Of a stretch of DNA of 64,000 bases, positions 1 to 64,000 are shown piece by piece. How positions within the stretch are numbered: the stretch's first letter is position 1; the number at the start of each line of letters is the position of its first letter. The stretch lies in the NCBI RefSeq assembly GCF_900129295.1, contig NZ_FQUU01000007.1:124001-188000 (forward strand). The letters are read 5' to 3'. Both the position numbers and the translations under genes were made by a program. The stretch comes from Flavisolibacter ginsengisoli DSM 18119 (GTDB lineage: Bacteria > Bacteroidota > Bacteroidia > Chitinophagales > Chitinophagaceae). The notes under the pieces were generated by a model. It did no database searches, was not told the DNA's origin, and worked only from the letters and a program-made list of their open reading frames with translations.

Positions 1-899
1 TTGGTCACCCATTTGGGATCACTGTTTACCAGTTCCCATTTAGCGCCACCGTCATCACTTTTGTATAAGCCATTCTTCGTGGCTTCCACCATGGCATATA
101 CACGCGAAGGCATGCTTTGAGAAAAGGCAATGCCGATGCGGCCATAATTGCCCTCTGGCAAGCCATCATCCTTTCCCAGCTTCTTCCAGTTCCTTCCACC
201 ATCATAGGTAATGTATAAGCCACTACCAGGACCACCACTTTTAAAGCTCCATGGGGTGCGGCGGTGCTGCCACATATTCGCTATTAGTTTATTTGGATTG
301 GATGGGTCCATCGCAAGGTCGGCACAACCACTGGTGTCATTAGTATAAAGTACCCGGTTCCAGGTAGTCCCTCCATCGGTAGTCTTATAAACGCCACGCT
401 CGGAATGCTCCGCATATGGGTTACCGATAGCTGCAGCATAGACCACATCCGGGTTGACCGGATCAATAATAATGCGGTGCAGGTTACGTGTCTTTTCCAG
501 GCCCATGCGTTTCCATGTCTTGCCTGCATCCAGGCTTTTATAAATGCCTTCACCAATATTAAGAGAGTTACGTGGGTTGCCTTCACCGGTACCCACCCAC
601 ACCACAGCAGGATTACTTTGCTGCACCGCCACCGAACCTATATTGAGCGTAGGTTGCTGGTCAAATACGGAGGACCATGTGGCGCCTGCATTGGTAGTTT
701 TCCATACACCTCCAGAGGCTGAACCAATATACCAGGTGTTGGGATCCTTTTCCACTACATCAATAGAGGTAATACGCCCGCTCATACCGGAAGGCCCAAT
801 ATTGCGTGGCTTCAGGTTCTTAAGCCTGCTGATGTCAATGTTTTGAGCAAGAATAGAAACAGATAAAAAACTAAATACAACAATAAAAAAGGGTCTCAT
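1..899 (-). CDS. BNR/Asp-box (VPS10-like) exported protein, 5' part only
   Basis: The gene runs off the left edge, so only the first 299 codons are present. Residues 1-18 form a signal peptide ending in LAQ. Asp-box motifs (S/T-x-D-x-G-x-T-W type) recur near residues 70-75, 122-129, 173-180, 231-238 and 281-288, typical of sialidase/VPS10-like beta-propellers. The phrase RNIGPSGMSGRI near residue 32 is characteristic of a roughly 1,000-residue Bacteroidota family usually labelled glycosyl hydrolase or VPS10 domain protein. Enzymatic activity is not established for that family, and no catalytic residue can be assigned here. It lies downstream of, and is co-oriented with, the two lipoprotein genes, but a terminator-like hairpin separates them. 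Confidence 0.85.
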   Translation of the reverse strand, partial: MRPFFIVVFSFLSVSILAQNIDISRLKNLKPRNIGPSGMSGRITSIDVVEKDPNTWYIGSASGGVWKTTNAGATWSSVFDQQPTLNIGSVAVQQSNPAVVWVGTGEGNPRNSLNIGEGIYKSLDAGKTWKRMGLEKTRNLHRIIIDPVNPDVVYAAAIGNPYAEHSERGVYKTTDGGTTWNRVLYTNDTSGCADLAMDPSNPNKLIANMWQHRRTPWSFKSGGPGSGLYITYDGGRNWKKLGKDDGLPEGNYGRIGIAFSQSMPSRVYAMVEATKNGLYKSDDGGAKWELVNSDPKWVT

Positions 900-1014
900 C
901 AGTCAATTTTTAAACAGGGCTAAACTTACTGATAAGTTGTGAGAGTGGGATGTATAAGTATGCTGCTAAAACAAATTGAACCCCTGTTACCCTTCCGGAA
1001 AACTATGATCTGTT

Positions 1015-1061
1015 ATAAAAAAGAAGGCCACTCACCAGGAAATGAAACATCACCTGGTGAG
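1015..1061 (-). terminator. Intrinsic terminator after the first lipoprotein gene
   Basis: The arms CTCACCAGG (1031-1039) and CCTGGTGAG (1053-1061) form a perfect 9-bp stem with a 13-nt loop. Read on the minus strand, the stem is followed by a T-rich run (complement of about 1015-1022). It sits 16 nt past the stop codon of the lipoprotein gene ending at 1077. Confidence 0.6.
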
Positions 1062-1076
1062 CGATCTTTACAATTT

Positions 1077-1970
1077 TCATTTAAAACAGGTCCAGTCTAT
1101 CTGCCAGTTTTCTGTTCTTTCCTGGTTTGTAGGGAATGCTGAATGTTGGGTGTAAGAAACCAGTTTACCGCTTGCATCTAACTGGTGGTTACTATATTGC
1201 CTTTCAAAAGAAGCAGGGTAACTAATACCCTCCCCACCAAATGAAGAACTGGTAAGCAGGTTCTCCGGTTGCAATTCAGGCAAAACATTCAGGTATTTCA
1301 GGAAGAAATAAAACATGTGGTAATCGCCAAACATATCATCAGGATATACCTGCGCCCTGGCCTTCCTGGAAGCATCATACCTGTAGTCTATCCAGGATTT
1401 GTCTGAACTCCTATAAATACCTCCGGCTGTAAGTCTTGTTATATTTTTATTTCCTTTATCGTAAGCCAGTTGAATATAAGGTATCCATTGCCCTGCATCC
1501 ACAGAATGCACTTCACCGGAAATTTGTATCTCTCTAAGGACATTGCCCGCATAAATGAAATTATAATCTCGCCGGTAGCTCCAGTCTAGATAAAAAGGAG
1601 TAGCTGCTTTGGCACTGGTCAACCGGCCGTTGGGACTAAAATTTAAAACAGCAGTAGTATCACCATTATCCCTGGTGAAGATCATTTGCCCTGGCTGGTA
1701 GGAAACATTCAGGTTGAAACTATATTGAATTCCTGTGGCTACGTTTCGAAACCGGCTATAGATGGATTGCAAACGGGAAGATGCGTCATAGGTCTTGGTA
1801 AATAAAGCAATAGACCCTGAGGTTTCCGGTATGATACCGGGTGCAGAAGCCTGAACATAATCGTATTTGTTTTTATTGAAAATGCCATTCATGCCTTTCA
1901 GGTCATTCTTTTTACAACTATTTAGAGCCGTAAGAATAAGTAAGAAGCTGGCGAAATAAACTTTTCTCAT
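1077..1970 (-). CDS. Lipoprotein of unknown function, paralogue A
   Basis: The product is 297 residues. The signal peptide ends in the lipobox LNSC (Cys19), followed by KKND, so it should be a lipidated envelope protein. After that it shows YDASSRLQSIYSR-like and SGKLVSYTQ-like short beta repeats resembling RHS/YD or DUF4595-type sheets. It is clearly homologous to the next upstream gene (2060-2887): both share APGxIPETxGxIxLFTKTYDA near residue 45, YPDDMxGD and YFFLKYLNxLPxLQPEN near residue 210-235, and an ending of W-x-IDW-x-CFK. Function is not recognised. Paralogue B lies 89 nt upstream on the same strand, so the two probably arose by tandem duplication. Confidence 0.85.
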   Translation of the reverse strand: MRKVYFASFLLILTALNSCKKNDLKGMNGIFNKNKYDYVQASAPGIIPETSGSIALFTKTYDASSRLQSIYSRFRNVATGIQYSFNLNVSYQPGQMIFTRDNGDTTAVLNFSPNGRLTSAKAATPFYLDWSYRRDYNFIYAGNVLREIQISGEVHSVDAGQWIPYIQLAYDKGNKNITRLTAGGIYRSSDKSWIDYRYDASRKARAQVYPDDMFGDYHMFYFFLKYLNVLPELQPENLLTSSSFGGEGISYPASFERQYSNHQLDASGKLVSYTQHSAFPTNQERTENWQIDWTCFK

Positions 1971-2059
1971 AAAATGATGATTAAGGTGTTATATAATATC
2001 AGTTCGTCAGTTGGAAAGAATTGTTTTAAGAGTTAATATCCAACTGTTACAAGCTTTGT

Positions 2060-2887
2060 TCATTTAAAACATTTCCAGTCAATGGTCCAGTTTTCTACCA
2101 TTGTGAGATCATAAGAGCGGTGAGAGGTTTGGGTGTAGGATAACAACTTTCCTTCCTTATCTATAATATGGTTGGAATAAACCCGGTCATAAAATGATGG
2201 ATAGGGATAAAAGACTGTTGACCCATAGGTGGAACTGGTTAACATATTCTCAGGCTGCAGGTCAGGCAAAATATTAAGGTATTTTAAAAAGAAATAGAAT
2301 GTAAACGCATCTCCAATCATATCATCCGGGTAAACCTGTTCTTTGATCTTCCTGGAATAATCATATACATATTGAATGGTATCATAGGCACCACTATGGA
2401 AAAACTTGAGTTTAGAAATGTTTTTATTGGTTTTGTCATAACTCATTTGAATAAAGGGTTCTGATTCGATGCCCTTTACTATCTCTGATAATTTGTTTCC
2501 AGTGTAGATAAACCTGATATCATTACCATTTACATGATCCAGTTGCCCCTGCTTATTAAAAGCAAAGTCGTAAACGGTTTCTCCTTTCATGCCTGTAAAG
2601 ACCATGTGGCCCTGCGGATAACTTACCGTATACCTGTATAGATCAACTGGAAAATAGGCAACATTACGAAGACGGAAACTGATCTCTGAAAGCCGGTTAT
2701 TGGCATCATAGGTTTTAGTAAATAGATAGATGGGTCCAGTTGTTTCAGGTATCAATCCAGGAGCATACGCCTGTGAATAATCACATTTTATTTTTTGAAA
2801 CATCCCGGGAGGGATAAAATCATTTTTTTTACAAGCATAAAGGCCAAACAGGAGTAAGCTGATGTAAATAAGATATGCTTTTCTCAT
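2060..2887 (-). CDS. Lipoprotein of unknown function, paralogue B
   Basis: The product is 275 residues with a lipoprotein signal ending LYAC (Cys19) and then KKND. It is collinear with paralogue A over its whole length but about 20 residues shorter in the middle. Conserved landmarks are the APGLIPETTGPIYLFTKTYDA segment near residue 43, YPDDMIGD near residue 185 and the terminal WTIDWKCFK. Two Cys are shared between the paralogues: the lipidated one and the penultimate CFK Cys. The start is supported by the signal peptide. Upstream lies a 646-bp gene-free stretch that should hold the promoter for the pair. No function can be assigned. Confidence 0.85.
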   Translation of the reverse strand: MRKAYLIYISLLLFGLYACKKNDFIPPGMFQKIKCDYSQAYAPGLIPETTGPIYLFTKTYDANNRLSEISFRLRNVAYFPVDLYRYTVSYPQGHMVFTGMKGETVYDFAFNKQGQLDHVNGNDIRFIYTGNKLSEIVKGIESEPFIQMSYDKTNKNISKLKFFHSGAYDTIQYVYDYSRKIKEQVYPDDMIGDAFTFYFFLKYLNILPDLQPENMLTSSTYGSTVFYPYPSFYDRVYSNHIIDKEGKLLSYTQTSHRSYDLTMVENWTIDWKCFK

Positions 2888-3533
2888 AGCATAAAAATTA
2901 AGGGTGATCTACAAAATCAGCAGTGCAATAAAGGTCTTTAGAGAGGATATGTAAGATAAGAAAATTGATTAATATAATATATGACTTTGCACCCTGCCTT
3001 AATGTTGAGGTCCACTATTGAACAATGAAAATTGCGCATTTAAACCACCTAAAAGAAGGACTGCTAAAAAAGGTATCTCCAACCTTAATACTTCATCATT
3101 TGATATTCCTTATGCTATTTTTCGATATTCCCATTCTCCACCCTCCCCACTTAGGACCGCTGTCTAACCTACTTCCTACTAACACCCTATCAACCTCCAA
3201 CCAACGCCCATGATACTCCGTGTTCGCACGGAGTATCTATACCGTAGATAGGGAGCACCTATAAGGTTGCCAGGGAGGAGCTATCTCCAGGTGGACGCCC
3301 TCTGTTCACTACTGCACCTCCTAGAATGTCGCATTCTTACCACTTATTACCTTTCCTGATCCAGAACTTTATATCAGGAACAGAGGTAAATAATCTTCCT
3401 AAGAAATACCGATAACCCAATCCGTCGGGAGTTCTGGTAAATCGATAAATCATATAGTAGCGTCAAACCCAGAGGTATCGTCTCAAACCAATATAGTGAG
3501 CTATCGCGGCTTTAACACGTTAATTGTAAAAAA
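2888..3533. other. Gene-poor intergenic region
   Basis: These 646 bp separate a minus-strand lipoprotein pair from a plus-strand lipoprotein, so divergent promoters are expected. A 62-codon frame at 3025-3213 has a low-complexity, Leu/His/Pro-rich product with no signal peptide or motif, and is probably not a gene. The only clear structure is the palindromic repeat at 3212-3253. The stretch after it (3254-3330) is loosely repetitive but I could not define a unit. No RNA gene was recognised. Confidence 0.6.
3212..3253. repeat. Palindromic intergenic repeat, copy 1
   Basis: An 11-bp perfect inverted repeat, GATACTCCGTG (3212-3222) and CACGGAGTATC (3227-3237), encloses a TTCG tetraloop and is followed by TATACCGTAGATAGGG. 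The same 42-bp block recurs at 48845-48886 with differences only in the loop and at one other base. Both copies are intergenic, next to secreted-protein or unknown genes. It is a dispersed REP-like element with no transposase nearby. Confidence 0.8.
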
Positions 3534-4871
3534 ATGAAACGGATTTTACTTTCAATATTGTTGGTAGTTACAAGCTTAGCTATCATCTTCCCCGCTTGCA
3601 GAAAAGAGCATTCATGTGAAACATGCGGCAAAGGCAATAAGCCACCCAGAGCCTGCGCGGGCCTGGATCAAACCATTACTTTGCCAATAAATTCCTTGCA
3701 TTTAAATGGCCGTTGTTCCACTGATCCCAATAATGATATTGCGGGTTATCTCTGGACAAAGATTTCTGGCCCTGGTCTGATTAGCATAGACAATGCAAGG
3801 GAGGTTGAAACACAGATAAGTGACCTGGCCGAAGGCACCTACCTGTTTCAATTGAAAGTCACAGATGCAGGTGGATTGTTTTCGATGGATACCGTACAGG
3901 TGATTGTATATCCTCAAGGAAATGTGGTATATCCACCAGGGAATGATTCGCTTGTAAATATCTACGTGGCAGGAGACCTGAATGGCCAGGCCACTTATTG
4001 GAAAAATGGCCAGCCTGTAACACTAAAAAGCAAATCTAATAATTCCGGTGCCACTTCGATTGCTGTTGCGGGCAGCGATATTTATGTGGCCGGGTGGGAT
4101 GGCGATGGTTTTGTACAACGTTATAATATAGCCAAATACTGGAAAAACGGTGAGCCTGTGGAGCTGACCGGTCCCACAGGTGCAGGTGCGAATTCTATTG
4201 CGGTGTCAGGCAGCGACGTGTATGTAGCAGGGTGGGAAGTTAAAGGATCCGCGTCCATAGCCGAATACTGGAAAAACGGACAACCAGTTGCACTCACGGA
4301 TGGAACAAAGGAAGCCGAGGCCACTTGCATTATAGTTGTAGATGGAAATGTATATGTAGCGGGTCATGAGAACGGGGTAGCCAAGTACTGGAAAAATGGC
4401 CAGGCAGTGGCCCTGACTGATGGGATTCAACAGGCTTTTGCCTATTCTATAGCTGTTTATGGCAGTGATATATATGTTGCCGGATCACAGTCGAACGGAA
4501 CGACACACGTTGCCAGGTACTGGAAAAACGGACAGCCATTTACACTAACTAATGGATCAGCAGTTCAGGCAACTGCTAATGCCATAACTGTTACCAGCAG
4601 TGGTGTCTATGTAGCGGGGTGGGAAGGCGATGATGTTGGCAGAGTGGGCGGCACAGGTGCTGTAGCAAAATGCTGGAAAAACGGTCAGGAAGTCAAACTA
4701 ACCAACGGGTCAAGCTACGCTTACCCCACTTCTATAGCTCTCTTTGGCAGTGATGTATATGTAGCAGGAACTGAATCTTATACGGCTTTATATTGGAAAA
4801 ACGGGCAAACCGTACCTTTTAAAGTGTCCAATAACGCCTGGGCAACGAGTATATTGGTTGTACCTCGTTAA
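3534..4871 (+). CDS. Lipoprotein with PKD-like domain and seven-repeat propeller
   Basis: The product is 445 residues. A lipoprotein signal ends in the lipobox FPAC (about Cys22). Residues about 37-125 look like a PKD/K319-type Ig fold (ACAGLDQTITLP, SGPGLISIDN, YLFQLKVTDAGG). From about 140 to the end there are seven copies of a 40-50-residue repeat with the core (I/V)YVAG...(Y/C)WKNGQxVxLT; the last strand (ATSILVV) could close the ring, which suggests a seven-bladed beta-propeller anchored to the envelope by lipid. The repeats are also similar at DNA level around TACTGGAAAAACGG. Seven blades often bind ligands or proteins, but no ligand can be inferred. A long A run precedes the ATG, as is common in this phylum. 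Confidence 0.85.
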   Translation: MKRILLSILLVVTSLAIIFPACRKEHSCETCGKGNKPPRACAGLDQTITLPINSLHLNGRCSTDPNNDIAGYLWTKISGPGLISIDNAREVETQISDLAEGTYLFQLKVTDAGGLFSMDTVQVIVYPQGNVVYPPGNDSLVNIYVAGDLNGQATYWKNGQPVTLKSKSNNSGATSIAVAGSDIYVAGWDGDGFVQRYNIAKYWKNGEPVELTGPTGAGANSIAVSGSDVYVAGWEVKGSASIAEYWKNGQPVALTDGTKEAEATCIIVVDGNVYVAGHENGVAKYWKNGQAVALTDGIQQAFAYSIAVYGSDIYVAGSQSNGTTHVARYWKNGQPFTLTNGSAVQATANAITVTSSGVYVAGWEGDDVGRVGGTGAVAKCWKNGQEVKLTNGSSYAYPTSIALFGSDVYVAGTESYTALYWKNGQTVPFKVSNNAWATSILVVPR

Positions 4872-4928
4872 AGCAGACGGAGCTCTTGCTATCTGTAGTT
4901 TACTCAGAAAATAATAAATAAGAAGCAA

Positions 4929-4962
4929 AACGCTGGCCTGGTTTGTAACTAAGGCCAGCGTT
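4929..4962. terminator. Bidirectional terminator hairpin
   Basis: The arms AACGCTGGCCT (4929-4939) and AGGCCAGCGTT (4952-4962) give a perfect 11-bp stem. It sits between convergent genes (the propeller lipoprotein ending at 4871 and the VOC gene ending at 5075), so it can serve both strands. The flanking T runs are short. Confidence 0.6.
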
Positions 4963-5074
4963 CCCTTAACTTGATACCATAATGTCAGGTACTGGCTTAA
5001 ACTGCTTTAAAAATACCAGCACTTTATAAACAGGTAATGACGCCCTAAAGAAAAGAGAGATATAAACCGGAAGA

Positions 5075-5401
5075 TTATTTTTGATGAAGACACAAACTGT
5101 TTCCGTCCAGGTCTTTTAGCCAGGCAAACTTTCCCCAGGGAGTATCATCAATCTTTCCACCTACTATTCCTTTTGCTGCCAAATCTTTTAGTTCTTCTTC
5201 AATATTATCTGTTTCACAAATAATAGCTTGAAAACCTGCAAGTGAAATACTTGTCTCGCTACCGGGCAATCGCATTTGTATCCATGTTTCACCATGTGGG
5301 TCTGGTGCTTCTATAACGATTTGGAAACCCAGCCTCAAATAAAACTCTTTTGCCTTTTGCCTGTCCTTTACCGGGAGCATGATAATTTCTACTGATTTCA
5401 T
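5075..5401 (-). CDS. VOC (glyoxalase/bleomycin-resistance) family protein
   Basis: The product is 108 residues from the ATG at 5401. A longer frame reaches 5521, but its first 40 residues look untranslated and would run across the divergent promoter region. The protein begins MKSVEIIMLPVKDRQKAKEF and ends KDLDGNSLCLHQK, the two halves of a beta-alpha-beta-beta-beta VOC fold. The terminal LDGN-x-L is the usual position of a metal-ligand or substrate-contact strand, but substrate cannot be told. It is divergent from an AraC-type regulator 127 bp away, and that regulator may control it. Confidence 0.8.
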   Translation of the reverse strand: MKSVEIIMLPVKDRQKAKEFYLRLGFQIVIEAPDPHGETWIQMRLPGSETSISLAGFQAIICETDNIEEELKDLAAKGIVGGKIDDTPWGKFAWLKDLDGNSLCLHQK

Positions 5402-5528
5402 TTTCTTATTTTTTGAATTACTATGATGTTTTCCATGCAAAGCTACTTGCGCATTCAAAGAGAAACGTATGGCAGATACGACAATGTTACCCGTTGATTG
5501 CGACAACATACTGTTATACATTTACCTT

Positions 5529-6497
5529 ATGAAGCATGTTTCCATCTTACCGCTATACGAGGCTACCCTGTCAAGCATTGATAGCAGCCACCAGCTTTTC
5601 TCACGTATCAATGACTTTATGAAATACCAGGGGAAACCACCATTTTACGAAGTGGAAATAGTAGGTATAGATAAGAAAACAAAACTCAACAACGGGTTGT
5701 ACCATATTCATACAGATAAAACAATACAGCAAATCATAAAAACAGACGTGATTGTCATTCCACTATTATGCGGCGATTTTAGAAAAGCCATAATAAAAAA
5801 CAAGAAATACACTGAATGGGTAATAGAGCAGTATGACAACCATGCAGAAATCGTTTGCCTCTGTGTTGGTTCATTTTTTCTTGCATCAACCGGGCTTTTG
5901 AAAAATAAGAACTGTGCAGTGCACTGGGCTGTAAAAAATGAGTTCACAGCTATGTTCCCTGACATAAACATTACTGACAACACGATTATTACAGACGAAA
6001 ATGGAATTTACACCAGCGGCGGCGGCTTTTCTTACCTGAACCTGTTGCTTTACATTTTTGAAAAACATTTGGGCAGGGAAATATCCATACTGGCATCAAA
6101 AATGTTTGAAATTGATATTGAAAGAAAAAGTCAAAATCCCTTCGTGATCTTTATGGGACAAAAACAGCATGGAGACGAAGTTGTTTTACAGGCACAGGAA
6201 TTTATAGAAAAGAATCCTGCAGATACTTTTAACGTTGATGATATATGCAACAGGTTCAGTATAGGCCGAAGGACCTTTGAAAGGAGATTCAAAAAGAACA
6301 CGAATAACTCCATCGTGGAATATATTCAAAGAGTAAAAGTTGAAGCCGCCAAAAAACAGCTGGAGACAGGAAGAAAGACCATCAACGAAATTATTTACGA
6401 CATAGGCTATAATGATATTGATGCGTTCAGAAAGGTATTCAAAAAGTTTACCGACTTATCTCCAATAGATTACCGCAAAAAATTTGCAGTACAATAG
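5529..6497 (+). CDS. GlxA-family AraC transcriptional regulator with DJ-1/PfpI-like domain
   Basis: The product is 322 residues from the ATG at 5529 (MKHVSILPLYEA); an upstream in-frame ATG at 5469 would add 20 unconvincing residues. Residues about 1-200 form a DJ-1/PfpI class-I amidotransferase-like domain with Cys in CVGSFFLASTGLL at the nucleophile-elbow position. Residues about 225-320 are an AraC helix-turn-helix pair (DICNRFSIGRRTFERRF and INEIIYDIGYNDIDAFRKVF, ending SPIDYRKKF). Such proteins are normally DNA-binding sensors, not amidases. VOC-family genes flank it on both sides, so they are the likely targets. The stop codon is TAG. Confidence 0.88.
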   Translation: MKHVSILPLYEATLSSIDSSHQLFSRINDFMKYQGKPPFYEVEIVGIDKKTKLNNGLYHIHTDKTIQQIIKTDVIVIPLLCGDFRKAIIKNKKYTEWVIEQYDNHAEIVCLCVGSFFLASTGLLKNKNCAVHWAVKNEFTAMFPDINITDNTIITDENGIYTSGGGFSYLNLLLYIFEKHLGREISILASKMFEIDIERKSQNPFVIFMGQKQHGDEVVLQAQEFIEKNPADTFNVDDICNRFSIGRRTFERRFKKNTNNSIVEYIQRVKVEAAKKQLETGRKTINEIIYDIGYNDIDAFRKVFKKFTDLSPIDYRKKFAVQ

Positions 6498-6581
6498 TAA
6501 GGGTCCCTACGAAATGAATACCAGTATACCTTTAAAAAGCCATAATTCATTAAATTGATCTTCCTTAACCAGACTGACAAC

Positions 6582-7061
6582 ATGAACAAGATAATCATAT
6601 TAATAACAGGGCTCCTGGCTTCGTTTTGCTTTGGGTTTGCTGCCAGGTCAATAATTGTTAAACCAATCAATTCTAACACCATCAATATGAAAAAAGTAAC
6701 AGGGATAGGCGGCATTTTCTTTAAATGCAAAGATCCTAAAGCAGTTAATGAATGGTATAAAACCCACCTGGGTTTTGATACAAGCCCCTATGGTACAAGC
6801 TTTGAATGGCGGGATATGGAAGACAGCACAAAAAAGGGGCTGACGCAATGGAATCCCTTTGCCGAAACAACAAAATACTTTGAGCCTTCTACAAAAGAAT
6901 TCATGATCAATTACAGGGTAGAGAACCTGGAAGCGCTGGTGGAACAACTTAAGCACGAAGGCGTTACCATTGTTGATAAAATAGAGGATTCGGAATATGG
7001 CAAGTTTGTACATATTATGGATATAGAAGGAAACAAGATTGAACTTTGGGAACCAAAGTAA
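6582..7061 (+). CDS. VOC family protein with N-terminal hydrophobic segment
   Basis: The product is 159 residues from the ATG at 6582, opening with a hydrophobic stretch (IIILITGLLASFCFGFAA) that looks like a signal or membrane anchor. The VOC domain starts at an internal Met (6687) with KKVTGIGGIFFKCKDP and ends DIEGNKIELWEPK. Starting at 6687 would give a 124-residue cytosolic form, the usual length for this family, so the anchor may be real or the true start may be internal. The gene follows the AraC regulator by 84 nt on the same strand and may be co-transcribed. The Glu in IELWEP is at the usual metal-binding position. Confidence 0.8.
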   Translation: MNKIIILITGLLASFCFGFAARSIIVKPINSNTINMKKVTGIGGIFFKCKDPKAVNEWYKTHLGFDTSPYGTSFEWRDMEDSTKKGLTQWNPFAETTKYFEPSTKEFMINYRVENLEALVEQLKHEGVTIVDKIEDSEYGKFVHIMDIEGNKIELWEPK

Positions 7062-7322
7062 TTACATCATTCACTAAGCGCCTTATTGTAAATGGAGAAA
7101 GGCTGCCTTGTTCATCCTTTTTTCGGTAAACTAACTGCGGAGCAGGCTGGGCGTATTGCTTACAAACGTATTGACCATCATCTAAGCCAATTCAATCGTT
7201 AATATGTTTTCATAAGCCTTGAATTCCTTCCAGGAACATTTAGAAATAGTAAGCATACAGTAGTTGAAGGATGCGTATGAGCAGATATTGTATTCAATAG
7301 TGCAACCTTAGAAAAATAAGAG

Positions 7323-7397
7323 AGCCATCTATCGGAATCGAACCGACGACCTGCTGATTACGAATCAGCCGCTCTGGCCAACTGAGCTAAGATGGCT
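7323..7397 (-). tRNA. tRNA-Thr (anticodon CGT)
   Basis: Read on the minus strand, the 75-nt cloverleaf has a 7-bp acceptor stem (AGCCATC/GATGGCT). The D-arm contains AGCTCAGTTGG. The anticodon stem GCTGA/TCAGC holds loop TTCGTAA with anticodon CGT, which reads ACG (Thr). The T-arm has GGTTCGATTCC. CCA is not encoded. The gene stands alone between a VOC gene and the M16 peptidase, with an inverted repeat just upstream. Confidence 0.95.
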
Positions 7398-7403
7398 TGG
7401 TAA

Positions 7404-7466
7404 AGAACAGGGAAAATATTACGGTACTAATTTAAAAAATCCTGCAACAAAACACTTCCCTGTTCT
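7404..7466. repeat. Inverted repeat flanking the region upstream of tRNA-Thr
   Basis: The perfect 11-bp arms AGAACAGGGAA (7404-7414) and TTCCCTGTTCT (7456-7466) are separated by 41 AT-rich bases. They lie between the stop of the M16 peptidase gene and the tRNA. It may be a terminator-like or processing structure, since the minus-strand transcript from the peptidase would enter the tRNA. No strong T run follows. Confidence 0.5.
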
Positions 7467-7481
7467 CATGATATTTATCAG

Positions 7482-10328
7482 TTAAAATGTCTTTTTTACA
7501 CCACCGGGCACATTGGTATTCTCAGGGTATAAAACTGCCTTTACATAATTGTCCATGGTTAAAAATTTCTGTGCTGCCTTTTGCAAGTCACCAACAGTTA
7601 ATTCATCTACCTTTTGCTCATAGTCCAATATGTTTTCAGGATCCACCTGGTCAATAAAGGCCCGCGATAAATTATCCAGCCAGTAATTATTCTCCTGCAA
7701 CTGCGAACGGTAATGCTTTTTCCATGTCTCCTTCACCTTATCAAGATCCTTTTGCTCCACTCCTTTTTGTTGCGCATTTTTGATGATGGCAAGCAAAGCA
7801 TTGGTGAGTTTGTCCACATTCTCCGGGCCCGTTGGAATGGATGCAGAAACGGAATAATGCACATAAGGCCTTTTCTGAATAGCACCTCTTAACCCACCAC
7901 TATACATGCCTCCCAGTTCTTCCCTGAGCTTTTCGATGATGGAAATATTCAACACATCCAGCAATGCCTGGAAGGCCATATTTTCCTCGCGGCTGTATTG
8001 GGTTTCTCCCGTCCACAATACGGTTATCAGCGCTTTTTCTTCCTTACCTTTTTTAATATTGGCTTCCACTACACCCTTCACAGGACGAATGTTATTGTCT
8101 TTAAATAAATGATCTGCTGGTGTAGCAGGCAGCGAACCCAGGTACTTCTCCAGCAATGGTTTGGCTTTCGCCAGGTCTATATTACCTACAAAGGTGAAAT
8201 GCATACCATCGGCATTGCCAAAAACCTTTTTGTAAATGGACAATGCTGTATCCAGGTTCAGGTTATTGTATTCTTCTTCGGTAGGAATGACACTGATCCA
8301 TGGATTGCTGTTATAAACGATCTTCATCAGCGTATCCTGGTAAAAAGCCTGCGGATTGCTTTTCATGAATTGCACCATACCTTTTTCCTTGGTCACCATA
8401 GATTTGAACAGGCTCTCATCCCTGCGCGGCTGAGTGAAATACAGGTTGACCAGTTGCAGGAAGGTCTCAAAATCCCTGACACTGCTACTTCCTTCTATTC
8501 CTTCTTCATAGTCATTGATATAGGGTGTTACTTCAACTGTTTTGCCGGAAAGAAATTTCTGGAGATCAGTAGGGGAAAGATCCTTTACCCCCATTTCGTT
8601 GACTACGTTGGCTGCATGTTTGGCATTGTCTTTTTCGGATAGAGGAAACCGTTGGTAACCACCCCAGCGCCATGCATCCATTAATACCTGGTCATTTTTA
8701 TAAGTGGTTGGCTTGAGTGTAATTGTTACTCCATTGCTCAGGGTAATATTAGTTGTCCCCAGCTTATCATTCTTTGTTTCTGAAGTGATCTTTCCAGGTG
8801 TTGGCGTTTCACTCATCAGGTTTTGCGCTACTGCTTTTTCAGCGTAAGGTTTTACTTCCTGCTTAGTTGCAGCTACCATCTCTGACAAGAGCGCATCATT
8901 GGTTGGCAGTTTATCTTTCATTTTAGCAGGAGCCATCAGCAGCACAAAAGCATTTTTATTATCCGGCATTTTCCTGGCCACTGCATTGATCTCCGCTGCT
9001 GTAATGCCGGGCAATACCTGGCTAACAAATTTGTAACGGTTCTCCACCCCCGGGATGGGTTCGCCCTGTAAAAAGTTATTCAAATATCCCTGGACCAATT
9101 GTGCGGATTGTAATTTATCCTTTTCATGGAAAGCTGTTTCAGCGCTGTTCAATAGGGAAGCCTTGACCCTTTCGATCTCTGAAGGCAGAAAGCCATATTT
9201 GCGGGCTCTTTCTGTTTCAGCTACCACCGCATCCAGGGCTTCTTTAGAACTGTTATTTCCCAATACGGCAAATGATACAAAAGCTTCATAGCCCCGGATA
9301 AATGCTTGCTGCCCTGTGAAGGCATATACAAAAGGAGGATTCTCCTTTGTAGTTAGCTCCTGCAGGCGTTCATTGATCAGCGAATTGACCATGTCTTCTA
9401 CCAGGTCTTTCCGGAAATCGGCCCATGTCTTTATTTTTTGAGCAGGCCTCAGGTAGTTGATCACTTCCAGTATGGTATTGGTGTTCTCTTCATCTGTCAG
9501 CACCATGGCCTCAGGCTTTGTTCTTGGTTTTATAGGAATAATAGCCGGACGAGGTTTGCTTGCTACAGGATTTTTAAAACTACTGAAATGAGCCTTGATC
9601 TTTTTCTCTGCTTCTGCCGGGTCAATATCACCTACAACGATTACGGCCATTAAGTTGGGCCGGTACCATTGTTTATAAAAGCGCTGCAGCGTGGCTGGTT
9701 GAAACGTTTTTAATATGGAGTCCGAACCAATAGGAAGGCGTTCTGCATAAAGAGAGCCATTGAATAGTTTTGGGAAATACTGGCGCAGCATTCTTTGCTG
9801 TGCACCCTTGCTGAGTCGCGACTCTTCCAGCACCACACCTCTTTCCTTGTCAATCTCTGATTTGTCCATCAGGTTATTGAAAGCCCAGTCCTCTAATACG
9901 GTAAAGCCCTGCTCCACGATCTTCGGATCATCGGTAGATATAGGAAGAATATAAACGGTTTCATCAAAACCTGTATAGGCATTGAGGTCGGCACCAAACT
10001 GCACACCTATCTTTTGCAGGTAATTCACCAGCTCATTCTTTGGAAAATGTTTGGAGCCATTGAAATTCATATGCTCCATGAAATGCGCCAGGCCACGCTG
10101 GTCCTTATCTTCCAGTACAGAACCTGTATTTACGGCAAGGCGCAGTTCTACCTTGTTATCAGGTTTGGTATTTTTTCGAATGTAATAGGTCAGTCCATTG
10201 GATAGTTTTCCCACCCTTACATTCGGGTCTACAGGAATGGGAGCTGATAGGTTGATCTGTGCGATGGATTGTAATCCAGAAAGGAAAACAAGCAAAAAAA
10301 CATAACAATGCCGGAGCTTCAATTTCAT
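7482..10328 (-). CDS. M16 (pitrilysin-like) zinc metallopeptidase
   Basis: The product is 948 residues with a signal peptide (about residues 1-24, cleaved after SIAQ), so it acts in the periplasm or outer envelope. The inverted zinc motif HxxEH is present as HFMEH (His82, Glu85, His86), with the third Glu ligand in ERGVVLEE around residues 162-169. Length and layout fit the fused two-half M16B type: catalytic half about 30-480, inactive half about 520-940 with the R/Y-type substrate contacts. Such proteins degrade peptides or misfolded fragments. It is followed on the same strand by tRNA-Thr and preceded by an S9 peptidase gene, from which a terminator separates it. Confidence 0.92.
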   Translation of the reverse strand: MKLKLRHCYVFLLVFLSGLQSIAQINLSAPIPVDPNVRVGKLSNGLTYYIRKNTKPDNKVELRLAVNTGSVLEDKDQRGLAHFMEHMNFNGSKHFPKNELVNYLQKIGVQFGADLNAYTGFDETVYILPISTDDPKIVEQGFTVLEDWAFNNLMDKSEIDKERGVVLEESRLSKGAQQRMLRQYFPKLFNGSLYAERLPIGSDSILKTFQPATLQRFYKQWYRPNLMAVIVVGDIDPAEAEKKIKAHFSSFKNPVASKPRPAIIPIKPRTKPEAMVLTDEENTNTILEVINYLRPAQKIKTWADFRKDLVEDMVNSLINERLQELTTKENPPFVYAFTGQQAFIRGYEAFVSFAVLGNNSSKEALDAVVAETERARKYGFLPSEIERVKASLLNSAETAFHEKDKLQSAQLVQGYLNNFLQGEPIPGVENRYKFVSQVLPGITAAEINAVARKMPDNKNAFVLLMAPAKMKDKLPTNDALLSEMVAATKQEVKPYAEKAVAQNLMSETPTPGKITSETKNDKLGTTNITLSNGVTITLKPTTYKNDQVLMDAWRWGGYQRFPLSEKDNAKHAANVVNEMGVKDLSPTDLQKFLSGKTVEVTPYINDYEEGIEGSSSVRDFETFLQLVNLYFTQPRRDESLFKSMVTKEKGMVQFMKSNPQAFYQDTLMKIVYNSNPWISVIPTEEEYNNLNLDTALSIYKKVFGNADGMHFTFVGNIDLAKAKPLLEKYLGSLPATPADHLFKDNNIRPVKGVVEANIKKGKEEKALITVLWTGETQYSREENMAFQALLDVLNISIIEKLREELGGMYSGGLRGAIQKRPYVHYSVSASIPTGPENVDKLTNALLAIIKNAQQKGVEQKDLDKVKETWKKHYRSQLQENNYWLDNLSRAFIDQVDPENILDYEQKVDELTVGDLQKAAQKFLTMDNYVKAVLYPENTNVPGGVKKTF

Positions 10329-10415
10329 AAGTGTTTTGTTAGAATACTAATATAATCGAATTGTTCTATTTGAAAACGGGTATGCAAAATTTAAAAGAAG
10401 GATTAACGTTCACTA

Positions 10416-10449
10416 CTAAAAAAGTTAACCCTCCATTAGGAGGGCTAAC
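10416..10449 (-). terminator. Intrinsic terminator after the S9 peptidase gene
   Basis: The arms at 10424-10434 and 10439-10449 (GTTAACCCTCC / GGAGGGCTAAC) pair at 10 of 11 positions as DNA, and at all 11 in minus-strand RNA with one G-U pair. The loop is 4 nt. On the minus strand a run of six T follows at once. It lies 23 nt past the stop of the peptidase gene. Confidence 0.75.
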
Positions 10450-10471
10450 CATATTGATTAAGCTATCCGTA

Positions 10472-12379
10472 TTAAAAAGCTTTTTTCTTTTCTGTAGATG
10501 CAGCCCCATTGCCAGAAAGGTATTTGTCAAGGAAATCAAGGGTGACCTTAGCCGCCTTGATCTGGTTCTCTTTTTTCCGGAAGCCATGGCCTTCATCAGG
10601 GAAGAGCACATATTCAACAGGCGTTCCATTCTTGCGGGCTCCTGCCACGATCTCATCGCTTTCCACGGGCAACACACGTGGATCATTTGATCCCTGCAAT
10701 ACCAACAATGGCGTTTTGATCTTGTCTGTATTGAATAAGGGTGAAATATTATGCAGCCTCACGCTATCTTTTTCAGGATCTCCCATTTCTTCATACAATG
10801 CTTTTTTGAAGCTTTCCCAATAAGGCGGAACGCTTTTTAGCGTACGCAGCCAGTTGGTGACACCAAACAGGTCCACACCCACTTTAAATTCATTGGGATA
10901 CTGGATGATACCTGCCAGGGACATGAAGCCACCATAACTGCCCCCATAAATACCGATCTTATTGGGATCAATGTAGGACTGCGAAGCCAGCCATTTTTTA
11001 CCCCATACACAATCCTTGAGGTCCTTATCACCATGATTTCTATTATCCATTTTGTAGTACGATTTACCATAACCACTGCTGCCCCTGTTATTGACAGCAA
11101 GTATGGCATAACCATGATTGACAAAATATTGAATGGCCTGCGAATAACCGGCACGACTTTGTCCACCAGGACCACCATGCACCCATACCAACGCCGGCAC
11201 CCTGCGTCCACCTGATGCCTGCTTTGGCTTATAAAATATGGCTGGCACTTCCATCCCATCAAAGGATTTGTATCGCACCACCTGTGCATCCACCAGGTCA
11301 TTAGGATTGATCTCGGGGTTCAGCGCTGAGGTCAGCTTTTGCATCTTACGCGTATCGAAATTATACCACCATAGATTAACGGGCGAACGGTCTCCGGCCA
11401 CATAAATGATCATATTCTTTTCCGAAGGAGAAATGCTGACACCCTGTACATTTCCTTCTTTAACTGCAGGAAAAGGAATTTGTTTCCCGGTGCGGTGATC
11501 AAAGAATAATACCTTATTACGTCCATCTTCATTAATGCCAATAACATGGTATTTACCATTTTCGCTGAGGTACATATACATCACATCCCATTTATCAGAA
11601 TACACGGTTTCTTTTTTACCACTGGCAATATTGTACTTCACAAGGCGTGCAAATTCATTGTCCTCATTGGTCAGGTAATAAAATGCGCTGTTATCCAGTT
11701 CAAAAGCCTGTGGGGAATAGGTGGCTTCATCTTCTACGGAGATCTTTTTCAAATCGCCCGACTTCCTGTCCAGCAGGTACATTTCATTCTTATCCGTGGT
11801 GATATTCTTTACCAGCAAAATATTATTCTCGTCAGGGGAAATGCTCCCTACATCAAATCCCTTATCGTTGGTATAGAGCAATTCAGGCTTCAAATCGGCA
11901 ATGGTCATTTTATAGACATCAAAATATTTTGGATCCCGAACATTGGATTGGTAATAGAATGCTGTTTTGGCTTTGTTCCATCCAAAGAAACTGGCCTTTT
12001 CCTTTTCGCCAGGGGTTAGGTCCTTAACCGAATCAGCGGATTGAAGGTAGATGTGCGCATTTTCATTGCCTCCTTTATCAGCGCTATACAGGAAATCATT
12101 GGACCCAGGGATATAATCGATCATAAAATAGGACTCCTTAGAAGATTTTGTCAGTGGCTTCTTTACTTTGGAAGAGAGGTCTATTTCATAAACATTGAAG
12201 ATGCCTGTACTGTTATCATGCAGGAGGATCTTATTTTCCTGTTTATTGAAATTTCCTCCACCATAGTTGATGGTCTTGTAAAACTGTTCAATGGTATACT
12301 GTTTTACAAATTGCTGCGCATGCAGGGTTTGAATGAGAAAGAAAAAAAGAATGGAGTACAATGCCCGGTTCATATGCAT
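10472..12379 (-). CDS. S9 family serine peptidase (prolyl oligopeptidase/acylaminoacyl type)
   Basis: The product is 635 residues; an alternative start two codons in (MNRALYS) gives the same signal peptide, which ends near HAQQ. Residues about 25-350 have the TolB/WD-like propeller character of S9 enzymes. The C-terminal alpha/beta-hydrolase has the oxyanion motif HGGPGG, nucleophile Ser481 in GGSYGGF, Asp566 in GSNDPRV and His598 in DEGHGF, so the triad is complete. It should cleave short peptides in the periplasm. It sits upstream of the M16 gene on the same strand, with its own terminator, so the two are probably separate units of a peptide-degrading neighbourhood. Confidence 0.92.
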   Translation of the reverse strand: MHMNRALYSILFFFLIQTLHAQQFVKQYTIEQFYKTINYGGGNFNKQENKILLHDNSTGIFNVYEIDLSSKVKKPLTKSSKESYFMIDYIPGSNDFLYSADKGGNENAHIYLQSADSVKDLTPGEKEKASFFGWNKAKTAFYYQSNVRDPKYFDVYKMTIADLKPELLYTNDKGFDVGSISPDENNILLVKNITTDKNEMYLLDRKSGDLKKISVEDEATYSPQAFELDNSAFYYLTNEDNEFARLVKYNIASGKKETVYSDKWDVMYMYLSENGKYHVIGINEDGRNKVLFFDHRTGKQIPFPAVKEGNVQGVSISPSEKNMIIYVAGDRSPVNLWWYNFDTRKMQKLTSALNPEINPNDLVDAQVVRYKSFDGMEVPAIFYKPKQASGGRRVPALVWVHGGPGGQSRAGYSQAIQYFVNHGYAILAVNNRGSSGYGKSYYKMDNRNHGDKDLKDCVWGKKWLASQSYIDPNKIGIYGGSYGGFMSLAGIIQYPNEFKVGVDLFGVTNWLRTLKSVPPYWESFKKALYEEMGDPEKDSVRLHNISPLFNTDKIKTPLLVLQGSNDPRVLPVESDEIVAGARKNGTPVEYVLFPDEGHGFRKKENQIKAAKVTLDFLDKYLSGNGAASTEKKKAF

Positions 12380-12594
12380 AAGTTTTAGTCCTTAAAAGTT
12401 AGTGCATTAAATAACCGGGGCAAAAAATATATGATGGAAGGGTGATGGGTTGAAAGGTCGAAAGGTTAAAATGGCAAGGGGCCAGGTTGAGGATAGTGAA
12501 TTATAAGCTTCTATGAATACCCATGCAATAGATGAATTGCAACAATTGCAAGCAATCAAATTATCCTCAAAAATCCTATTAAATCCCTTAAATC

Positions 12595-13146
12595 CTAGTT
12601 CTCTTTTTTGTACTGCTTCTCTGCTTCCTGTGCTTTTTTAAAATCCAGCACTACTCCATTGATACAATAACGAAGGCCTGTGGGGGGTGGTCCATCATCA
12701 AATACATGTCCCAGGTGCGATTTGCAACGGCCGCACATTACTTCGGTGCGCTTCATTCCATACGCATTATCGGGTGCATAGATAACGCTGCCCTTGCTAA
12801 CCGGCTGGTAAAAGCTGGGCCATCCGCAACCACTTTCAAACTTGGTATCACTTATAAATAAGGGGTTACCGCAAACAGCGCAGTAGTATGTTCCCTTATC
12901 TTTTATATTCTCCAATGGACTACTCCATGGTCTTTCCGTGCCTTTTTCTCTTGCCACCTGGTACACGTCAGCAGGTAGGATCTTCTTCCATTCTGCATCT
13001 GTTTTGTTCACATTAGAAGTATCAGAATTGGAATGTACCGGGTTATTTTGATTAGAAGGCTCCATAGCTGTCTGTTTTTTAGATTGAGAATAAGTGCAGA
13101 ATTGCAATCCCAATGCCAGTGGTAATAAAATAAGTATTCGTTTCAT
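12595..13146 (-). CDS. msrB: Peptide-methionine (R)-S-oxide reductase, exported
   Basis: The product is 183 residues from the ATG at 13146; an upstream start at 13221 would precede the signal peptide and is unlikely. The N-terminus MKRILILLPLALGLQFC has a lipobox-like LQFC or a plain signal peptide, so the enzyme should be exported. The MsrB domain starts near residue 55 (TDAEWKKIL). It carries both structural zinc pairs (CAVCGNPLF and CGRCKSHLGHVFDD) and the catalytic Cys in GLRYCINGVVLDF. It repairs methionine-R-sulfoxide in envelope proteins. A thioredoxin-like partner is expected; the TlpA-like protein at 24834-26255 is one candidate, but this is inference. The stop codon is TAG. Confidence 0.93.
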   Translation of the reverse strand: MKRILILLPLALGLQFCTYSQSKKQTAMEPSNQNNPVHSNSDTSNVNKTDAEWKKILPADVYQVAREKGTERPWSSPLENIKDKGTYYCAVCGNPLFISDTKFESGCGWPSFYQPVSKGSVIYAPDNAYGMKRTEVMCGRCKSHLGHVFDDGPPPTGLRYCINGVVLDFKKAQEAEKQYKKEN

Positions 13147-13346
13147 GAAAAAGGTTATCTCAAATTTACGAAGAATGAAAGGGAGCGGTTTTGTAAACAA
13201 ATGTGAAAGCCTGTGCTGCAACCTTATTTGCTTTTGGTACCCGGTTTATAATAGCGCTTTCGTTTGATAAGTTGTTTATAATGTATAACCTAACTAAAAT
13301 CATGTGCCTGTAGCAGCAATGAACCCCCGGCGAAGCGCTTTTTCCT

Positions 13347-13354
13347 TATATTTG
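13347..13354 (+). promoter_or_regulatory. Bacteroidota -7 box upstream of adk
   Basis: TATATTTG matches the TAnnTTTG -7 element of Bacteroidota promoters and lies 23 nt before the adk ATG. No clear TTG -33 element is seen at the usual distance. Confidence 0.45.
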
Positions 13355-13377
13355 TTTTTCAAGCTTAGGAAGCGTCT

Positions 13378-14001
13378 ATGTTCAATTTGATCTTATTTGG
13401 CCCCCCGGGAAGTGGAAAGGGCACCCAATCCGAAAAAATAGTAGAGAAGTTTGGTTTGATTCATTTGTCAACAGGCAATTTGCTGCGCCAGGAAATAGCT
13501 GATAAAACTCCGCTGGGACTTGAGGCAAGGAACTTTATGGACAAGGGACAACTTGTACCAGATGAGGTAGTGATCGGCATGATCGACTCCTCCCTGGAAA
13601 AGCATGCAGATGCCAGGGGCTTCCTTTTCGATGGATTTCCACGTACTATTGCCCAGGCTGAGGCGCTGGACAAATTATTAGCCCTGAAGAAAACCAGTAT
13701 ATGCAAGGTGCTGGCACTTGAGGTTACTGAAGATGAATTGGTGAAAAGACTGGTGAAAAGAGGTGCAACTTCCGGCCGAAGCGATGATACGGACGAGCAG
13801 ATCATCAGAAGACGCTTTTCTGTATACAAGCAGGAAACAGAACCCGTTGCAGCTTATTATGAAAAAGAGAATAAGCTTGTAAGAATACATGGTGAAGGTT
13901 CTGTGGAAGATATCTTCTCTAAATTGAGTGGTTGTATTAACACAGAAATGGAGAAGCACTCAACTGCCATTACAGAAAGCAACACCAATGATGAAGCATA
14001 A
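13378..14001 (+). CDS. adk: Adenylate kinase
   Basis: The product is 207 residues: the core plus about 17 extra C-terminal residues. It converts ATP + AMP to 2 ADP in the cytosol. The P-loop GPPGSGKGT is at residues 7-15, the AMP-binding part is LSTGNLLRQEI, and the FDGFPRT motif is near residue 85. The LID is the short form without zinc Cys (RGATSGRSDDTDEQIIRRR), as in short-type nucleoside monophosphate kinases. The tail after SGCINTEM (EKHSTAITESNTNDEA) is polar and likely disordered. It is monocistronic, with a -7 box upstream and a terminator downstream. Confidence 0.96.
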   Translation: MFNLILFGPPGSGKGTQSEKIVEKFGLIHLSTGNLLRQEIADKTPLGLEARNFMDKGQLVPDEVVIGMIDSSLEKHADARGFLFDGFPRTIAQAEALDKLLALKKTSICKVLALEVTEDELVKRLVKRGATSGRSDDTDEQIIRRRFSVYKQETEPVAAYYEKENKLVRIHGEGSVEDIFSKLSGCINTEMEKHSTAITESNTNDEA

Positions 14002-14027
14002 TTAAGCTGTTTATTGACAATATATTT

Positions 14028-14056
14028 AAGCCCTACGCTGTTGGGGCTTTTTTTAT
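14028..14056 (+). terminator. Intrinsic terminator after adk
   Basis: AAGCCC (14028-14033) pairs with GGGCTT (14044-14049) and runs directly into a T tract with one A break. It starts 27 nt after the adk stop codon. Confidence 0.75.
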
Positions 14057-14139
14057 TTTATTGTTTACAGTAAAACAAATTACCACATCCGCAGAGGCCG
14101 CAATTTTTCCCTAAATTGGCTGCTATTATAACTTGCTAT

Positions 14140-14625
14140 ATGAATGAAGAGAAACTGCAATTTTTAAAGCACAGGCTGGTGATCTTGTTACGCCAGGTTC
14201 CTTCAGATACACATCCGCTATGGGGAAAAATGACCTTGCAGCAAATGGTTGAACATTTTTCAGATTCAGTCCGCATTGCTTCAGGCAAAACAACCTATAC
14301 CAATATTGTAACACCTGAAGAACACCTTGAAAAAATGCGGGTCTTTTTGGCTAGTGAAAAACCATTTAAGGAGAATACTATGAACCCATTGATGCCAGAG
14401 GTACCTGCACCTGTCAGGAACCGCTCGGCTGAAGAGGCCATCAGTGAACTCAAAACGGAGTTAGCAGATTTCTTTTCTTACTTCGAAAAGAATCCTATAA
14501 AGGCTACACGCAATCCAATATTTGGCGACCTGAACTTCGAAGAGAATGTTCAGTTACTCTATAAACACGCTTTACACCATTTAAAGCAATTTGGAATAAC
14601 CATTGAAAAACAAACACAGGCATGA
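14140..14625 (+). CDS. DUF1569/DinB-like protein upstream of paaZ
   Basis: The product is 161 residues from the ATG at 14140 (a TTG at 14116 would add 8). It has the pattern of DUF1569, a DinB-type four-helix bundle: an early helix with MTLQQMVEHFSDS and a late one with YKHALHHLKQFGI supply the His residues that bind a metal in the superfamily. Its stop overlaps the paaZ start as ATGA, so the two are translationally coupled. In many Bacteroidota this family is found beside phenylacetate-degradation genes, but the reaction it performs is not known to me. Confidence 0.8.
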   Translation: MNEEKLQFLKHRLVILLRQVPSDTHPLWGKMTLQQMVEHFSDSVRIASGKTTYTNIVTPEEHLEKMRVFLASEKPFKENTMNPLMPEVPAPVRNRSAEEAISELKTELADFFSYFEKNPIKATRNPIFGDLNFEENVQLLYKHALHHLKQFGITIEKQTQA

Positions 14626-16664
14626 ACAAACTTGGAAATTATATAACAGGCAAATGGATAACAGGCGATGGAGATGGCCAACCACTTTTTGATGCAGTAA
14701 CCGGCGAAGGCGTTGCAATAGCTTCAACTAAAGGGCTTGACTTTGCAGGTGTGCTTAAATATGGCCGCGAGGTAGGAAACCCCGCCCTGCGCAAAATGAC
14801 CTTTCATGAAAGAGGCCGGATGCTAAAGGCGCTTGCCACTCATCTCATGGAAAGAAAAGAGCAGTTTTACAAGATCAGCTACCATACCGGTGCCACAAGG
14901 GCAGATAGCTGGATAGATATAGAAGGCGGTATAGGCAACCTGTTTTCAAATGCTTCGCTGAGGCGCAAGTTTCCTGACCTTCCCTACACTACCGATGGAG
15001 ATCCTATCGGACTGAGTAAGGAAGGCAATTTCATGGCACATCACCTGCTGGTGCCAAAAGAAGGGGTGGCTGTACATATCAATGCCTATAATTTTCCCGT
15101 ATGGGGCATGCTGGAAAAATGTGCTGTTAACTGGCTTGCAGGGGTACCGGCCGTAGTAAAGCCAGCAAGTATCACCTCCTATCTTACTGAAGCTGTAGTG
15201 AGAGAGATCATTGCTTCTGGTATACTGCCTGAAGGGGCACTTCAGCTACTGTGTGGTAGCGCCGGCGATATGCTTGACCATGTAATGGCGCAGGATGTAG
15301 TAACGTTCACAGGCTCTAAGACCACAGGTTTGATGCTGAAGTCTCACAAGAACATACTGGAAGAAACAGTTCCTTTCAATATGGAAGCAGACTCATTGAA
15401 TGCGCTGGTACTAGGCACTGATGTAACCCCTGGCAGTCCTGAGTGGGATATCTTTATAAAAGAGGTGCGTAAAGAAATAACTGTCAAGGCAGGACAAAAA
15501 TGCACCGCTATCAGGCGCATATTTGTTCCACAACATTTATTGGAAGATGCTTCTATAGCTTTAGGCAAAGCATTATCTCAAACCATAATAGGCAACCCCC
15601 TTAATGAAAAGGTTAGGATGGGATCATTAGCGAGCCTGGGCCAGCGCGACGAGGTGAAGCAGAACATTCAAAAACTATTAGCCGGCGCTCAAATAGTTTA
15701 TGGATCACTTGACAGCCTGGAAGTTTTAGATGCCGACGCCAAAAAAGGCGCCTTCCTGTCTCCCATACTACTGCTGAATGAACAACCTTTCCGAACTGAA
15801 ACCGTGCATGACATAGAATGCTTTGGACCTGTCAGTACTATCATGCCTTACGATGGTATAGCTGAAGCCATTACACTTGTTAAAAAAGGAAAAGGATCTC
15901 TTTGTTGCTCTATTGTCACCAATGATGATCGCTTAGCCACAGAATTTGTGATAGGGGCCGCCACCCATCATGGGAGGATATTGGTATTGAACCGGGATGA
16001 TGCCAAAGAAAGCACTGGTCATGGCTCACCGCTTCCGCTTCTCGTTCATGGAGGTCCTGGCCGGGCAGGTGGTGGTGAGGAAATGGGTGGTGTCAGGGGA
16101 GTGAAACATTATATGCAGCGTGTGGCCATCCAGGGCTCACCTACTACCATTACCGCTATCACCAAATCATTCCAGCCAAATGCCAAAGGCATACAAAGCA
16201 TTGTGCATCCTTTCCGTAAATATTATGAAGAACTACAGGTTGGCGACCAGGTAATCACAGCCAAAAGAAAGATCACCCCGGAAGACATCGATGCCTTTGC
16301 CGGGTTAAGTGGTGATCATTTTTATGCGCATAAAAAAGACACTGATTTCACAGGCACCATGTTTGAGCAACAGGTTGCACATGGTTATTTTATATTAAGT
16401 GCTGCTGCTGGCTTGTTTGTCGATGGCAGTGAACTGGGCCCTGTTTTGCTGAATTATGGTATAGATGAGCTACGGTTTACTAAACCCGTATATCCAGGAG
16501 CAGAACTGACCGTAAGGTTCACCTGCAAGGAAAAAATACCACAAGACCTCAAAGATGAAAATGATATACCAAAAGGAATCGTGAAATGGCTGGTCGAAAT
16601 GCTGGACGAGACGGGGGAGCATGTGGGGATAGCCACCATCCTTACCATGGTAAAAAGAAAATAA
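14622..16664 (+). CDS. paaZ: Phenylacetate-pathway bifunctional protein PaaZ (oxepin-CoA hydrolase / semialdehyde dehydrogenase)
   Basis: The product is 680 residues, the usual length. The N-terminal aldehyde dehydrogenase domain (about 1-520) has NAYNFPVWGMLEK, the cofactor-loop motif FTGSKTTG and catalytic Cys in GQKCTAIRR near residue 294. The C-terminal MaoC/hotdog hydratase domain (about 540-680) carries the D-x5-G-x-x-H pattern in DAFAGLSGDHFYAHK. PaaZ opens the oxepin-CoA ring and oxidises the resulting aldehyde. Neither paaABCDE nor paaK is in the window, so the rest of the pathway must lie elsewhere or be absent. A strong hairpin follows the stop. Confidence 0.95.
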   Translation: MNKLGNYITGKWITGDGDGQPLFDAVTGEGVAIASTKGLDFAGVLKYGREVGNPALRKMTFHERGRMLKALATHLMERKEQFYKISYHTGATRADSWIDIEGGIGNLFSNASLRRKFPDLPYTTDGDPIGLSKEGNFMAHHLLVPKEGVAVHINAYNFPVWGMLEKCAVNWLAGVPAVVKPASITSYLTEAVVREIIASGILPEGALQLLCGSAGDMLDHVMAQDVVTFTGSKTTGLMLKSHKNILEETVPFNMEADSLNALVLGTDVTPGSPEWDIFIKEVRKEITVKAGQKCTAIRRIFVPQHLLEDASIALGKALSQTIIGNPLNEKVRMGSLASLGQRDEVKQNIQKLLAGAQIVYGSLDSLEVLDADAKKGAFLSPILLLNEQPFRTETVHDIECFGPVSTIMPYDGIAEAITLVKKGKGSLCCSIVTNDDRLATEFVIGAATHHGRILVLNRDDAKESTGHGSPLPLLVHGGPGRAGGGEEMGGVRGVKHYMQRVAIQGSPTTITAITKSFQPNAKGIQSIVHPFRKYYEELQVGDQVITAKRKITPEDIDAFAGLSGDHFYAHKKDTDFTGTMFEQQVAHGYFILSAAAGLFVDGSELGPVLLNYGIDELRFTKPVYPGAELTVRFTCKEKIPQDLKDENDIPKGIVKWLVEMLDETGEHVGIATILTMVKRK

Positions 16665-16684
16665 TAAATAATTACCTGCACGAT

Positions 16685-16718
16685 TACAAAGGCACAAGTT
16701 CCCGCTTGTGCCTTTGTA
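16685..16718 (+). terminator. Terminator-like hairpin after paaZ
   Basis: The 14-bp arms TACAAAGGCACAAG (16685-16698) and CTTGTGCCTTTGTA (16705-16718) are perfectly complementary around a 6-nt loop. The T-rich stretch (16730-16737) is displaced from the stem, so termination may be partial. Confidence 0.6.
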
Positions 16719-16874
16719 GTACTGGTATTATTTTTTAATACCTATAAATAGTATTCAATAAATACAGGTTTAGGACAACAACTCTTTCGCATACAATCTT
16801 GCGGGTATTCAATAATTTTGAACCAGGCAAAGAGGAAATTACCCGGCCTTCTTTCTTTTATAAAAAATGTAGCT

Positions 16875-17651
16875 ATGGCAAAAGACATGACCAATGGATA
16901 TGTAAACACAGAAACGCATAATGGAATAACAACAATAGAATTCTTCCATCCGCAAAGTAATTCTTTGCCCTATAGGCTTTTGGAAGACCTGGCAAATGAG
17001 GTACATGCGGTAGGCACTGACAAGGAAACGAAAGTGATCATCATTCGGTCATATGGAGACAAAGCATTTTGTGCAGGAGCTTCTTTTGACGAGCTAACAC
17101 AAATAGAAAATGAAAAGAAAGGCTTCCATTTCTTTAGCGGTTTTGCCAATGTGATCAATGCCATGAGAAAATGTCCAAAGTTGATCATTGGCCGTATACA
17201 TGGTAAATGTGTAGGAGGCGGTGTAGGCCTGGCTGCGGCTATGGATTATGCTATTGCCCTGGAAGGCGCTGAAATAAAACTGAGTGAATTGGCTATTGGT
17301 ATTGGCCCATTTGTGGTTGGCCCGGCCATCCAGAGAAAATTAGGCTTATCTGCTTTTTCCCAACTAGCCATAGATGCGGGCATGTGGCGCAATGGTGACT
17401 GGGCACGCCGGAAAGGATTGTATGCAGAATTACATCCATCGCTGGAAAGTATGGACGAATCCATATCACGTCTTTCAAACCAGCTGGCTAAGAGTAGTCC
17501 TGAGGCCATGTCAGCCTTAAAGAAAACATTATGGCAGGGAACAGAAGATTGGGATGATCTGTTAAGCAACAGGGCTGAGATCAGCGGACGCCTGGTGCTA
17601 AGCAATTTTACCAGGGAAGCAATTTCCAAATTCAAGAACAAGGTTTCCTAA
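16875..17651 (+). CDS. Enoyl-CoA hydratase/isomerase family protein
   Basis: The product is 258 residues from the ATG at 16875 (MAKDMTNGY); a TTG 57 nt upstream would add an unlikely leader. It has the crotonase fold: the acyl-CoA oxyanion region SYGDKAFCAGASFDEL near residue 58 and the second oxyanion loop GKCVGGGVGLAAAMDYAIA near residue 105. Instead of the classic hydratase Glu pair, the second half reads ELAIGIGPFVVGPAIQRK. That leaves hydratase, isomerase (PaaG-like) or thioesterase roles open. Its place after paaZ suggests phenylacetate or related aromatic-CoA breakdown. A good terminator follows. Confidence 0.87.
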   Translation: MAKDMTNGYVNTETHNGITTIEFFHPQSNSLPYRLLEDLANEVHAVGTDKETKVIIIRSYGDKAFCAGASFDELTQIENEKKGFHFFSGFANVINAMRKCPKLIIGRIHGKCVGGGVGLAAAMDYAIALEGAEIKLSELAIGIGPFVVGPAIQRKLGLSAFSQLAIDAGMWRNGDWARRKGLYAELHPSLESMDESISRLSNQLAKSSPEAMSALKKTLWQGTEDWDDLLSNRAEISGRLVLSNFTREAISKFKNKVS

Positions 17652-17669
17652 AAATTTAATTACATAGGT

Positions 17670-17699
17670 AAGGCTGGCACACTGCCAGCCTTCTTTTTA
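17670..17699 (+). terminator. Intrinsic terminator after the enoyl-CoA hydratase gene
   Basis: The 10-bp arms AAGGCTGGCA (17670-17679) and TGCCAGCCTT (17683-17692) form a 3-nt-loop hairpin, followed by CTTTTTATT. It ends 5 nt before the next start codon. Confidence 0.85.
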
Positions 17700-17703
17700 T
17701 TCC

Positions 17704-18339
17704 ATGATTGAACGGTTCTCAGAAGCAACTTTACCCGGGTTATATACAACTATCACTCAAAAGGATGATCACCTGCACATGATCGTAAATGAATATGGTC
17801 ATCCTCCCCTGTGGATACGACCAAATAATTTTGAAACACTGGTACTTACCATCCTGGAACAACAGGTATCGCTGGCCTCGGCTTATGCAGCTTATAAAAA
17901 ATTAAAAGAACGCATCGGCACCATTACACCAATAGCCTTACTACAGCTTTCTGATGAGGAACTGCGCAACTGTTATTTAAGCCGGCAAAAGATCGTCTAT
18001 ACCAGGGAGTTAGCAAAGGCTTTGAATAACAATTCCATCAGCCTGAGAAAGCTGCACCATCAGCCCGACGATGTGGTGCGGCAGGAATTAAAAAACCTAA
18101 AAGGCATTGGCGACTGGACGGTGGACATATACCTCTTGCATGCGCTGCGCCGCACTGATATCTTTCCGGTTGGTGACCGCGCACTCCTGAACGCTATTAA
18201 AATGGTAAAAGGAATAGACAAGCTTTCAAAAGAAGAGGCGCTGGAAATGGCAGCACCCTGGAGGCCCTACCGTTCAATAGCTACCATGTTGTTCTGGCAC
18301 TATTATATAAAAAAGAAAAACATCAAAATCCTGCATTGA
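17704..18339 (+). CDS. DNA-3-methyladenine glycosylase II (AlkA-type HhH-GPD), copy 1
   Basis: The product is 211 residues and lacks the N-terminal domain of E. coli AlkA. The HhH element is LKNLKGIGDWTVDIYLL near residue 130, and the catalytic Asp follows in FPVGDRALLNAI. The early motif LEQQVSLASAYAAYKKL is the family's conserved first helix pair. The enzyme excises alkylated purines in base-excision repair. A second, divergent family member is at 33090-33698. The gene starts just after a terminator and converges with fabG across another hairpin. Confidence 0.9.
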   Translation: MIERFSEATLPGLYTTITQKDDHLHMIVNEYGHPPLWIRPNNFETLVLTILEQQVSLASAYAAYKKLKERIGTITPIALLQLSDEELRNCYLSRQKIVYTRELAKALNNNSISLRKLHHQPDDVVRQELKNLKGIGDWTVDIYLLHALRRTDIFPVGDRALLNAIKMVKGIDKLSKEEALEMAAPWRPYRSIATMLFWHYYIKKKNIKILH

Positions 18340-18373
18340 TATATTCGTATGGTAGTGGTGCCTGGGCAAATAA

Positions 18374-18397
18374 AAAGCACTCCAGGAGAAGTGCTTT
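18374..18397. terminator. Hairpin between convergent genes
   Basis: AAAGCACT (18374-18381) pairs with AGTGCTTT (18390-18397) around an 8-nt loop. It lies between the convergent glycosylase and fabG genes, with A/T-rich flanks on both sides, which suits bidirectional termination. Confidence 0.6.
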
Positions 18398-18438
18398 GAT
18401 TCTATTTGAAAGAATGCTTTATTTAGTTGCGAAGCTTA

Positions 18439-19194
18439 TTACATATACAACCCACCATCCACACTCAGCACCTGCCCTGTTACATAAGCGCTAAGTTCAG
18501 ATGCAAGGAATAAGGTAACATTGGCAATATCATCGGCAGTACCAAAACGACCTAATGGAATCCCTGCCTTGTATTTATCCGCCTGCTCACCTTCTTTCAG
18601 GTAGCCTGTCATATCTGTTTCTACGAATCCGGGAGCGATGGCATTGCAACGGATGTTGCGGCTACCTAATTCTTTTGCTACTGACTTGGTAAAACCTATA
18701 ATACCAGCCTTTGATGCTGCATAGCTGCTTTGACCTGCATTACCCATCAACCCTATCACAGAGCTCATGTTGATGATGCTGCCAGTCTTAGCTTTCATCA
18801 TAGGCCGGATTACCTGCTTGGTCATGTTGAACACACTTTTCAGGTTGATGGTCATCACATCATCCCATTGTTCTGGTGTCATGCGCAGTAGTAAATTATC
18901 TTTAGAGATCCCTGCATTATTGACACAGATATCAACCTGTCCCAATTCTTTGATCACATTATTCACCAGGGTTTCACACTCAGCAAACTCTCCGGCATTG
19001 CTTCTATAAGCTTTTGCTTTCACACCCATAGCAACTAATTTTCCTTCTAAAGCCTGTGCTCTTTCAGCGCTGCTTTCACTTATATAGGTAAACGCTATAC
19101 TGGCGCCATGTTCAGCTAATTTCAAAGCAACCCCCTCGCCTATTCCGCGTGCAGCACCGGTGACAATGGCAACTTTTCCTTCCAATAATTTCAT
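18439..19194 (-). CDS. fabG: 3-oxoacyl-[acyl-carrier-protein] reductase
   Basis: The product is 251 residues, a standard short-chain dehydrogenase. The cofactor motif TGAARGIGEG is at residues 12-21, NNAG is near residue 90, and the catalytic set is Ser in INMSSVIG with Tyr/Lys in SSYAASKAG. The C-terminus VLSVDGGLYM is typical of FabG. It reduces 3-oxoacyl-ACP with NADPH in fatty-acid elongation. No other fab or acpP gene is adjacent, so it is a stand-alone copy; the assignment over other SDRs rests on sequence resemblance. Confidence 0.9.
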   Translation of the reverse strand: MKLLEGKVAIVTGAARGIGEGVALKLAEHGASIAFTYISESSAERAQALEGKLVAMGVKAKAYRSNAGEFAECETLVNNVIKELGQVDICVNNAGISKDNLLLRMTPEQWDDVMTINLKSVFNMTKQVIRPMMKAKTGSIINMSSVIGLMGNAGQSSYAASKAGIIGFTKSVAKELGSRNIRCNAIAPGFVETDMTGYLKEGEQADKYKAGIPLGRFGTADDIANVTLFLASELSAYVTGQVLSVDGGLYM

Positions 19195-19282
19195 GCATTA
19201 AATTTTACAGGCAACAAATGTAGGTTACACCAGGAAAATGGGAATAGAAATTTAGAAAGGACAACCAGTAAAATACTAATAG

Positions 19283-20803
19283 CTAGAGCATGAAGGATTT
19301 AATATCCTCAATGATGGTCCTTTCATTAGACAACCGGGGCACCTTGTGCTGTCCGCCAAGCTTTCCTTTACTGCTCAACCAGTTGGTAAATGTATTAAGT
19401 GGAACAGATTTAATAAGGGGCATTCTTAAAGCTATGTCTTTATAGCGTTTGGCCTCATAATCACTGTTGATATTCTTTAATGCAATATCAAGTTCTGAAG
19501 TAAAACCTTCCAAATCCTTCGGTTCCTTTTCAAATTCAATCAGCCATTCATGAGCGCCATTTCCTTCTTCCGAAAAATACACAGGTGCGGCAGAATAATC
19601 TTTCACCACTGCCCCTGTCTTTTGGCTTGCAACAGCAATGGCCTGATCGGTATTATCAATAATGATCTCCTCACCAAAAGCATTGATATAATGTTTGATG
19701 CGGCCTGATACTTTAATGCGGAATGGGTCAAGCGAAACAAATTGAATGGTATCACCCACCAGGTAACGCCATAGCCCGCCATTGGTTGTGATCACCAGGG
19801 CATAGTTCACTCCTGTCTGCACATCATCCAGTTGTATGGTTTCAGGAAATTCTTTCCCATATTCACTTAAGGGCATGAACTCATAAAAAATACCATGATC
19901 ACACATCAGCAGCATACCTTCCTTGGTCACATCATCCTGCGCAGCAAAAAATCCCTCCGATGCATTATACATCTCCAGGTAATTGATAGGTGCACCTATT
20001 AACTTTTCAAATTGTTGTTTATAGGGAACAAAGCTTACACCTCCATGCATATACAATTCAAGACTCGGCCACACCTCTTTAATTGTTTGCTTTCCGGTAA
20101 TTTCCAGGATACGCTTCAACAATACAATGAGCCAGGTAGGCACGCCGGCCATAGATGTCACATTCTCTAATATGGTTGATTGTGCCAGCTTTTCAATCTT
20201 GCTTTCCCATTCATCCATCAATATGATGGAGGTATCAGGTGTCCTGATCCAGTTGGACCAGAATGGTGAATTCTGCACGATCACTGCACTCAGGTCACCA
20301 CAATGCACTTCTTCATTTACCTGGCTTATCTGGTGGCTGCCACCAATGATGAGACTTTTACCAGTTAAAAGATCGCTTTCGGGATGCGAAGCATAATAGA
20401 AACTCAATACATCCTTCGATGCCTTATAATGATTGTCCTGCAGGCTTTCTTCACTTACAGGGATGAATTTGCTTTTATCACTGGTAGTACCGCTGCTTTT
20501 GGCAAACCAGGATATAGGCGTATTCCATAGTATGTTTTCTTCCCCCTTCATCATTCGTTCAATAAAGGGTTTCAGGCTATCATACTCTTGTATAGGAACT
20601 GTATTTTTAAAATCTTCCAAAGACTGTATATGCGAGAAATTATACATTCTGCCAAACTCCGTATACTGTCCGGCAGCAAAGAGATCCTGCCATACATCAA
20701 ATTGGTTGGAAGCTGCATCACTCATCCATTTTTCAATGGACCAAAGGCGCCAGCGGGCAAAACGTGATATGGCAGGGCTAAGCAACTTCATGAGTCTCGG
20801 CAA
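19283..20803 (-). CDS. GH3 auxin-responsive-promoter family protein (acyl-adenylate-forming fold)
   Basis: The product is 506 residues. The opening region has FGRMYNFSHIQSLEDFKNTVPIQEYD, the hallmark start of the GH3 family. The ATP-binding loop is KSSGTTSDKSKFIPVS near residue 107. Later motifs are EMYNASEGFFAAQ and GLWRYLVGDTIQFVS. Plant GH3 enzymes conjugate amino acids to acids such as auxin by way of acyl-adenylates. Bacterial members are common in Bacteroidota but their substrate is unknown. The gene lies between fabG and lptB on the same strand with about 90-bp gaps, so its own promoter is likely. Confidence 0.9.
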   Translation of the reverse strand: MPRLMKLLSPAISRFARWRLWSIEKWMSDAASNQFDVWQDLFAAGQYTEFGRMYNFSHIQSLEDFKNTVPIQEYDSLKPFIERMMKGEENILWNTPISWFAKSSGTTSDKSKFIPVSEESLQDNHYKASKDVLSFYYASHPESDLLTGKSLIIGGSHQISQVNEEVHCGDLSAVIVQNSPFWSNWIRTPDTSIILMDEWESKIEKLAQSTILENVTSMAGVPTWLIVLLKRILEITGKQTIKEVWPSLELYMHGGVSFVPYKQQFEKLIGAPINYLEMYNASEGFFAAQDDVTKEGMLLMCDHGIFYEFMPLSEYGKEFPETIQLDDVQTGVNYALVITTNGGLWRYLVGDTIQFVSLDPFRIKVSGRIKHYINAFGEEIIIDNTDQAIAVASQKTGAVVKDYSAAPVYFSEEGNGAHEWLIEFEKEPKDLEGFTSELDIALKNINSDYEAKRYKDIALRMPLIKSVPLNTFTNWLSSKGKLGGQHKVPRLSNERTIIEDIKSFML

Positions 20804-20899
20804 AATACGAAAGAAGCATCAATAAAAAGGGGAAAAACAAGCTATGGTAATACAACAGCGGCCTGAGCCATAATGGGATTATTGATCCTAAACAATAGT

Positions 20900-21682
20900 C
20901 TACAAGCTATCAGTTAAGGCTTCAGGGTTTAGATCCTGTAATAGATAATCTTTTCTTTTCAACTCAAAATTTCTACCCAGGTACAGCTTTTTCACCTGCT
21001 CATCCTCTGCCAGTTCTTCTGCTGTTCCATGTTTAAAGATCTTTCCTTCAATAAGAAGATAAGCTCTGTCGCAGATCGATAGAGTTTCAGTTACATTATG
21101 ATCGGTGATCAATATGCCGATATTCTTGAACTTTAATTTTGCCACAATAGCCTGTATATCTTCCACTGCAATAGGATCAATACCTGCAAAAGGTTCATCG
21201 AGCAATATAAACTTGGGGTCCACAGCAAGGGCCCTTGCAATTTCGGTTCTTCTCCTTTCACCACCACTCAACACATCACCATGACTTTTGCGCACATGTG
21301 TCAGCCTGAATTCTTCCAGTAATGACTCAAGTTTTTCCCTTTGTTCCTTCTTAGGGAGCCTGGTCATTTCAAGGACTGCCTTGATATTATCTTCCACACT
21401 CAGCTTACGGAAAACCGAAGCTTCCTGCGGCAGGTACCCTATACCCATCTGGGCTCTTTTATACATCGCCAAAGGGGTAATATTTTCGTCATTGAGATAT
21501 ACCTCTCCCTCATCTGGCTTGATCAAACCTACCACCATATAGAAAGTAGTGGTCTTGCCTGCTCCATTTGGTCCCAGCAATCCCACGATCTCTCCCTGCT
21601 TTACCTCAATGGATGTATGGTTCACCACCGTCCTGTCTCCATATCGCTTTACCAGCTCATTGGTATGTATTCTAATGCTCAA
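20900..21682 (-). CDS. lptB: LPS export ABC transporter ATP-binding protein
   Basis: From a TTG start at 21682 the product is 260 residues, beginning [21 protein letters not shown]. The next upstream ATG, at 21736, adds 18 residues unlike the family's N-terminus, so TTG is preferred, though not proven. Walker A is GPNGAGKTT, the signature LSGGERRR, and Walker [14 protein letters not shown]; His in [11 protein letters not shown] is the switch His. LptB powers extraction of lipopolysaccharide from the inner membrane by LptFG. Those partners are not in the window. The C-terminal tail after LYLGRNFEL is a few residues longer than in E. coli. The stop codon is TAG. Confidence 0.92.
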
Positions 21683-21864
21683 AAAGAAAATTTTGGTAAA
21701 AATAATTGTTTCAGGGCTTGCTGAACAGTTAAACAATTGCCTGTTATACTATGAACCGGCAAAACCTCCTTAAGCTTTTAAGATCCAATATTTATACAGG
21801 CTGAAATAACAGCCATAATAAAATGCTATAATCAACTTGTGTCCGTCAACTTATCAACTTTAGC

Positions 21865-21872
21865 TAAGTTTG
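21865..21872 (+). promoter_or_regulatory. Bacteroidota -7 box upstream of metF
   Basis: TAAGTTTG matches TAnnTTTG and lies only 9 nt before the metF ATG at 21882. That would give a very short or no 5' UTR. A TTG occurs at 21837-21839, a longer spacing than usual, so the assignment is tentative. Confidence 0.35.
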
Positions 21873-21881
21873 CGCCAGTTT

Positions 21882-22835
21882 ATGAAAGTAATCGACCACA
21901 TCAGGGAATCAAAAGGAACACATATTTCCTTCGAAATATTGCCACCATTAAAAGGGAAAGGTATCAATGCACTTTGGGAGCACCTTGACCCTTTACTGGA
22001 ATTCAAACCATCTTTTATCAATGTTACCTACCACCGCAGCGAAAGCATGTTCAAACGCAAGAGTGATGGCACTTTTGACAAGGTAGAGGTGCGTAAGCGT
22101 CCAGGAACTGTAGGAATTTGCGCAGCCATTCAGAATCGATATAAGGTAGACGCTGTAGCTCACCTGATATGCGGAGGCTTCAGCAGGCAGGAAACCGAGG
22201 ATGCATTGATAGACCTGAACTTCCTTGGTGTGGATAATGTACTTGTGCTGCGTGGTGATGCGCCAAGGAATGAGTCATTCTTTGAGCCTGAGCCAGGGGG
22301 CCACCGCTATGCCATAGAACTAATGAACCAGGTAATGAACATGAACAATGGGATCTACCTCGAGGAAGACCTGAAGAATGCCGTCAAAACAAACTTCTGT
22401 ATAGGGGTGGCAGGATATCCCGAGAAGCATTTTGAAGCACCCAATATGCAAACCGACCTTCAATACCTGAAGGCCAAGGTAGATGCCGGTGCTGAATACA
22501 TTACCACGCAAATGTTTTTCGATAACAAGAAGTATTTCGATTTTGTTACTGCCTGTCGTAATGCAGGTATCAATGTTCCCATCATTCCAGGGCTGAAACC
22601 TGTTAGCACTAAAAAACAACTAACCGTGGTGCCCCGAACCTTTCATGTGGATATCCCGGCAGATCTTTCCGGTGAGATATTAAAATGCAAAACAGATGCG
22701 GATGTTGAAATCGTAGGCACGGAATGGCTGTTGCAACAATCAAAAGAATTAAAAGCTGCGGGTGTTCCTGTACTTCACTATTATACTTTAGGCAAGCCTA
22801 ATATCATTTCCAACGTAGTAAAAGCGATCCTATAA
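21882..22835 (+). CDS. metF: Methylenetetrahydrofolate reductase
   Basis: The product is 317 residues from the ATG at 21882 (MKVIDHIRESKG); a TTG 12 nt upstream is an alternative. The N-terminal SFEILPPLKGKG carries the family Glu, NVTYHRSES follows, and FLGVDNVLVLRGDAP lies on the FAD-binding barrel. AGYPEKHFEAPN and ITTQMFFDN are the usual folate-site segments. It reduces 5,10-methylene-THF to 5-methyl-THF for methionine synthesis. No metH or metE is adjacent. No SAM riboswitch was recognised upstream. It ends in a very strong shared terminator. Confidence 0.95.
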   Translation: MKVIDHIRESKGTHISFEILPPLKGKGINALWEHLDPLLEFKPSFINVTYHRSESMFKRKSDGTFDKVEVRKRPGTVGICAAIQNRYKVDAVAHLICGGFSRQETEDALIDLNFLGVDNVLVLRGDAPRNESFFEPEPGGHRYAIELMNQVMNMNNGIYLEEDLKNAVKTNFCIGVAGYPEKHFEAPNMQTDLQYLKAKVDAGAEYITTQMFFDNKKYFDFVTACRNAGINVPIIPGLKPVSTKKQLTVVPRTFHVDIPADLSGEILKCKTDADVEIVGTEWLLQQSKELKAAGVPVLHYYTLGKPNIISNVVKAIL

Positions 22836-22874
22836 AAAAGAATAGAGGCCTTTGGAAAGGCCTCTATTCTTTTT
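22835..22874. terminator. Strong bidirectional terminator
   Basis: The perfect 19-bp arms at 22835-22853 and 22856-22874 (core AATAGAGGCC / GGCCTCTATT) have A5 at one base and T5 at the other, so each strand reads stem plus T run. It lies between convergent metF and the PPIase gene and overlaps the last base of the metF stop codon. Confidence 0.9.
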
Positions 22875-22897
22875 GAGCTATAAGTTCATCCCACTGG

Positions 22898-24826
22898 TTA
22901 ATACTTTTTATTACGCTTTAATTCTTCCAGTGCTTTCTGGTTCATAACAACAGGGTATTTCTTTTTCAATTTATCCAGCCAATCTTTTTCCAGTTGCGCC
23001 TGGTAATCTGTGATCACCAATCCTTTAGCATCGGCAAAATTCCTGGGCTCAGCTTGGGGGTAATATTTCAATATATAGGCAAAAGAAGCCGTGTTATCTG
23101 ATTTATTGACCAACGGAGCAGTGATCGTTCCTGGTGTTAATGATAAATGTGAAGGATTAGGCAATTGCTCCAGTTCAAAGCGGGATGAATCTGCAGCGAT
23201 CTTTTCACTTCTTTCACTCACCAATGTTCTCCATTGTGCAGGATCTTTTTTAAGTTCTGTAGACAATTCAGTGGCACTTGTCAAATCATTAGCATAGAAG
23301 ATCACCGCATCCGCACTTTGCTTCCAGTTGTATTTATTCTTATGAGCGTTATAATAAGATACCAGGGCAGCAGAATCATTTTGAGCTGGTCCCCATACTT
23401 CTCTTTGCATGATTTCGAAGAATAAATTTCCATCCCTGAATTCATTGATCTGCTGGCGAAACTCCTCATTGTAATCTTCCAGGTGACGTTGGTAATAATC
23501 AAGCGCACTGGCATCAATAAATTCGTCCATCACCTGTGCGTAGGGCTTTATGCCACTGCCATCAGCCCTGAACCTGAAGTTTTGAGCATAATTGATCCAG
23601 TCATTCACTGTAACATTTTGCTTCCCTACAGTGAATAGAACAGACGCATTGGTAAGATGTAAAGCCGTCTTTGGCGATTGATGGTTAAACACACTGTCTG
23701 AATAAGCCCAGAGTTGCGTATTTTCAAAAGCAGCTTTTTTAAACCGGGCATCCTTCATAATTTTCTTTGCCAGCAATGATTTGGTAGTGTTGATTCGATC
23801 ACTCTGCTCCACCTTGGCCTGCATCTCTGCAAGGGCTGTAGCTGTAGGTTGTGAGGGTATCGCTATTTTACCGATCCTTTTTACAATATGGTAGCCATAA
23901 GGTGTAGTAAAGGGAGGGGTTACATCTCCATCTTTAGATAAGGCAAATACTGTCTTTTCAAATACCGGGTCATAATCTCCGGTACCAAATTCCTGCATCT
24001 GGCCATTGGAGGCAGCAGATACTATATCATTGCTAAACTGGGCTGCCAACTTACCAAAATCATCACCTTTAAGTATCCTGTTGTATAATGAATCTGCCAA
24101 CTTCTTTACCGCTGTCTTTGCACTATCATTGGCTTCGGGAGGGAATGCCAATAGAATTTCTGCGGCCTTCATTCTTCCAATTGCCTTTCTTTCGCCCAGG
24201 TTTTTGAAGATATGATAACCTGCCCTGGAACGGTAAAGCTTTGAGACTTTACCTACAGGCGTTGTATATGCCAGGTTCTCCAGCTCATAGGGCAAATTAA
24301 ATACAGTTATAAAGCCTATATCTCCGCCATTGGTTTTGGCAGAAGGATCATCTGAATATTTTTGAGCCAGTTCTGCAAACGGTTTCCCTTTTTTAAGTTC
24401 AGCCTGCAGTTCCGCTATGGTTTTGAGTGCATCCAGGGTATCCGACCCTTTAGCAGCAATAAAGATGTGAGCCAGGTGAATCTCCTTTTGTGCCCGGGTA
24501 AAGGCCTCCCGTACAAGTTTTTGCGTGCTTTCTTTATCTGTAAGGTATGAAGGTAGTATTTGCTGTCTCAGGCTTTCCAGGTCACTGACTATTTGTGGCA
24601 ACGTATCATAGCCTTTAGACCTTGCCTCTGCTATCTTTAGCCTGGAAGCTATATACAGGTCAAGGTATTCCATAAAAGCCTTTTCAGTTCTGACACCTGT
24701 ATTGTTTTTTTGGTAGGCCTTCAGGAATTCATTAACGGAAACAGAGTCCTTTCCATAATGAAATAAGGTTTGAGCTGAAGCCGAAAATGAGGCCCAGAGA
24801 AGAGCAAAAGCAATTAGTTTTTTCAT
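22898..24826 (-). CDS. Periplasmic peptidylprolyl isomerase, SurA/PpiC-like
   Basis: The product is 642 residues from the ATG at 24826, chosen because MKKLIAFALLWASFSASA is a signal peptide; the frame extends to 24868, but that would overlap the previous gene. Two parvulin domains are visible: about 120-225 (HLAHIFI, DPSAKTNGGDIGF, GKVSKLYRSRAGYHIFK) and about 230-335 (AAEILLAF, VSAASNGQMQEFG, PFTTPYGYHIVKRIG). The remaining 300 residues look like a chaperone-like helical part. It probably helps fold outer-membrane proteins. It lies 7 nt after the thioredoxin gene, in one operon. Confidence 0.88.
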   Translation of the reverse strand: MKKLIAFALLWASFSASAQTLFHYGKDSVSVNEFLKAYQKNNTGVRTEKAFMEYLDLYIASRLKIAEARSKGYDTLPQIVSDLESLRQQILPSYLTDKESTQKLVREAFTRAQKEIHLAHIFIAAKGSDTLDALKTIAELQAELKKGKPFAELAQKYSDDPSAKTNGGDIGFITVFNLPYELENLAYTTPVGKVSKLYRSRAGYHIFKNLGERKAIGRMKAAEILLAFPPEANDSAKTAVKKLADSLYNRILKGDDFGKLAAQFSNDIVSAASNGQMQEFGTGDYDPVFEKTVFALSKDGDVTPPFTTPYGYHIVKRIGKIAIPSQPTATALAEMQAKVEQSDRINTTKSLLAKKIMKDARFKKAAFENTQLWAYSDSVFNHQSPKTALHLTNASVLFTVGKQNVTVNDWINYAQNFRFRADGSGIKPYAQVMDEFIDASALDYYQRHLEDYNEEFRQQINEFRDGNLFFEIMQREVWGPAQNDSAALVSYYNAHKNKYNWKQSADAVIFYANDLTSATELSTELKKDPAQWRTLVSERSEKIAADSSRFELEQLPNPSHLSLTPGTITAPLVNKSDNTASFAYILKYYPQAEPRNFADAKGLVITDYQAQLEKDWLDKLKKKYPVVMNQKALEELKRNKKY

Positions 24827-24833
24827 AGTTCCT

Positions 24834-26255
24834 TTAGCGGTTTTTGAGCTTGTATTGCAGTATTTCATCTACCTGTTCAAACGTTACTTTCTTAGCGATA
24901 ATACGTTTGTCTTTATCAAGCAGGTACAAAGTAGGAAAAGTTTGAACATCATACAACTGTGAATAGCTTGGTATATTGGCGCTGGTGCGTGCCCGGTCAT
25001 CTTCTTTTGAATAATAAACATTTACCCAGTCGCCGAGGTTATGACCTTTTATGAAGGAAGTCCAGTCCTTCCTGGTGCCATCGGTTTCTTTGGCTAGGGC
25101 ATATACCTTTAATCCATAACCTTTCCATTTAGCCCTGTACATACTATCCAGTTTGGGTAAGGTCTCCTTGCAATGACCGCAGGTGGGGTCCCATATAGCC
25201 ACCAGCACAAAGGGAGCTTCAACAGCATAAAGGCTTTTCTTCTGCCCAAGGCTATCGGGCAATTCAATTTCAGCTGCAGGCGACCCCATAATATTTGCCA
25301 TTAGGCTGTAGGCCCTGTCCGTGATCAGCTTCTTCCCTTTTTCTGTCAGCCAGGGATAGTCCTTTTGCGCAAAATACTTTTCAAAAAGATGTACAAACAC
25401 GGCATCTTCCCACATGTATTTCTGGTTCAGGTACCTGTTTATAAACTTCAGTAACATGAAACGCTGCATTTCATCATTCACATTGGCATAGCTCATCATC
25501 CAGTCCATTTCCTTTATAACAGAATCTGCAGCAGGATATACCAGGTTCTCCATGTATTTATCCACCCGGGCATCAAAAAAAGGTGTTCGGGCCAGGCGGT
25601 CATCCATAAGGTTTACATCATCCCAATAATGCTTTTTAAAATAATGATAGGCAAACAGTGAATCGGTTTTTTCTGCCGGGTCATTTTTAGGTACTTCAGG
25701 CTCCTTCATGGCCTTCAACAACACGGCAAGGAAGCTTTGAGGTTCCTTAGCTATTAATGATTGCCGGTAATCCCTGATCTTTTTATTCAAGGCATCTATT
25801 TGCGAAGTAAGCTTTAATGAATCTTCCTTGTCAGCACCTTTTCTTTTAGCCAGCAAGGCATCAATGGCCCGGCCATTGGTGGTCATGAATTCCTGGTAAG
25901 CTTTGAAGGCTACATTTTCAGGTGAATTGGTAAAGCTTACCTTCTGAATGTTGGCTGTATCGCCATGGATGGAGAACTTTTGGTTTTTATCAATCAGTAT
26001 CTCGAAGTTCTGTGCCCTGTCAGGATAACCTACCAGGTAGATGCCTCCGCCCAATTTTTTGTCGCCCTTAAAAACACCCTCGCTTTTATCATTCAGCATC
26101 ACAGAATCTACTATGGGCAACTGCCGGCCATAATAATGACCCAGGTAAAGCCATTGGTTCTTAAAAGGCTTCAGTGTAATCCTGATCTCATAGCCATTCT
26201 GGGCAAAAAGAGCAAGGGAAAGGAAAGCAGCAAGAAAGGTGGCAGTATATTTCAT
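24834..26255 (-). CDS. TlpA-like thioredoxin-fold lipoprotein-type protein (DUF4369/DUF5106/AhpC-TSA)
   Basis: The product is 473 residues with a signal peptide ending LALFAQ. Residues about 20-120 match the DUF4369 pattern (YLGHYYGRQLPIVDSV, GGIYLVGYPD). The middle helical part (about 150-320, FDARVDKYMENL, FINRYLNQKYMWEDAV) resembles DUF5106. The C-terminal thioredoxin fold has the redox motif CGHC (WDPTCGHCKETLPK) near residue 364, and TFPTLYLLDKDKRI supplies the cis-Pro. It likely acts as a periplasmic thiol-disulfide oxidoreductase. The gene is first in a two-gene operon with the SurA-like isomerase (7-nt gap), which suggests a shared role in envelope protein folding. Confidence 0.88.
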   Translation of the reverse strand: MKYTATFLAAFLSLALFAQNGYEIRITLKPFKNQWLYLGHYYGRQLPIVDSVMLNDKSEGVFKGDKKLGGGIYLVGYPDRAQNFEILIDKNQKFSIHGDTANIQKVSFTNSPENVAFKAYQEFMTTNGRAIDALLAKRKGADKEDSLKLTSQIDALNKKIRDYRQSLIAKEPQSFLAVLLKAMKEPEVPKNDPAEKTDSLFAYHYFKKHYWDDVNLMDDRLARTPFFDARVDKYMENLVYPAADSVIKEMDWMMSYANVNDEMQRFMLLKFINRYLNQKYMWEDAVFVHLFEKYFAQKDYPWLTEKGKKLITDRAYSLMANIMGSPAAEIELPDSLGQKKSLYAVEAPFVLVAIWDPTCGHCKETLPKLDSMYRAKWKGYGLKVYALAKETDGTRKDWTSFIKGHNLGDWVNVYYSKEDDRARTSANIPSYSQLYDVQTFPTLYLLDKDKRIIAKKVTFEQVDEILQYKLKNR

Positions 26256-26748
26256 AGCTTGAATCTATGTGGTAAAAATATCTAAAAAGAGGTCAAACCT
26301 GGTTAAAGAGTTGCAAAGACAAACAGGAAAAAATTAGGGCATCCCAGCATTTTAAAACGTAGCGCCTCCATATTGAAAATATAAAACGGTTGATCTCCTG
26401 GAAAGGATACCAGCTTTTAGTATCCTTCCTGGCTCCGGGCCTGCCCCCAACCAACTTGCGTTATGCAACGCCTATGTAACGGCTATGTGCCGCCTATGTA
26501 ACGGCTCTGCAACGGCTCTTTAAAGAGGCGGTATCAACACGTTACATGCCCCTTAGTTGCGTGCTTCATTGATAAAACAACATGTCCCTTACTATTTTCC
26601 AGGCAGAACAGCAGTAACTAACATGTATAAATGATATCCTGAACATCACGTATCCAATTTACCAGAGAAGGAATATCATTTCTGTTAGAACCTTCTTAAA
26701 CCGGCATAGCCTTCCTAAACAAGAGTTCAAAGGCCGTACTTTTACGCC
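26256..26748. other. Intergenic region with an 11-bp repeat array
   Basis: These 493 bp lie between the divergent thioredoxin and rlmD genes. The centre holds the 11-bp tandem array and palindrome at 26467-26527. No reading frame or RNA gene was recognised. Close to rlmD, TACTTTTA (26737-26744) is an imperfect -7 box. Confidence 0.6.
26467..26527 (+). repeat. 11-bp degenerate tandem repeat ending in a palindrome
   Basis: Five consecutive 11-bp units are seen: AACGCCTATGT (26467), AACGGCTATGT (26478), GCCGCCTATGT (26489), AACGGCTCTGC (26500) and AACGGCTCTTT (26511). The last runs into the perfect palindrome CTCTTTAAAGAG (26516-26527). The 11-bp spacing is close to one DNA helical turn. The plan, units then palindrome, resembles the element at 48817-48886. 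Confidence 0.8.
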
Positions 26749-28236
26749 GTGAGAAGCAAAAAGAGTATTGTTTTACAGGATGTACAGGTAGAGAATTATG
26801 CCGCAGAAGGAAAGTCGCTGGCCAGGCGTGACGGGAAGGTGATCTTTATAGAAAATGTAGTGCCTGGTGATGTGGTGAATGTGCGCCTGTTGAAAAATAA
26901 AAAAGACTGGGCCGAAGGCTACCCCCTGGAATTTAAATCTTATTCAAAGGAAAGAGTGGAACCCTTTTGCCAGCACTTTGGCGTCTGCGGTGGCTGCCAA
27001 TGGCAAATGCTCCCTTACAAGAAACAATTGGAATATAAACACCAGCAGGTTTATGATAACCTGACAAGGATCGGGAAGATCAGGCTCCCGGAATTCTCAC
27101 CCATTATTGGGGCAGAAGAAGATAAATTTTACAGGAATAAACTGGAATATACCTTTAGCACCAAGGAATTTACAGTGGCAGCTCCGCCGCGCAGGGTATG
27201 GGACAATGAAACGAAGGACCAAACAGAAAATCCAGAAAATTTAAACAAGGAAGGCCTGGATAAGCAGGAAATACCTGTTCCCGGCGCTTTGGGATTTCAT
27301 GCAAAGGGTTTTTTTGACAAAGTAGTGCATATTGAAAAATGCTGGCTACAGCCTGAGCCCACCAATGCCTTACGCAATGCCATCAGGGATTTTGCCTTTC
27401 GTAACAACTATTCTTTCTATGATTTCAGGGGCCACCATGGCTTCCTGAGAAACCTGCAGGTGCGTATATGCACCACGGGCGAAGTAATGGTGAACGTTGT
27501 CTTTGGGGAAGAGGACAAAAAGAAAAGGCTGGCTTTGCTACAATTCATTGAACAGGAATTTCCAGCTATCACCACGTTGTTATACACCATTAACCTGAAA
27601 TGGAATGATTCCCTGCATGACCAGGAGCCTATTGTGTATAAAGGCAAGGGATACGTTATAGAACAATTATCCACCGGTCCTGATGCCGCCCCCTTTCAGT
27701 TTAAAATAGGACCAAAGTCTTTTTTCCAGACCAATACCCGCCAGGGCGAAAAGCTTTACCAGGTAACAAAGGAATTTGCAGAACTGGATGGATCGCAGAT
27801 AGTGTATGATCTTTATTGCGGCACGGGGAGTATAGGCATATTTTGCAGCCAGCATGCCAAAAAGATCATTGGCGTGGAAATGATTGAAGCAGCAGTTGCT
27901 GATGCCAAAGAGAATGCAGTTTTGAATAATATTCAGCATGCCGAATTTTACAGCGGCGACGTGATTGATATCTGTAATGATGAATTCTTTCAACAGCATG
28001 GCCGCCCGGATGTGATCATTACAGATCCTCCAAGAGCAGGTATGCACGAAAAACTTGTGAGGAAGATACTTGAAATGGAAGCGCCACTGGTAGTTTATGT
28101 AAGCTGCAACCCTGCCACCCAGGCAAGGGACCTTGCACTGCTTGATGAAAAATACGAGGTTACCAGGGTGCAGCCTGTTGACATGTTCCCACACACACAC
28201 CATATTGAAAACGTAGTACAGTTAAAAAGAAAATAA
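26749..28236 (+). CDS. rlmD: 23S rRNA (uracil-C5)-methyltransferase, RlmD-type
   Basis: The product is 495 residues with a GTG start at 26749. An N-terminal TRAM domain (about 5-65) precedes the [4Fe-4S] Cys set: C-x5-C-x2-C in FCQHFGVCGGCQW near residues 72-82, plus Cys in EKCWLQ near residue 198. SAM-binding motifs include YDLYCGTGSIG and TDPPRAGMHEKLV. The catalytic Cys is in VYVSCNPATQARDL near residue 452. It methylates U1939 of 23S rRNA, or U747 if RlmC-like; one enzyme may do both. The middle insertion (about 155-180) is polar and not conserved. A rhomboid gene follows by 9 nt. Confidence 0.92.
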   Translation: MRSKKSIVLQDVQVENYAAEGKSLARRDGKVIFIENVVPGDVVNVRLLKNKKDWAEGYPLEFKSYSKERVEPFCQHFGVCGGCQWQMLPYKKQLEYKHQQVYDNLTRIGKIRLPEFSPIIGAEEDKFYRNKLEYTFSTKEFTVAAPPRRVWDNETKDQTENPENLNKEGLDKQEIPVPGALGFHAKGFFDKVVHIEKCWLQPEPTNALRNAIRDFAFRNNYSFYDFRGHHGFLRNLQVRICTTGEVMVNVVFGEEDKKKRLALLQFIEQEFPAITTLLYTINLKWNDSLHDQEPIVYKGKGYVIEQLSTGPDAAPFQFKIGPKSFFQTNTRQGEKLYQVTKEFAELDGSQIVYDLYCGTGSIGIFCSQHAKKIIGVEMIEAAVADAKENAVLNNIQHAEFYSGDVIDICNDEFFQQHGRPDVIITDPPRAGMHEKLVRKILEMEAPLVVYVSCNPATQARDLALLDEKYEVTRVQPVDMFPHTHHIENVVQLKRK

Positions 28237-28245
28237 GAATCAAGG

Positions 28246-28980
28246 ATGAGCAATTTCAAATTTACCCGGCCGGATAATTTCCCTCCCATTGTAAAAAATT
28301 TGATCATAATCAATGTGCTGGTTTACATCGCCCAGGTAACATTGAAACAATATGGAATAACAGAAAGGATCTCACTTTATCCCATAATGCCTGCTGAATT
28401 GCACCAGATACTGGTGGATAATAAAATTTATGAACCCTTTGAGGGGTTTTATCCTTACCAGATAGCCACCCACCTTTTTGCGCATTCACCACAGATGATC
28501 ATTCATATACTGTTTAATATGTTTGGCTTGTGGATGTTTGGCAGGATACTGGAAAATGTTTGGGGAGCAAAGCGCTTCCTCCTGTTCTATCTTATTTGCG
28601 GTGTAGGGGCAGCTGCCTGTCACCTGGCCATCCAGTATTTCAGGTGCCAGGAACTATTGCATGCCATAAAGGCCAATGACCCTATAGCTCAAAATTTGAT
28701 TGGCGCTGCATCACCCGCATTAGGCGCATCAGGCGCAATTATGGGTATCTTTGCAGCATTCGGATACTTGTTTCCAAACACGGAGTTATATCTCATGTTC
28801 ATCCCAATCCCTATCAAGGCCAAATGGGCTATGTTGGGATTGGCGGCATATGATCTTTTTGGCGGGGTAGCGAATATGAGCGGCGATAATGTTGCACATT
28901 TTGCTCACCTGGGCGGAGCTGTCACAGGATTTATTTTGGTGCTTATATGGAACAAAAGTAGCCGTCGACGGTTTTATTAA
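28246..28980 (+). CDS. Rhomboid-family intramembrane serine protease, first of tandem pair
   Basis: The product is 244 residues with about six hydrophobic segments. The catalytic dyad is visible: Ser162 in GASGAIMG and His221 in VAHFAHLGGAVTG. The conserved HxxxN equivalent is HILFNMFGLWMFG near residue 87. Rhomboids cleave membrane proteins within or near the bilayer; the substrate is unknown. It starts 9 nt after rlmD and is followed by a second rhomboid 35 nt on, so the three are probably one transcript. Confidence 0.92.
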   Translation: MSNFKFTRPDNFPPIVKNLIIINVLVYIAQVTLKQYGITERISLYPIMPAELHQILVDNKIYEPFEGFYPYQIATHLFAHSPQMIIHILFNMFGLWMFGRILENVWGAKRFLLFYLICGVGAAACHLAIQYFRCQELLHAIKANDPIAQNLIGAASPALGASGAIMGIFAAFGYLFPNTELYLMFIPIPIKAKWAMLGLAAYDLFGGVANMSGDNVAHFAHLGGAVTGFILVLIWNKSSRRRFY

Positions 28981-29015
28981 GTGGCAGATAAATTGCAGTT
29001 TCTTTTTTAATCACT

Positions 29016-29948
29016 ATGAGTTACTATCAACAACAAAACAGACACCGGCTGTCTATAGGCCAGGATGGTAATGCGCTCACCTTACTGATCGCTATAAACC
29101 TTGTGGTATTCGTGATCCTGGCTTTTATAAAAGTGATCTATTACTTCAGCCAGGGTGATGCAGGCGTATCCTCGTTTGATAATAATATATTTCACTGGGT
29201 GGCCCTGCCGGCGGACCTGAACACTTTTATAACCAGGCCATGGACATTGCTTACCCATATGTTCGTTCACAGCACAGAATCTGTATGGCATATCCTTGCG
29301 AATATGTTATGGTTATGGGCTTTCGGGTACATACTCCAGGACCTGGCGGGCAACCGGAAGTTGGTTCCTATATTTTTATATGGTGCTTTGGCTGGCGCTT
29401 TTGCCTACATGGCCGCTTATAACCTGATAAACCCTTTAAAGCAAAGCCTTCCCCTGGCTTATGCCTGTGGGGCTTCTGCCGGCATCATGTCAATCGCTAT
29501 TGCTACTACTACGCTGGCTCCGGGCTACCGGATATTCCCCATGCTTAACGGGGGTATTCCATTATGGGTGATCACTGTTCTTTACCTGATCATTGACCTG
29601 GCAACCATACCATACAACAATCCTGGCGGGCATATAGCCCATATTGCAGGTGGTGCCATGGGCTTCCTGTTTATGCGCACGATGCAACGCGGCAGGGATT
29701 TGGGAGCCTGGATGAACAACTTCTTTGATTGGGTCAATAATCTCTTTAATCCCGACAAACCTCAAAAAGGTAAGGTAGTTAAAACACAATTATTCTATAA
29801 GGCCAGGGTGCAACCTTTTATTAAAACCCCCACGGTAACCCAGCAAAAAGTGGATGACATCCTCGATAAGATCAACCAAAGAGGATATAGCTCCCTTACA
29901 GAGGACGAGCGGGAGATCCTGAAAAGAGCGAGTAAGGAAGACATTTAA
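29016..29948 (+). CDS. Rhomboid-family intramembrane serine protease, second of tandem pair
   Basis: The product is 310 residues. Ser154 (CGASAGIMSIA) and His209 (GGHIAHIAGGAMG) form the dyad; GASA replaces the commoner GASG but keeps the Ser. HILANMLWLWAFG is the conserved second helix. After the membrane domain a cytosolic tail of about 80 residues (VDDILDKINQRGYSSLTEDE) matches the short C-terminal motif often found in Bacteroidota rhomboids (DUF6576-like), absent from its neighbour. It is only distantly similar to the first copy, so this is more likely an old pair than a recent duplication. Confidence 0.92.
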   Translation: MSYYQQQNRHRLSIGQDGNALTLLIAINLVVFVILAFIKVIYYFSQGDAGVSSFDNNIFHWVALPADLNTFITRPWTLLTHMFVHSTESVWHILANMLWLWAFGYILQDLAGNRKLVPIFLYGALAGAFAYMAAYNLINPLKQSLPLAYACGASAGIMSIAIATTTLAPGYRIFPMLNGGIPLWVITVLYLIIDLATIPYNNPGGHIAHIAGGAMGFLFMRTMQRGRDLGAWMNNFFDWVNNLFNPDKPQKGKVVKTQLFYKARVQPFIKTPTVTQQKVDDILDKINQRGYSSLTEDEREILKRASKEDI

Positions 29949-30069
29949 CCATTTTACATAGAAGACAGGTACACGAGAAAGTAACCTTCCCAGGTTTTTG
30001 CGGCAATTGCTGAGCAATTAATTCGTTTTAATAAAAGCAATTCCTGAAATTCGTGTAATTCGTCATCTG

Positions 30070-31191
30070 ATGGGAATCAACTACCGGCGCTCTACCAAAA
30101 TATTATTTATTGTCATCAACCTGGTGGCAGCCATTATATTCCTGCTGGCTTGCTGGGCTCCCTACCTTAACCCTCAAAAGTGGTGGGCACTTTCCCTGAT
30201 CGGGCTTGGTTTCGCTTTTATTATAGTGACATTACTGGCGTTTATTTTTTTCTGGCTTGTCTTTAACATCAGGTATATTTTCATTTCACTTATTGCACTC
30301 ACCATAGGATATAAAGCCATCCTGGTTTTCTTTGCTTTTCATAACCCTGATAAATTCGATTATGAGAAGCAAAAGAACACATTAAGAGTAGTACACTGGA
30401 ATGTAGGGCGCTTTACAGAATGGAAACGGAACAATAACAAAGGAAGCCAGACAAGACTGAAAATGATGGACCTGATAAAGGAACAGAATGCCGATGTTAT
30501 CTGCATGCAGGAGTTCTTCCATTCAACGGATTCGGTTTATTACGACAACCTGGATTATATAAGCAAGGAACTGAATTACCCCTATTATTATTTCTCCTGG
30601 GATGGCGATGGCTATAAGCAATGGGTAGGACAGATCATTTTCTCGCGTTTGCCTATCATAGACACCAGTATGGTTCGCTTTCCGGCCCCCAGCATGCCCG
30701 AAGCGTTATTGCAGGCAGATATACTTTTTGGTAAGGACACCATTCGTTTTTATACAACACACCTGCAATCAGTAAGGTTTGGGAAGGAGGATTTTGAACG
30801 CCTTCACCGTATTAAAAAAACGGATGAGACCATGGTGGAAGACTCAAAGAACATTTTTGTAAAATTGAAAAGAGGTGTAGTGAGGCGTTGCATCCAGGCA
30901 GATATGGTCAGGCAGGTCATCTCCACATCTCCCTACCCCTACATACTTACCGGAGATTTTAATGATGTGCCGAATTCCTATACCTATTTTACCATCAGGG
31001 ACCAAGACCTGCAGGATGCTTTCCTGGAAACAGGGCTGGGTGTTGGCCGAACCTATTCCTACATAGCCCCAACACTACGCATTGATTATATTTTCACTAC
31101 CAGGGACTTTGCCATTCGCCAGTTCAACCGGATTATCAAAAATTACTCTGACCATTATATGCTTGTGACTGATGTTGCGCTCAATAAATAA
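30070..31191 (+). CDS. Membrane-anchored endonuclease/exonuclease/phosphatase family protein
   Basis: The product is 373 residues. Three hydrophobic segments in residues about 9-95 anchor it. The EEP domain (about 105-370) contains VVHWNVGRF, the metal Glu in VICMQEFF, YTTHLQSV, the catalytic Asp-Asn in LTGDFNDVPNS and a final SDHYMLVTDV, so all core residues are present. Members act on nucleic acids, phospholipids or inositol phosphates; the membrane location favours a lipid or envelope substrate, which is inference. It lies 121 nt after the second rhomboid and may be part of the same operon. Confidence 0.9.
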   Translation: MGINYRRSTKILFIVINLVAAIIFLLACWAPYLNPQKWWALSLIGLGFAFIIVTLLAFIFFWLVFNIRYIFISLIALTIGYKAILVFFAFHNPDKFDYEKQKNTLRVVHWNVGRFTEWKRNNNKGSQTRLKMMDLIKEQNADVICMQEFFHSTDSVYYDNLDYISKELNYPYYYFSWDGDGYKQWVGQIIFSRLPIIDTSMVRFPAPSMPEALLQADILFGKDTIRFYTTHLQSVRFGKEDFERLHRIKKTDETMVEDSKNIFVKLKRGVVRRCIQADMVRQVISTSPYPYILTGDFNDVPNSYTYFTIRDQDLQDAFLETGLGVGRTYSYIAPTLRIDYIFTTRDFAIRQFNRIIKNYSDHYMLVTDVALNK

Positions 31192-31254
31192 GTAATAGAC
31201 AGTTAAACTATCACTGCTTTTCTTGAGCGCATTTATTTTTCCGGGGCTTTCGAT

Positions 31255-31262
31255 TATCTTTG
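31255..31262 (+). promoter_or_regulatory. Bacteroidota -7 box for the cysS leader
   Basis: TATCTTTG fits TAnnTTTG. It ends 6 nt before the ATG of the polycysteine frame, so initiation at the usual distance would make that frame leaderless or nearly so. No TTG is found at the ideal -33 position, only a T-rich stretch (31236-31240). Confidence 0.5.
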
Positions 31263-31268
31263 AGCCGT

Positions 31269-31322
31269 ATGATCGTAATAGATACCTATACCTTTTCATG
31301 TTGTTGCTGCCAGGCAAACTAA
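31269..31322 (+). CDS. Putative polycysteine leader peptide upstream of cysS
   Basis: This is a 17-codon frame, MIVIDTYTFSCCCCQAN, ending in TAA. Codons 11-14 are TGT TGT TGC TGC, four Cys in a row, ending 50 nt before the cysS ATG. A run of the very amino acid that the downstream synthetase charges is the classic layout of leader-peptide control: a ribosome stalls at Cys codons when Cys-tRNA is scarce and changes the folding or translation of the mRNA. No perfect terminator or antiterminator pair is obvious in the 38 nt between leader stop and cysS; there is only a weak AGG/CCT pairing before TTTTT (31334-31338). Translational control is therefore as likely as attenuation. The -7 box lies just upstream. 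Confidence 0.7.
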   Translation: MIVIDTYTFSCCCCQAN

Positions 31323-31360
31323 CCTTTCTGCATTTTTACGATCCCATTCAATAGTTATTT

Positions 31361-32860
31361 ATGAGTCAACTGAAAGTATATAATTCCTATATAAGAGAAA
31401 AAGAAGAATTTGTTCCCCTGGTAGCAGGACACGTAGGCATGTATGTTTGCGGACCTACTGTAAGTGGCGAAAGCCACCTGGGCCATGCTAGGCCATACAT
31501 CACATTCGATGTGGTTTACCGCTACCTGTTGCACCTGGGTTATAAGGTGCGCTATGTAAGAAATATAACAGATGCCGGCCATTTTGAAGAAGAAGGCCGG
31601 GAGGCTGAAGACAAGATCTCTAAAAAAGCAGTGATTGAAAAGCTGGAACCCATGGAGCTGGTACAGAAATATACCAACCTGTTTCATTGGGCGATGGCTA
31701 AATTCAATATACTGGAGCCAAGCATTGAACCTACCGCCACAGGCCATATCATTGAGCAGATCAATATGATACAGGAGATATTAAAGGCAGGTTATGCGTA
31801 TGAATCAAATGGCAGCGTTTACTTTGATGTAAAGAAATATGCTGCTTCACATGAGTATGGTAAATTAAGCGGGCGTATTGTCGATGACCTGCTTGAAACT
31901 ACCAGGGAACTGGAGGGTCAGGAGGAAAAGCATGACAGGGCTGATTTTGCACTTTGGAAAGCCGCTCCCCCGGAACATATCATGCGCTGGACCAGCCCCT
32001 GGGGTGAAGGATTTCCGGGTTGGCATATTGAATGCTCTGCCATGAGTACCAAGTACCTGGGAAAGCAGTTTGATATTCATGGAGGAGGAATGGACCTTTT
32101 ATTTCCGCATCATGAAAGTGAGATCGCACAAAGTACCATTTGCAACCACATATCACCGGTAAGGTATTGGATGCATAATAACATGATCACCATTAATGGC
32201 CGCAAAATGGGCAAAAGCTATAATAATGTGGTCAAGCTAACTGAAATGTTCAGCGGTGACCATCCTTTGCTGGAAAAGGCTTTTTCTCCAATGACCATTC
32301 GTTTTTTTATCCTGCAAACACATTACCGCAGCACCCTGGATTTCAGTAATGAAGCACTGATAGCCGCAGAAAAAGGATTGAAACGTTTAATGGAAGCCTA
32401 TGAATGGTTAAAGACAGTTGTTATAGATGGACAGGAACAGGGCAGCGGAAATAATAAGGAGTTGGAACAAAAAGTATTAGGCTTACTAGACCAGTTTGAC
32501 GAATTCATGAATGATGATTTCAGTACTGCCAAGGTTTTAGCCAATATGTTTGAACTGGTGCCGGTGATTAATTCCATAAAGGATAAAACCATTGCTTTTG
32601 ATAGCTTATCACCCGGTACCCTGCAGCACCTGCAGTCTAAAATGAAGATCTATATTGAAGATATACTTGGGCTGAGAATAGAGTCCGAAGCAGACAATAA
32701 CAAGCTGAAAGGAGTTATGGATGTTTTGATCACCATGCGAAAGGAAGCCCGCAATAAGAAAGACTGGGCCACCTCTGATAAGATACGCAATCAGCTTGCA
32801 GAAATAGGCATCCAGTTAAAGGATGATAAGGATGGAAATATCAGTTGGATAGTTAACTAA
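31361..32860 (+). CDS. cysS: Cysteinyl-tRNA synthetase
   Basis: The product is 499 residues. The class I HIGH motif is HLGH in [12 protein letters not shown] near residue 37, and the KMSKS loop appears as KMGKS near residue 283. Zinc ligands include Cys in YVCGPTV, Cys in WHIECSAMS and the His/Glu in [11 protein letters not shown]. The C-terminal helical domain (DALR-like, about 360-499) is complete. The enzyme charges tRNA-Cys. It has its own upstream region with a -7 box and the polycysteine frame, and a strong terminator after it, so it appears to be a single-gene, self-regulated unit. Confidence 0.97.
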
Positions 32861-32864
32861 ATAT

Positions 32865-32906
32865 ACTGGCCAGGATTCACCAGTTGAGCCTGGCCAGTTA
32901 GTTTTT
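32865..32906 (+). terminator. Intrinsic terminator after cysS
   Basis: The 10-bp arms ACTGGCCAGG (32865-32874) and CCTGGCCAGT (32889-32898) precede a T run at 32902-32906. It begins 5 nt after the stop codon. Confidence 0.8.
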
Positions 32907-33089
32907 ATATATGAGCATTGCTTTTTACAATCATAAATATGACTTACTCTTATAGTGTGATTTTAAGCATAATGTAAAATGCGGCTTCAACAGTAGTACT
33001 ATAAAATAGCACAGGTTATTATCTAATTAACGCTTACTTTTCACAACTACATTTGCAAAACAAAACTCTGCCAAATAATAAGTACACTC

Positions 33090-33698
33090 ATGTCTTATAC
33101 GCTTCACCTTTCAAAAGACAGGAAACTTTCCAGGTTGATAGCCCAACAGGAATCTTTCACATTGAAGTCTCATAAGAACATTTGCCTAAGGCTTTGTGCT
33201 TCCATCATGAGCCAGCAATTGTCAACTAAAGTTGCCAAGGTCATTTATCATCGTTTCCTGGAATTGTACGGCGGGAATGAACCTACTCCTCAACAAATAG
33301 TCATTACCCCTTTAGAAACATTGCGGGGCATTGGGCTTAGCAACGCTAAGGCACAATATGTTTTAAATGTGGCACAGTTTGCCATTGACCACAACCTGGA
33401 TGATAAGCGATTAAAAAAAATGAGCAATGAGGACATCATAGAGTTGTTAACCCAGATAAAGGGAGTTGGCAGATGGACAGTTGAAATGCTGTTGATGTTT
33501 ACATTGGGAAGAGAGGATGTATTTGCAGTGGATGATTATGGAATACAAGTGGCCATGAAAAAGATTTATAAACTGGATGATAGCAATAAAAAAGAAATGA
33601 GGGAAAAAATGCTAAAGCTTTCAGCAAAATGGTCGCCCTACCGCACTTATGCCTGTCTTCATTTATGGCATTATAAGGACAATGTGCCGGCGACCTGA
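33090..33698 (+). CDS. DNA-3-methyladenine glycosylase II (AlkA-type HhH-GPD), copy 2
   Basis: The product is 202 residues. The first helices read ICLRLCASIMSQQLSTKVAKVIYHR. The HhH motif LTQIKGVGRWTVEMLLMF is near residue 125, and the catalytic Asp is in FAVDDYGIQVAMKK. It is diverged from copy 1 (17704-18339) in most positions, so the two are probably specialised paralogues and not recent duplicates. It should remove alkylated bases from DNA. The gene is flanked by the cysS terminator upstream and the broken lipoprotein frame downstream. Confidence 0.9.
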   Translation: MSYTLHLSKDRKLSRLIAQQESFTLKSHKNICLRLCASIMSQQLSTKVAKVIYHRFLELYGGNEPTPQQIVITPLETLRGIGLSNAKAQYVLNVAQFAIDHNLDDKRLKKMSNEDIIELLTQIKGVGRWTVEMLLMFTLGREDVFAVDDYGIQVAMKKIYKLDDSNKKEMREKMLKLSAKWSPYRTYACLHLWHYKDNVPAT

Positions 33699-33870
33699 TA
33701 TATTTTTGAAATTCCATCTGTTTGCAAATACGGAAAACGGACTCTATATCCGTGCTCACCTCCACCCTTCCAATGGAAAGTACAATCTGATTGATTGCAG
33801 TTTTACCACAGATCTACCCATCCTCTGGAAATCCGTTAATCTATTTATTAATTCGTAAAAGGACCCCCAA

Positions 33871-34764
33871 ATGAAAACAATCAGCCTAAGCAGTATTGCT
33901 TTTGCATGCCTCTGCCTTTTCAATTCCTGCACAAAGGAAAGTTCTGAGATCTCCACATCAACATCTTTCACCAATTTAAGTTCTGCAAGAGTAGCAGCAC
34001 CTGGAACTCTTCCACAAAATGGTACAGGCAATAATGATGTAGTTCCAGAAATGACAATTACCTATAACCCAAATCCTGGAATTGTTAATCAACCTGTTAC
34101 AGTTACCGCATCTCTAGCCGGTACTAATATTCCAGATTGTGGTAAGCTTCAATTGCAGCAATTAATAAATGGTAATTAGGCTAGTATCTCAGGCGCTAAG
34201 ACTACTGTTTCTTCGACTGTTCATGAGCTTACCTATACCTTCACCCCAACCTTAGCTGGAACCGCAGCCTATAGTTTTCAATTGCATTATGTAGCAGGAA
34301 ACTGCGATGGTTTTAGGGAAGGCAAATCAGGTGGTTTCCCATTAGATATAATTGAACCTTGCCAGGGATTAACCTTTACTGGCAACGCTACTGCAGAACC
34401 TTCAAGTGCAGGAAAATATTTATTTACTGTTACTTACACAGTCAACCCATGTGGTCTTCAATTCGACAAGCTTAAAACACAGGGCGGTCTCACCAATGCT
34501 GTTGAGTTTATATCTGCAGAAGGGGGATTAATTGGTTCTCAAAACTGGGTTCCAGGCACGAGCACCAATTAGATCATCAAATGGGAAGAAAATACCCCTG
34601 GCAGTTTGTTGCCAACTACTAAACGAGTGTATGTGATCAAATTTGAAAAAGCTTACTCTGGAACAGGGCCAATAGACTTAACAGGAGATTGGAGCACATC
34701 AGCTTCATTGAATAGCGTTGAAACAGGATATGTACAGTTTCCTAAGATCACTTATCAACCATAA
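33871..34764 (+). pseudogene. Lipoprotein reading frame interrupted by two in-frame amber codons
   Basis: One continuous frame of 297 codons from ATG 33871 to TAA 34762-34764 is broken only by TAG at 34177-34179 and 34570-34572. There is no frameshift. The first part has a lipoprotein signal (LFNSC at Cys20). The rest is beta-rich, with VTITYNPNPG-like and GKYLFTVTYTVNP segments of Ig-like character. Both TAGs follow AAT (Asn). The contexts NGN-stop-ASIS and STN-stop-IIKWEE suggest an ancestral Trp (TGG) at each, though Gln (CAG) is possible. Other genes here end in TAG (lptB, msrB, the AraC gene), so TAG is a normal stop. Decay by two nonsense changes is the simplest reading; readthrough is the alternative. 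A terminator is intact downstream. Confidence 0.75.
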
Positions 34765-34790
34765 TTTTTTTCTCATTGAGCTATATTCAA

Positions 34791-34818
34791 GTACCTGCCA
34801 AAGCAGGTGCTTTTTTTT
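34791..34818 (+). terminator. Intrinsic terminator after the amber-interrupted frame
   Basis: GTACCTGC (34791-34798) pairs with GCAGGTGC (34803-34810), with one T-G wobble and a CAAA loop, and runs into eight T. It follows the final TAA of the interrupted frame by 26 nt. Confidence 0.85.
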
Positions 34819-34993
34819 ATGCCTCTATATCAAATAAAATTAGAAATACTGATGTTTTGCCTCTACATCGTGGCAATCTTTATGAACAAAATAATCCACA
34901 TATAACCGCTTTAAGGCCTGAATTTACAAGTATTATAGGCTTAAAATAATTACTGGCACAGTATTATACCTTATAATGTCAAATGATTAGTAT

Positions 34994-35140
34994 ATGAAGC
35001 ATGTATGGGAAAGCCTGATAGGCGAAAATGGTGACAGGCAGGAAGTTGCCTATACCAGGAAAACGATTCTGATGGTGCTTTTATTCCTTACATTTTTTGG
35101 CGCAAGCTTTTATGTAATGATAGAGAGTCTTTTCAGCTAA
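34994..35140 (+). CDS. Small single-span membrane protein (48 residues)
   Basis: The frame starts at ATG 34994 and ends in TAA at 35138-35140. The protein has a polar N-terminal half (MKHVWESLIGENGDRQEV) with basic residues before a hydrophobic span (TILMVLLFLTFFGASFYVMI), then a short ESLFS tail. Charge placement suggests the N-terminus stays in the cytoplasm. A terminator hairpin of its own follows at 35162. No function is known to me. The gene-like features are the single transmembrane span, a clean start and the terminator. Confidence 0.6.
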   Translation: MKHVWESLIGENGDRQEVAYTRKTILMVLLFLTFFGASFYVMIESLFS

Positions 35141-35161
35141 TTAACACTCTATATAAATTCC

Positions 35162-35217
35162 GGGGTAAGCTATTGTGTTTTATGTACTTGAAGAAATGGA
35201 AGCTTATCCCTTTTTTT
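35162..35217 (+). terminator. Intrinsic terminator after the 48-residue frame
   Basis: GGGGTAAGCT (35162-35171) pairs with AGCTTATCCC (35201-35210), with one G-U pair in RNA and a 29-nt loop, directly followed by seven T. The long loop weakens the call. Confidence 0.6.
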
Positions 35218-35314
35218 ATGTCCATACCTGATATAATAAATGATCTTATTACATAATCAAAAGTAACCTGTTAGTGGAACAGGTTTTGTGTGAACATTAG
35301 CTCAACGTGATTGT

Positions 35315-35572
35315 ATGATATTGAGAGATTTTAAGCGATTAAAAAGGTCATTACAACTGGAGCTTCTTGAAACCGAAGGGATCATGCTCGTGGAGTGCAG
35401 GGGGCTGCGGGTTACCATGGAGTTGTATGCATTTCTTGATTATTATGTAGAAGTATTCCGTGGGCAGGAAAATGATAAGATCATCATGATACAGGCTTTT
35501 GATGATACTGAATGCCTGGAACCATATCTTGAACAAATAGATATATCTGGTTTGGTACCACGTCCAATCTGA
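35315..35572 (+). CDS. Hypothetical protein, 85 residues
   Basis: The protein is acidic/aliphatic, with no signal peptide and no membrane span. The pattern LQLELLETEGIMLVECRG-x-RVTMELYAFLDYYVEVF looks like a compact alpha/beta fold. Codon use and amino-acid balance are like the neighbouring real genes, and the opposite-strand frame over the same bases is implausible, so it is probably expressed. It stands alone between the 48-residue gene and the methyltransferase. Family not recognised. Confidence 0.6.
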   Translation: MILRDFKRLKRSLQLELLETEGIMLVECRGLRVTMELYAFLDYYVEVFRGQENDKIIMIQAFDDTECLEPYLEQIDISGLVPRPI

Positions 35573-35639
35573 TGATGTAATTGCAGCATATTATGGCTTA
35601 TTATAATTTGCACGTTTAATTACGGCATATTTGCCTTTC

Positions 35640-36260
35640 ATGAACTTTACTCCTTACCTGGAGCATATTATTTTAAATAACCAGGAACTTGAGCTTTTTG
35701 TACCTGACCCAAAAGAGGTACATGATGCCTATACACTTCAGGCAATTGAATTCCCTTTTTGGGCACAGGTGTGGCCATCTGCCAGGGCGCTGGCAACATT
35801 TATCCTGGATCACCCTGTATACTTAGAAAATAAAAAGGTGCTGGAGCTAGGAGCAGGCCTCGGGCTCCCTTCATTGATCGCGGCCAGGTGGGCAACATCT
35901 GTAATTTGTTCAGATCATATTCAAACTGCAATCGAATTTGCCGCCTTATCTGCAAAATACCACCAATTAAAAAATGTCCATACCGGTATTATTGATTGGA
36001 ACCATCTACCCCCTTACCTGGAGACGGATGTTGTATTATTAAGCGACGTCAATTATGACCCTGCTGCTTTTGAAAGGCAACAGGATATTATCCTTTCCTT
36101 TCTCCAAAAAAATGTCACAGTACTTTTAAGTACACCGCAGCGCATACAGGCCAGGTTATTTTTATTACCCCTGATGAATTATTGCAGGTATAATGAAGAG
36201 TTTCATATTAAGCAAGATGATAAGGAGGTCATTATTTCAGTAATGGTCCTGGAAATGTAA
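35640..36260 (+). CDS. Class I SAM-dependent methyltransferase, METTL21/Nnt1-like
   Basis: The product is 206 residues from the ATG at 35640 (a TTG at 35631 would add three). The SAM-binding motif I is VLELGAGLGLPSLIAA near residue 66, motif II has an acidic SDHIQTAIEFA, and LLSDVNYDPAAFE replaces the usual post-II motif. The N-terminal WAQVWPSARALATFI (about residue 40) is typical of eukaryotic-like lysine methyltransferases of the METTL21 group, which modify proteins. The bacterial substrate is unknown. The gene appears monocistronic. Confidence 0.82.
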   Translation: MNFTPYLEHIILNNQELELFVPDPKEVHDAYTLQAIEFPFWAQVWPSARALATFILDHPVYLENKKVLELGAGLGLPSLIAARWATSVICSDHIQTAIEFAALSAKYHQLKNVHTGIIDWNHLPPYLETDVVLLSDVNYDPAAFERQQDIILSFLQKNVTVLLSTPQRIQARLFLLPLMNYCRYNEEFHIKQDDKEVIISVMVLEM

Positions 36261-36372
36261 AGGGTCCTAATAACCTGAAACAATTTTTTAAAATATCGCT
36301 TAATTATAATTCTCTATTCATCTATTTTTAATAAATTAGATTTACTTCTCAGCCAAAACAAGCCACCTGATT

Positions 36373-36582
36373 ATGCATTCTTTCCAAGTTGGGGACAAAG
36401 TATCTTTTTTGAATATTTTCAAGCAAGCGCAGGAAGGCCTTATCCAGGACCTTGTAATTGCCGGGGGCAATTATGCCTATTGCATTGAAGGATATGATTT
36501 CATTGTTTTAGAAAAGAACATAATAGAAAGGCTGGTAAAGGCAAATAAAAAAAGCCAGAGCTGGAAATACCGCAACGGCTGA
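36373..36582 (+). CDS. Small hypothetical protein with SH3-like opening
   Basis: The product is 69 residues. The start HSFQVGDKVSFLN resembles the first strand of small SH3/Tudor-like barrels, followed by GLIQDLV, YAYCIEGYDFIVLEKN and a basic tail (KANKKSQSWKYRNG). No signal peptide is present. Such short proteins are common in this group, but I cannot name the family. It lies free-standing between the methyltransferase and NTF2-like genes. Confidence 0.6.
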   Translation: MHSFQVGDKVSFLNIFKQAQEGLIQDLVIAGGNYAYCIEGYDFIVLEKNIIERLVKANKKSQSWKYRNG

Positions 36583-36755
36583 CGTTCTTCTTCACAAAAC
36601 CATTTTACATATATTATTTTCATAGCGTTGGCAAATAGATATGTTTCAATTTTTCTGTAACTTAAGAATCCGTTACTTCTTTTGAAAACTTGCTGTACTT
36701 AGTGAAAATGTTATTTAGGATTTAACTCTTATACATAACATTTAAAACTTCCAAA

Positions 36756-37340
36756 ATGAAACGGCTTGTAATCATTCTTCTAACATGTTTAGCGCTTCCC
36801 CTTTTTTTAATGGCACAGGATAAGGTTAAAACAAAAACAAAAGATGCCGAGGGAAAGGTGACCAAAATGAAAGACAAAGGCAATATGGATATGAAAGGCG
36901 ATATGATGGATTATCCATACAAACCGGAGTATTCTTCAAAATTCCAGTTAGGAAATCCTCAACATGGCAAACTGATCCTGGACATGTGGAAAGACTGGGA
37001 TGACAACCAGTTGGACAGGCATGCTGATGCCATATCTGATACTGTGGTCATGCAAACTTCCACTGGTGAATTGATTAAAGGAAAAGATGCTTTCATTTCT
37101 ACCAGTAAACAAGTACGCAACAATATCACTACTGCAAAAAGTGGGGTTGAGGTATGGTTGCCATTAAGAAGCACTGACCGGAATGAAAATTGGGTAGCCA
37201 TCTGGGGACATGAAGATGATACTGACAAGGATGGTAAGGTCACTTCACAAATGATTCATGAGATCTGGCGTATCAATAAAGATGGCAAGATTGATTTTTA
37301 TAGGCAGTATACCGCCAAACCTGTCATGCCGCAACAGTAA
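36756..37340 (+). CDS. Exported NTF2-like (SnoaL fold) protein
   Basis: The product is 194 residues. The signal peptide ends LFLMAQ. A Lys/Met/Asp-rich linker (about 22-55, with MKDKGNMDMKGDMM) leads into an NTF2-like domain: LILDMWKDWDDNQLDRHADAISD is the opening helix, then TGELIKGKDAF, VWLPLRS, WVAIWGHE and a final IHEIWRINKDGKID. The conserved W/E pocket suggests small-ligand binding, but the substrate is unknown. A terminator follows at 37361. Confidence 0.82.
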   Translation: MKRLVIILLTCLALPLFLMAQDKVKTKTKDAEGKVTKMKDKGNMDMKGDMMDYPYKPEYSSKFQLGNPQHGKLILDMWKDWDDNQLDRHADAISDTVVMQTSTGELIKGKDAFISTSKQVRNNITTAKSGVEVWLPLRSTDRNENWVAIWGHEDDTDKDGKVTSQMIHEIWRINKDGKIDFYRQYTAKPVMPQQ

Positions 37341-37360
37341 GCATAATATTATTATCTGGT

Positions 37361-37386
37361 AAGCAGGGTAGATCCCTGCTTTTTTA
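37361..37386 (+). terminator. Intrinsic terminator after the NTF2-like gene
   Basis: AAGCAGGG (37361-37368) pairs with CCCTGCTT (37374-37381) and runs into TTTTT. Confidence 0.85.
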
Positions 37387-37544
37387 TTGCATTGACATTT
37401 ATAAACGCAGCAGAACTTATTTTCCAAATAGTTTTAATGGAAACCGTAACTATAATCTTATAGAATCCCCGGGCAATATCTAAAAGTTCAGCGCTCAAAC
37501 TTCCAACTTCCTTTATCTTCGCAGCGCTTTTATAAACAGATAAT

Positions 37545-38258
37545 ATGCTACCTAAATATAAACGTATTCTTCTCAAGCTTTCCGGTGAATCATTGATGGG
37601 TGATAAAAGCTTTGGATTTGACACGGCAGTGCTGGGTCAATATGCCCTGGATATTAAATCTATCGTAGACCTGGGAGTACAGGTAGCAATTGTAATTGGC
37701 GGTGGCAATATATACCGTGGCATGAATGAAGCAGAAACAGGCATCGAAAGGGCCCATGGAGACTATATGGGCATGCTGGCTACTGTGATCAACGGCATGG
37801 CCCTCCAGGCGGCCCTTGAAAAAATAGGGGTATATACACGCCTGCAAAGCGCTATCAAAATGGAGCAGATAGCTGAGCCCTACATCCGCAGAAGGGCTAT
37901 TCGCCATGTAGAAAAAGGAAGAGTGGTGATCTTTGGAGCAGGAACAGGCAATCCTTATTTTACTACTGACACGGCTGGATCACTAAGGGCCATTGAAATA
38001 AAGGCAGATGTGATCATGAAAGGTACCAGGGTTGATGGCATTTATTCTGCTGATCCGGAAAAAGACCCTGCAGCAACAAAATTCGGCACCATCACTTTCC
38101 AGGAATGCATTACCCGAAAACTAAATGTAATGGATATGACAGCATTCACACTTTGCATGGAAAATGAGCTTCCCATTGTTGTATTTGATATGAATAAACC
38201 CGGGAATTTACGTAGGGTTGTTACGGGAGAAAAGGTAGGAACACTGGTTACCGTATAA
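37545..38258 (+). CDS. pyrH: UMP kinase
   Basis: The product is 237 residues, typical of bacterial hexameric UMP kinase. It has [15 protein letters not shown] at the start, [10 protein letters not shown] near residue 57, [16 protein letters not shown], and [17 protein letters not shown] near residue 137. It phosphorylates UMP to UDP with ATP. TATCTTCG (37514-37521), close to the -7 consensus, lies 23 nt upstream. The usual partner frr is not adjacent; a coiled-coil membrane protein gene follows 73 nt on. Confidence 0.96.
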
Positions 38259-38331
38259 GTTTTTACCCTCATTATCCCTGTTTTAAAAAAAAATCATTAG
38301 TTTGTTCACCGAAAACTTACTGAACTAACTG

Positions 38332-39288
38332 ATGCCACTCCTTTCTATTAATCTAAGCCTTCTGGAAATTGGTGTGTTACTTGCCGGTGCCATTGTATTA
38401 GGGTTAGCTGTCTATTTCTTTATTACAAGTCGCAAGTCGTTGAAAGAGACCATTGAAAAAACAAATCAAAAGGTTACACTGCGTCCGGGATTTTATAACT
38501 CACCTACTTCAGTTCCTTCAAGCATACAGGAGAGAACTATTACAAAAGAACCACAGCACCCCAAAAAAGCGCCTGCTAAAATATATGAGGAACCTACTCC
38601 AGCGTATGTCCCTTTGAAAGCAAAGCAGCCTGCTAAGGAAGAATCAATTGATGATTTGAAACAAACTATTCAGCAACAGCAAAAGTTGTTAAACAGTTTC
38701 TTAAAGCAGGTGGAAGAGATAGAAAATGAGGGACGTGAGGAACTGGAATTGCAGAACAAGCACCTGGAGAAAGAAATAGAAAACCTGGAAGCAAGGCTTG
38801 AAAAGAAGCAGGCTGAGTTAGAAGAAGTGAAACAGCAGGCATCTATGGCTGAAAGAATGGCTGATAAAATAGAAGAAGTATACCAGGAGTTTGAGTTACT
38901 CCAATCAAAGATGGCTACTCTTGAAAAGCAGGCCAACCGTGCCAATAACCTGGCATTGGAACTGGAAGATACAAGGCAATCTTATGAGCAGGTACATAAA
39001 GACCTGCAGCGTAAGACAGAAAAGCTGGAAGAGACCTATGCTGAAAACCAGCGCATGCAGCAATTAATGAATACAATGGAGGACAAGCTGGCGGAAGCTA
39101 ACCTGCAAAGGCAGCAATTGCACAAAAAAGTACAGTTTCTCCAGGACCTGAATACAGACCTTCAAACAGTTTCGGACACCAACAAAAAGCTGCAAACAGA
39201 ACTTCGTCGTATAGGTGAATTGGAAAGTATGCTGGATATGATAGCAGAAGAAAGAGATTATTTGTTGCGAAAAGGGTCCGGTAAATAA
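38332..39288 (+). CDS. Membrane-anchored coiled-coil protein of unknown function
   Basis: The product is 318 residues. One N-terminal transmembrane segment (IGVLLAGAIVLGLAVYFFI, about 12-32) is followed by a Pro/Lys-rich linker (about 60-105), then almost continuous coiled coil from about 108 to 310, rich in Glu, Gln, Lys and Leu. No enzyme motif is seen. It sits between pyrH and pdxH on the same strand; the pdxH gene starts 32 nt on. A scaffold or cell-envelope role is possible but only a guess. Confidence 0.8.
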   Translation: MPLLSINLSLLEIGVLLAGAIVLGLAVYFFITSRKSLKETIEKTNQKVTLRPGFYNSPTSVPSSIQERTITKEPQHPKKAPAKIYEEPTPAYVPLKAKQPAKEESIDDLKQTIQQQQKLLNSFLKQVEEIENEGREELELQNKHLEKEIENLEARLEKKQAELEEVKQQASMAERMADKIEEVYQEFELLQSKMATLEKQANRANNLALELEDTRQSYEQVHKDLQRKTEKLEETYAENQRMQQLMNTMEDKLAEANLQRQQLHKKVQFLQDLNTDLQTVSDTNKKLQTELRRIGELESMLDMIAEERDYLLRKGSGK

Positions 39289-39296
39289 CGGCCCTT

Positions 39297-39304
39297 TACC
39301 TTTG
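39297..39304 (+). promoter_or_regulatory. Bacteroidota -7 box upstream of pdxH
   Basis: TACCTTTG matches TAnnTTTG, 16 nt before the pdxH ATG. It suggests that pdxH has its own promoter in the short gap after the coiled-coil gene. Confidence 0.45.
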
Positions 39305-39320
39305 CGGCATAATCGTTCAT

Positions 39321-39965
39321 ATGAATCCATCCATTGCCGGCCTGCGCAAAGACTATTCTTCGGAAACCTTACTTGAATCTGAAATTGCACCACATCCCAT
39401 TCAGCAATTTGATAAATGGTGGCAACAGGCTATTGACAGCCAGGTAGATGAAGCCAACGCCATGACGCTTGCCACTGCATCGAACGATGGTATGCCTTCG
39501 GCCCGTATAGTATTATTAAAGGGATATAACCCGGAAGGCTTTGTTTTCTTTACCAATTACAAAAGCTATAAAGGATTACAACTGGAGGAAAATCCAAAAG
39601 CCTGCCTTGTGTTCTTCTGGAAAGAATTGGAGCGACAGGTACGAATCATTGGGCTTGTAAATAAGATAGCAGAAAAGGAAAGCGATGAATACTTTCATTC
39701 AAGGCCAATTGGCAGCCAGGTAGGTGCCTGGACCTCACCTCAAAGCCAGGTAATCCCCAATCGTTCATGGCTGGACGATCATTATCAGCAAATGGCTAAA
39801 GAATTACAATCAAAACATATTGAAAGACCTCCACATTGGGGAGGGTACATTGTAAAACCAGTAATTATTGAGTTTTGGCAGGGCCGCCCAAGCAGGCTAC
39901 ATGACAGGATACAATATACCCTGCAGGAAAACGGCGAGTGGCAGATAGAACGCCTGGCACCTTAA
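39321..39965 (+). CDS. pdxH: Pyridoxamine 5'-phosphate oxidase
   Basis: The product is 214 residues. It oxidises pyridoxine- or pyridoxamine-phosphate to pyridoxal phosphate using FMN and oxygen. Family landmarks are MTLATASNDGMPSARIVLLKG near residue 48, FFTNYKSYKG, FHSRPIGSQVGAW and EFWQGRPSRLHDR, with the diagnostic end WQIERLAP. All expected FMN/PLP contact segments are present. No other PLP-synthesis gene is adjacent. Confidence 0.96.
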   Translation: MNPSIAGLRKDYSSETLLESEIAPHPIQQFDKWWQQAIDSQVDEANAMTLATASNDGMPSARIVLLKGYNPEGFVFFTNYKSYKGLQLEENPKACLVFFWKELERQVRIIGLVNKIAEKESDEYFHSRPIGSQVGAWTSPQSQVIPNRSWLDDHYQQMAKELQSKHIERPPHWGGYIVKPVIIEFWQGRPSRLHDRIQYTLQENGEWQIERLAP

Positions 39966-40037
39966 AAAGATCAATGTTGAGAGGTTGATAAGCCCACAAG
40001 AAACTGGTCCTTACCTGCTTATCAACCAGACAACTGT

Positions 40038-40160
40038 TTAGCTTTCCTTTTTAACCGCAGGTTGGTTACCTGTAGTTTTCTTTTCACTGGCAGGTCTTGC
40101 TTTTCCAAAAGACCCTTTGAATATTTTACCTTTCTTGGTTTTTTTATCACCTCTTCCCAT
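40038..40160 (-). CDS. 30S ribosomal protein bTHX
   Basis: This is a 40-residue frame on the minus strand, from ATG 40158-40160 to TAA 40038-40040. The N-terminal MGRGDKKTKKGKIFKGSFGK is the diagnostic core of bTHX/Thx, a very basic small-subunit protein known from Thermus and widespread in Bacteroidota. The tail (TTGNQPAVKKES) is a non-conserved extension. It lies downstream of hup on the same strand, separated by a terminator. Confidence 0.88.
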   Translation of the reverse strand: MGRGDKKTKKGKIFKGSFGKARPASEKKTTGNQPAVKKES

Positions 40161-40264
40161 AGTTGTATTTTTTGTTTTGCAAATGTCGTAAAAAATTATC
40201 CACCGGCTCAACCTTTAACGAGTTGTGATGGAGAAACATATTCCTGGTACTGGCAGCAAATGAA

Positions 40265-40287
40265 AAGCCCTGTACATGACAGGGCTT
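40265..40287 (-). terminator. Intrinsic terminator after hup
   Basis: AAGCCCTGT (40265-40273) and ACAGGGCTT (40279-40287) form a perfect 9-bp stem with a 5-nt loop. On the minus strand it continues into TTTTCATTT. It starts 20 nt past the hup stop. Confidence 0.75.
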
Positions 40288-40306
40288 CAATGCATTTGTG
40301 CAGCAA

Positions 40307-40576
40307 TTACAATTTGGCTGAAAGCTCTTTACCAGCTTTGAAGCGGGCAACTTTTCTAGCTTTGATTTTGATTACTTCACCTGTTTGAGGATTACGGCCA
40401 TTACGGGCAGCACGCTTTGAAACAGAAAATGTTCCGAAACCTACTAAAGTAACTTTACCTCCACCTTTCAAGGTCTTAGTAACGGCTTCAACAAAAGAAT
40501 CCAATGCAGCATTAGCTTGTGTTTTTGTAACACCTGCATCATCAGCGATCTTGTTGATCAATTCAGCTTTGTTCAT
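40307..40576 (-). CDS. hup: HU-family DNA-binding protein
   Basis: The product is 89 residues, a full-length HU. It has [21 protein letters not shown] at the start, [22 protein letters not shown] across the DNA-intercalating arm (Pro at about 63), and a basic end [17 protein letters not shown]. It compacts and bends DNA as a dimer. A well-formed promoter (40606-40635) and a terminator bracket it, so it is monocistronic. Symbol hup is used generically; the genome may hold other HU copies. Confidence 0.95.
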
Positions 40577-40605
40577 AGTTGATATTTTAAAAGTTTTGAC
40601 AGCAA

Positions 40606-40635
40606 CAAAAATAGACGGTTTTTTTATCCAACAAA
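40606..40635 (-). promoter_or_regulatory. Bacteroidota-type promoter of hup
   Basis: Read on the minus strand, TTTG (complement of 40632-40635) is followed after 18 nt by TATTTTTG (complement of 40606-40613). This fits the -33 TTTG / -7 TAnnTTTG pattern of Bacteroidota promoters well. It lies 29 nt upstream of the hup start. Confidence 0.65.
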
Positions 40636-40870
40636 ATAATTTTAGTCATTTAATAAAAATAGTTTTGTCGGCTGAAATCCTTATGGTATAAGGGTTTTAC
40701 GGATTTTTACGTAGTGTTTCCAACATACTCATCGACAGCCCATTCAGATGAAACCCTTTGCCATGGCGGGTTTGAAAGACTCTCTCCTGAAATGCAGGCA
40801 GGGCAAGGCTTACAGGGGAATATACAATAAATAGAAAAAGAAAAACTTTACACGCTTATTTTGTACACAT

Positions 40871-41227
40871 CTATTTCACAACCTGCATAACGCTTCTGAA
40901 TGCAAGGAACCGATCACCCCATTTATCAAAACTTTTCTTTCGCATATCTGCCGCATATATTTCATTATACCTGTTGTAATCTGCCTTTGATGCAGCATGG
41001 TACTGAATGGCAAATGTGGGTCCTTCCGAATCATCAACCTCCAGTAAACGCACCACCTTAAAGTCTGTAAAACAGCCGGTTTTTACTATCTCAGGTGCAT
41101 GCTCTTCTAATAGCCATTGCAACCAACGGTCAGCAATAAACGGATCTACCTTCACTGTTAAATTATAAATAATGGCCACTTCTTCATCTCTGCTACTATT
41201 CGCCTCATTTGTTCCAGGTTTGTTCAT
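40871..41227 (-). CDS. DUF4286 family protein
   Basis: The product is 118 residues. After a polar start, IIYNLTVKVDPFIADRWLQWL and DFKVVRLLEVDDSEGPTFAIQYHA match the DUF4286 pattern, a ferredoxin-like alpha/beta barrel half found mainly in Bacteroidota. The C-terminal RFLAFRSVMQVV completes the fold. No catalytic residue is known. It follows xth on the same strand after 66 nt and may be co-transcribed with it. Confidence 0.85.
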   Translation of the reverse strand: MNKPGTNEANSSRDEEVAIIYNLTVKVDPFIADRWLQWLLEEHAPEIVKTGCFTDFKVVRLLEVDDSEGPTFAIQYHAASKADYNRYNEIYAADMRKKSFDKWGDRFLAFRSVMQVVK

Positions 41228-41293
41228 GTTATTCGATTGATTGTTAGCTGCAATTATTTCTGGCTAGCTTTTAATTCCAGCATACTGTTGATA

Positions 41294-42064
41294 TCAATAC
41301 TTTTCCAGTTCCAGGTAAACCGGGCAGTGATCACTATGCTTTACATCAGGATAGATCTCTGCATCTTTAATATAATCACTTAGTGGATCCGTTACACTGA
41401 TATAGTCAATACGCCATCCTTTGTTGGATGCCCTTACAGAAGGAAAGCGCTGGCTCCACCAGCTATATCGGTGGGGTTCAGGGTGAACCTTCCTGAAGGT
41501 ATCCACCCACCCATTGCTATACAATTTATCCATCCATGCCCTTTCTTCTGGCAAAAATCCGGATGTGTTCTTATTACCTGCCGGATTATGTATATCTATT
41601 TCCTTATGAGCAATATTATAATCACCACAAAGCACAAGGTTAGGATGTGTTTTTCGAAGGTCCTGGATATAATCGAAGAATTCTTCCAGCCATTTGTATT
41701 TGTATGATTGCCGTTCATCGCCGGTAGTTCCGGAAGGGAAATAGGCATTGATCAAGCGCAGGTCTCCAAAGTCCAATTGTATCACCCTTCCTTCATCATC
41801 ACTTACCTGGTGACCCGTTCCACATTTCACGTAGTCGGGTTTGATTTTCGTAAATACCGTTACACCACTATATCCTTTTTTCTGTGCACAAAACCAGTGA
41901 TCATGATACCCGAGTTCATTAAATAACTGCACATCCACATCAGTTTGTTGAGCCTTGGCCTCCTGTATGCATATTACATCTGCAGGATGCGTTTGCAGCC
42001 AGTCAATAAACCCTTTTTTAATGGCTGCCCTGATTCCATTCACGTTATAACTGATGATCTTCAT
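41294..42064 (-). CDS. xth: Exodeoxyribonuclease III
   Basis: The product is 256 residues. It is an AP endonuclease/3'-5' exonuclease of the EEP fold: ISYNVNGIRAAIKKGF at the start, metal Glu in VICIQEAKAQ, YFPSGTTGDERQSYKYKWL near residue 110, LCGDYNIAHKEIDIHNP with the catalytic Asp-Asn, and the terminal SDHCPVYLEL. RYSWWSQR is the usual DNA-contact loop. It acts in base-excision repair, complementing the two AlkA-type glycosylases in the window, although these are not adjacent. Confidence 0.95.
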   Translation of the reverse strand: MKIISYNVNGIRAAIKKGFIDWLQTHPADVICIQEAKAQQTDVDVQLFNELGYHDHWFCAQKKGYSGVTVFTKIKPDYVKCGTGHQVSDDEGRVIQLDFGDLRLINAYFPSGTTGDERQSYKYKWLEEFFDYIQDLRKTHPNLVLCGDYNIAHKEIDIHNPAGNKNTSGFLPEERAWMDKLYSNGWVDTFRKVHPEPHRYSWWSQRFPSVRASNKGWRIDYISVTDPLSDYIKDAEIYPDVKHSDHCPVYLELEKY

Positions 42065-42182
42065 TTGACAAATGTAAGAGAGAACAATAATGAATCATGA
42101 TTGGATCGGTTAGTATTCTCTATTGAAAACCTGAACAATATCATTTACGAATGACATTAAAAAAGTTTTACTTTTAAAGACA

Positions 42183-42938
42183 ATGGAGCAGCAGATCAAA
42201 TCCCCTAAAAAAAAGGTGGAACCTATCATACCCCCTAAGGAACATGTATACCTCGATGGACCAAAAAGCAGGGGCTATGAACTGGAGTTTGCCTGGAGAG
42301 TGTTCTGGGAATTCATTATGGGTTTTCGCAACCTCCACTTCGTTGGGCCTTGTATCACGGTCTTTGGTTCCGCCAGGTTTAAAGAAGATAATAAGTATTA
42401 TGAATGTGCAAGAGAATTTGGTAAGCGCATTGCCGGCCTGGGATTCACCACGCTTACGGGCGGAGGACCGGGTATTATGGAAGCGGCCAATCGCGGTGCT
42501 TACGAAAACGATGGTCTTTCCATTGGTTGCAACATTCAGCTACCCTTTGAACAGGTAGGTAATAAATATGTGCACAAGTCACTTACTTTCGAGCATTTCT
42601 TTATCAGGAAAACCCTGCTCATTAAATATTCCTATGCCTTCATTATCATGCCCGGTGGCTTTGGCACCATGGATGAATTTTTTGAGACCCTTACACTCAT
42701 CCAGACAAAAACCATCACCACATTCCCCATCGTCATCTTTGGTAAAGAATACTACAAGGAACTAATGGAAGCCATGGAAGATATGGCACTGAAGGGGACT
42801 ATTTCCAAAGAAGACATGAACCTGGTTTTGCTCACAGATGATGTAAATGAAGCTATGGACCACATCAGGAAATACATTACTACTAACTACAAGGTAAGAC
42901 CACGCAAAAGACTATGGTGGTTATTGGAAAAAAGATAA
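42183..42938 (+). CDS. LOG-family / TIGR00730 Rossmann-fold protein
   Basis: The product is 251 residues. The two family motifs are present: GGGPGIMEAANRGA near residue 98 and PGGFGTMDEFFETLTLIQ near residue 156. Members called LOG are cytokinin-nucleotide phosphoribohydrolases in plants and some bacteria; others have AMP or other nucleotide-hydrolase activity, so the substrate is uncertain. The N-terminal 40 residues (KSPKKKVEPIIPPKEHVYLDGP) are polar and probably extended. It is flanked by oppositely oriented genes and is monocistronic. Confidence 0.9.
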   Translation: MEQQIKSPKKKVEPIIPPKEHVYLDGPKSRGYELEFAWRVFWEFIMGFRNLHFVGPCITVFGSARFKEDNKYYECAREFGKRIAGLGFTTLTGGGPGIMEAANRGAYENDGLSIGCNIQLPFEQVGNKYVHKSLTFEHFFIRKTLLIKYSYAFIIMPGGFGTMDEFFETLTLIQTKTITTFPIVIFGKEYYKELMEAMEDMALKGTISKEDMNLVLLTDDVNEAMDHIRKYITTNYKVRPRKRLWWLLEKR

Positions 42939-42974
42939 ACCACCCTGGGTAAAAGAATGCAAATGGATATATTA

Positions 42975-43286
42975 CTATTCAACTGCTGAAATAGCAGCTA
43001 TTTCAACTACTGCATCTGTATTAATGGGACCATACACGTGTGGAAATTCTTCATTGATGGAAGGGGCCAGGTCATACTGCCAGGGAGCAGTAAGCCTTTC
43101 CGTATCAATTGTTAGACGAACCAGGTCCTCCTTTCCTTTAAAATACCGGGAAAGTACCCCTTGTACCTGTTCTGCCTTACTGCAATGAATAAAATTTTCC
43201 TGTTCCAATGATGGCGCGATGTAAACACCATTCTCTGAAGCCCTGTTCCATTCCTCCATGCTGGTAACGTGATAGATAATTGCCAT
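42975..43286 (-). CDS. DUF952 family protein
   Basis: The product is 103 residues. IYHVTSMEEWNRASENGVYIAPSLEQENFIHCS is the hallmark DUF952 opening (W-x-x-A and FIHCS), and DLAPSINEEFPHVYGPINTDAV the typical second half. The fold resembles ADP-ribosyl-transferase-like glutathione-binding proteins, but no activity is known. It starts 15 nt after the D-2-hydroxyacid dehydrogenase gene, so the two likely form an operon. Confidence 0.9.
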   Translation of the reverse strand: MAIIYHVTSMEEWNRASENGVYIAPSLEQENFIHCSKAEQVQGVLSRYFKGKEDLVRLTIDTERLTAPWQYDLAPSINEEFPHVYGPINTDAVVEIAAISAVE

Positions 43287-43301
43287 AATGCAATTATACG
43301 C

Positions 43302-44294
43302 TTAAGCTTTTACTTCATTGACACAAAGGTCACCCCTTTGAAAACTATCAAGGTTATTAATGGTTGTTTGTGCAATATTGTGGAGCGCTGTATCAGTTAA
43401 AAAAGCCTGGTGACTGGTGATCAGCACATTGGAGAAAGTGAGCAAGCGGGCAATGACATCATCCTGCAATATATGTTCTGAATGATCTTCAAAAAATAAT
43501 CCTTTTTCTTCTTCGTACACATCCAAACCCAGGTATCCTATATGCCCTGATTTCAAAGCATCTATCACATCCCTTGTATTGATCAGCGCACCTCGCCCGG
43601 TGTTGATCAGCATAACTCCTCTTTTCATGCTTTGAATGGAATCTTTATTGACCAGGTAATGAGTTTCTGGTGTTAGAGGTGCATGCAATGAAATAATATC
43701 ACACTGTTGAAAAACGTCTTTTACAGTCGAATAGGTAATTCCATGTTTTTCACCCCATACTTTATCCGGGTAAGGATCATAAGCCATAAGCCTGCAACCA
43801 AAGCCTTTCAATATTTCGGCTACCCTTTTGCCAATCTTCCCAAGTCCAATGATACCAGCTGTTTTATCGTGCATGTCAAAACCAGTAAGACCGTCAAGGG
43901 AAAAATTCAGGTCGCGGATACGGTTATGTGCCTTTATCAGCTTCCGGTTCAATGTTAACATCAACGCCACTGTATGTTCGGCCACTGCAAATGGAGAATA
44001 CTCCGGTACCCTGGCCACCCTGATACCATTTTTGGCTGCAGCCTCAAGATCTACATTATTAAAACCTGCAGACCTCAGTACAATGAACTTAATGCCCATC
44101 ATAGCCAACTGCTTGATTACTGCAGCAGAAGCATCATCGTTCACAAAAATGCAAACAGCCTGGCATCCCAGCGCCATGGAACAGGTCTCTGCGCTTAGTT
44201 GAGGTTCAAGCAATAGCAGGTCATGGTGTTCCTTTGCCGCTTTCAGCAGATACTCTCTTTCAAACCCGTGTGTACTGTAAACAGCGATCCTCAT
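43302..44294 (-). CDS. D-2-hydroxyacid dehydrogenase, D-lactate dehydrogenase type
   Basis: The product is 330 residues. The NAD motif GLGKIGKRVAEILKGFG is near residue 150 and followed by MAYDPYP. Catalytic residues are Arg in NTGRGALINTRD (about 234), Glu in LDVYEEEKGLFFED (about 263) and His in LITSHQAFLT (about 295). The EEKGLFFED signature is characteristic of fermentative D-lactate dehydrogenase (LdhA/DdlD-like). It reduces pyruvate to D-lactate with NADH. The DUF952 gene follows by 15 nt. Confidence 0.92.
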   Translation of the reverse strand: MRIAVYSTHGFEREYLLKAAKEHHDLLLLEPQLSAETCSMALGCQAVCIFVNDDASAAVIKQLAMMGIKFIVLRSAGFNNVDLEAAAKNGIRVARVPEYSPFAVAEHTVALMLTLNRKLIKAHNRIRDLNFSLDGLTGFDMHDKTAGIIGLGKIGKRVAEILKGFGCRLMAYDPYPDKVWGEKHGITYSTVKDVFQQCDIISLHAPLTPETHYLVNKDSIQSMKRGVMLINTGRGALINTRDVIDALKSGHIGYLGLDVYEEEKGLFFEDHSEHILQDDVIARLLTFSNVLITSHQAFLTDTALHNIAQTTINNLDSFQRGDLCVNEVKA

Positions 44295-44404
44295 ATGTAA
44301 ATACTATAGGTAGGGAAGTTACATTCATTTTCAATGCCCCCAATTTCCGAAATGTTCCCTTACTCAACCCATCCAATGCACTCACTCCTCTACCATTAAA
44401 GCTT

Positions 44405-45118
44405 CTATTGCCCTGTAAGCTGCCCGATTACTGCTTGTTTATATAAACGACCAATCGGTATTTCAGTAGTATGCATTTTCACACAGTTGCTGCAATATCC
44501 AGAAATTTTATCCAGGGAAATGATGTAAGAACGATGCACCCGCAGAAACTTATGTTCAGAAAGCAGGCTTTCCATAGCGCTGATGGTTTGTTTTACCAGC
44601 AAGTGTTTACCGCCGGTAAAGAACAGCTTTACATAATCTTTCCAACTCTCAATGTAAAGAATATCGTCAATAAATATTTTTTGCATCACCTTCTCCGATT
44701 TCAAATAAACAAAGGCATTAGGATTGGAAGGATATAACTTTTGTTCGGTAATGGTTTGATGGTTGCCAGATCGCTTAAGCTTGTCAATAGCTTTTAAAAA
44801 TCTTTCAAATGACACGGGCTTTACGAGGTAATCCACAGCATCCAGCTCAAATCCTTCAACTGCATATTCCCTGTAGGCGGTCACGAAAATTACCTTTGGC
44901 GGATGCGTTAGGCTGCGCAGAAACTGTGTGCCTATGATCTTAGGCATTTTTATATCAAGGAACATCACATCCACAACTTTAGCATGCAAAACATCCATGG
45001 CTTCTATGGCATTAGTGCACACACCCACTAATTCCAATCCACTGATCTGGGAAACATATGATTGCAACACTTTCAGTGCCGGAGGCTCATCGTCAATTAA
45101 CAGGCAGCGGATCTTCAT
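44405..45118 (-). CDS. LytTR-family response regulator
   Basis: The product is 237 residues from the ATG at 45118 (MKIRCLLIDDEPPALK); the frame extends to 45145 but adds nothing conserved. The receiver domain (1-120) has the acidic pair in LIDDE, the phospho-acceptor Asp in VMFLDIKMPK (about 54) and Lys in YLVKPVSFERF. The C-terminal LytTR DNA-binding domain (about 140-235) includes YIESWKDYVKLFFTGGK and FLRVHRSYIISLDKI. The gene overlaps the kinase gene upstream by 26 nt, so translation is coupled and the pair forms one two-component system. Targets are unknown. Confidence 0.92.
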   Translation of the reverse strand: MKIRCLLIDDEPPALKVLQSYVSQISGLELVGVCTNAIEAMDVLHAKVVDVMFLDIKMPKIIGTQFLRSLTHPPKVIFVTAYREYAVEGFELDAVDYLVKPVSFERFLKAIDKLKRSGNHQTITEQKLYPSNPNAFVYLKSEKVMQKIFIDDILYIESWKDYVKLFFTGGKHLLVKQTISAMESLLSEHKFLRVHRSYIISLDKISGYCSNCVKMHTTEIPIGRLYKQAVIGQLTGQ

Positions 45119-46232
45119 GCATATATCTTTTGAAATGATCGCCAATTTTTCCCGGCACGGAATTACTACTTGCTTTCAGGTTCAGTAAAAGCGACACAAC
45201 AAAGAAATCTCCTTCATCCTTCAGCTTAATATCATGTTTCTCCTGGTACAACAATTCCAGGCGCTTCTTTACATTGTTAATGCCAACCCCATTTTCATGA
45301 AAGGGCACAAACTGATCCTTGCTGTTCACCACCTTGCATTTCAACTGGTGGTCCTTTACCACAATATCTACACTCATCCAGGGCTTTTCCAATTGTTCCG
45401 AAGTGCCATGCTTAAATGCATTTTCTAAAAAGGGAAGGATCAAGAGTGGTGTTATATATCTATCCTGGATATCTCCTTCAATATTTACAGATATATCAAT
45501 TTTATCGCCATAACGTTCCTTTTCAAGGTCTATATAATTCTTCATGATGTCCACTTCTTTCTCCAGCAATACCTGTTCATCCCTGCAATCATAAAGCATA
45601 TAACTTAACAGGGAGGAAAGCTTTAAGATCATCTCGGGTGTCCTGGGGGAACTTTCCATGGCTAAGGCATAAATATTATTGAGTGTGTTGAAAAGGAAAT
45701 GAGGATGCACCTGTGCTTTTAATAACTGTAGTTGCGCTGTTATTCTTTCCTGCTGTGCCAGCATCAGGTCTCGCTGTTTGATGGTCCATAACTTAAAAAA
45801 CCTGATGACCATCGGCGTTGCCACTGCGGTGGTCATACAAAGGTAGCTAGAAGGTAGAGGCATTAATGTTTTTTGAGCGTAGATGTGATCTAATTCCAGG
45901 TATTGCTGTAAGGGCACATATACGTAGTACCTATAGCAGCCATTGATCAATAACCCTGCTATTGCCCAACACACACCTACAAGGAGGAACTGCCACACCT
46001 TACCCTGCAAAAGCAAGCGGGGAATGGCCCCATATACAAGAGGGTATCCAAAAAAAATAAAAACGGGCGTCCATACGATCATGCTAAATACCTGGCGGGG
46101 GAAAGAATAGCCCGAGCCGGTAACTATCCAGAATATAGCCCATATAACAATGTGACAAGACCAATAGGTAAGATGACGCCATACCCTGTACTTAGGAAGG
46201 AAAACAAATTCATTGGTTTTGGGCAAGGGCAT
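45093..46232 (-). CDS. LytS-type (His_kinase family) sensor histidine kinase
   Basis: The product is 379 residues. Four transmembrane segments lie between about 20 and 150 (HIVIWAIFWIVT, VFSMIVWTPVFIFFGYPLV, FLLVGVCWAIAGLLI, SYLCMTTAVATPMV). The phospho-acceptor His is in QVHPHFLFNTLNNIYAL near residue 185. An HATPase_c domain follows, with PLLILPFLENAFKHG and GVGINNVKKRLELLY. No extracytoplasmic sensor domain is present, so the signal is probably sensed in the membrane. It is the first gene of the pair with the LytTR regulator. Confidence 0.92.
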   Translation of the reverse strand: MPLPKTNEFVFLPKYRVWRHLTYWSCHIVIWAIFWIVTGSGYSFPRQVFSMIVWTPVFIFFGYPLVYGAIPRLLLQGKVWQFLLVGVCWAIAGLLINGCYRYYVYVPLQQYLELDHIYAQKTLMPLPSSYLCMTTAVATPMVIRFFKLWTIKQRDLMLAQQERITAQLQLLKAQVHPHFLFNTLNNIYALAMESSPRTPEMILKLSSLLSYMLYDCRDEQVLLEKEVDIMKNYIDLEKERYGDKIDISVNIEGDIQDRYITPLLILPFLENAFKHGTSEQLEKPWMSVDIVVKDHQLKCKVVNSKDQFVPFHENGVGINNVKKRLELLYQEKHDIKLKDEGDFFVVSLLLNLKASSNSVPGKIGDHFKRYMHEDPLPVN

Positions 46233-46462
46233 CGTAAGTAGTTGTACTTACAATTTACCAATTCTACTACGCTTTTTCAATAACTAATTAGATAAAATAC
46301 AAATATTATCGACAAACAGCAATAAATGGGAACAAACACCACCCAGGCGCCTTGATAGCTTTATTTCTATAAAAAATAGCGCATGTCGATTTCAGTTGGA
46401 ATGAGCCCTGGAGGCAACCTACCTTTTTGCTGTTAATTGTTTTTTTACCAAAATCAGCTTCT

Positions 46463-47884
46463 ATGTATTCACACTTAAACCAGAAACTAATGGTGATGCT
46501 ATTCATGATCATTACCATAACATCCTGTCAGAAAAAAGAGATTTCTGCGCCTCCTGAAACTATCAATGCGCGCATGGCTAAAACTGACACCCGCGGGCAT
46601 TTAAAGCAAACCAAAACCTTCTCTTCAGATGTTGTTAAGAAATGGCTGGCCGTTCAATTGCCGTTATTGTATTCTCCACCTGTTTCTTATGGGGTCAACC
46701 CAGGTAGATACATGGCTTATAGCGGCATTGCGCTATACGAAGCAGTGGTACCGGGGATGCCTGCTTACCAAAGCCTTTATGGCCAGTTGAACGAAATGCC
46801 CGAAATGCCACAAACCGAACCCGGAAAAGCTTACCACTGGCCTACCAGTGCCAATGCAGCGCTGGCAGAAATTACCAGGAAACTATTCACTTTTACGCCT
46901 GCTACAAACGATGCCGTGCAAAAACTGGAAACCGAATTAAACCAGGTTTACGAAGCGGAAATTGGAGACGAGTCCATATTTGAACGCTCCAAAGCATTTG
47001 GAAAGGCAGTAGCCGATAAAATATTTACCTGGTCTACCACCGATCATCCATGGACTACCTGGGCCCCCCTTGTATTAACCGATCACTCTTCGGGCAAGTG
47101 GTGGCCCGAGAATAACAACCCTGTTATTCCTAATGGCCTGGCTTATTGGGGCAACACCCGAACTATGGTAGCAGGAAGCATAGATAATGTTACTTCAGAA
47201 CCATACCCTTATAATGACGTGGACAAAAACTCAGCTTATTACAAGGATTACCAGGAAGTGTATGACATATCTAAAAACCTGACCTGGGAACAAAAGCGTC
47301 TCGCGAAGTATTATGACGACCCCGCCGTTAAGGGATATCCAGCAGGTTCCAGTTATATCTCAGTCTTTAAACAATTATTGGAGCAGTTAAACCCCACACT
47401 GGAAATCACTGCATTTGCTTATGCTAAAACGGGCATTAGTCTTATGGATGCTACCATAGGATCCATGAAAGCCAAATACCATTTCATGCAGGAAAGGCCT
47501 TTCCAGTTCATACGTCGTGTTATAGAGCCATCCACTGATCCAACAACATGGTGGAAGCCTTTCATACCTACACCGCCTTATGCCGATTTCCCCGCCAACC
47601 ACGCCACCTTTAGTGGTGCTTTTGCCTATGCCCTCACCAGCATTTTCGGCGACAATGTGCATTTTACCAACAGCACCTATAAAGGATTACCCGCCATGAT
47701 AGACGGCAACCCTGTAGACCTGGGTAGCTATAGCTATAACTCTTTCTATGAATTGGCACATGATATTGCCATTTCAAGAGTGTATGGTGGCATACACACC
47801 CGTCATGCTGTAGAAGAAGGAACCAAACAGGGAATGAGAACAGCACAAAATATTGATAGTAAGGTCAGGTTCCTGAAAGATTAA
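46463..47884 (+). CDS. Vanadium-dependent haloperoxidase-like (PAP2 superfamily) lipoprotein
   Basis: The product is 473 residues from the ATG at 46463 (an upstream ATG at 46427 is less likely). A lipoprotein signal ends ITSC. The three-part PAP2/vanadium active-site pattern is visible: K-x6-RP in KYHFMQERP (about residue 340), a central NHATFSGAFAYAL, where His is the acid-base, and SR-x3-G-x-H in SRVYGGIHTRHAVEEG. The second part replaces PSGH by NHATFSG, as in the Bacteroidota haloperoxidase-like group whose substrate is unknown. It is probably a periplasmic phosphatase or peroxidase. Confidence 0.88.
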   Translation: MYSHLNQKLMVMLFMIITITSCQKKEISAPPETINARMAKTDTRGHLKQTKTFSSDVVKKWLAVQLPLLYSPPVSYGVNPGRYMAYSGIALYEAVVPGMPAYQSLYGQLNEMPEMPQTEPGKAYHWPTSANAALAEITRKLFTFTPATNDAVQKLETELNQVYEAEIGDESIFERSKAFGKAVADKIFTWSTTDHPWTTWAPLVLTDHSSGKWWPENNNPVIPNGLAYWGNTRTMVAGSIDNVTSEPYPYNDVDKNSAYYKDYQEVYDISKNLTWEQKRLAKYYDDPAVKGYPAGSSYISVFKQLLEQLNPTLEITAFAYAKTGISLMDATIGSMKAKYHFMQERPFQFIRRVIEPSTDPTTWWKPFIPTPPYADFPANHATFSGAFAYALTSIFGDNVHFTNSTYKGLPAMIDGNPVDLGSYSYNSFYELAHDIAISRVYGGIHTRHAVEEGTKQGMRTAQNIDSKVRFLKD

Positions 47885-47934
47885 TTATCACCATCTTGCG
47901 TCCACTTTATTCTCAATAGAAGCTGGACGGATGT

Positions 47935-47964
47935 AAGCCTGGGTGAATTTCACCCGGGCTTTTA
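47935..47964 (+). terminator. Intrinsic terminator after the haloperoxidase-like gene
   Basis: AAGCCTGGGTGAA (from 47935) pairs with TTCACCCGGGCTT (47949-47961), with one T-G wobble, and is followed by TTATTT. Confidence 0.7.
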
Positions 47965-48067
47965 TTTACATGGCTCAGGCAGAAATTCCATGGTAACTTT
48001 TGATTGCCAGCCCCACCATGGTTTTTATATTTCAACCTTGATTGTTGAGGAACTGATTTTGCACTAT

Positions 48068-48568
48068 TTACGAAAACTCCAGTTCCATTGCCTGCCCGCC
48101 CGGCCATGCACCGAACAGCTCATTCACCTTTTGAAACCTGAACGAAAAAATCTGCTGAAGCTTTGGCTTTACTATAGGACCATGAACTATATCACCAAGA
48201 AAAGAAAAAGGTAGACGGTAATGTACCAGATCAGTCATTTCCACACCACCATCTATCGCTTTAAAATGATGCTGATGGTGCCAGAGTTTATAAGGCCCCT
48301 TTCTTTGTTCGTCCACAAACATTTGCAATGGCACTACATGCTTTATTTCCGTCATCCAGAAAACCGGTATCCCCAACAGTGGCTTTACTGTATATGTGAT
48401 AACCTGGCCGGCATAGGCCTCATGCCCAAACACCTCGTTTGTAACGTGCAGGTTCAAAAAGGGTGGTGTAATGGCTAGCAGGTTGGCCGGGTCAGAAAAA
48501 AAGGACCAAACCTGTTCCAGCGATGCAGGTATCTTCTGAACAGCTTTTAAACTATGCACTGGACTCAT
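48068..48568 (-). CDS. SRPBCC (START/Bet v1-like) family protein
   Basis: The product is 166 residues. KAVQKIPASLEQVWSFFSDPANLLAITPPFLNLHV is the typical SRPBCC opening (a strand, then a helix with W-x-F-F-S-D-P), followed by AGQVITYTVKPLLGIPVFWMTEI and a long C-terminal helix (KPKLQQIFSFRFQKVNELF). The fold binds hydrophobic ligands; no ligand can be named. Orthologues are often called cell division inhibitor or ligand-binding proteins without evidence. It is convergent with the haloperoxidase-like gene. Confidence 0.88.
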   Translation of the reverse strand: MSPVHSLKAVQKIPASLEQVWSFFSDPANLLAITPPFLNLHVTNEVFGHEAYAGQVITYTVKPLLGIPVFWMTEIKHVVPLQMFVDEQRKGPYKLWHHQHHFKAIDGGVEMTDLVHYRLPFSFLGDIVHGPIVKPKLQQIFSFRFQKVNELFGAWPGGQAMELEFS

Positions 48569-49132
48569 TGGGTAATTTTATTATTCCTTATTCAGTGAAG
48601 CGTTTCTTTCCGGGGCTACCTTACAATAATACCAGGCATTCCCCAGGTTGTAAATACAACCAGGCCGTTCTAAAGTTCAATTCCCGCAAATATTAAAATA
48701 ATCCGGGTATATATAGTCTAAGGTCACATAGCTCCTTTATCAAACTATGCTACTGCTATTTTGTCTGAATACTCAATAGGTGGAGTCTGGCTTAAACCTA
48801 CCTACTCCCTACTTCAGGTATAGCTTCGGTATAGCAACGGTATAGATACTCCGTGCGGGCACGGAGTATCTATACCGCAGATAGGGCTTTAGTAGGGCGT
48901 AGCTATATTCAAGGAAGGCTTATTCCCCCTTGGGGATCAATGTTTTATATACTTAACCAGCAATTTAGAAATGACAGTGTCTATCCGGAACCGGGAGAAT
49001 AGTAAAACATTTCCTCTCCCACCGGCAATTTGTCAGCATGTGAAAGCAAAAAGAAAAGGTATAATTAGAAAACTCCTCCTGTTGACAATTACCGAAACTG
49101 GCCAACAGGAACATTTTCAAAATATACTGGTA
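48569..49132. other. Intergenic region with palindrome-repeat element
   Basis: These 564 bp carry the repeat at 48817-48886. No reading frame of note or RNA gene was recognised. The left side is AT-rich upstream of the SRPBCC gene. The right side (48887-49132) precedes the end of the minus-strand YeeE gene and shows nothing clear. Confidence 0.6.
48817..48886 (+). repeat. 11-bp tandem units leading into a 17-bp palindrome (copy 2)
   Basis: Three 11-bp units follow one another: GGTATAGCTTC (48817), GGTATAGCAAC (48828) and GGTATAGATAC (48839). The third merges into a perfect inverted repeat with 17-bp arms (48839-48855 and 48860-48876) around CGGG. From 48845 to 48886 it matches copy 1 (3212-3253) with only loop and one other difference. 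Confidence 0.85.
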
Positions 49133-49654
49133 TCAATGTGGTAACCTTTCCCGGATCAAACCATAGACCCAGGTGCCCGCAATGGCGCTGAATAATGTAA
49201 CAAAAACGATGGTTAAGCCGGTGCCGATCTGCGCAAACAATGGACCCGGGCAGGCACCGGTTATAGCCCATCCCAGTCCAAATATCAGACCGCCAAATAT
49301 CTGTCCTTTGTTGAACTTTTTAGTAGGCAGTAATATGGGCTCGCCATATATGGTTTTCACCTTAAAGCGCTTGATCAACCAGACGGAAATAATACCAGTA
49401 ACAACAGCAGAGCCTATAACTCCGTACATATGAAAACTTTCCAGGCGGAACATCTCCTGGATTCGGAACCAGGAAACTACCTCTGATTTGATCAAAATGA
49501 TGCCGAATATCATGCCCATGGCAGCATACTTGAAATTGTACCACCAAGGGTGCTTTAATTCAGATTCATTTATGCACATGGCATCCAGCGAACGAACTTC
49601 AAAATCTGTATTAACAGGTTCAAGTGTATTTGTTTCAATAGTTTTCATACTCAT
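49133..49654 (-). CDS. YeeE/YedE-family (DUF6691-like) sulfur transporter half
   Basis: The product is 173 residues from the ATG at 49654, whose A is shared with the previous gene's stop (TAATG), so the pair is translationally coupled. Four hydrophobic segments are visible (AAMGMIFGIILIKSEVV, YGVIGSAVVTGIISVWLI, IFGGLIFGLGWAITGACPGP, TIVFVTLFSAIAGTWVYGLI). The conserved GACPGPLFAQIG holds the Cys thought to handle thiosulfate or sulfane sulfur in YeeE. The polar start (SMKTIETNTLEPVNTD) precedes the first span. It should work with the next gene upstream. Confidence 0.87.
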   Translation of the reverse strand: MSMKTIETNTLEPVNTDFEVRSLDAMCINESELKHPWWYNFKYAAMGMIFGIILIKSEVVSWFRIQEMFRLESFHMYGVIGSAVVTGIISVWLIKRFKVKTIYGEPILLPTKKFNKGQIFGGLIFGLGWAITGACPGPLFAQIGTGLTIVFVTLFSAIAGTWVYGLIRERLPH

Positions 49655-50211
49655 TATAAATTGAGGATAAAGGGTAAAATAAGATTGGCCATAATAAACC
49701 CACCCACCATAAAGCAAATGGTAGCAACAAGTGAAGGCCATTGTAAATTAGAAAGGCCCATGATGGAATGGCCCGAGGTGCAACCACCTGCATACCGGGT
49801 GCCAAACCCTACCAGGAAGCCCCCTCCAATGGTCATGATAGCGCCCCTGGGGGTAAGCAATTCTTTCCAGCTAAATACTTCTTTTGGAATAAATGAGGAA
49901 TGGCTGTTAATGCCATAGTGTTGCAGGTCGGCTACCAACCTTGGATCAACAGCTCCGGGCTGATGATGAAATACGAACCAGGCTAGCGCCGCACCACCAA
50001 ATATACCAGCCACAAAGAACAGGTTCCAGATCTCCTTTTTCCAGTCATACGAAAAGAAGGGGATGCTGGCTGGTAAACAGGCAGCACAAATATGTCGCAG
50101 TGAAGAAGATATTCCAAAAGCCTTATTTCCCAGTAAAAGCAAGACAGGCACAGTTAATCCAATTAATGGTCCTGCCACGTACCAGGGCCAGGGTTGCTGA
50201 AGAATGTTCAT
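49654..50211 (-). CDS. YeeE/YedE-family sulfur transporter half
   Basis: The product is 185 residues with about five hydrophobic segments. The conserved C-x-S-G-H motif is in [19 protein letters not shown] near residue 134, matching the thiosulfate-relay Cys of YeeE. The end [17 protein letters not shown] is the last helix. In the family, one protein or two half-proteins import thiosulfate or related sulfur compounds. The companion half follows with a 1-nt overlap, and a rhodanese lies 182 nt upstream, forming a small sulfur-uptake/transfer unit. Confidence 0.88.
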
Positions 50212-50267
50212 AATTTATTATTGTTTTAAACAGAGTAGCTCCAGATAGTTTCACGAAGTTAAAAAAC

Positions 50268-50347
50268 AAGTGCTGCTTCAACGGAGCGATGCAATTGAAT
50301 ATAATGGGTATTACCATTACTTTCACATGCATACTGAAACAGCACTT
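50268..50347 (-). promoter_or_regulatory. Nested inverted repeats between the rhodanese and YeeE genes
   Basis: The outer arms AAGTGCTGCTTCA (50268-50280) and TGAAACAGCACTT (50335-50347) pair at 12 of 13 positions in DNA, and at all 13 in minus-strand RNA through one G-U pair. Inside lies TAATGG-(6 nt)-CCATTA (50302-50319). The structure sits in the 182-nt gap of the sulfur operon, where it could attenuate, stabilise or process the transcript. No T run follows, so it is not a standard terminator. Confidence 0.5.
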
Positions 50348-50393
50348 TTATAACCACCAATTACAAATTCAATTCAAATGATTTCCACTATCA

Positions 50394-50699
50394 TTAGATT
50401 ATATTATTCAGGCTTAACCAGGAACCACCATTTACAGCAACAAGACCGTGGCCTTCCAAATATGATTTTGCCGTAGCACTCCTCATCCCGCTTTGACAAA
50501 CAGTAATCACCGGCTTATTATAATTCTTTATCTCTTCAAGATGATCTTTAAGAGTATCAAGCGGAATATTCTTAGAACCCTTTATGTGTCCGCTTGCATA
50601 TTCCAATGGCGAACGAACATCTACTATTACAGCACCTTGTTTCAATGTTTCTTTGATGCCTGGTTGGGAGCCCTGTGTTTTATTCATAAAGGTCAGCAT
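50394..50699 (-). CDS. Single-domain rhodanese
   Basis: The product is 101 residues (start at 50699; MNKTQGSQ at 50687 is an alternative). VIVDVRSPLEYASGHIKGSKNIPLDTL is the conserved substrate-domain start, and the catalytic Cys is in VITVCQSGMRSATA (about residue 68). It transfers sulfane sulfur to a thiophilic acceptor in the cytosol. It is the first gene of the cluster with the two YeeE halves, which suggests it handles imported sulfur. A Crp/Fnr-like palindrome lies 204 nt upstream. Confidence 0.93.
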   Translation of the reverse strand: MLTFMNKTQGSQPGIKETLKQGAVIVDVRSPLEYASGHIKGSKNIPLDTLKDHLEEIKNYNKPVITVCQSGMRSATAKSYLEGHGLVAVNGGSWLSLNNII

Positions 50700-51009
50700 A
50701 TAAATAAATTTTTATTAGATGATGCGTTAAATAATGATAGGGTTTACCAATAATTAATCCTTTTCGACCTAACGAGTTTATAAAAACTTAAACTCAATCT
50801 TTAATCCATTGCTTTAAACATTTTTCAAACTTTTTGAATAGATGCAAAGGCAGATGGAATCGTTGATTAATGGTAAAGTTCAAGAACCATGAATAGCTGT
50901 ATAGTGACCAAAGTCACAGCAGGGAATATTTGATGAAACATTAAGAGTATATGGAGAAGGCCAGGTGATCTATAAACAAAAAAGAAATGTTATAGACGTA
51001 AGCATACTG
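50700..51009. other. Intergenic region upstream of the sulfur operon
   Basis: These 310 bp contain no convincing reading frame. The clear feature is the Crp/Fnr-like inverted repeat at 50903-50918. The rest is AT-rich. Confidence 0.55.
50903..50918. promoter_or_regulatory. Crp/Fnr-like palindromic site
   Basis: AGTGACCAAAGTCACA has the arms GTGAC and GTCAC around CAAA. On the other strand it reads TGTGA-N6-TCACT, one base off the CRP-type consensus TGTGA-N6-TCACA. It lies 204 nt upstream of the rhodanese start and 92 nt from the end of the DUF2007 gene. Crp/Fnr-type regulators often accompany YeeE/rhodanese clusters in Bacteroidota, but none is in the window. Confidence 0.45.
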
Positions 51010-51423
51010 TTAATCAGGCACCATCTCCACTGGCTGGTCAAATTCAGTATTGCAGGTAAAGCAGTGCCAGGTTTTATCAGTAGCCACTGCATAATCACCA
51101 AAGAAAAAACCTGTGAGTGCACTTACCCAGTTCAAGGGCTTACGGGGGCTACTGACAAATTCAATCTCATGACTGCCACAATTAGGGCATGCTACAGCAT
51201 TTTTTCTTTCCTGGGCATATTGTTGCATGAGTTGCAAGGCTCTTTCCAACTGGTCCTTTGTCACCATTAGTTTAATGCCCCCAACCGCCCCTGTCCAAAT
51301 TGGGTTTATGGTCACAGTATTTTCGTCTTTCAACCAGCAAACAATACCTTCATCCTCCAGTTTGCCCATGAGGATATGTGCCTCTATATAATTGGTAAAA
51401 CTTTGCAGCAGTATAAATTCCAT
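51010..51423 (-). CDS. DUF2007 domain protein with C-terminal zinc ribbon
   Basis: The product is 137 residues. Residues about 1-75 fit DUF2007 (FTNYIEAHILMGKLEDEGIVCWLKDEN, then GGIKLMVTKDQLERALQLM), a ferredoxin-like fold. The C-terminal part has two CxxC pairs, CPNCGSHEIEF and WHCFTCNTEFDQP, forming a zinc ribbon interrupted by a short hydrophobic insert (WVSALTGFFFGDYAV). Partner and role are unknown. It is on the same strand as the sulfur operon but probably separate. Confidence 0.87.
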   Translation of the reverse strand: MEFILLQSFTNYIEAHILMGKLEDEGIVCWLKDENTVTINPIWTGAVGGIKLMVTKDQLERALQLMQQYAQERKNAVACPNCGSHEIEFVSSPRKPLNWVSALTGFFFGDYAVATDKTWHCFTCNTEFDQPVEMVPD

Positions 51424-51555
51424 TTTCTCTTTATTAGGATATTTTTTAGCAGTGCATGAAGAAAAGTGAATGAAACAAAGTTAATTTATTAAGCAATTGA
51501 TAAAGCTCAGCCGTAAGTGCAAAAAGCTGGTAAAAACCTATATTGCCCTTCCAGT

Positions 51556-52119
51556 ATGTTACAGGCAGTTTTAGTTAATACTATAAAGCAATTGGAACAA
51601 ATCCAGGAGCTAAACCAGAAGAATTTAAAAACCCATTTAAGCGAACAGGAACAAGCGGAACAAGGTTTTGTTTCCTGGTCGTATCCACTGGAGTTATTAG
51701 TTCAAATGAATGCCCTGGCCAAAAGCGTTATTGCTACCGAGGGCGAACAATTGGCAGGCTATGCACTTACTACGCTGCGGGAAGCAAGCCGTTTCCACAA
51801 AGATCTTGACATCATGTTCAAAGGTTTGGAAGGACTTTTGTATAAGGGGCGACCGCTGTTTTCTTATCGTTTTTACTGCATGGGACAGATTTGCATAGCA
51901 AGGGAATACAGGGGAAAAGGAATCGTGCGGATGCTTTATGATAAGCACAAAGAAGTTTATAGCGGCCAGTATGATTTTTTACTAACGGAAATATCTACAC
52001 GAAACATACGTTCTTTAATAGCTCATGAGAAAATTGGATTTGAAACTATTCATTATCATCGTGACCACATGGATGAATGGGCTGTAGTAATATGGGATTG
52101 GACACAGTCTTCAAAATAA
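51556..52119 (+). CDS. GNAT-family N-acetyltransferase (type 1)
   Basis: The product is 187 residues from the ATG at 51556; a GTG at 51517 would add 13. The acetyl-CoA pyrophosphate loop is visible as ICIAREYRGKGIVRMLYDKH (R/Q-x-x-G-x-G/A type), with a beta-bulge strand LTEISTRNIRSLIAHEKIGFE typical of GNATs. The end DHMDEWAVVIWDW is the last strand. Substrate is unknown. It is divergent from the DUF2007 gene. Confidence 0.85.
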   Translation: MLQAVLVNTIKQLEQIQELNQKNLKTHLSEQEQAEQGFVSWSYPLELLVQMNALAKSVIATEGEQLAGYALTTLREASRFHKDLDIMFKGLEGLLYKGRPLFSYRFYCMGQICIAREYRGKGIVRMLYDKHKEVYSGQYDFLLTEISTRNIRSLIAHEKIGFETIHYHRDHMDEWAVVIWDWTQSSK

Positions 52120-52143
52120 ACTCAGTAATACCTAAAATAAACA

Positions 52144-52162
52144 GGCGGCTACATGAGCCGCC
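52144..52162. terminator. Hairpin between convergent genes
   Basis: GGCGGCT (52144-52150) and AGCCGCC (52156-52162) form a 7-bp GC-rich stem with a 5-nt loop. It lies between the convergent GNAT gene and the gene ending at 52201. No clear T run is present on either side, so terminator function is likely but unproven. Confidence 0.55.
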
Positions 52163-52200
52163 CGATTATCGAGGTTGTTGGTTTTGGATGAGCCTTTATC

Positions 52201-53052
52201 TTAGTTTAATTCTTTGATCCACTGTTGCGCAAAAGTCATAGCTGGTTCAATCACATCTTTACCTGCCCGAAATACCTGCTTCCAGTCATAGGCTTTAGCC
52301 TCGTATACAGGATTGACAAATTTCTTTTTTCCATTTACAAGCTTTAATTCTGCTGAAAAATCTACAGTACTTGCCAGGTCAATAAATTTCTGCAACCTGC
52401 GTTTTATCAACTGCCTGTAGTCGGCAGGATACTGCTCTTCCCATTGCTTCATACTTTCTTCATAAGAAGTCTTATTATTATCCTGGCTCATTTGCTCACT
52501 TTGGTAAAAAAGGTCGATCATCTTGCTGTTGGGATCTTTATAATCTTTCAGGTTATTCTTTAATAGTTCCAGCATGGGCTGCAATGCCTTGACCATTTCC
52601 GGTTTCATGGTCTTCATATTGGCTTCTGTTTCCTTAATGGATTTTTCTGTCTCGTCAATCTTCTCTTTCCTGATCTCTTCCTTGGTTTTCATTTTTTGCT
52701 TATACTGCACAGGCCTTGCATTTTTGCGCTGCAGTTCATATTGATTTTTAAAAGCATCACTGTTTACCTGCTGTTTTACATATACCAAAAGATCTTTAGC
52801 TATGGCCGCTCTATCACCCGCCACAATGTTCCTGGCCTTTTCTGCACCATAATAATAGAAGGCGCCGTTTAAAAAGCTCTCTTCAATATTTCGGATTCCC
52901 TTCTCTTTACTTATTCCCAATTGTTGCCATAGATCGGTATAGATCTTATGCATTTTAAAAGACATGAATGTAAAGGAGACAGCGGTGAATAAAAAAATGG
53001 CTGTAATTGCCTTAATGCTAAGCAGGATATTTTTTCTTGTTGTCGGTTGCAT
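52201..53052 (-). CDS. Membrane-anchored protein of unknown function with coiled coil
   Basis: The product is 283 residues. An N-terminal hydrophobic span (about 14-33, ITAIFLFTAVSFTFMSF) is followed by a periplasmic part rich in Lys, Glu and Met, including the helical KTKEEIRKEKIDETEKSIKE (about 143-162). LWQQLGISKEKGIRNIEES near residue 42 and YDWKQVFRAGKDVIEPAMTF near residue 258 look conserved-type. No enzyme motif was found and no family is recognised. It is probably a lineage-specific envelope protein. Confidence 0.75.
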   Translation of the reverse strand: MQPTTRKNILLSIKAITAIFLFTAVSFTFMSFKMHKIYTDLWQQLGISKEKGIRNIEESFLNGAFYYYGAEKARNIVAGDRAAIAKDLLVYVKQQVNSDAFKNQYELQRKNARPVQYKQKMKTKEEIRKEKIDETEKSIKETEANMKTMKPEMVKALQPMLELLKNNLKDYKDPNSKMIDLFYQSEQMSQDNNKTSYEESMKQWEEQYPADYRQLIKRRLQKFIDLASTVDFSAELKLVNGKKKFVNPVYEAKAYDWKQVFRAGKDVIEPAMTFAQQWIKELN

Positions 53053-53301
53053 GGTTATAATTTTTCAGGTGTAAAATTGCCTGGCTTCTTATAGGCTGGC
53101 AAGCTGCAGTTGCATGATTTGTGCAAACAGGGGGATGAATTGGATATTAATTTATATGTTGAAACAATAGAATGCTTTTGTATGTTATTTTACCGTGAGT
53201 TTTCTAAACTTTAACGAAAAATCACTTGCCGGGCGGTAAAGTATTTTAGATTCGTGAAAATGGACTGCCTGATGGCAACCAATAAACCTTGCTGATCGTT
53301 T

Positions 53302-55686
53302 ATGAGCTCCTTCTTTCCTGTTACGGACCACTACATTGATAAAGAAAATGACAACATTGATCCAATGGATCAAATAAACCTGCTGGCAGATGCCATGCCT
53401 CAATTGGTATGGATAGCGAAGCCGAATGGGGAAGTAGTGTATTACAATAACCGTGTATCGGATTTTTCAGGAGCCTATAAGGATGAATCAGGAAAATGGA
53501 GTTGGGAGGGATTATTACATCCTGATGATAAGATACCCACTGAACAGGCCTGGACCGAAGCAATAAGGACTGGAGGTATCTATGAAAAAGAGCACAGGGT
53601 AAAGATGAAAGATGGCAGTTATTGCTGGCACCTGAGTCGTGCATTTCCGCAAAAAGATCAACATGGAAACATACTGCGGTGGATGGGCACTGCTACTGAT
53701 ATAGACGAGCAAAAACAGGTAGAACAAAAAATAAAGGAAGCTGAAGAACGCTGGCGCACTGCGCTTGAGTCTACAGAAATGGGTACCTGGGAATATGACC
53801 CCACCCACAAAACTTTTTTTCTATCCGATGTAGCCAAAAAGATCAGGGGGATAGGACCTGAATTTGATAAACCTTTTGAGATCCACAGGGAAACGATATT
53901 TCCAGAAGATGTACAAATGGTTATTGATGCCATGGAAGATGCATTGAAGAAAGGTGAAGAAAATGTTTTCCAGGTAGCCTACAGGGTTTACAAAAAAGGA
54001 CATGAAGAACTATACTGGATACGATCTATAGGTAAAGTGATCTGTGATAAGGATAAAAAACCCCAGAGAGTGATCGGTATCATGCAGGACATCACTGCCC
54101 AAAAGGCAGCTGAAGAGAAACTGCAATACCTGGCTACTCTTACACAGAACATTGCTGATGCAGTAATAGGCACAGACCTGGAGCAAAAGATCACCAACTG
54201 GAATAAGGGTGCCGAAGATTTGTATGGCTGGAAAAAGGAGGAGATCATGGGCAAAAATGCTGATGTCTTGCTCCAGACCGAATTTATTTCACAGGGTGAC
54301 AGGGAGACATGGGAATATGAATTTAACACCACAGGACACTGGGATGGCGAAGTACACCAAAAGCACAAAGATGGCCACCAGCTTATCATCATGGTTTCTG
54401 TAGCCAGGATGAAGGATGCGAAGGGTGTTTATATCGGCGCTGTTGCCGTAAACAAAGATGTAACCGAACAACGCAAGGCAGCTCAATTATTGAAAGAGAG
54501 TGAATCGAGGTTCAGGGTTTTGACCAATACGATCCCGCAGATCGTTTGGGTGAGTTCGGCAGAAGGGCACATGGAGTATTTAAATGATCAGTGGTACCGG
54601 AGCACTGGTCAACCTGTTAGTGAAGCATTGCAGAACCGCATAGAAATGATGCACCCGGGCGATGTGCAGATAATGTCTGAGAAATGGGAAAAAGCATTAA
54701 GAGAGGGAAGGCCCTTCATTGCTGAATACAGGTTGAAAAATAGAGTGACCGGAAACTACCGTTGGTTTTTTTGCAATATCCAACCTCTCAGGAATGATGA
54801 AGGGAAGATCTTAAAATGGATTGGAGCCTCAACAGATATCCAGCACTTTAAAGATATTTCCGTGCTGTTGGAACAACAGGTGCAGGAACGTACCCTTGAA
54901 CTAGAGAAATTGAATAAGACACTGCTTGACAAGGCAGAAGAATTAAGGCGCTCGAATGAAGATCTGCAACAATTTGCCCATGTGGCCAGCCATGACCTAA
55001 AGGAACCACTACGTAAGATCAAAACATATGGCAGCCGCCTCGTGGAAGAATATGGTGATATGCTGCCTGCTAAAGCTAAATCTTACCTGGACAAGATGGA
55101 ATCTGCAGCCACCCGGATGAACAGCATGATTGATGGTGTTTTAGGCTATTCTATGCTGGGTGCTACAGAGCAGGTTATTGAAACTATTGACTTGAATGAC
55201 CTGCTTGACAACATACAAAACGACCTGGAGATACTCGTAGAACAAAAACAGGCAATTATCGAGTATGAAAATCTTCCTGCAATAGAGGGCTCTTCCATAT
55301 TGTTGTATCAATTGTTCTATAATCTCATCAATAACTCCCTAAAATTTTCCGTTTCGGGTATACAACCCAGGATCTGCATTTCCTGTTCTGATTATAACGT
55401 GGCTCAGGTAAAGGAAAATAGTCCTCTAAAACCTGGAATACAATACCAACGCATTTCTGTATCGGATAATGGTATTGGTTTTGAACAAGCCTATGCGCAA
55501 AAGATCTTTAAAACCTTTACCCGTTTGAATGCAAAGGATAAATATGAAGGAACAGGGCTTGGGCTTTCTTTGTGCAAAAAGATAGTAGAGCGACATAACG
55601 GCACTATTGAGGCGGAAGGGAAACTTAATGAAGGGGCAGTGTTTATTATTGTTTTACCCCAACAACAGCCAATAAAATATGCATAA
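53302..55686 (+). CDS. Multi-PAS soluble sensor histidine kinase
   Basis: The product is 794 residues with no transmembrane segment, so it should be cytosolic. Four PAS/PAC modules are visible at about 22-140, 147-275, 281-400 and 408-528, each ending in a PAC-like W-x-G-x-x-x-D-I pattern. A coiled linker (about 530-565) leads to the HisKA domain with phospho-acceptor His in HVASHDLKEPLRK and to HATPase_c with LFYNLINNSLKF, VSDNGIGFE and GTGLGLSLCKKIVERHNG. No response regulator is adjacent, so it is an orphan kinase. PAS1-2 have PAS_3 character. No redox cofactor can be assigned. Confidence 0.9.
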   Translation: MSSFFPVTDHYIDKENDNIDPMDQINLLADAMPQLVWIAKPNGEVVYYNNRVSDFSGAYKDESGKWSWEGLLHPDDKIPTEQAWTEAIRTGGIYEKEHRVKMKDGSYCWHLSRAFPQKDQHGNILRWMGTATDIDEQKQVEQKIKEAEERWRTALESTEMGTWEYDPTHKTFFLSDVAKKIRGIGPEFDKPFEIHRETIFPEDVQMVIDAMEDALKKGEENVFQVAYRVYKKGHEELYWIRSIGKVICDKDKKPQRVIGIMQDITAQKAAEEKLQYLATLTQNIADAVIGTDLEQKITNWNKGAEDLYGWKKEEIMGKNADVLLQTEFISQGDRETWEYEFNTTGHWDGEVHQKHKDGHQLIIMVSVARMKDAKGVYIGAVAVNKDVTEQRKAAQLLKESESRFRVLTNTIPQIVWVSSAEGHMEYLNDQWYRSTGQPVSEALQNRIEMMHPGDVQIMSEKWEKALREGRPFIAEYRLKNRVTGNYRWFFCNIQPLRNDEGKILKWIGASTDIQHFKDISVLLEQQVQERTLELEKLNKTLLDKAEELRRSNEDLQQFAHVASHDLKEPLRKIKTYGSRLVEEYGDMLPAKAKSYLDKMESAATRMNSMIDGVLGYSMLGATEQVIETIDLNDLLDNIQNDLEILVEQKQAIIEYENLPAIEGSSILLYQLFYNLINNSLKFSVSGIQPRICISCSDYNVAQVKENSPLKPGIQYQRISVSDNGIGFEQAYAQKIFKTFTRLNAKDKYEGTGLGLSLCKKIVERHNGTIEAEGKLNEGAVFIIVLPQQQPIKYA

Positions 55687-55700
55687 GGCCAACTTAATTC

Positions 55701-56255
55701 TTACGATATAAATTGGGGTTTGTTACGTTTGGCTTTCTGAATAAAGTCGGAATGTAACTGCCATTTCATTAAACCATCGTTTGCTCCCAGGAAAACAAAC
55801 CCATTTTTTTGAAGCACACGTTGTGAGGCAATGTTATCAGGTAGCGTTTCGGCTCTTACCGACCGAACATATTTTTGGTTCATAGCCCAAAGGCAAAGCA
55901 CTTCCACGGCTTCGGTGATATATCCTTTTCTTTCGTAGGCGGGGTATATTCCATACCCGATCTCAACACTGCCATTTTCGCAAGGTTCACCCTTAAAACA
56001 CAGGTCACCGATCATGCAATTGTGTTCTTTACTGATCATGGTCCAAAGCGTGAAAAAATGAAAGTTCCTATTGTCCTCCATGCCTGGCAACAATGTGTTT
56101 TGCAAAGCCTCTTTTAAATCCGGGTGAATGTGCCTTGGATGCCATTGAATATTCAGTTCTTTCTCCAGGGAACCATCATTTTGCAAATACAGTTTTAATT
56201 GCTCAAATGATAATGGGTATAGGTACAACCTATCTGTTTCAATGCTATGCTTCAT
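55701..56255 (-). CDS. GNAT-family N-acetyltransferase (RimJ/RimL-like)
   Basis: The product is 184 residues. IETDRLYLYPLSFEQLKLYL is the RimL-like opening, then VEIGYGIYPAYERKGYITEAVEVLCLWA holds the acetyl-CoA loop, and AETLPDNIASQRVLQKNGFVF is the typical final helix with the conserved N-x-x-S-x-x-x-L-x-K-x-G-F pattern. Substrate may be a protein N-terminus or small molecule. It is convergent with the kinase gene; only 14 nt separate their ends and no hairpin lies between. Confidence 0.88.
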   Translation of the reverse strand: MKHSIETDRLYLYPLSFEQLKLYLQNDGSLEKELNIQWHPRHIHPDLKEALQNTLLPGMEDNRNFHFFTLWTMISKEHNCMIGDLCFKGEPCENGSVEIGYGIYPAYERKGYITEAVEVLCLWAMNQKYVRSVRAETLPDNIASQRVLQKNGFVFLGANDGLMKWQLHSDFIQKAKRNKPQFIS

Positions 56256-56501
56256 CGTCGATAATGTTATAAACTAAAAATGGAGTAATTATTCTTCAGT
56301 TTCCAATGACAATGGAATCATTTGAGAATTTACATGAATGAATTGCAGTAAGCGCAATTTTTATTTCAAAACTTTTACATTAAATGTTATCTCAGGCATG
56401 CTATTAGCTCTGTTTATTATGTATAAATCTGCATTTTTACCCTTCCACTACCTATGATTTAGTTTATAAGTCTTCCTGTGAACGACAAAAAGGGGTCAGT
56501 T

Positions 56502-57425
56502 ATGAAAAAGGTATACCTGTTGCTTCGCAACAACCATGAAAAAGGACCATTTACGGTAGAAGAATTACTACAACAACATTTACGGCCAACAGATCTTGTG
56601 TGGGTGGAAGGAATCAGTCTTGCCTGGTCCTATCCATTTGAAGTACCAGAATTGAAGACCTATTTCAGTGGCGCCCCTTATACCCTTCCATCAGTGCATC
56701 ACCAGATAACCGAGTCGTCTCACAATGATGATATTGAACTGAGAGCAGAAGAGATCCGGCAAAAGATCCTGTCTTTCACACCAACATACTATACTACCAG
56801 GCCGTTACCGCAAAATCCTTTACATAAAATATCGTTGCCCTCTTTTAAAAAAGATGAGATAGAACTCATTGATCATAGAAAAAAAGAAACCCATGCTTTT
56901 GAATGGTTGTCAGCTGCCATGATAACCATGGTGGTTGTAGCGGGCTTTTTTGGAGGTCAGCGATTAATTTTAAGTCAAAGACACCAGGGCAATCCTGTAG
57001 TAACAAGATCTGTAAATGCTGATACCCATGCTGCAAAATCTAACAACAATATCCCCAATAATAGGGTATCCACAACCCCCGTTGTTTCTGATACCAGTTC
57101 CAATATTGTTGACAGCATTACCACACCAGAAAAACCAGTGAGTACCATGGCATTTAAATCTCCAAAGCCTAAGGACACTGCTAAAAAAGTAGTTGTAAAG
57201 GATACCGCAGCCAATAGTGTGGCACTAACCGAACCACCACCCCAGGTAGTAGCAGAACCGGAAAAAAAGCCTGTCGAACAAGTTATAAAAGATACTGTGG
57301 TCCAGGTCCCTGAAGAAAAAAAGAAAACGTTTGGGCAGGTATTGAAAGGATTGTTCAGGAAAAAGAAAAAGAACCAGGAACAGCCAGTTGAAACCCATGC
57401 TACTGACTCCTCATCCGGGAAGTAA
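56502..57425 (+). CDS. GYF_2-domain membrane protein
   Basis: The product is 307 residues from the ATG at 56502; a GTG at 56478 would add 8. Residues about 1-60 match GYF_2 (YLLLRNNHEKGPFTVEELL, VWVEGISLAWSYPFE). A single transmembrane span follows at about 150-165 (AAMITMVVVAGFFGG). The periplasmic side is Thr/Val/Pro/Lys-rich and repetitive (KDTAKKVVVKDTAA, KDTVVQVPEEKK), ending in a basic GLFRKKKKN segment. GYF_2 in bacteria is thought to bind proline-rich or membrane partners. The function of this protein is unknown. Confidence 0.82.
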   Translation: MKKVYLLLRNNHEKGPFTVEELLQQHLRPTDLVWVEGISLAWSYPFEVPELKTYFSGAPYTLPSVHHQITESSHNDDIELRAEEIRQKILSFTPTYYTTRPLPQNPLHKISLPSFKKDEIELIDHRKKETHAFEWLSAAMITMVVVAGFFGGQRLILSQRHQGNPVVTRSVNADTHAAKSNNNIPNNRVSTTPVVSDTSSNIVDSITTPEKPVSTMAFKSPKPKDTAKKVVVKDTAANSVALTEPPPQVVAEPEKKPVEQVIKDTVVQVPEEKKKTFGQVLKGLFRKKKKNQEQPVETHATDSSSGK

Positions 57426-57453
57426 ATCCAGGAGCTATACTATAAAATAAAAA

Positions 57454-57488
57454 AAGGTTATTTACCGGAAAAAAGAGTAAATAACCTT
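57454..57488. terminator. Bidirectional terminator hairpin
   Basis: AAGGTTATTTAC (57454-57465) pairs perfectly with GTAAATAACCTT (57477-57488). It sits between convergent genes, and an A-rich tract before the stem gives a T run on the minus strand. Confidence 0.65.
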
Positions 57489-57517
57489 ATGACAAATCAC
57501 TTACTTAAATAATTACA

Positions 57518-58237
57518 TTATTTGGAACTTAGGTCCTTTTTTAAGAACAGTAACTCGGACCACGAATGATCAACCGCGGCACGTATAAGTTGGTTATAAT
57601 TATCCCAGGAGCCACTTCCATTAGCTGATTCATATCGCTCCTTCATGGGTGCCCTGAAACCACGTTCTCTTTCTTTCAGACCATTCTTATACCTTGTAAC
57701 CAAAGCCATTTGTGGCTCTCCGGAAGAACTGCTTTCATACACCGCAATAGTTTGCGAACTGGCATCCCATGTCTTTTTGAGCTTTTTGATTATATCTTCC
57801 AGGTCGCCACCATAGCCAGGTTTGGAATAAACATGGGTAATGGCAATTTTATCTGAATAAGCCGTAAGATCAACGGAGCTTAGGTCTGCCCGGTAAACGG
57901 AATAGCTGATGGAGCCGCGTTCGGTTAACAATGGAGCAATATTCTTATCCCAATCAGCAGTATGCTCTGCTCCAAGATCACCTCTTTTATCAATAGCATC
58001 CCAGGAACTGGGACCTTCTGTGATATGATAGCCCCCTGCATCAGGACCAGATTCAATAGTATACACACGCCAGGCAAAATCTCCTTTGTGGTATTTCTGG
58101 GCATGTGCTCCCAATGCTTTTTCGAACATTTGTACCTTGTCTTGTTTGGGAAATACCCGGTTAACTGAAACAACAGTTTTCTCCTGGGAGAATGCAATGA
58201 AAGGAAGGGCTAGTAAGCCTGTTAAAAACTTTCTCAT
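57518..58237 (-). CDS. Exported protein of unknown function
   Basis: The product is 239 residues with a signal peptide (LTGLLALPFIAFSQ, about 5-18). The mature part starts VVSVNRVFPKQDKVQMFEKALGAHAQKYHKGDFAWRVY and contains GPDAGGYHITEGPSSWDAIDKRGD, which resembles a dimeric alpha+beta-barrel (ABM-like) repeat; a second half begins near AITHVYSKPGYGG. No catalytic residue is obvious. The stop lies 30 nt from a bidirectional terminator shared with the GYF_2 gene. Confidence 0.78.
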   Translation of the reverse strand: MRKFLTGLLALPFIAFSQEKTVVSVNRVFPKQDKVQMFEKALGAHAQKYHKGDFAWRVYTIESGPDAGGYHITEGPSSWDAIDKRGDLGAEHTADWDKNIAPLLTERGSISYSVYRADLSSVDLTAYSDKIAITHVYSKPGYGGDLEDIIKKLKKTWDASSQTIAVYESSSSGEPQMALVTRYKNGLKERERGFRAPMKERYESANGSGSWDNYNQLIRAAVDHSWSELLFLKKDLSSK

Positions 58238-58551
58238 GAGCGTAGCTTTTATGGTTAAAAATTAAAGAAATGACCAGTAAAATGACGGATGGGAAAGTTT
58301 AAAAGGGAGACGTTTATACCTGATGAATCCTAAGTTACTTTGATTTTTATAAGGTTACAAAAATAGTTTTCTACCTGGCTAATAATGTAAAATATTATTG
58401 ATTTTACACTAAGGGCATGAAGGATTATATCTCTATTTCATTTCAATTGCTATGCATATTTCGTCTTAGATACTTGTTTATTATAAACAAGGAACATATT
58501 ATCGCAATAAAAAAAGCGGCTGGTAGCCGCTTTTCAAACAGTATGTAGTAA
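58238..58551. other. Intergenic region with inverted repeats
   Basis: These 314 bp hold an 8-bp inverted repeat TGTAAAAT/ATTTTACA (58386-58408) and the terminator at 58512-58534 for the minus-strand gene to the right. The part near 58238 should be the promoter of the exported-protein gene. No coding frame was recognised. Confidence 0.5.
58512..58534 (-). terminator. Intrinsic terminator after the Gly-zipper gene
   Basis: AAAAGCGGCT (58512-58521) and AGCCGCTTTT (58525-58534) give a 10-bp stem with a 3-nt loop. On the minus strand the stem ends in a T run. It lies 17 nt past the stop codon. Confidence 0.85.
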
Positions 58552-59058
58552 TTAATAACGTCCGTCTTTTTTATCCTTGGCACGGCCAATACCATAACCA
58601 ACACCGGCACCTAAAATTCCACCGACCACACCACCTACTACACGATTTCTTTTATTGATAATAGCACCAGCAGCACCACCGGCTACCCCACCTATAACAG
58701 CGCCTTTGGCAGCCTTGCTCCATCCTTTTTTAGCCTTTGCTGTATTAGATGAAGAAGAATTCATAGAACCACTGCTATAAGAACGGCTTCTTGAAGTCGA
58801 ACGGGATGTTCTGTTAGAAACTGCAGCTGGAGCTGAAGCAAATTGCTGAGCCTGACCCTGGTCTTGTATATTAGGCAACTCATTCTGCGCTTTCCAGGCC
58901 TGGAACTGTGATAAGCCAGCAGTATCTGCTGCCAATCTTAATGAATCGGCCACTTTACGCGCCACATCTTCATTGTTCACTTTAGGATTGCTGTTACATG
59001 CCACAAATAAAGTGGACATTATAGAAATTGCCAGGAATGCAAATAATATCTTTTTCAT
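58552..59058 (-). CDS. Glycine-zipper lipoprotein
   Basis: The product is 168 residues from the ATG at 59058 (MKKILFAFL); starts at 59067 and 59091 are also in frame. The lipobox is FVAC (about Cys21). A Ser/Arg-rich stretch (about 85-110) leads to a glycine zipper of the YMGG type: GAVIGGVAGGAAGAII and VVGGVVGGILGAGVGYGIG (about 118-160), which can form paired membrane helices. It is likely an outer-membrane-associated protein. A strong terminator follows. The gene has no obvious operon partner. Confidence 0.83.
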   Translation of the reverse strand: MKKILFAFLAISIMSTLFVACNSNPKVNNEDVARKVADSLRLAADTAGLSQFQAWKAQNELPNIQDQGQAQQFASAPAAVSNRTSRSTSRSRSYSSGSMNSSSSNTAKAKKGWSKAAKGAVIGGVAGGAAGAIINKRNRVVGGVVGGILGAGVGYGIGRAKDKKDGRY

Positions 59059-59235
59059 AGTCGTCATTTTTGATGGTAAATTTTTATTCATATTCTATCT
59101 CTTTTTGCCAACACCGTGCCATTCATGATAGATTAATGTTAATTGAAGCTCATCTGATTTTTGTCCTATTCACTCCATTGATTTTCAGTGAAATAGGATT
59201 CATGTATTAGTTAATTTTGCAAATATTGATGCTTA

Positions 59236-59919
59236 TTATTGCCATTTTTTGGAAAAGACTTTTTGCAATAAGGTGGTTGTTCTTGCAGAAGAAGTAGTTC
59301 TTACTTCTTTTTCCTTAGCCTCCAGTTGCTGGAACATTTTTTCACTGACCATGCCAGCCATAAGGTTGGCCAGATCAAGATTTAATTTGTTGCCTACCAA
59401 TACCTGGGCGGGCTTAATGATCTTTTCCCATTGTTCGTTGAGCTTATATTCTTGTAAAGCTGTTTTCATGGCTGGCGTGATGGCTCTTCTCAAGCTATCA
59501 CCCACTGAAGAACGTAGATAATCTGTGGCCGATGTTCCACCATTTTTAATAATGCGCATGGCATCAGTAAACTTCATATTGTTGATACCACTTATAAAAA
59601 TAGGTACTGAAGCTGTGGCTGTTTTTTCAGCAGCGGTTCCCAATGTAGTTGTAAACCGATCTATTTCCCCAGTAAGTCCCAATTGATTTAATGTGTTCAG
59701 CGTTTTGCGCATAGATTCAGGAAATAAGGTGGCCATTACTGCTTCTTTACTGAAAGCCCCGGAAAGATTACTCTCTTTTGCGCCCAGTGACAGCATTTCG
59801 CGAATAGCTGCAGCGGCGTCAGCCTCAGTAAGGTTGTAGCTTCCAAAACGCATGCTGCTACAGGAAAAGGAAACGGGAAAAAGGAAAGCAAATAATAATG
59901 GGATAAATAACTTCTTCAT
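59236..59919 (-). CDS. DUF4197 family lipoprotein
   Basis: The product is 227 residues from the ATG at 59919 (MKKLFIPLL); an ATG at 59925 adds two residues. A lipobox-like VSFSC is near residue 18. The rest follows the DUF4197 plan: LTEADAAAAIREMLSLGAKES, LFPESMRKTLNTLNQLG, then AMRIIKNGGTSATDYLR and ITPAMKTALQEYKLNEQWEKI. The conserved G-G-x-x-A-A-T-x-Y/F-L pattern is matched by GGTSATDYL. Function is unknown; homologues are periplasmic and widespread. Confidence 0.87.
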   Translation of the reverse strand: MKKLFIPLLFAFLFPVSFSCSSMRFGSYNLTEADAAAAIREMLSLGAKESNLSGAFSKEAVMATLFPESMRKTLNTLNQLGLTGEIDRFTTTLGTAAEKTATASVPIFISGINNMKFTDAMRIIKNGGTSATDYLRSSVGDSLRRAITPAMKTALQEYKLNEQWEKIIKPAQVLVGNKLNLDLANLMAGMVSEKMFQQLEAKEKEVRTTSSARTTTLLQKVFSKKWQ

Positions 59920-59925
59920 AGTCAT

Positions 59926-60277
59926 GTTTTAAAATGTGCTGGAAATTTGGCTTGGATAGTAGACTACCAAACAATGCATAAGTTTTGCCGCGATTTGTTA
60001 AAATAAAGCAAGGAGAACAAAAGGCCTTTGAAAGGAAGGTGGGAACGAGGCGTGTAAAGCATTATACAACTATACACCTTATTGATTACTCATATATACT
60101 TCGACCTTAGCGCCCTGCACATACTAGCCAAAGGAGATAGGTGTACCTCATTTACTGTGGAGGATTCATCCCAAAAATGCGCAATAAACACATGATCAGG
60201 AGCAGGATTATTTTAGATGCAGGTCATACTATTTTGCTATAGGCAGTGCTAACTTAAAGCAGTCTATAAAAGAAGTT
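59926..60277. other. Intergenic region, nothing recognised
   Basis: These 352 bp separate the divergent DUF4197 and membrane-protein genes and should carry both promoters. No convincing hairpin, repeat, RNA gene or coding frame was found. Confidence 0.5.
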
Positions 60278-60868
60278 ATGCTTGTATATTTTTTTGTATT
60301 CCTGTTTTCATTACTGGTTGACCTGATCCCATTCATTGGTCCTCCGGCATGGACGGTAATGGTCTTTTTGTATTTGAAGTACGATCTTAATATCTGGGTG
60401 GTGTTAGTATGTGGAGTTGTTGGATCTGCTATTGGACGTTATCTTTTTGCTTTGTACATCCCCTACATAAGTTCTAAAGTATTGAATGCAAGAAAAGAAA
60501 CTGATCTCCATTACTTAGGCGATAAGCTTTCGGGCAATAAATGGAGAACACAGGCCTTTGTACTTTTTTATACCCTGATCCCGGTTCCATCCTCACCTCT
60601 TTTTACAGTGGCCGGATTAGCCAAGATCCACCCTATTCGCATCATACCTGCTTTTTTTGCTGGTAAGTTTATCAGCGATGCTATAATGGTAAATGCGGGT
60701 AAGTACGCAGCTGTGAATATTGATAATATCCTGAAAGGCTTTTTTTCCATAAAGGCATTAATGGCAAGTATTGGGGGAGTGAGTTTATTATTCTTTATCT
60801 TATTTATTGACTGGAGGATCCTGCTGCAGCATAAAAGATTCAAACTGAATTTTAGTATTTGGAAGTAG
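60278..60868 (+). CDS. Small multi-span membrane protein, possibly DedA/VTT-like
   Basis: The product is 196 residues with about five hydrophobic segments. LIPFIGPPAWTVMVFLYL at the start and YTLIPVPSSPLFTVAGLAKI near residue 92 are re-entrant-like loops resembling VTT/SNARE-associated (DedA) proteins, followed by FFAGKFISDAIMVNAGKYA. These proteins move lipids or keep membrane potential; the present one is short and the match is loose. It is monocistronic, and its stop codon is TAG. Confidence 0.7.
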   Translation: MLVYFFVFLFSLLVDLIPFIGPPAWTVMVFLYLKYDLNIWVVLVCGVVGSAIGRYLFALYIPYISSKVLNARKETDLHYLGDKLSGNKWRTQAFVLFYTLIPVPSSPLFTVAGLAKIHPIRIIPAFFAGKFISDAIMVNAGKYAAVNIDNILKGFFSIKALMASIGGVSLLFFILFIDWRILLQHKRFKLNFSIWK

Positions 60869-61097
60869 GGTGGCGAATTCAATGGCGAAGTACATAAAAA
60901 AAGAAAAGCACCAAGTTTGCATTTTATATATACCGAAGTACATACTACTTACTAACCCGATGCTTTTGAACTGATCATGACAGGAATCTTTTTGAAGGAA
61001 GTCTGTCGTTCTCGATTCTGAATCTAAATTACTATTTCCAGGAAGGGGTTTCCAAATTTGCTTTTGCACTCTTTGGGCGCATTTTTATTCACAAATA

Positions 61098-62342
61098 TTA
61101 ACGGTAGGCCGTAAGATTTTTTAGCGCTTTAAGTGCATTTAAAAGATCATCCCTTTTACCCGTATCCATTTTATTGATTTCAGTGTCCTCATCATAAAAT
61201 TGAAGGATGTTCTGACGAAGGGAAGGACTAATATTCTTAAAACCCTGATCCTTTAATTTCATTACCAGCTCAAGGTATGTTTTGTCACAAAGAGGATATT
61301 CTCCTGCAACGGTTTTTTTGCCTGTATCAAAATCTTTGTTTACCCAATGGATATGATCAGGATCCCTGGACTTTACATTTTGCTGGTAGTGATAGACAAC
61401 TGAGTCAAAACTGAGGATAAACAGTTTTTCTGCTTCAGGACCAGGTGTTTTAAATTTAAGCGCTTTTAAAGGACCCACCTTAGGAAGTATCCTGATAACA
61501 AAAGCTAGAACAGAGGAAAAGAAGCCTGGCTTTTGTCTTTTATCTCCAAACTCTTTATTGAAATCCCTGCTTTTCATTTTGTAGATAAAATCGCGGCTGC
61601 GTGCTTTGGGCTGTGTTTTACGGATCTCGTTTTTCTTCATATTCCAGGCAGCCTTGGTAATGCCAGGAAAAAGATCTTTGACTGCCCACCTGAATGTATT
61701 GGAGGCAAGACCGAAACTGGTAAACAGGTCTTTCATATCCAGGCCATAAGTCTTGAAAAAAGCGTTTTCCATTAGTGTATCTGCCAGGGAAAAACCAATG
61801 AAATCATGATATTGCTTGGTGGCATAACTGCCCCTTGCAGTTTGTAATACATCAAACCCAAATTCCATTCTTAAATGCGAAGTTTTGTCTTCAGCATAAG
61901 TAACTACCTTACCAAACTTCTTTCCAACCTTCGGATATACCAGGGGTACAGTCCGATTGGTACCAAGGGGATGACCATAGGTATCGGCTGTATAGTGACA
62001 CAATACGCCCAAAGCAAAAGCATAATCATTCAGGCTTTTTTGCTCGTCCAGCAAGGCTTGTACAAAATCACCACTTCTTACATAATGCACCAGGTTTGTA
62101 AATAAACTACTCCCGAAAGGATAATAACCCATATCTGGTGCAACAGCGCCACCATAGGCATAAGACTTAGCGTCTAATAACTGACTGTTAGTTGATTTTG
62201 GATATTTTTCCTTTAATAAGGGTACAATGGTCTTTTCCCATAAAGCATCTACAATGGCTTCATGTGTAAGCACAGAATAGGCGTTTCCGGAAAAGGGCAG
62301 GAACAGAAATAATAAAACAAAGTATCTCTTAAACAACTTCAT
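61098..62342 (-). CDS. Zinc-dependent phospholipase C-like exported protein
   Basis: The product is 414 residues from the ATG at 62342 (MKLFKRYFVLL); an earlier start at 62372 is less likely because of the signal peptide, which ends GNAYS. The His/Asp-rich metal motifs are VLTHEAIVDALWE near residue 25, GGAVAPDMGYYPFGS near residue 60 and LGVLCHYTADTYGHPLGTN near residue 108, typical of the Zn-dependent PLC family. The C-terminal half is basic and unlike known domains. It is probably an envelope hydrolase, with lipid as expected substrate. Confidence 0.83.
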   Translation of the reverse strand: MKLFKRYFVLLFLFLPFSGNAYSVLTHEAIVDALWEKTIVPLLKEKYPKSTNSQLLDAKSYAYGGAVAPDMGYYPFGSSLFTNLVHYVRSGDFVQALLDEQKSLNDYAFALGVLCHYTADTYGHPLGTNRTVPLVYPKVGKKFGKVVTYAEDKTSHLRMEFGFDVLQTARGSYATKQYHDFIGFSLADTLMENAFFKTYGLDMKDLFTSFGLASNTFRWAVKDLFPGITKAAWNMKKNEIRKTQPKARSRDFIYKMKSRDFNKEFGDKRQKPGFFSSVLAFVIRILPKVGPLKALKFKTPGPEAEKLFILSFDSVVYHYQQNVKSRDPDHIHWVNKDFDTGKKTVAGEYPLCDKTYLELVMKLKDQGFKNISPSLRQNILQFYDEDTEINKMDTGKRDDLLNALKALKNLTAYR

Positions 62343-62415
62343 TCCTGTAAGTAAATGCAAATGAGATACCATACCCGTCAGTAAAGTATGAGGATAGATC
62401 TAATCACCTCAAAAC

Positions 62416-62826
62416 CTAATGACTTGCCTTTATATAACCCCAACCCTCTTTTTGTTTAGCAATGATCTCGTAGATGCCATCTGGCACTACCTGTACCCCC
62501 TGAATCAACTGGCCTTTATCTACATTATTATTCTTCATAGCAATGGCACAAACCTTAAAAGCTACATTTGGCTTTGAGGCTAATTGCTGTACGGCATTGG
62601 AAACCACGGATTTATCCTTTGTTACCATATCAAGGGACTTGCCATAAAGAACTACTTCCAGGTTGGCATTAGGTTCTGCAGCTGTGATCTCGTTGAGCCA
62701 TCGTATGATATTTTTATGATCTACAGAATCACGGCTGGTGAGGTCAAATACAACTTTATAATCTTTTTGAGCCTGTAAAAGGGAGGAAAAGCATAACAGG
62801 CTGACAAGAAAAATGATCCTTTTCAT
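62416..62826 (-). CDS. Exported DsrE-family protein
   Basis: The product is 136 residues with a signal peptide ending SLLQAQ. DYKVVFDLTSRDSVDHKNIIRWL is the first strand-helix. NANLEVVLYGKSLDMV and AFKVCAIAMKNNNVDKGQLIQGVQVVPDGIYEI follow the DsrE/TusD pattern, with Cys in VCAIAMKNN where DsrE sulfur-binding Cys usually lies. An exported DsrE-like fold is seen in many Bacteroidota; sulfur binding is plausible but unproven. It is next to the PLC-like gene on the same strand (73 nt). Confidence 0.85.
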   Translation of the reverse strand: MKRIIFLVSLLCFSSLLQAQKDYKVVFDLTSRDSVDHKNIIRWLNEITAAEPNANLEVVLYGKSLDMVTKDKSVVSNAVQQLASKPNVAFKVCAIAMKNNNVDKGQLIQGVQVVPDGIYEIIAKQKEGWGYIKASH

Positions 62827-63029
62827 AACCTGTGGGATTTAATGTAAAAGTTACTATTTTCTGCTGGAAACCTTCCTCATCAGCTTATATACAAGGAAAA
62901 GATGAGTCTTTTTATAATCATTGAGGACCAAAACCACAGGAAATTGTTAATGACTTTTAAAATGGGTCAAAATATTTATTGTTTATCAATGAGTTACAAA
63001 GGTGTCTTTAAAAATACACCCTTTATTCC

Positions 63030-63061
63030 TTGGATTGTATAAGGATTAGATGGTACTTTTG
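63030..63061 (+). promoter_or_regulatory. Promoter of rplM-rpsI
   Basis: TTG (63030-63032) and TACTTTTG (63054-63061), 21 nt apart, fit the -33/-7 pattern of Bacteroidota. This leaves a leader of about 45 nt before the rplM ATG at 63113. Confidence 0.6.
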
Positions 63062-63077
63062 CGCCTCATTTTAAAAA

Positions 63078-63099
63078 GCGCCCGGGGGATGGCCCGGCA
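63078..63099 (+). promoter_or_regulatory. GC-rich hairpin in the rplM leader
   Basis: CCGGG pairs with CCCGG around GGATGG in the short leader, a GC-rich spot in otherwise AT-rich DNA, about 20 nt before the ATG. Ribosomal-protein operons are often autoregulated by leader structures that bind one product; L13 is known for this in other bacteria. The match to a known leader family was not tested. Confidence 0.4.
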
Positions 63100-63112
63100 C
63101 AAAAAACAAATC

Positions 63113-63556
63113 ATGAGCAAATTACATTTTACAACCAAACATGCGAATGCGGCTACCGTACAACGTAACTGGTATGTTGTGGACGGTACCAATCAAACCG
63201 TGGGACGTATGTGCTCTCGTATTGCTGCAATATTACGTGGCAAGAACAAGGCATATTACACCCCTCACGTTGACTGTGGCGATTTCATTATCGTTACCAA
63301 TGTTGACAAAGTGAAACTTACAGGAAACAAGATGGACGAAAAGGTTTATGACCGCTATACAGGTTACCCAGGTGGCCGTAGAGAAGAGATCGCCAAAGAT
63401 CTTTTAAAGCGCAGACCTGAAGTGATCATAGAAAGAGCTGTAAAGGGCATGTTGCCTAAGAACCGTTTAGGTCGCCAGATGTATAAAAAATTATTTGTGT
63501 ATGCCGGTGATCAACATCCTCACACTGCACAACAACCTAAAGAACTGAAGTTCTAA
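63113..63556 (+). CDS. rplM: 50S ribosomal protein L13
   Basis: The product is 147 residues from the ATG at 63113; a start at 63050 would cross the promoter and is rejected. Landmarks are NWYVVDGTNQTVGRMCSRIA near residue 20, GDFIIVTNVDKVKLTGNK, YTGYPGGRREEIAKDLL and AVKGMLPKNRLGRQM. L13 is an early assembly protein of the large subunit. rpsI follows by 31 nt, the usual L13-S9 operon. Confidence 0.97.
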   Translation: MSKLHFTTKHANAATVQRNWYVVDGTNQTVGRMCSRIAAILRGKNKAYYTPHVDCGDFIIVTNVDKVKLTGNKMDEKVYDRYTGYPGGRREEIAKDLLKRRPEVIIERAVKGMLPKNRLGRQMYKKLFVYAGDQHPHTAQQPKELKF

Positions 63557-63587
63557 ATCCCAATTACTAATTCCTAATTACTAATAA

Positions 63588-63977
63588 ATGGAAAAGCAAA
63601 AAAATAGTGTTGGTCGCCGTAAAGAAGCTGTTACAAGAGTATTCGTTTCTCGTGGCACAGGCGGTATCACTGTAAACGATAAGGATTTCAAAGAATATTT
63701 TAAATTGGTTTATCTGCAAAACCAGGTTACCAGGCCTCTTCATACTGTTGATGCTGCTGACAAATTTGATATTAAGATCAATGCTGCAGGTGGTGGTGTT
63801 AAAGGCCAGGCAGAAGCTGCCATGCTGGGTATTGCCCGTGTGCTGGTAGAATTGAACCCTGAATTCCGCCCTGCATTAAAAGCAGCCGGCTTGCTGAAAC
63901 GTGACCCACGTTCTGTTGAACGTAAGAAGTTCGGTAAGAAGAAAGCCCGTAGAAGCTACCAGTTCTCTAAACGTTAA
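63588..63977 (+). CDS. rpsI: 30S ribosomal protein S9
   Basis: The product is 129 residues. NSVGRRKEAVTRVFVSRGTGGITVN at the start, INAAGGGVKGQAEAAMLGIARVL in the centre and the basic end RDPRSVERKKFGKKKARRSYQFSKR (terminal KR reaches the P-site tRNA) are all standard. It follows rplM in the conserved operon. The window ends 23 nt after the stop, so further genes cannot be seen. Confidence 0.97.
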   Translation: MEKQKNSVGRRKEAVTRVFVSRGTGGITVNDKDFKEYFKLVYLQNQVTRPLHTVDAADKFDIKINAAGGGVKGQAEAAMLGIARVLVELNPEFRPALKAAGLLKRDPRSVERKKFGKKKARRSYQFSKR

Positions 63978-64000
63978 TATGGTTTCTGGTTAAGAGGCAA

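Follow-up and report, generated by a model that had tools for sequence, protein, structure and literature searches.

Polycysteine leader frames upstream of cysS in Chitinophagaceae as candidate sensors of charged tRNA-Cys

Described cysteine-codon leaders and the cysS locus

In transcription attenuators of the trp type, cognate codons within a leader peptide constitute the sensor. Mycobacteria are said to carry leaderless polycysteine short ORFs before several cysteine genes, which, according to papers citing the 2020 work of Canestrari, reportedly act by attenuation and respond to cysteine, with masking of the downstream start reportedly involved as well; we know of no case in which cysS is a target of these leaders. 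To our knowledge, leader-peptide regulation has been little studied in Bacteroidota, and a literature search, with subscription-only papers lying outside its scope, found no description of polycysteine leaders there. For the cys operons of Actinobacteria, leaders have been described with Cys runs near the stop codon and without a conserved terminator, Rho being suggested as a possibility (PMC1262725), while uORFC-8-2 of Rhodobacterales is a Cys-codon leader upstream of cysS, equipped with a terminator and proposed to sense low Cys-tRNA (PMC8632094).

In this study, we analysed a short frame in a stretch of 64,000 nucleotides, in the following called the window. The preliminary description, which placed a 17-codon frame with Cys codons at positions 11–14 and a preceding -7 box 38 nt before cysS, is exact by sequence:

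31255–31262, plus strand: -7 box TATCTTTG of the predicted promoter, an exact TAnnTTTG, 6 nt 5' of the leader ATG
31269–31322, plus strand: predicted leaderless polycysteine short frame MIVIDTYTFSCCCCQAN, 17 codons, ATG at 31269 and TAA at 31320–31322
31299–31310, plus strand: four Cys codons TGT TGT TGC TGC (codons 11–14), the proposed sensing codons
31323–31360, plus strand: spacer of 38 nt from the leader stop to cysS, no terminator found
31361–32860, plus strand: cysS, cysteine–tRNA ligase (TIGR00435, PF01406), ATG at 31361, the presumed regulated gene

The assignment of cysS is given by TIGR00435 with 451.5 bits (cut-off 340). Its neighbours encode an endonuclease/exonuclease/phosphatase-family protein on the 5' side (PF03372) and an HhH-GPD DNA-repair protein on the 3' side (PF00730), and for neither do we know of a link to cysteine. 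Within the 64 kb, both strands considered, three consecutive Cys residues (CCC) occur in only two ATG frames of up to 45 aa, of which only the MIVIDTYTFSCCCCQAN frame has an exact -7 box 4–7 nt 5' of its ATG. The run does not reach the stop codon directly, being followed by QAN. In the window's own genome four consecutive TGY codons match at 54 sites. Among the 30 of these that were read (at one, L002, the contig ends early and another run was read), 23 sit inside frames of at least 100 aa, and an ATG short frame outside such long frames was found at two sites, the leaders of cysS and cysH. A riboswitch or T-box before cysS was rejected, since an Rfam cmscan of 31100–31500 returned no such family and a single snoRNA hit (E 2.9; 17.7 bits, the cut-off being 50).

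The likeness to the mycobacterial leaders lies in contiguous Cys codons in short frames before cysteine genes, here cysS, cysH and cysE. There, however, the downstream start is reportedly masked, whereas folding of 49 leaders predicts no masking at cysS here, and while the mycobacterial leaders begin at the mRNA 5' end, box spacing predicts the same for 36 of 55 cysS leaders. The sensor codons resemble those of trp-type attenuators, but no terminator was found at cysS. With uORFC-8-2 the present leader shares tandem Cys codons in a short frame that precedes cysS; uORFC-8-2, however, has a pair of Cys codons and two stems and ends in an intrinsic terminator, whereas the leaders in Bacteroidota have mostly 3–7 Cys codons and no terminator was found, and the two differ further in phylum and in the start, which is predicted to be leaderless here (PMC8632094). 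The actinobacterial leaders are similar in the Cys run near the stop, the missing terminator, the pyrimidine-rich spacer and the possible part of Rho, but they precede cys operons and cbs instead of cysS (PMC1262725). The present leader would operate in the manner of these systems, but lacking the terminator of uORFC-8-2 and, by folding, the mycobacterial masking, it was filed under none of them. Since Cys-codon leaders at cysS were already known from Rhodobacterales (PMC8632094), what is new is the occurrence in Bacteroidota, for which we found none described, together with the architecture.

Recurrence and predicted promoter of the cysS leaders

We drew 116 genomes from one family, located cysS in 113 of them and read all 113 upstream regions, the window's included. 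We take the family to be Chitinophagaceae because nine of the regions are identical to named Chitinophagaceae-type records, e.g. of Deminuibacter soli and Segetibacter aerophilus. By a loose rule (ATG, GTG or TTG short frame containing CCC or, within six residues, three or more Cys, up to 300 nt 5' of cysS) a Cys-rich short frame is present in 31 of the 113 regions, the window's genome among them, and by a strict rule (ATG start, CCC, 200 nt) in 27. The latter count compares with a mean of 0.10 in dinucleotide-preserving shuffles (at most 2 in 200), with no such frame on the opposite strand of any of the 113 regions and with at most 4/113 for any residue other than Cys in the same test, so that the initial claim of a Cys run unlikely to stand before cysS by chance is borne out. 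CCCC was found in 18/113 regions and in no shuffle at all; these 18 are the same regions that contain a run of four TGY codons, which is thus in frame with the ATG in 18/18, and a stop codon follows the run directly in 15, the window belonging to the other three. Chance origin of the cysS leader was rejected on the family counts, the shuffles, the opposite strand, the other residues and the window scan, and the Cys-rich leader before cysS is real and recurrent.

Examples from the family are MARYSIYTCCCCCC, MKIFYNTYCCCC and MILSSKYCCCCCC. In the one other drawn genome of the window's genus the leader reads MNAPRLLFCCCC compared with MIVIDTYTFSCCCCQAN, with the Cys residues kept and the remainder drifting. 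This is the pattern the preliminary description had proposed to look for, a Cys-run frame conserved while its other codons drift, and it recurs with the frame in the 31 family regions. Leader peptides have a median length of 14 codons, and their Cys codon usage is mixed (123 TGT, 88 TGC). A second set of 80 named loci from the GTDB species set, nine of them identical to family rows, contains a Cys-rich frame in 28, of which 3 are identical to family rows; counted over whole loci on both strands in ATG frames of up to 35 residues, 24 CCC frames lie before cysS versus 5 elsewhere. The 31 family rows and 24 of the 25 new named rows, leaving out the weak L169, make up the set of 55 leaders used below.

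The distribution is patchy. Named carriers are Deminuibacter soli, Segetibacter aerophilus, Niastella soli, Sediminibacterium roseum, two Ferruginibacter and one Terrimonas assembly, while 82 of the 113 family genomes lack the leader; at 64 of these 82 loci a -7 box lies no more than 70 nt from cysS. In a cysS tree built from the 80 named rows, leader presence (27 rows, again without the weak L169) requires a minimum of 17 gains or losses, or 15 if only well-supported branches are counted, versus 22.7 for shuffled presence, and 6 of 500 shuffles were as low as the real value. From this count we take the leader to be only weakly clustered. Beyond the family, 54 of 111 matching cysS loci from other families of the order and class were read. 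Two of them pass the loose rule, L236 with CCC in a 24-residue frame and L248 with spaced Cys, but both lack a good -7 box, so no convincing cysS Cys leader was found among these 54.

In Flavobacterium psychrophilum, TAnnTTTG occupies positions -12 to -5 relative to the transcript start, and translation initiation is independent of Shine-Dalgarno sequences (PMC9723704). Leaderless mRNAs are uncommon in the phylum, with 5.5% in F. psychrophilum, and for B. thetaiotaomicron about 3.7% of 5' UTRs are given as shorter than 10 nt (PMC7366714). Of the 55 leaders, 38 have an exact TAnnTTYG no more than 40 nt from the start codon, and in 36 of those 38 (36/55 overall) the gap between box and start is 4–7 nt, which places the predicted 5' end 0–3 nt before the AUG. 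Among other short ATG frames upstream of cysS, such a box at 4–8 nt was seen in 1/100, and in shuffled letters in 0.35%. The 17 leaders without an exact box within 40 nt include five (L100, L155, L192, L194, L202) with TATCTTGC at 5 nt, which resembles the SM5 motif TAnnTTGY of F. psychrophilum (PMC9723704). For the window, the transcript start is predicted at about 31267, and the cysS leader would accordingly be leaderless or nearly so.

A second exact -7 box is situated between leader and cysS at 21 of the 55 loci, and some of the cysS transcripts may therefore bypass the leader. This second box, of the TACCTTTG type and seen e.g. at L063, L068, L076 and L079, lies 9–13 nt after the leader stop in 10 loci. 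Elsewhere in the window, a 256-codon frame beginning MKIISYNVNGIRAAIKKGFIDWLQ (41294–42064, minus strand), which presumably resembles exodeoxyribonuclease III, carries an exact -7 box 4 nt 5' of the ATG and is another predicted leaderless gene.

Proposed control of cysS and competing explanations

We propose that the cysS leader is a cis-acting sensor of charged tRNA-Cys acting on cysS, a reading to which we assign a probability of roughly 0.8. RNA polymerase would start 0–3 nt 5' of the AUG, and with such a start ribosomes would load on the RNA 5' end and translate the approximately 14 codons of the leader, 17 in the window. With ample Cys-tRNA the ribosome would complete the leader and exit at the stop codon, while scarce Cys-tRNA would cause it to stall in the Cys run, raising cysS expression and thereby restoring Cys-tRNA. 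Frame, promoter spacing, Cys run, recurrence and drift are read from the sequence, whereas we infer where the transcript starts, that the leader is translated, that ribosomes stall in it and in which direction cysS responds. Several observations argue against the leader model: 82/113 family genomes do without a leader, transcripts from the second -7 box in 21/55 loci would escape control, 17/55 leaders lack an exact box within 40 nt, and the window leader continues with QAN past the Cys run and folds no better than shuffles.

How a stall would reach cysS can only be inferred, since neither a terminator nor masking of the start site was found there. Classical attenuation by an intrinsic terminator between leader and cysS, known for the Rhodobacterales cysS leaders and suggested by the terminator hairpins that the cysE leaders of the family carry, is quite improbable here, as terminator-like hairpins below -6 kcal/mol show no excess over shuffles (6/55 cysS leaders vs 4/55) and no intrinsic terminator with a U-run was found in the window stretch. 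Spacers of the 55 leaders are in general no more structured than shuffles (mean z -0.03, 2/55 below -2). Translational attenuation in the mycobacterial style, in which the leader RNA folds over the cysS start unless a stall opens the fold, would fit a leaderless polycysteine frame as in mycobacteria and the strong pairing of the Cys run with the region around the cysS start in some leaders (L067, L096, L112). Over the 49 leaders folded, however, this pairing was not above shuffles (p 0.15), the start was more open than in shuffles (accessibility 0.58 vs 0.53, p 4e-4), a modelled stalled ribosome hardly shifted it (0.60, p 0.09), and pairing of the spacer with the first 40 nt of cysS was weaker than in shuffles, leaving this mode unlikely. 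Of the control originally suggested, attenuation by a leader peptide, the recurrent Cys-codon leader with drifting surroundings stands, while the classical form is not supported, with no terminator excess and no predicted masking.

Two further explanations dispense with sensing by codons altogether, and we regard both as highly improbable. The TGY run could be a DNA element, for instance TTG repeats serving as the -33 box of a second promoter, with which the second -7 box in 21/55 loci, 10 of them 9–13 nt after the stop, would agree; against this, the runs are in frame with the ATG in 18/18 and mostly end at the stop, 34/55 leaders have no exact second box, and TGT and TGC are mixed. The frame could also encode a working Cys-rich microprotein, binding metal or thiols, given that Cys is conserved and the peptides are short (median 14 codons). 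Yet even between leaders of one genus (MIVIDTYTFSCCCCQAN vs MNAPRLLFCCCC) the sequence outside the Cys run drifts, the Cys residues are mostly adjacent without a fixed spacing pattern, and the frames precede genes for cysteine supply and charging, so this explanation appears just as remote as the preceding one.

For the sensor reading, the least certain step would be Rho-dependent termination in the unstructured, G-poor spacer, blocked by the stalled ribosome. It is the most likely candidate for the next step, from base composition and the lack of alternatives, but we advance it tentatively, at somewhat less than even odds; a stalled ribosome would cover only the beginning of the spacer, which argues against it. 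Spacers of the 55 leaders contain 11% G and 23% C. The difference C minus G is 0.115 in leader spacers (31 loci) compared with 0.050 in the last 60 nt of the 82 loci without leader (p 1e-4), and 0.105 vs 0.050 if the last 60 nt are taken in both groups (p 0.002), a bias that may stem from relatedness or base composition.

The last Cys codons together with the next 18 bases fold at -6.4 kcal/mol, compared with -3.6 kcal/mol in shuffles (55 leaders, p 7e-9), with the Cys codons pairing to e.g. GCAGC or GCAAC just past the stop and the stop codon in the loop. When downstream parts were swapped among 42 leaders, the own partner was better in 26/42 (p 0.08); covariation of this hairpin was not significant in that test, and owing to the small advantage of the own partner a designed Cys-stop hairpin is not proven. 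The window leader has no such hairpin of note. Pairing of the leader 5' end with the spacer is weak overall (p 0.006) and strong in 7/55. In the window, the leader start (31271–31278, GATCGTAA) and the spacer (31336–31343, TTACGATC) are perfectly complementary as an inverted repeat of 8 bases, a pairing equalled in 7/100 shuffles.

Polycysteine frames before cysH, cysE and other genes

The search for cysE, hisS, cysK and cysH covered 26 of the 31 genomes that carry a cysS leader; for cysH it also took in 28 of the 82 without. A polycysteine frame precedes cysH, encoding APS/PAPS reductase, in 21 of 48 family matches, the window's genome included, with 12/22 matches in the 26 genomes with a cysS leader and 9/26 in the 28 without. 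CCC occurs before cysH in 20/48, whereas single-letter shuffles give 0.01 and the opposite strand gives none. The cysH leader of the window's own genome (L434, MKKATMFILMITSNTSNTLDACCCCCNSSCCMQ; G000:C10 ~348978–349079, minus strand, outside the window) stops 65 nt 5' of cysH, and we detected no exact -7 box at distances of up to 60 nt from this frame. In 19 of 23 cysH leaders a -7 box was found, located 11–46 nt from the first ATG, and terminators were seen in 1/23 vs 0/23 shuffled. Outside the family, 2 of 27 loci carry such a frame, L482 (MTHIKQHHSFIKSAGMMCCFCCCC) and L483 (MTPIKQHHSSIASNRMMCCCCCCC), both from one genus in another family of the class, and the cysH leader thus reaches beyond Chitinophagaceae.

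For cysE, 22 strong matches among 30 loci could be considered, 4 of the 26 genomes giving weak matches only; 5/22 carry a polycysteine frame by the rule and 6/22 if the split run of L296 is counted. At all six loci (L286, L290, L291, L292, L296, L299) a GC-rich hairpin follows. The scan detected a clear T-tract behind it in five, and in L299, which it missed, TTATTATTT follows. Although these terminator hairpins are clear, a modelled stall yielded no antiterminator in the cysE leaders, which we consider candidate classical attenuators. Before hisS no polycysteine frame was found in any of the 24 genomes counted out of 26 (two split matches were left out), and within 300 nt 5' of cysK none of the 29 loci read, out of 30, had a Cys frame.

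Taken together, the leaders of cysS, cysH and cysE look like a Bacteroidota set of cysteine-tRNA sensors paralleling the mycobacterial one. The wider proposal, which we hold with some reserve and as slightly less probable than not, is that Bacteroidota evolved their own polycysteine-stalling set for cysS in charging, cysH in sulfate reduction and cysE in cysteine synthesis, an independent counterpart of the mycobacterial system in which the cysS leader would lie at the mRNA 5' end, free of a terminator and probably Rho-dependent. Such leaders in Bacteroidota suggest convergence with mycobacteria, and the cysS leader with its sister frames at cysH and cysE represents a compact, directly testable candidate network for cysteine sensing. 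Control of a tRNA synthetase by its own charging would thereby become predictable from sequence, in frames that fall below the length thresholds gene finders usually apply.

Of 60 other matches to four TGY codons followed by a stop that were read in 16 genomes, 54, among those listed, overlie a frame of at least 120 aa; among the remaining six, L384 precedes cysH and L420 a protein that matches AhpC/TSA weakly, while L394 is not closely followed by any gene. At L406, also one of the six, the polycysteine frame MNNKSFYMTSAFTAVYYRCCCCC has its -7 box at 8 nt and lies 70 nt before a glutamate dehydrogenase, an odd target. By eye, a recurring word like GTAGACTA or TAGTCTACTA was noticed near cysH and cysE promoters (L438, L442, L457, L479, L286, L290), which is perhaps the operator of a sulfur regulator.
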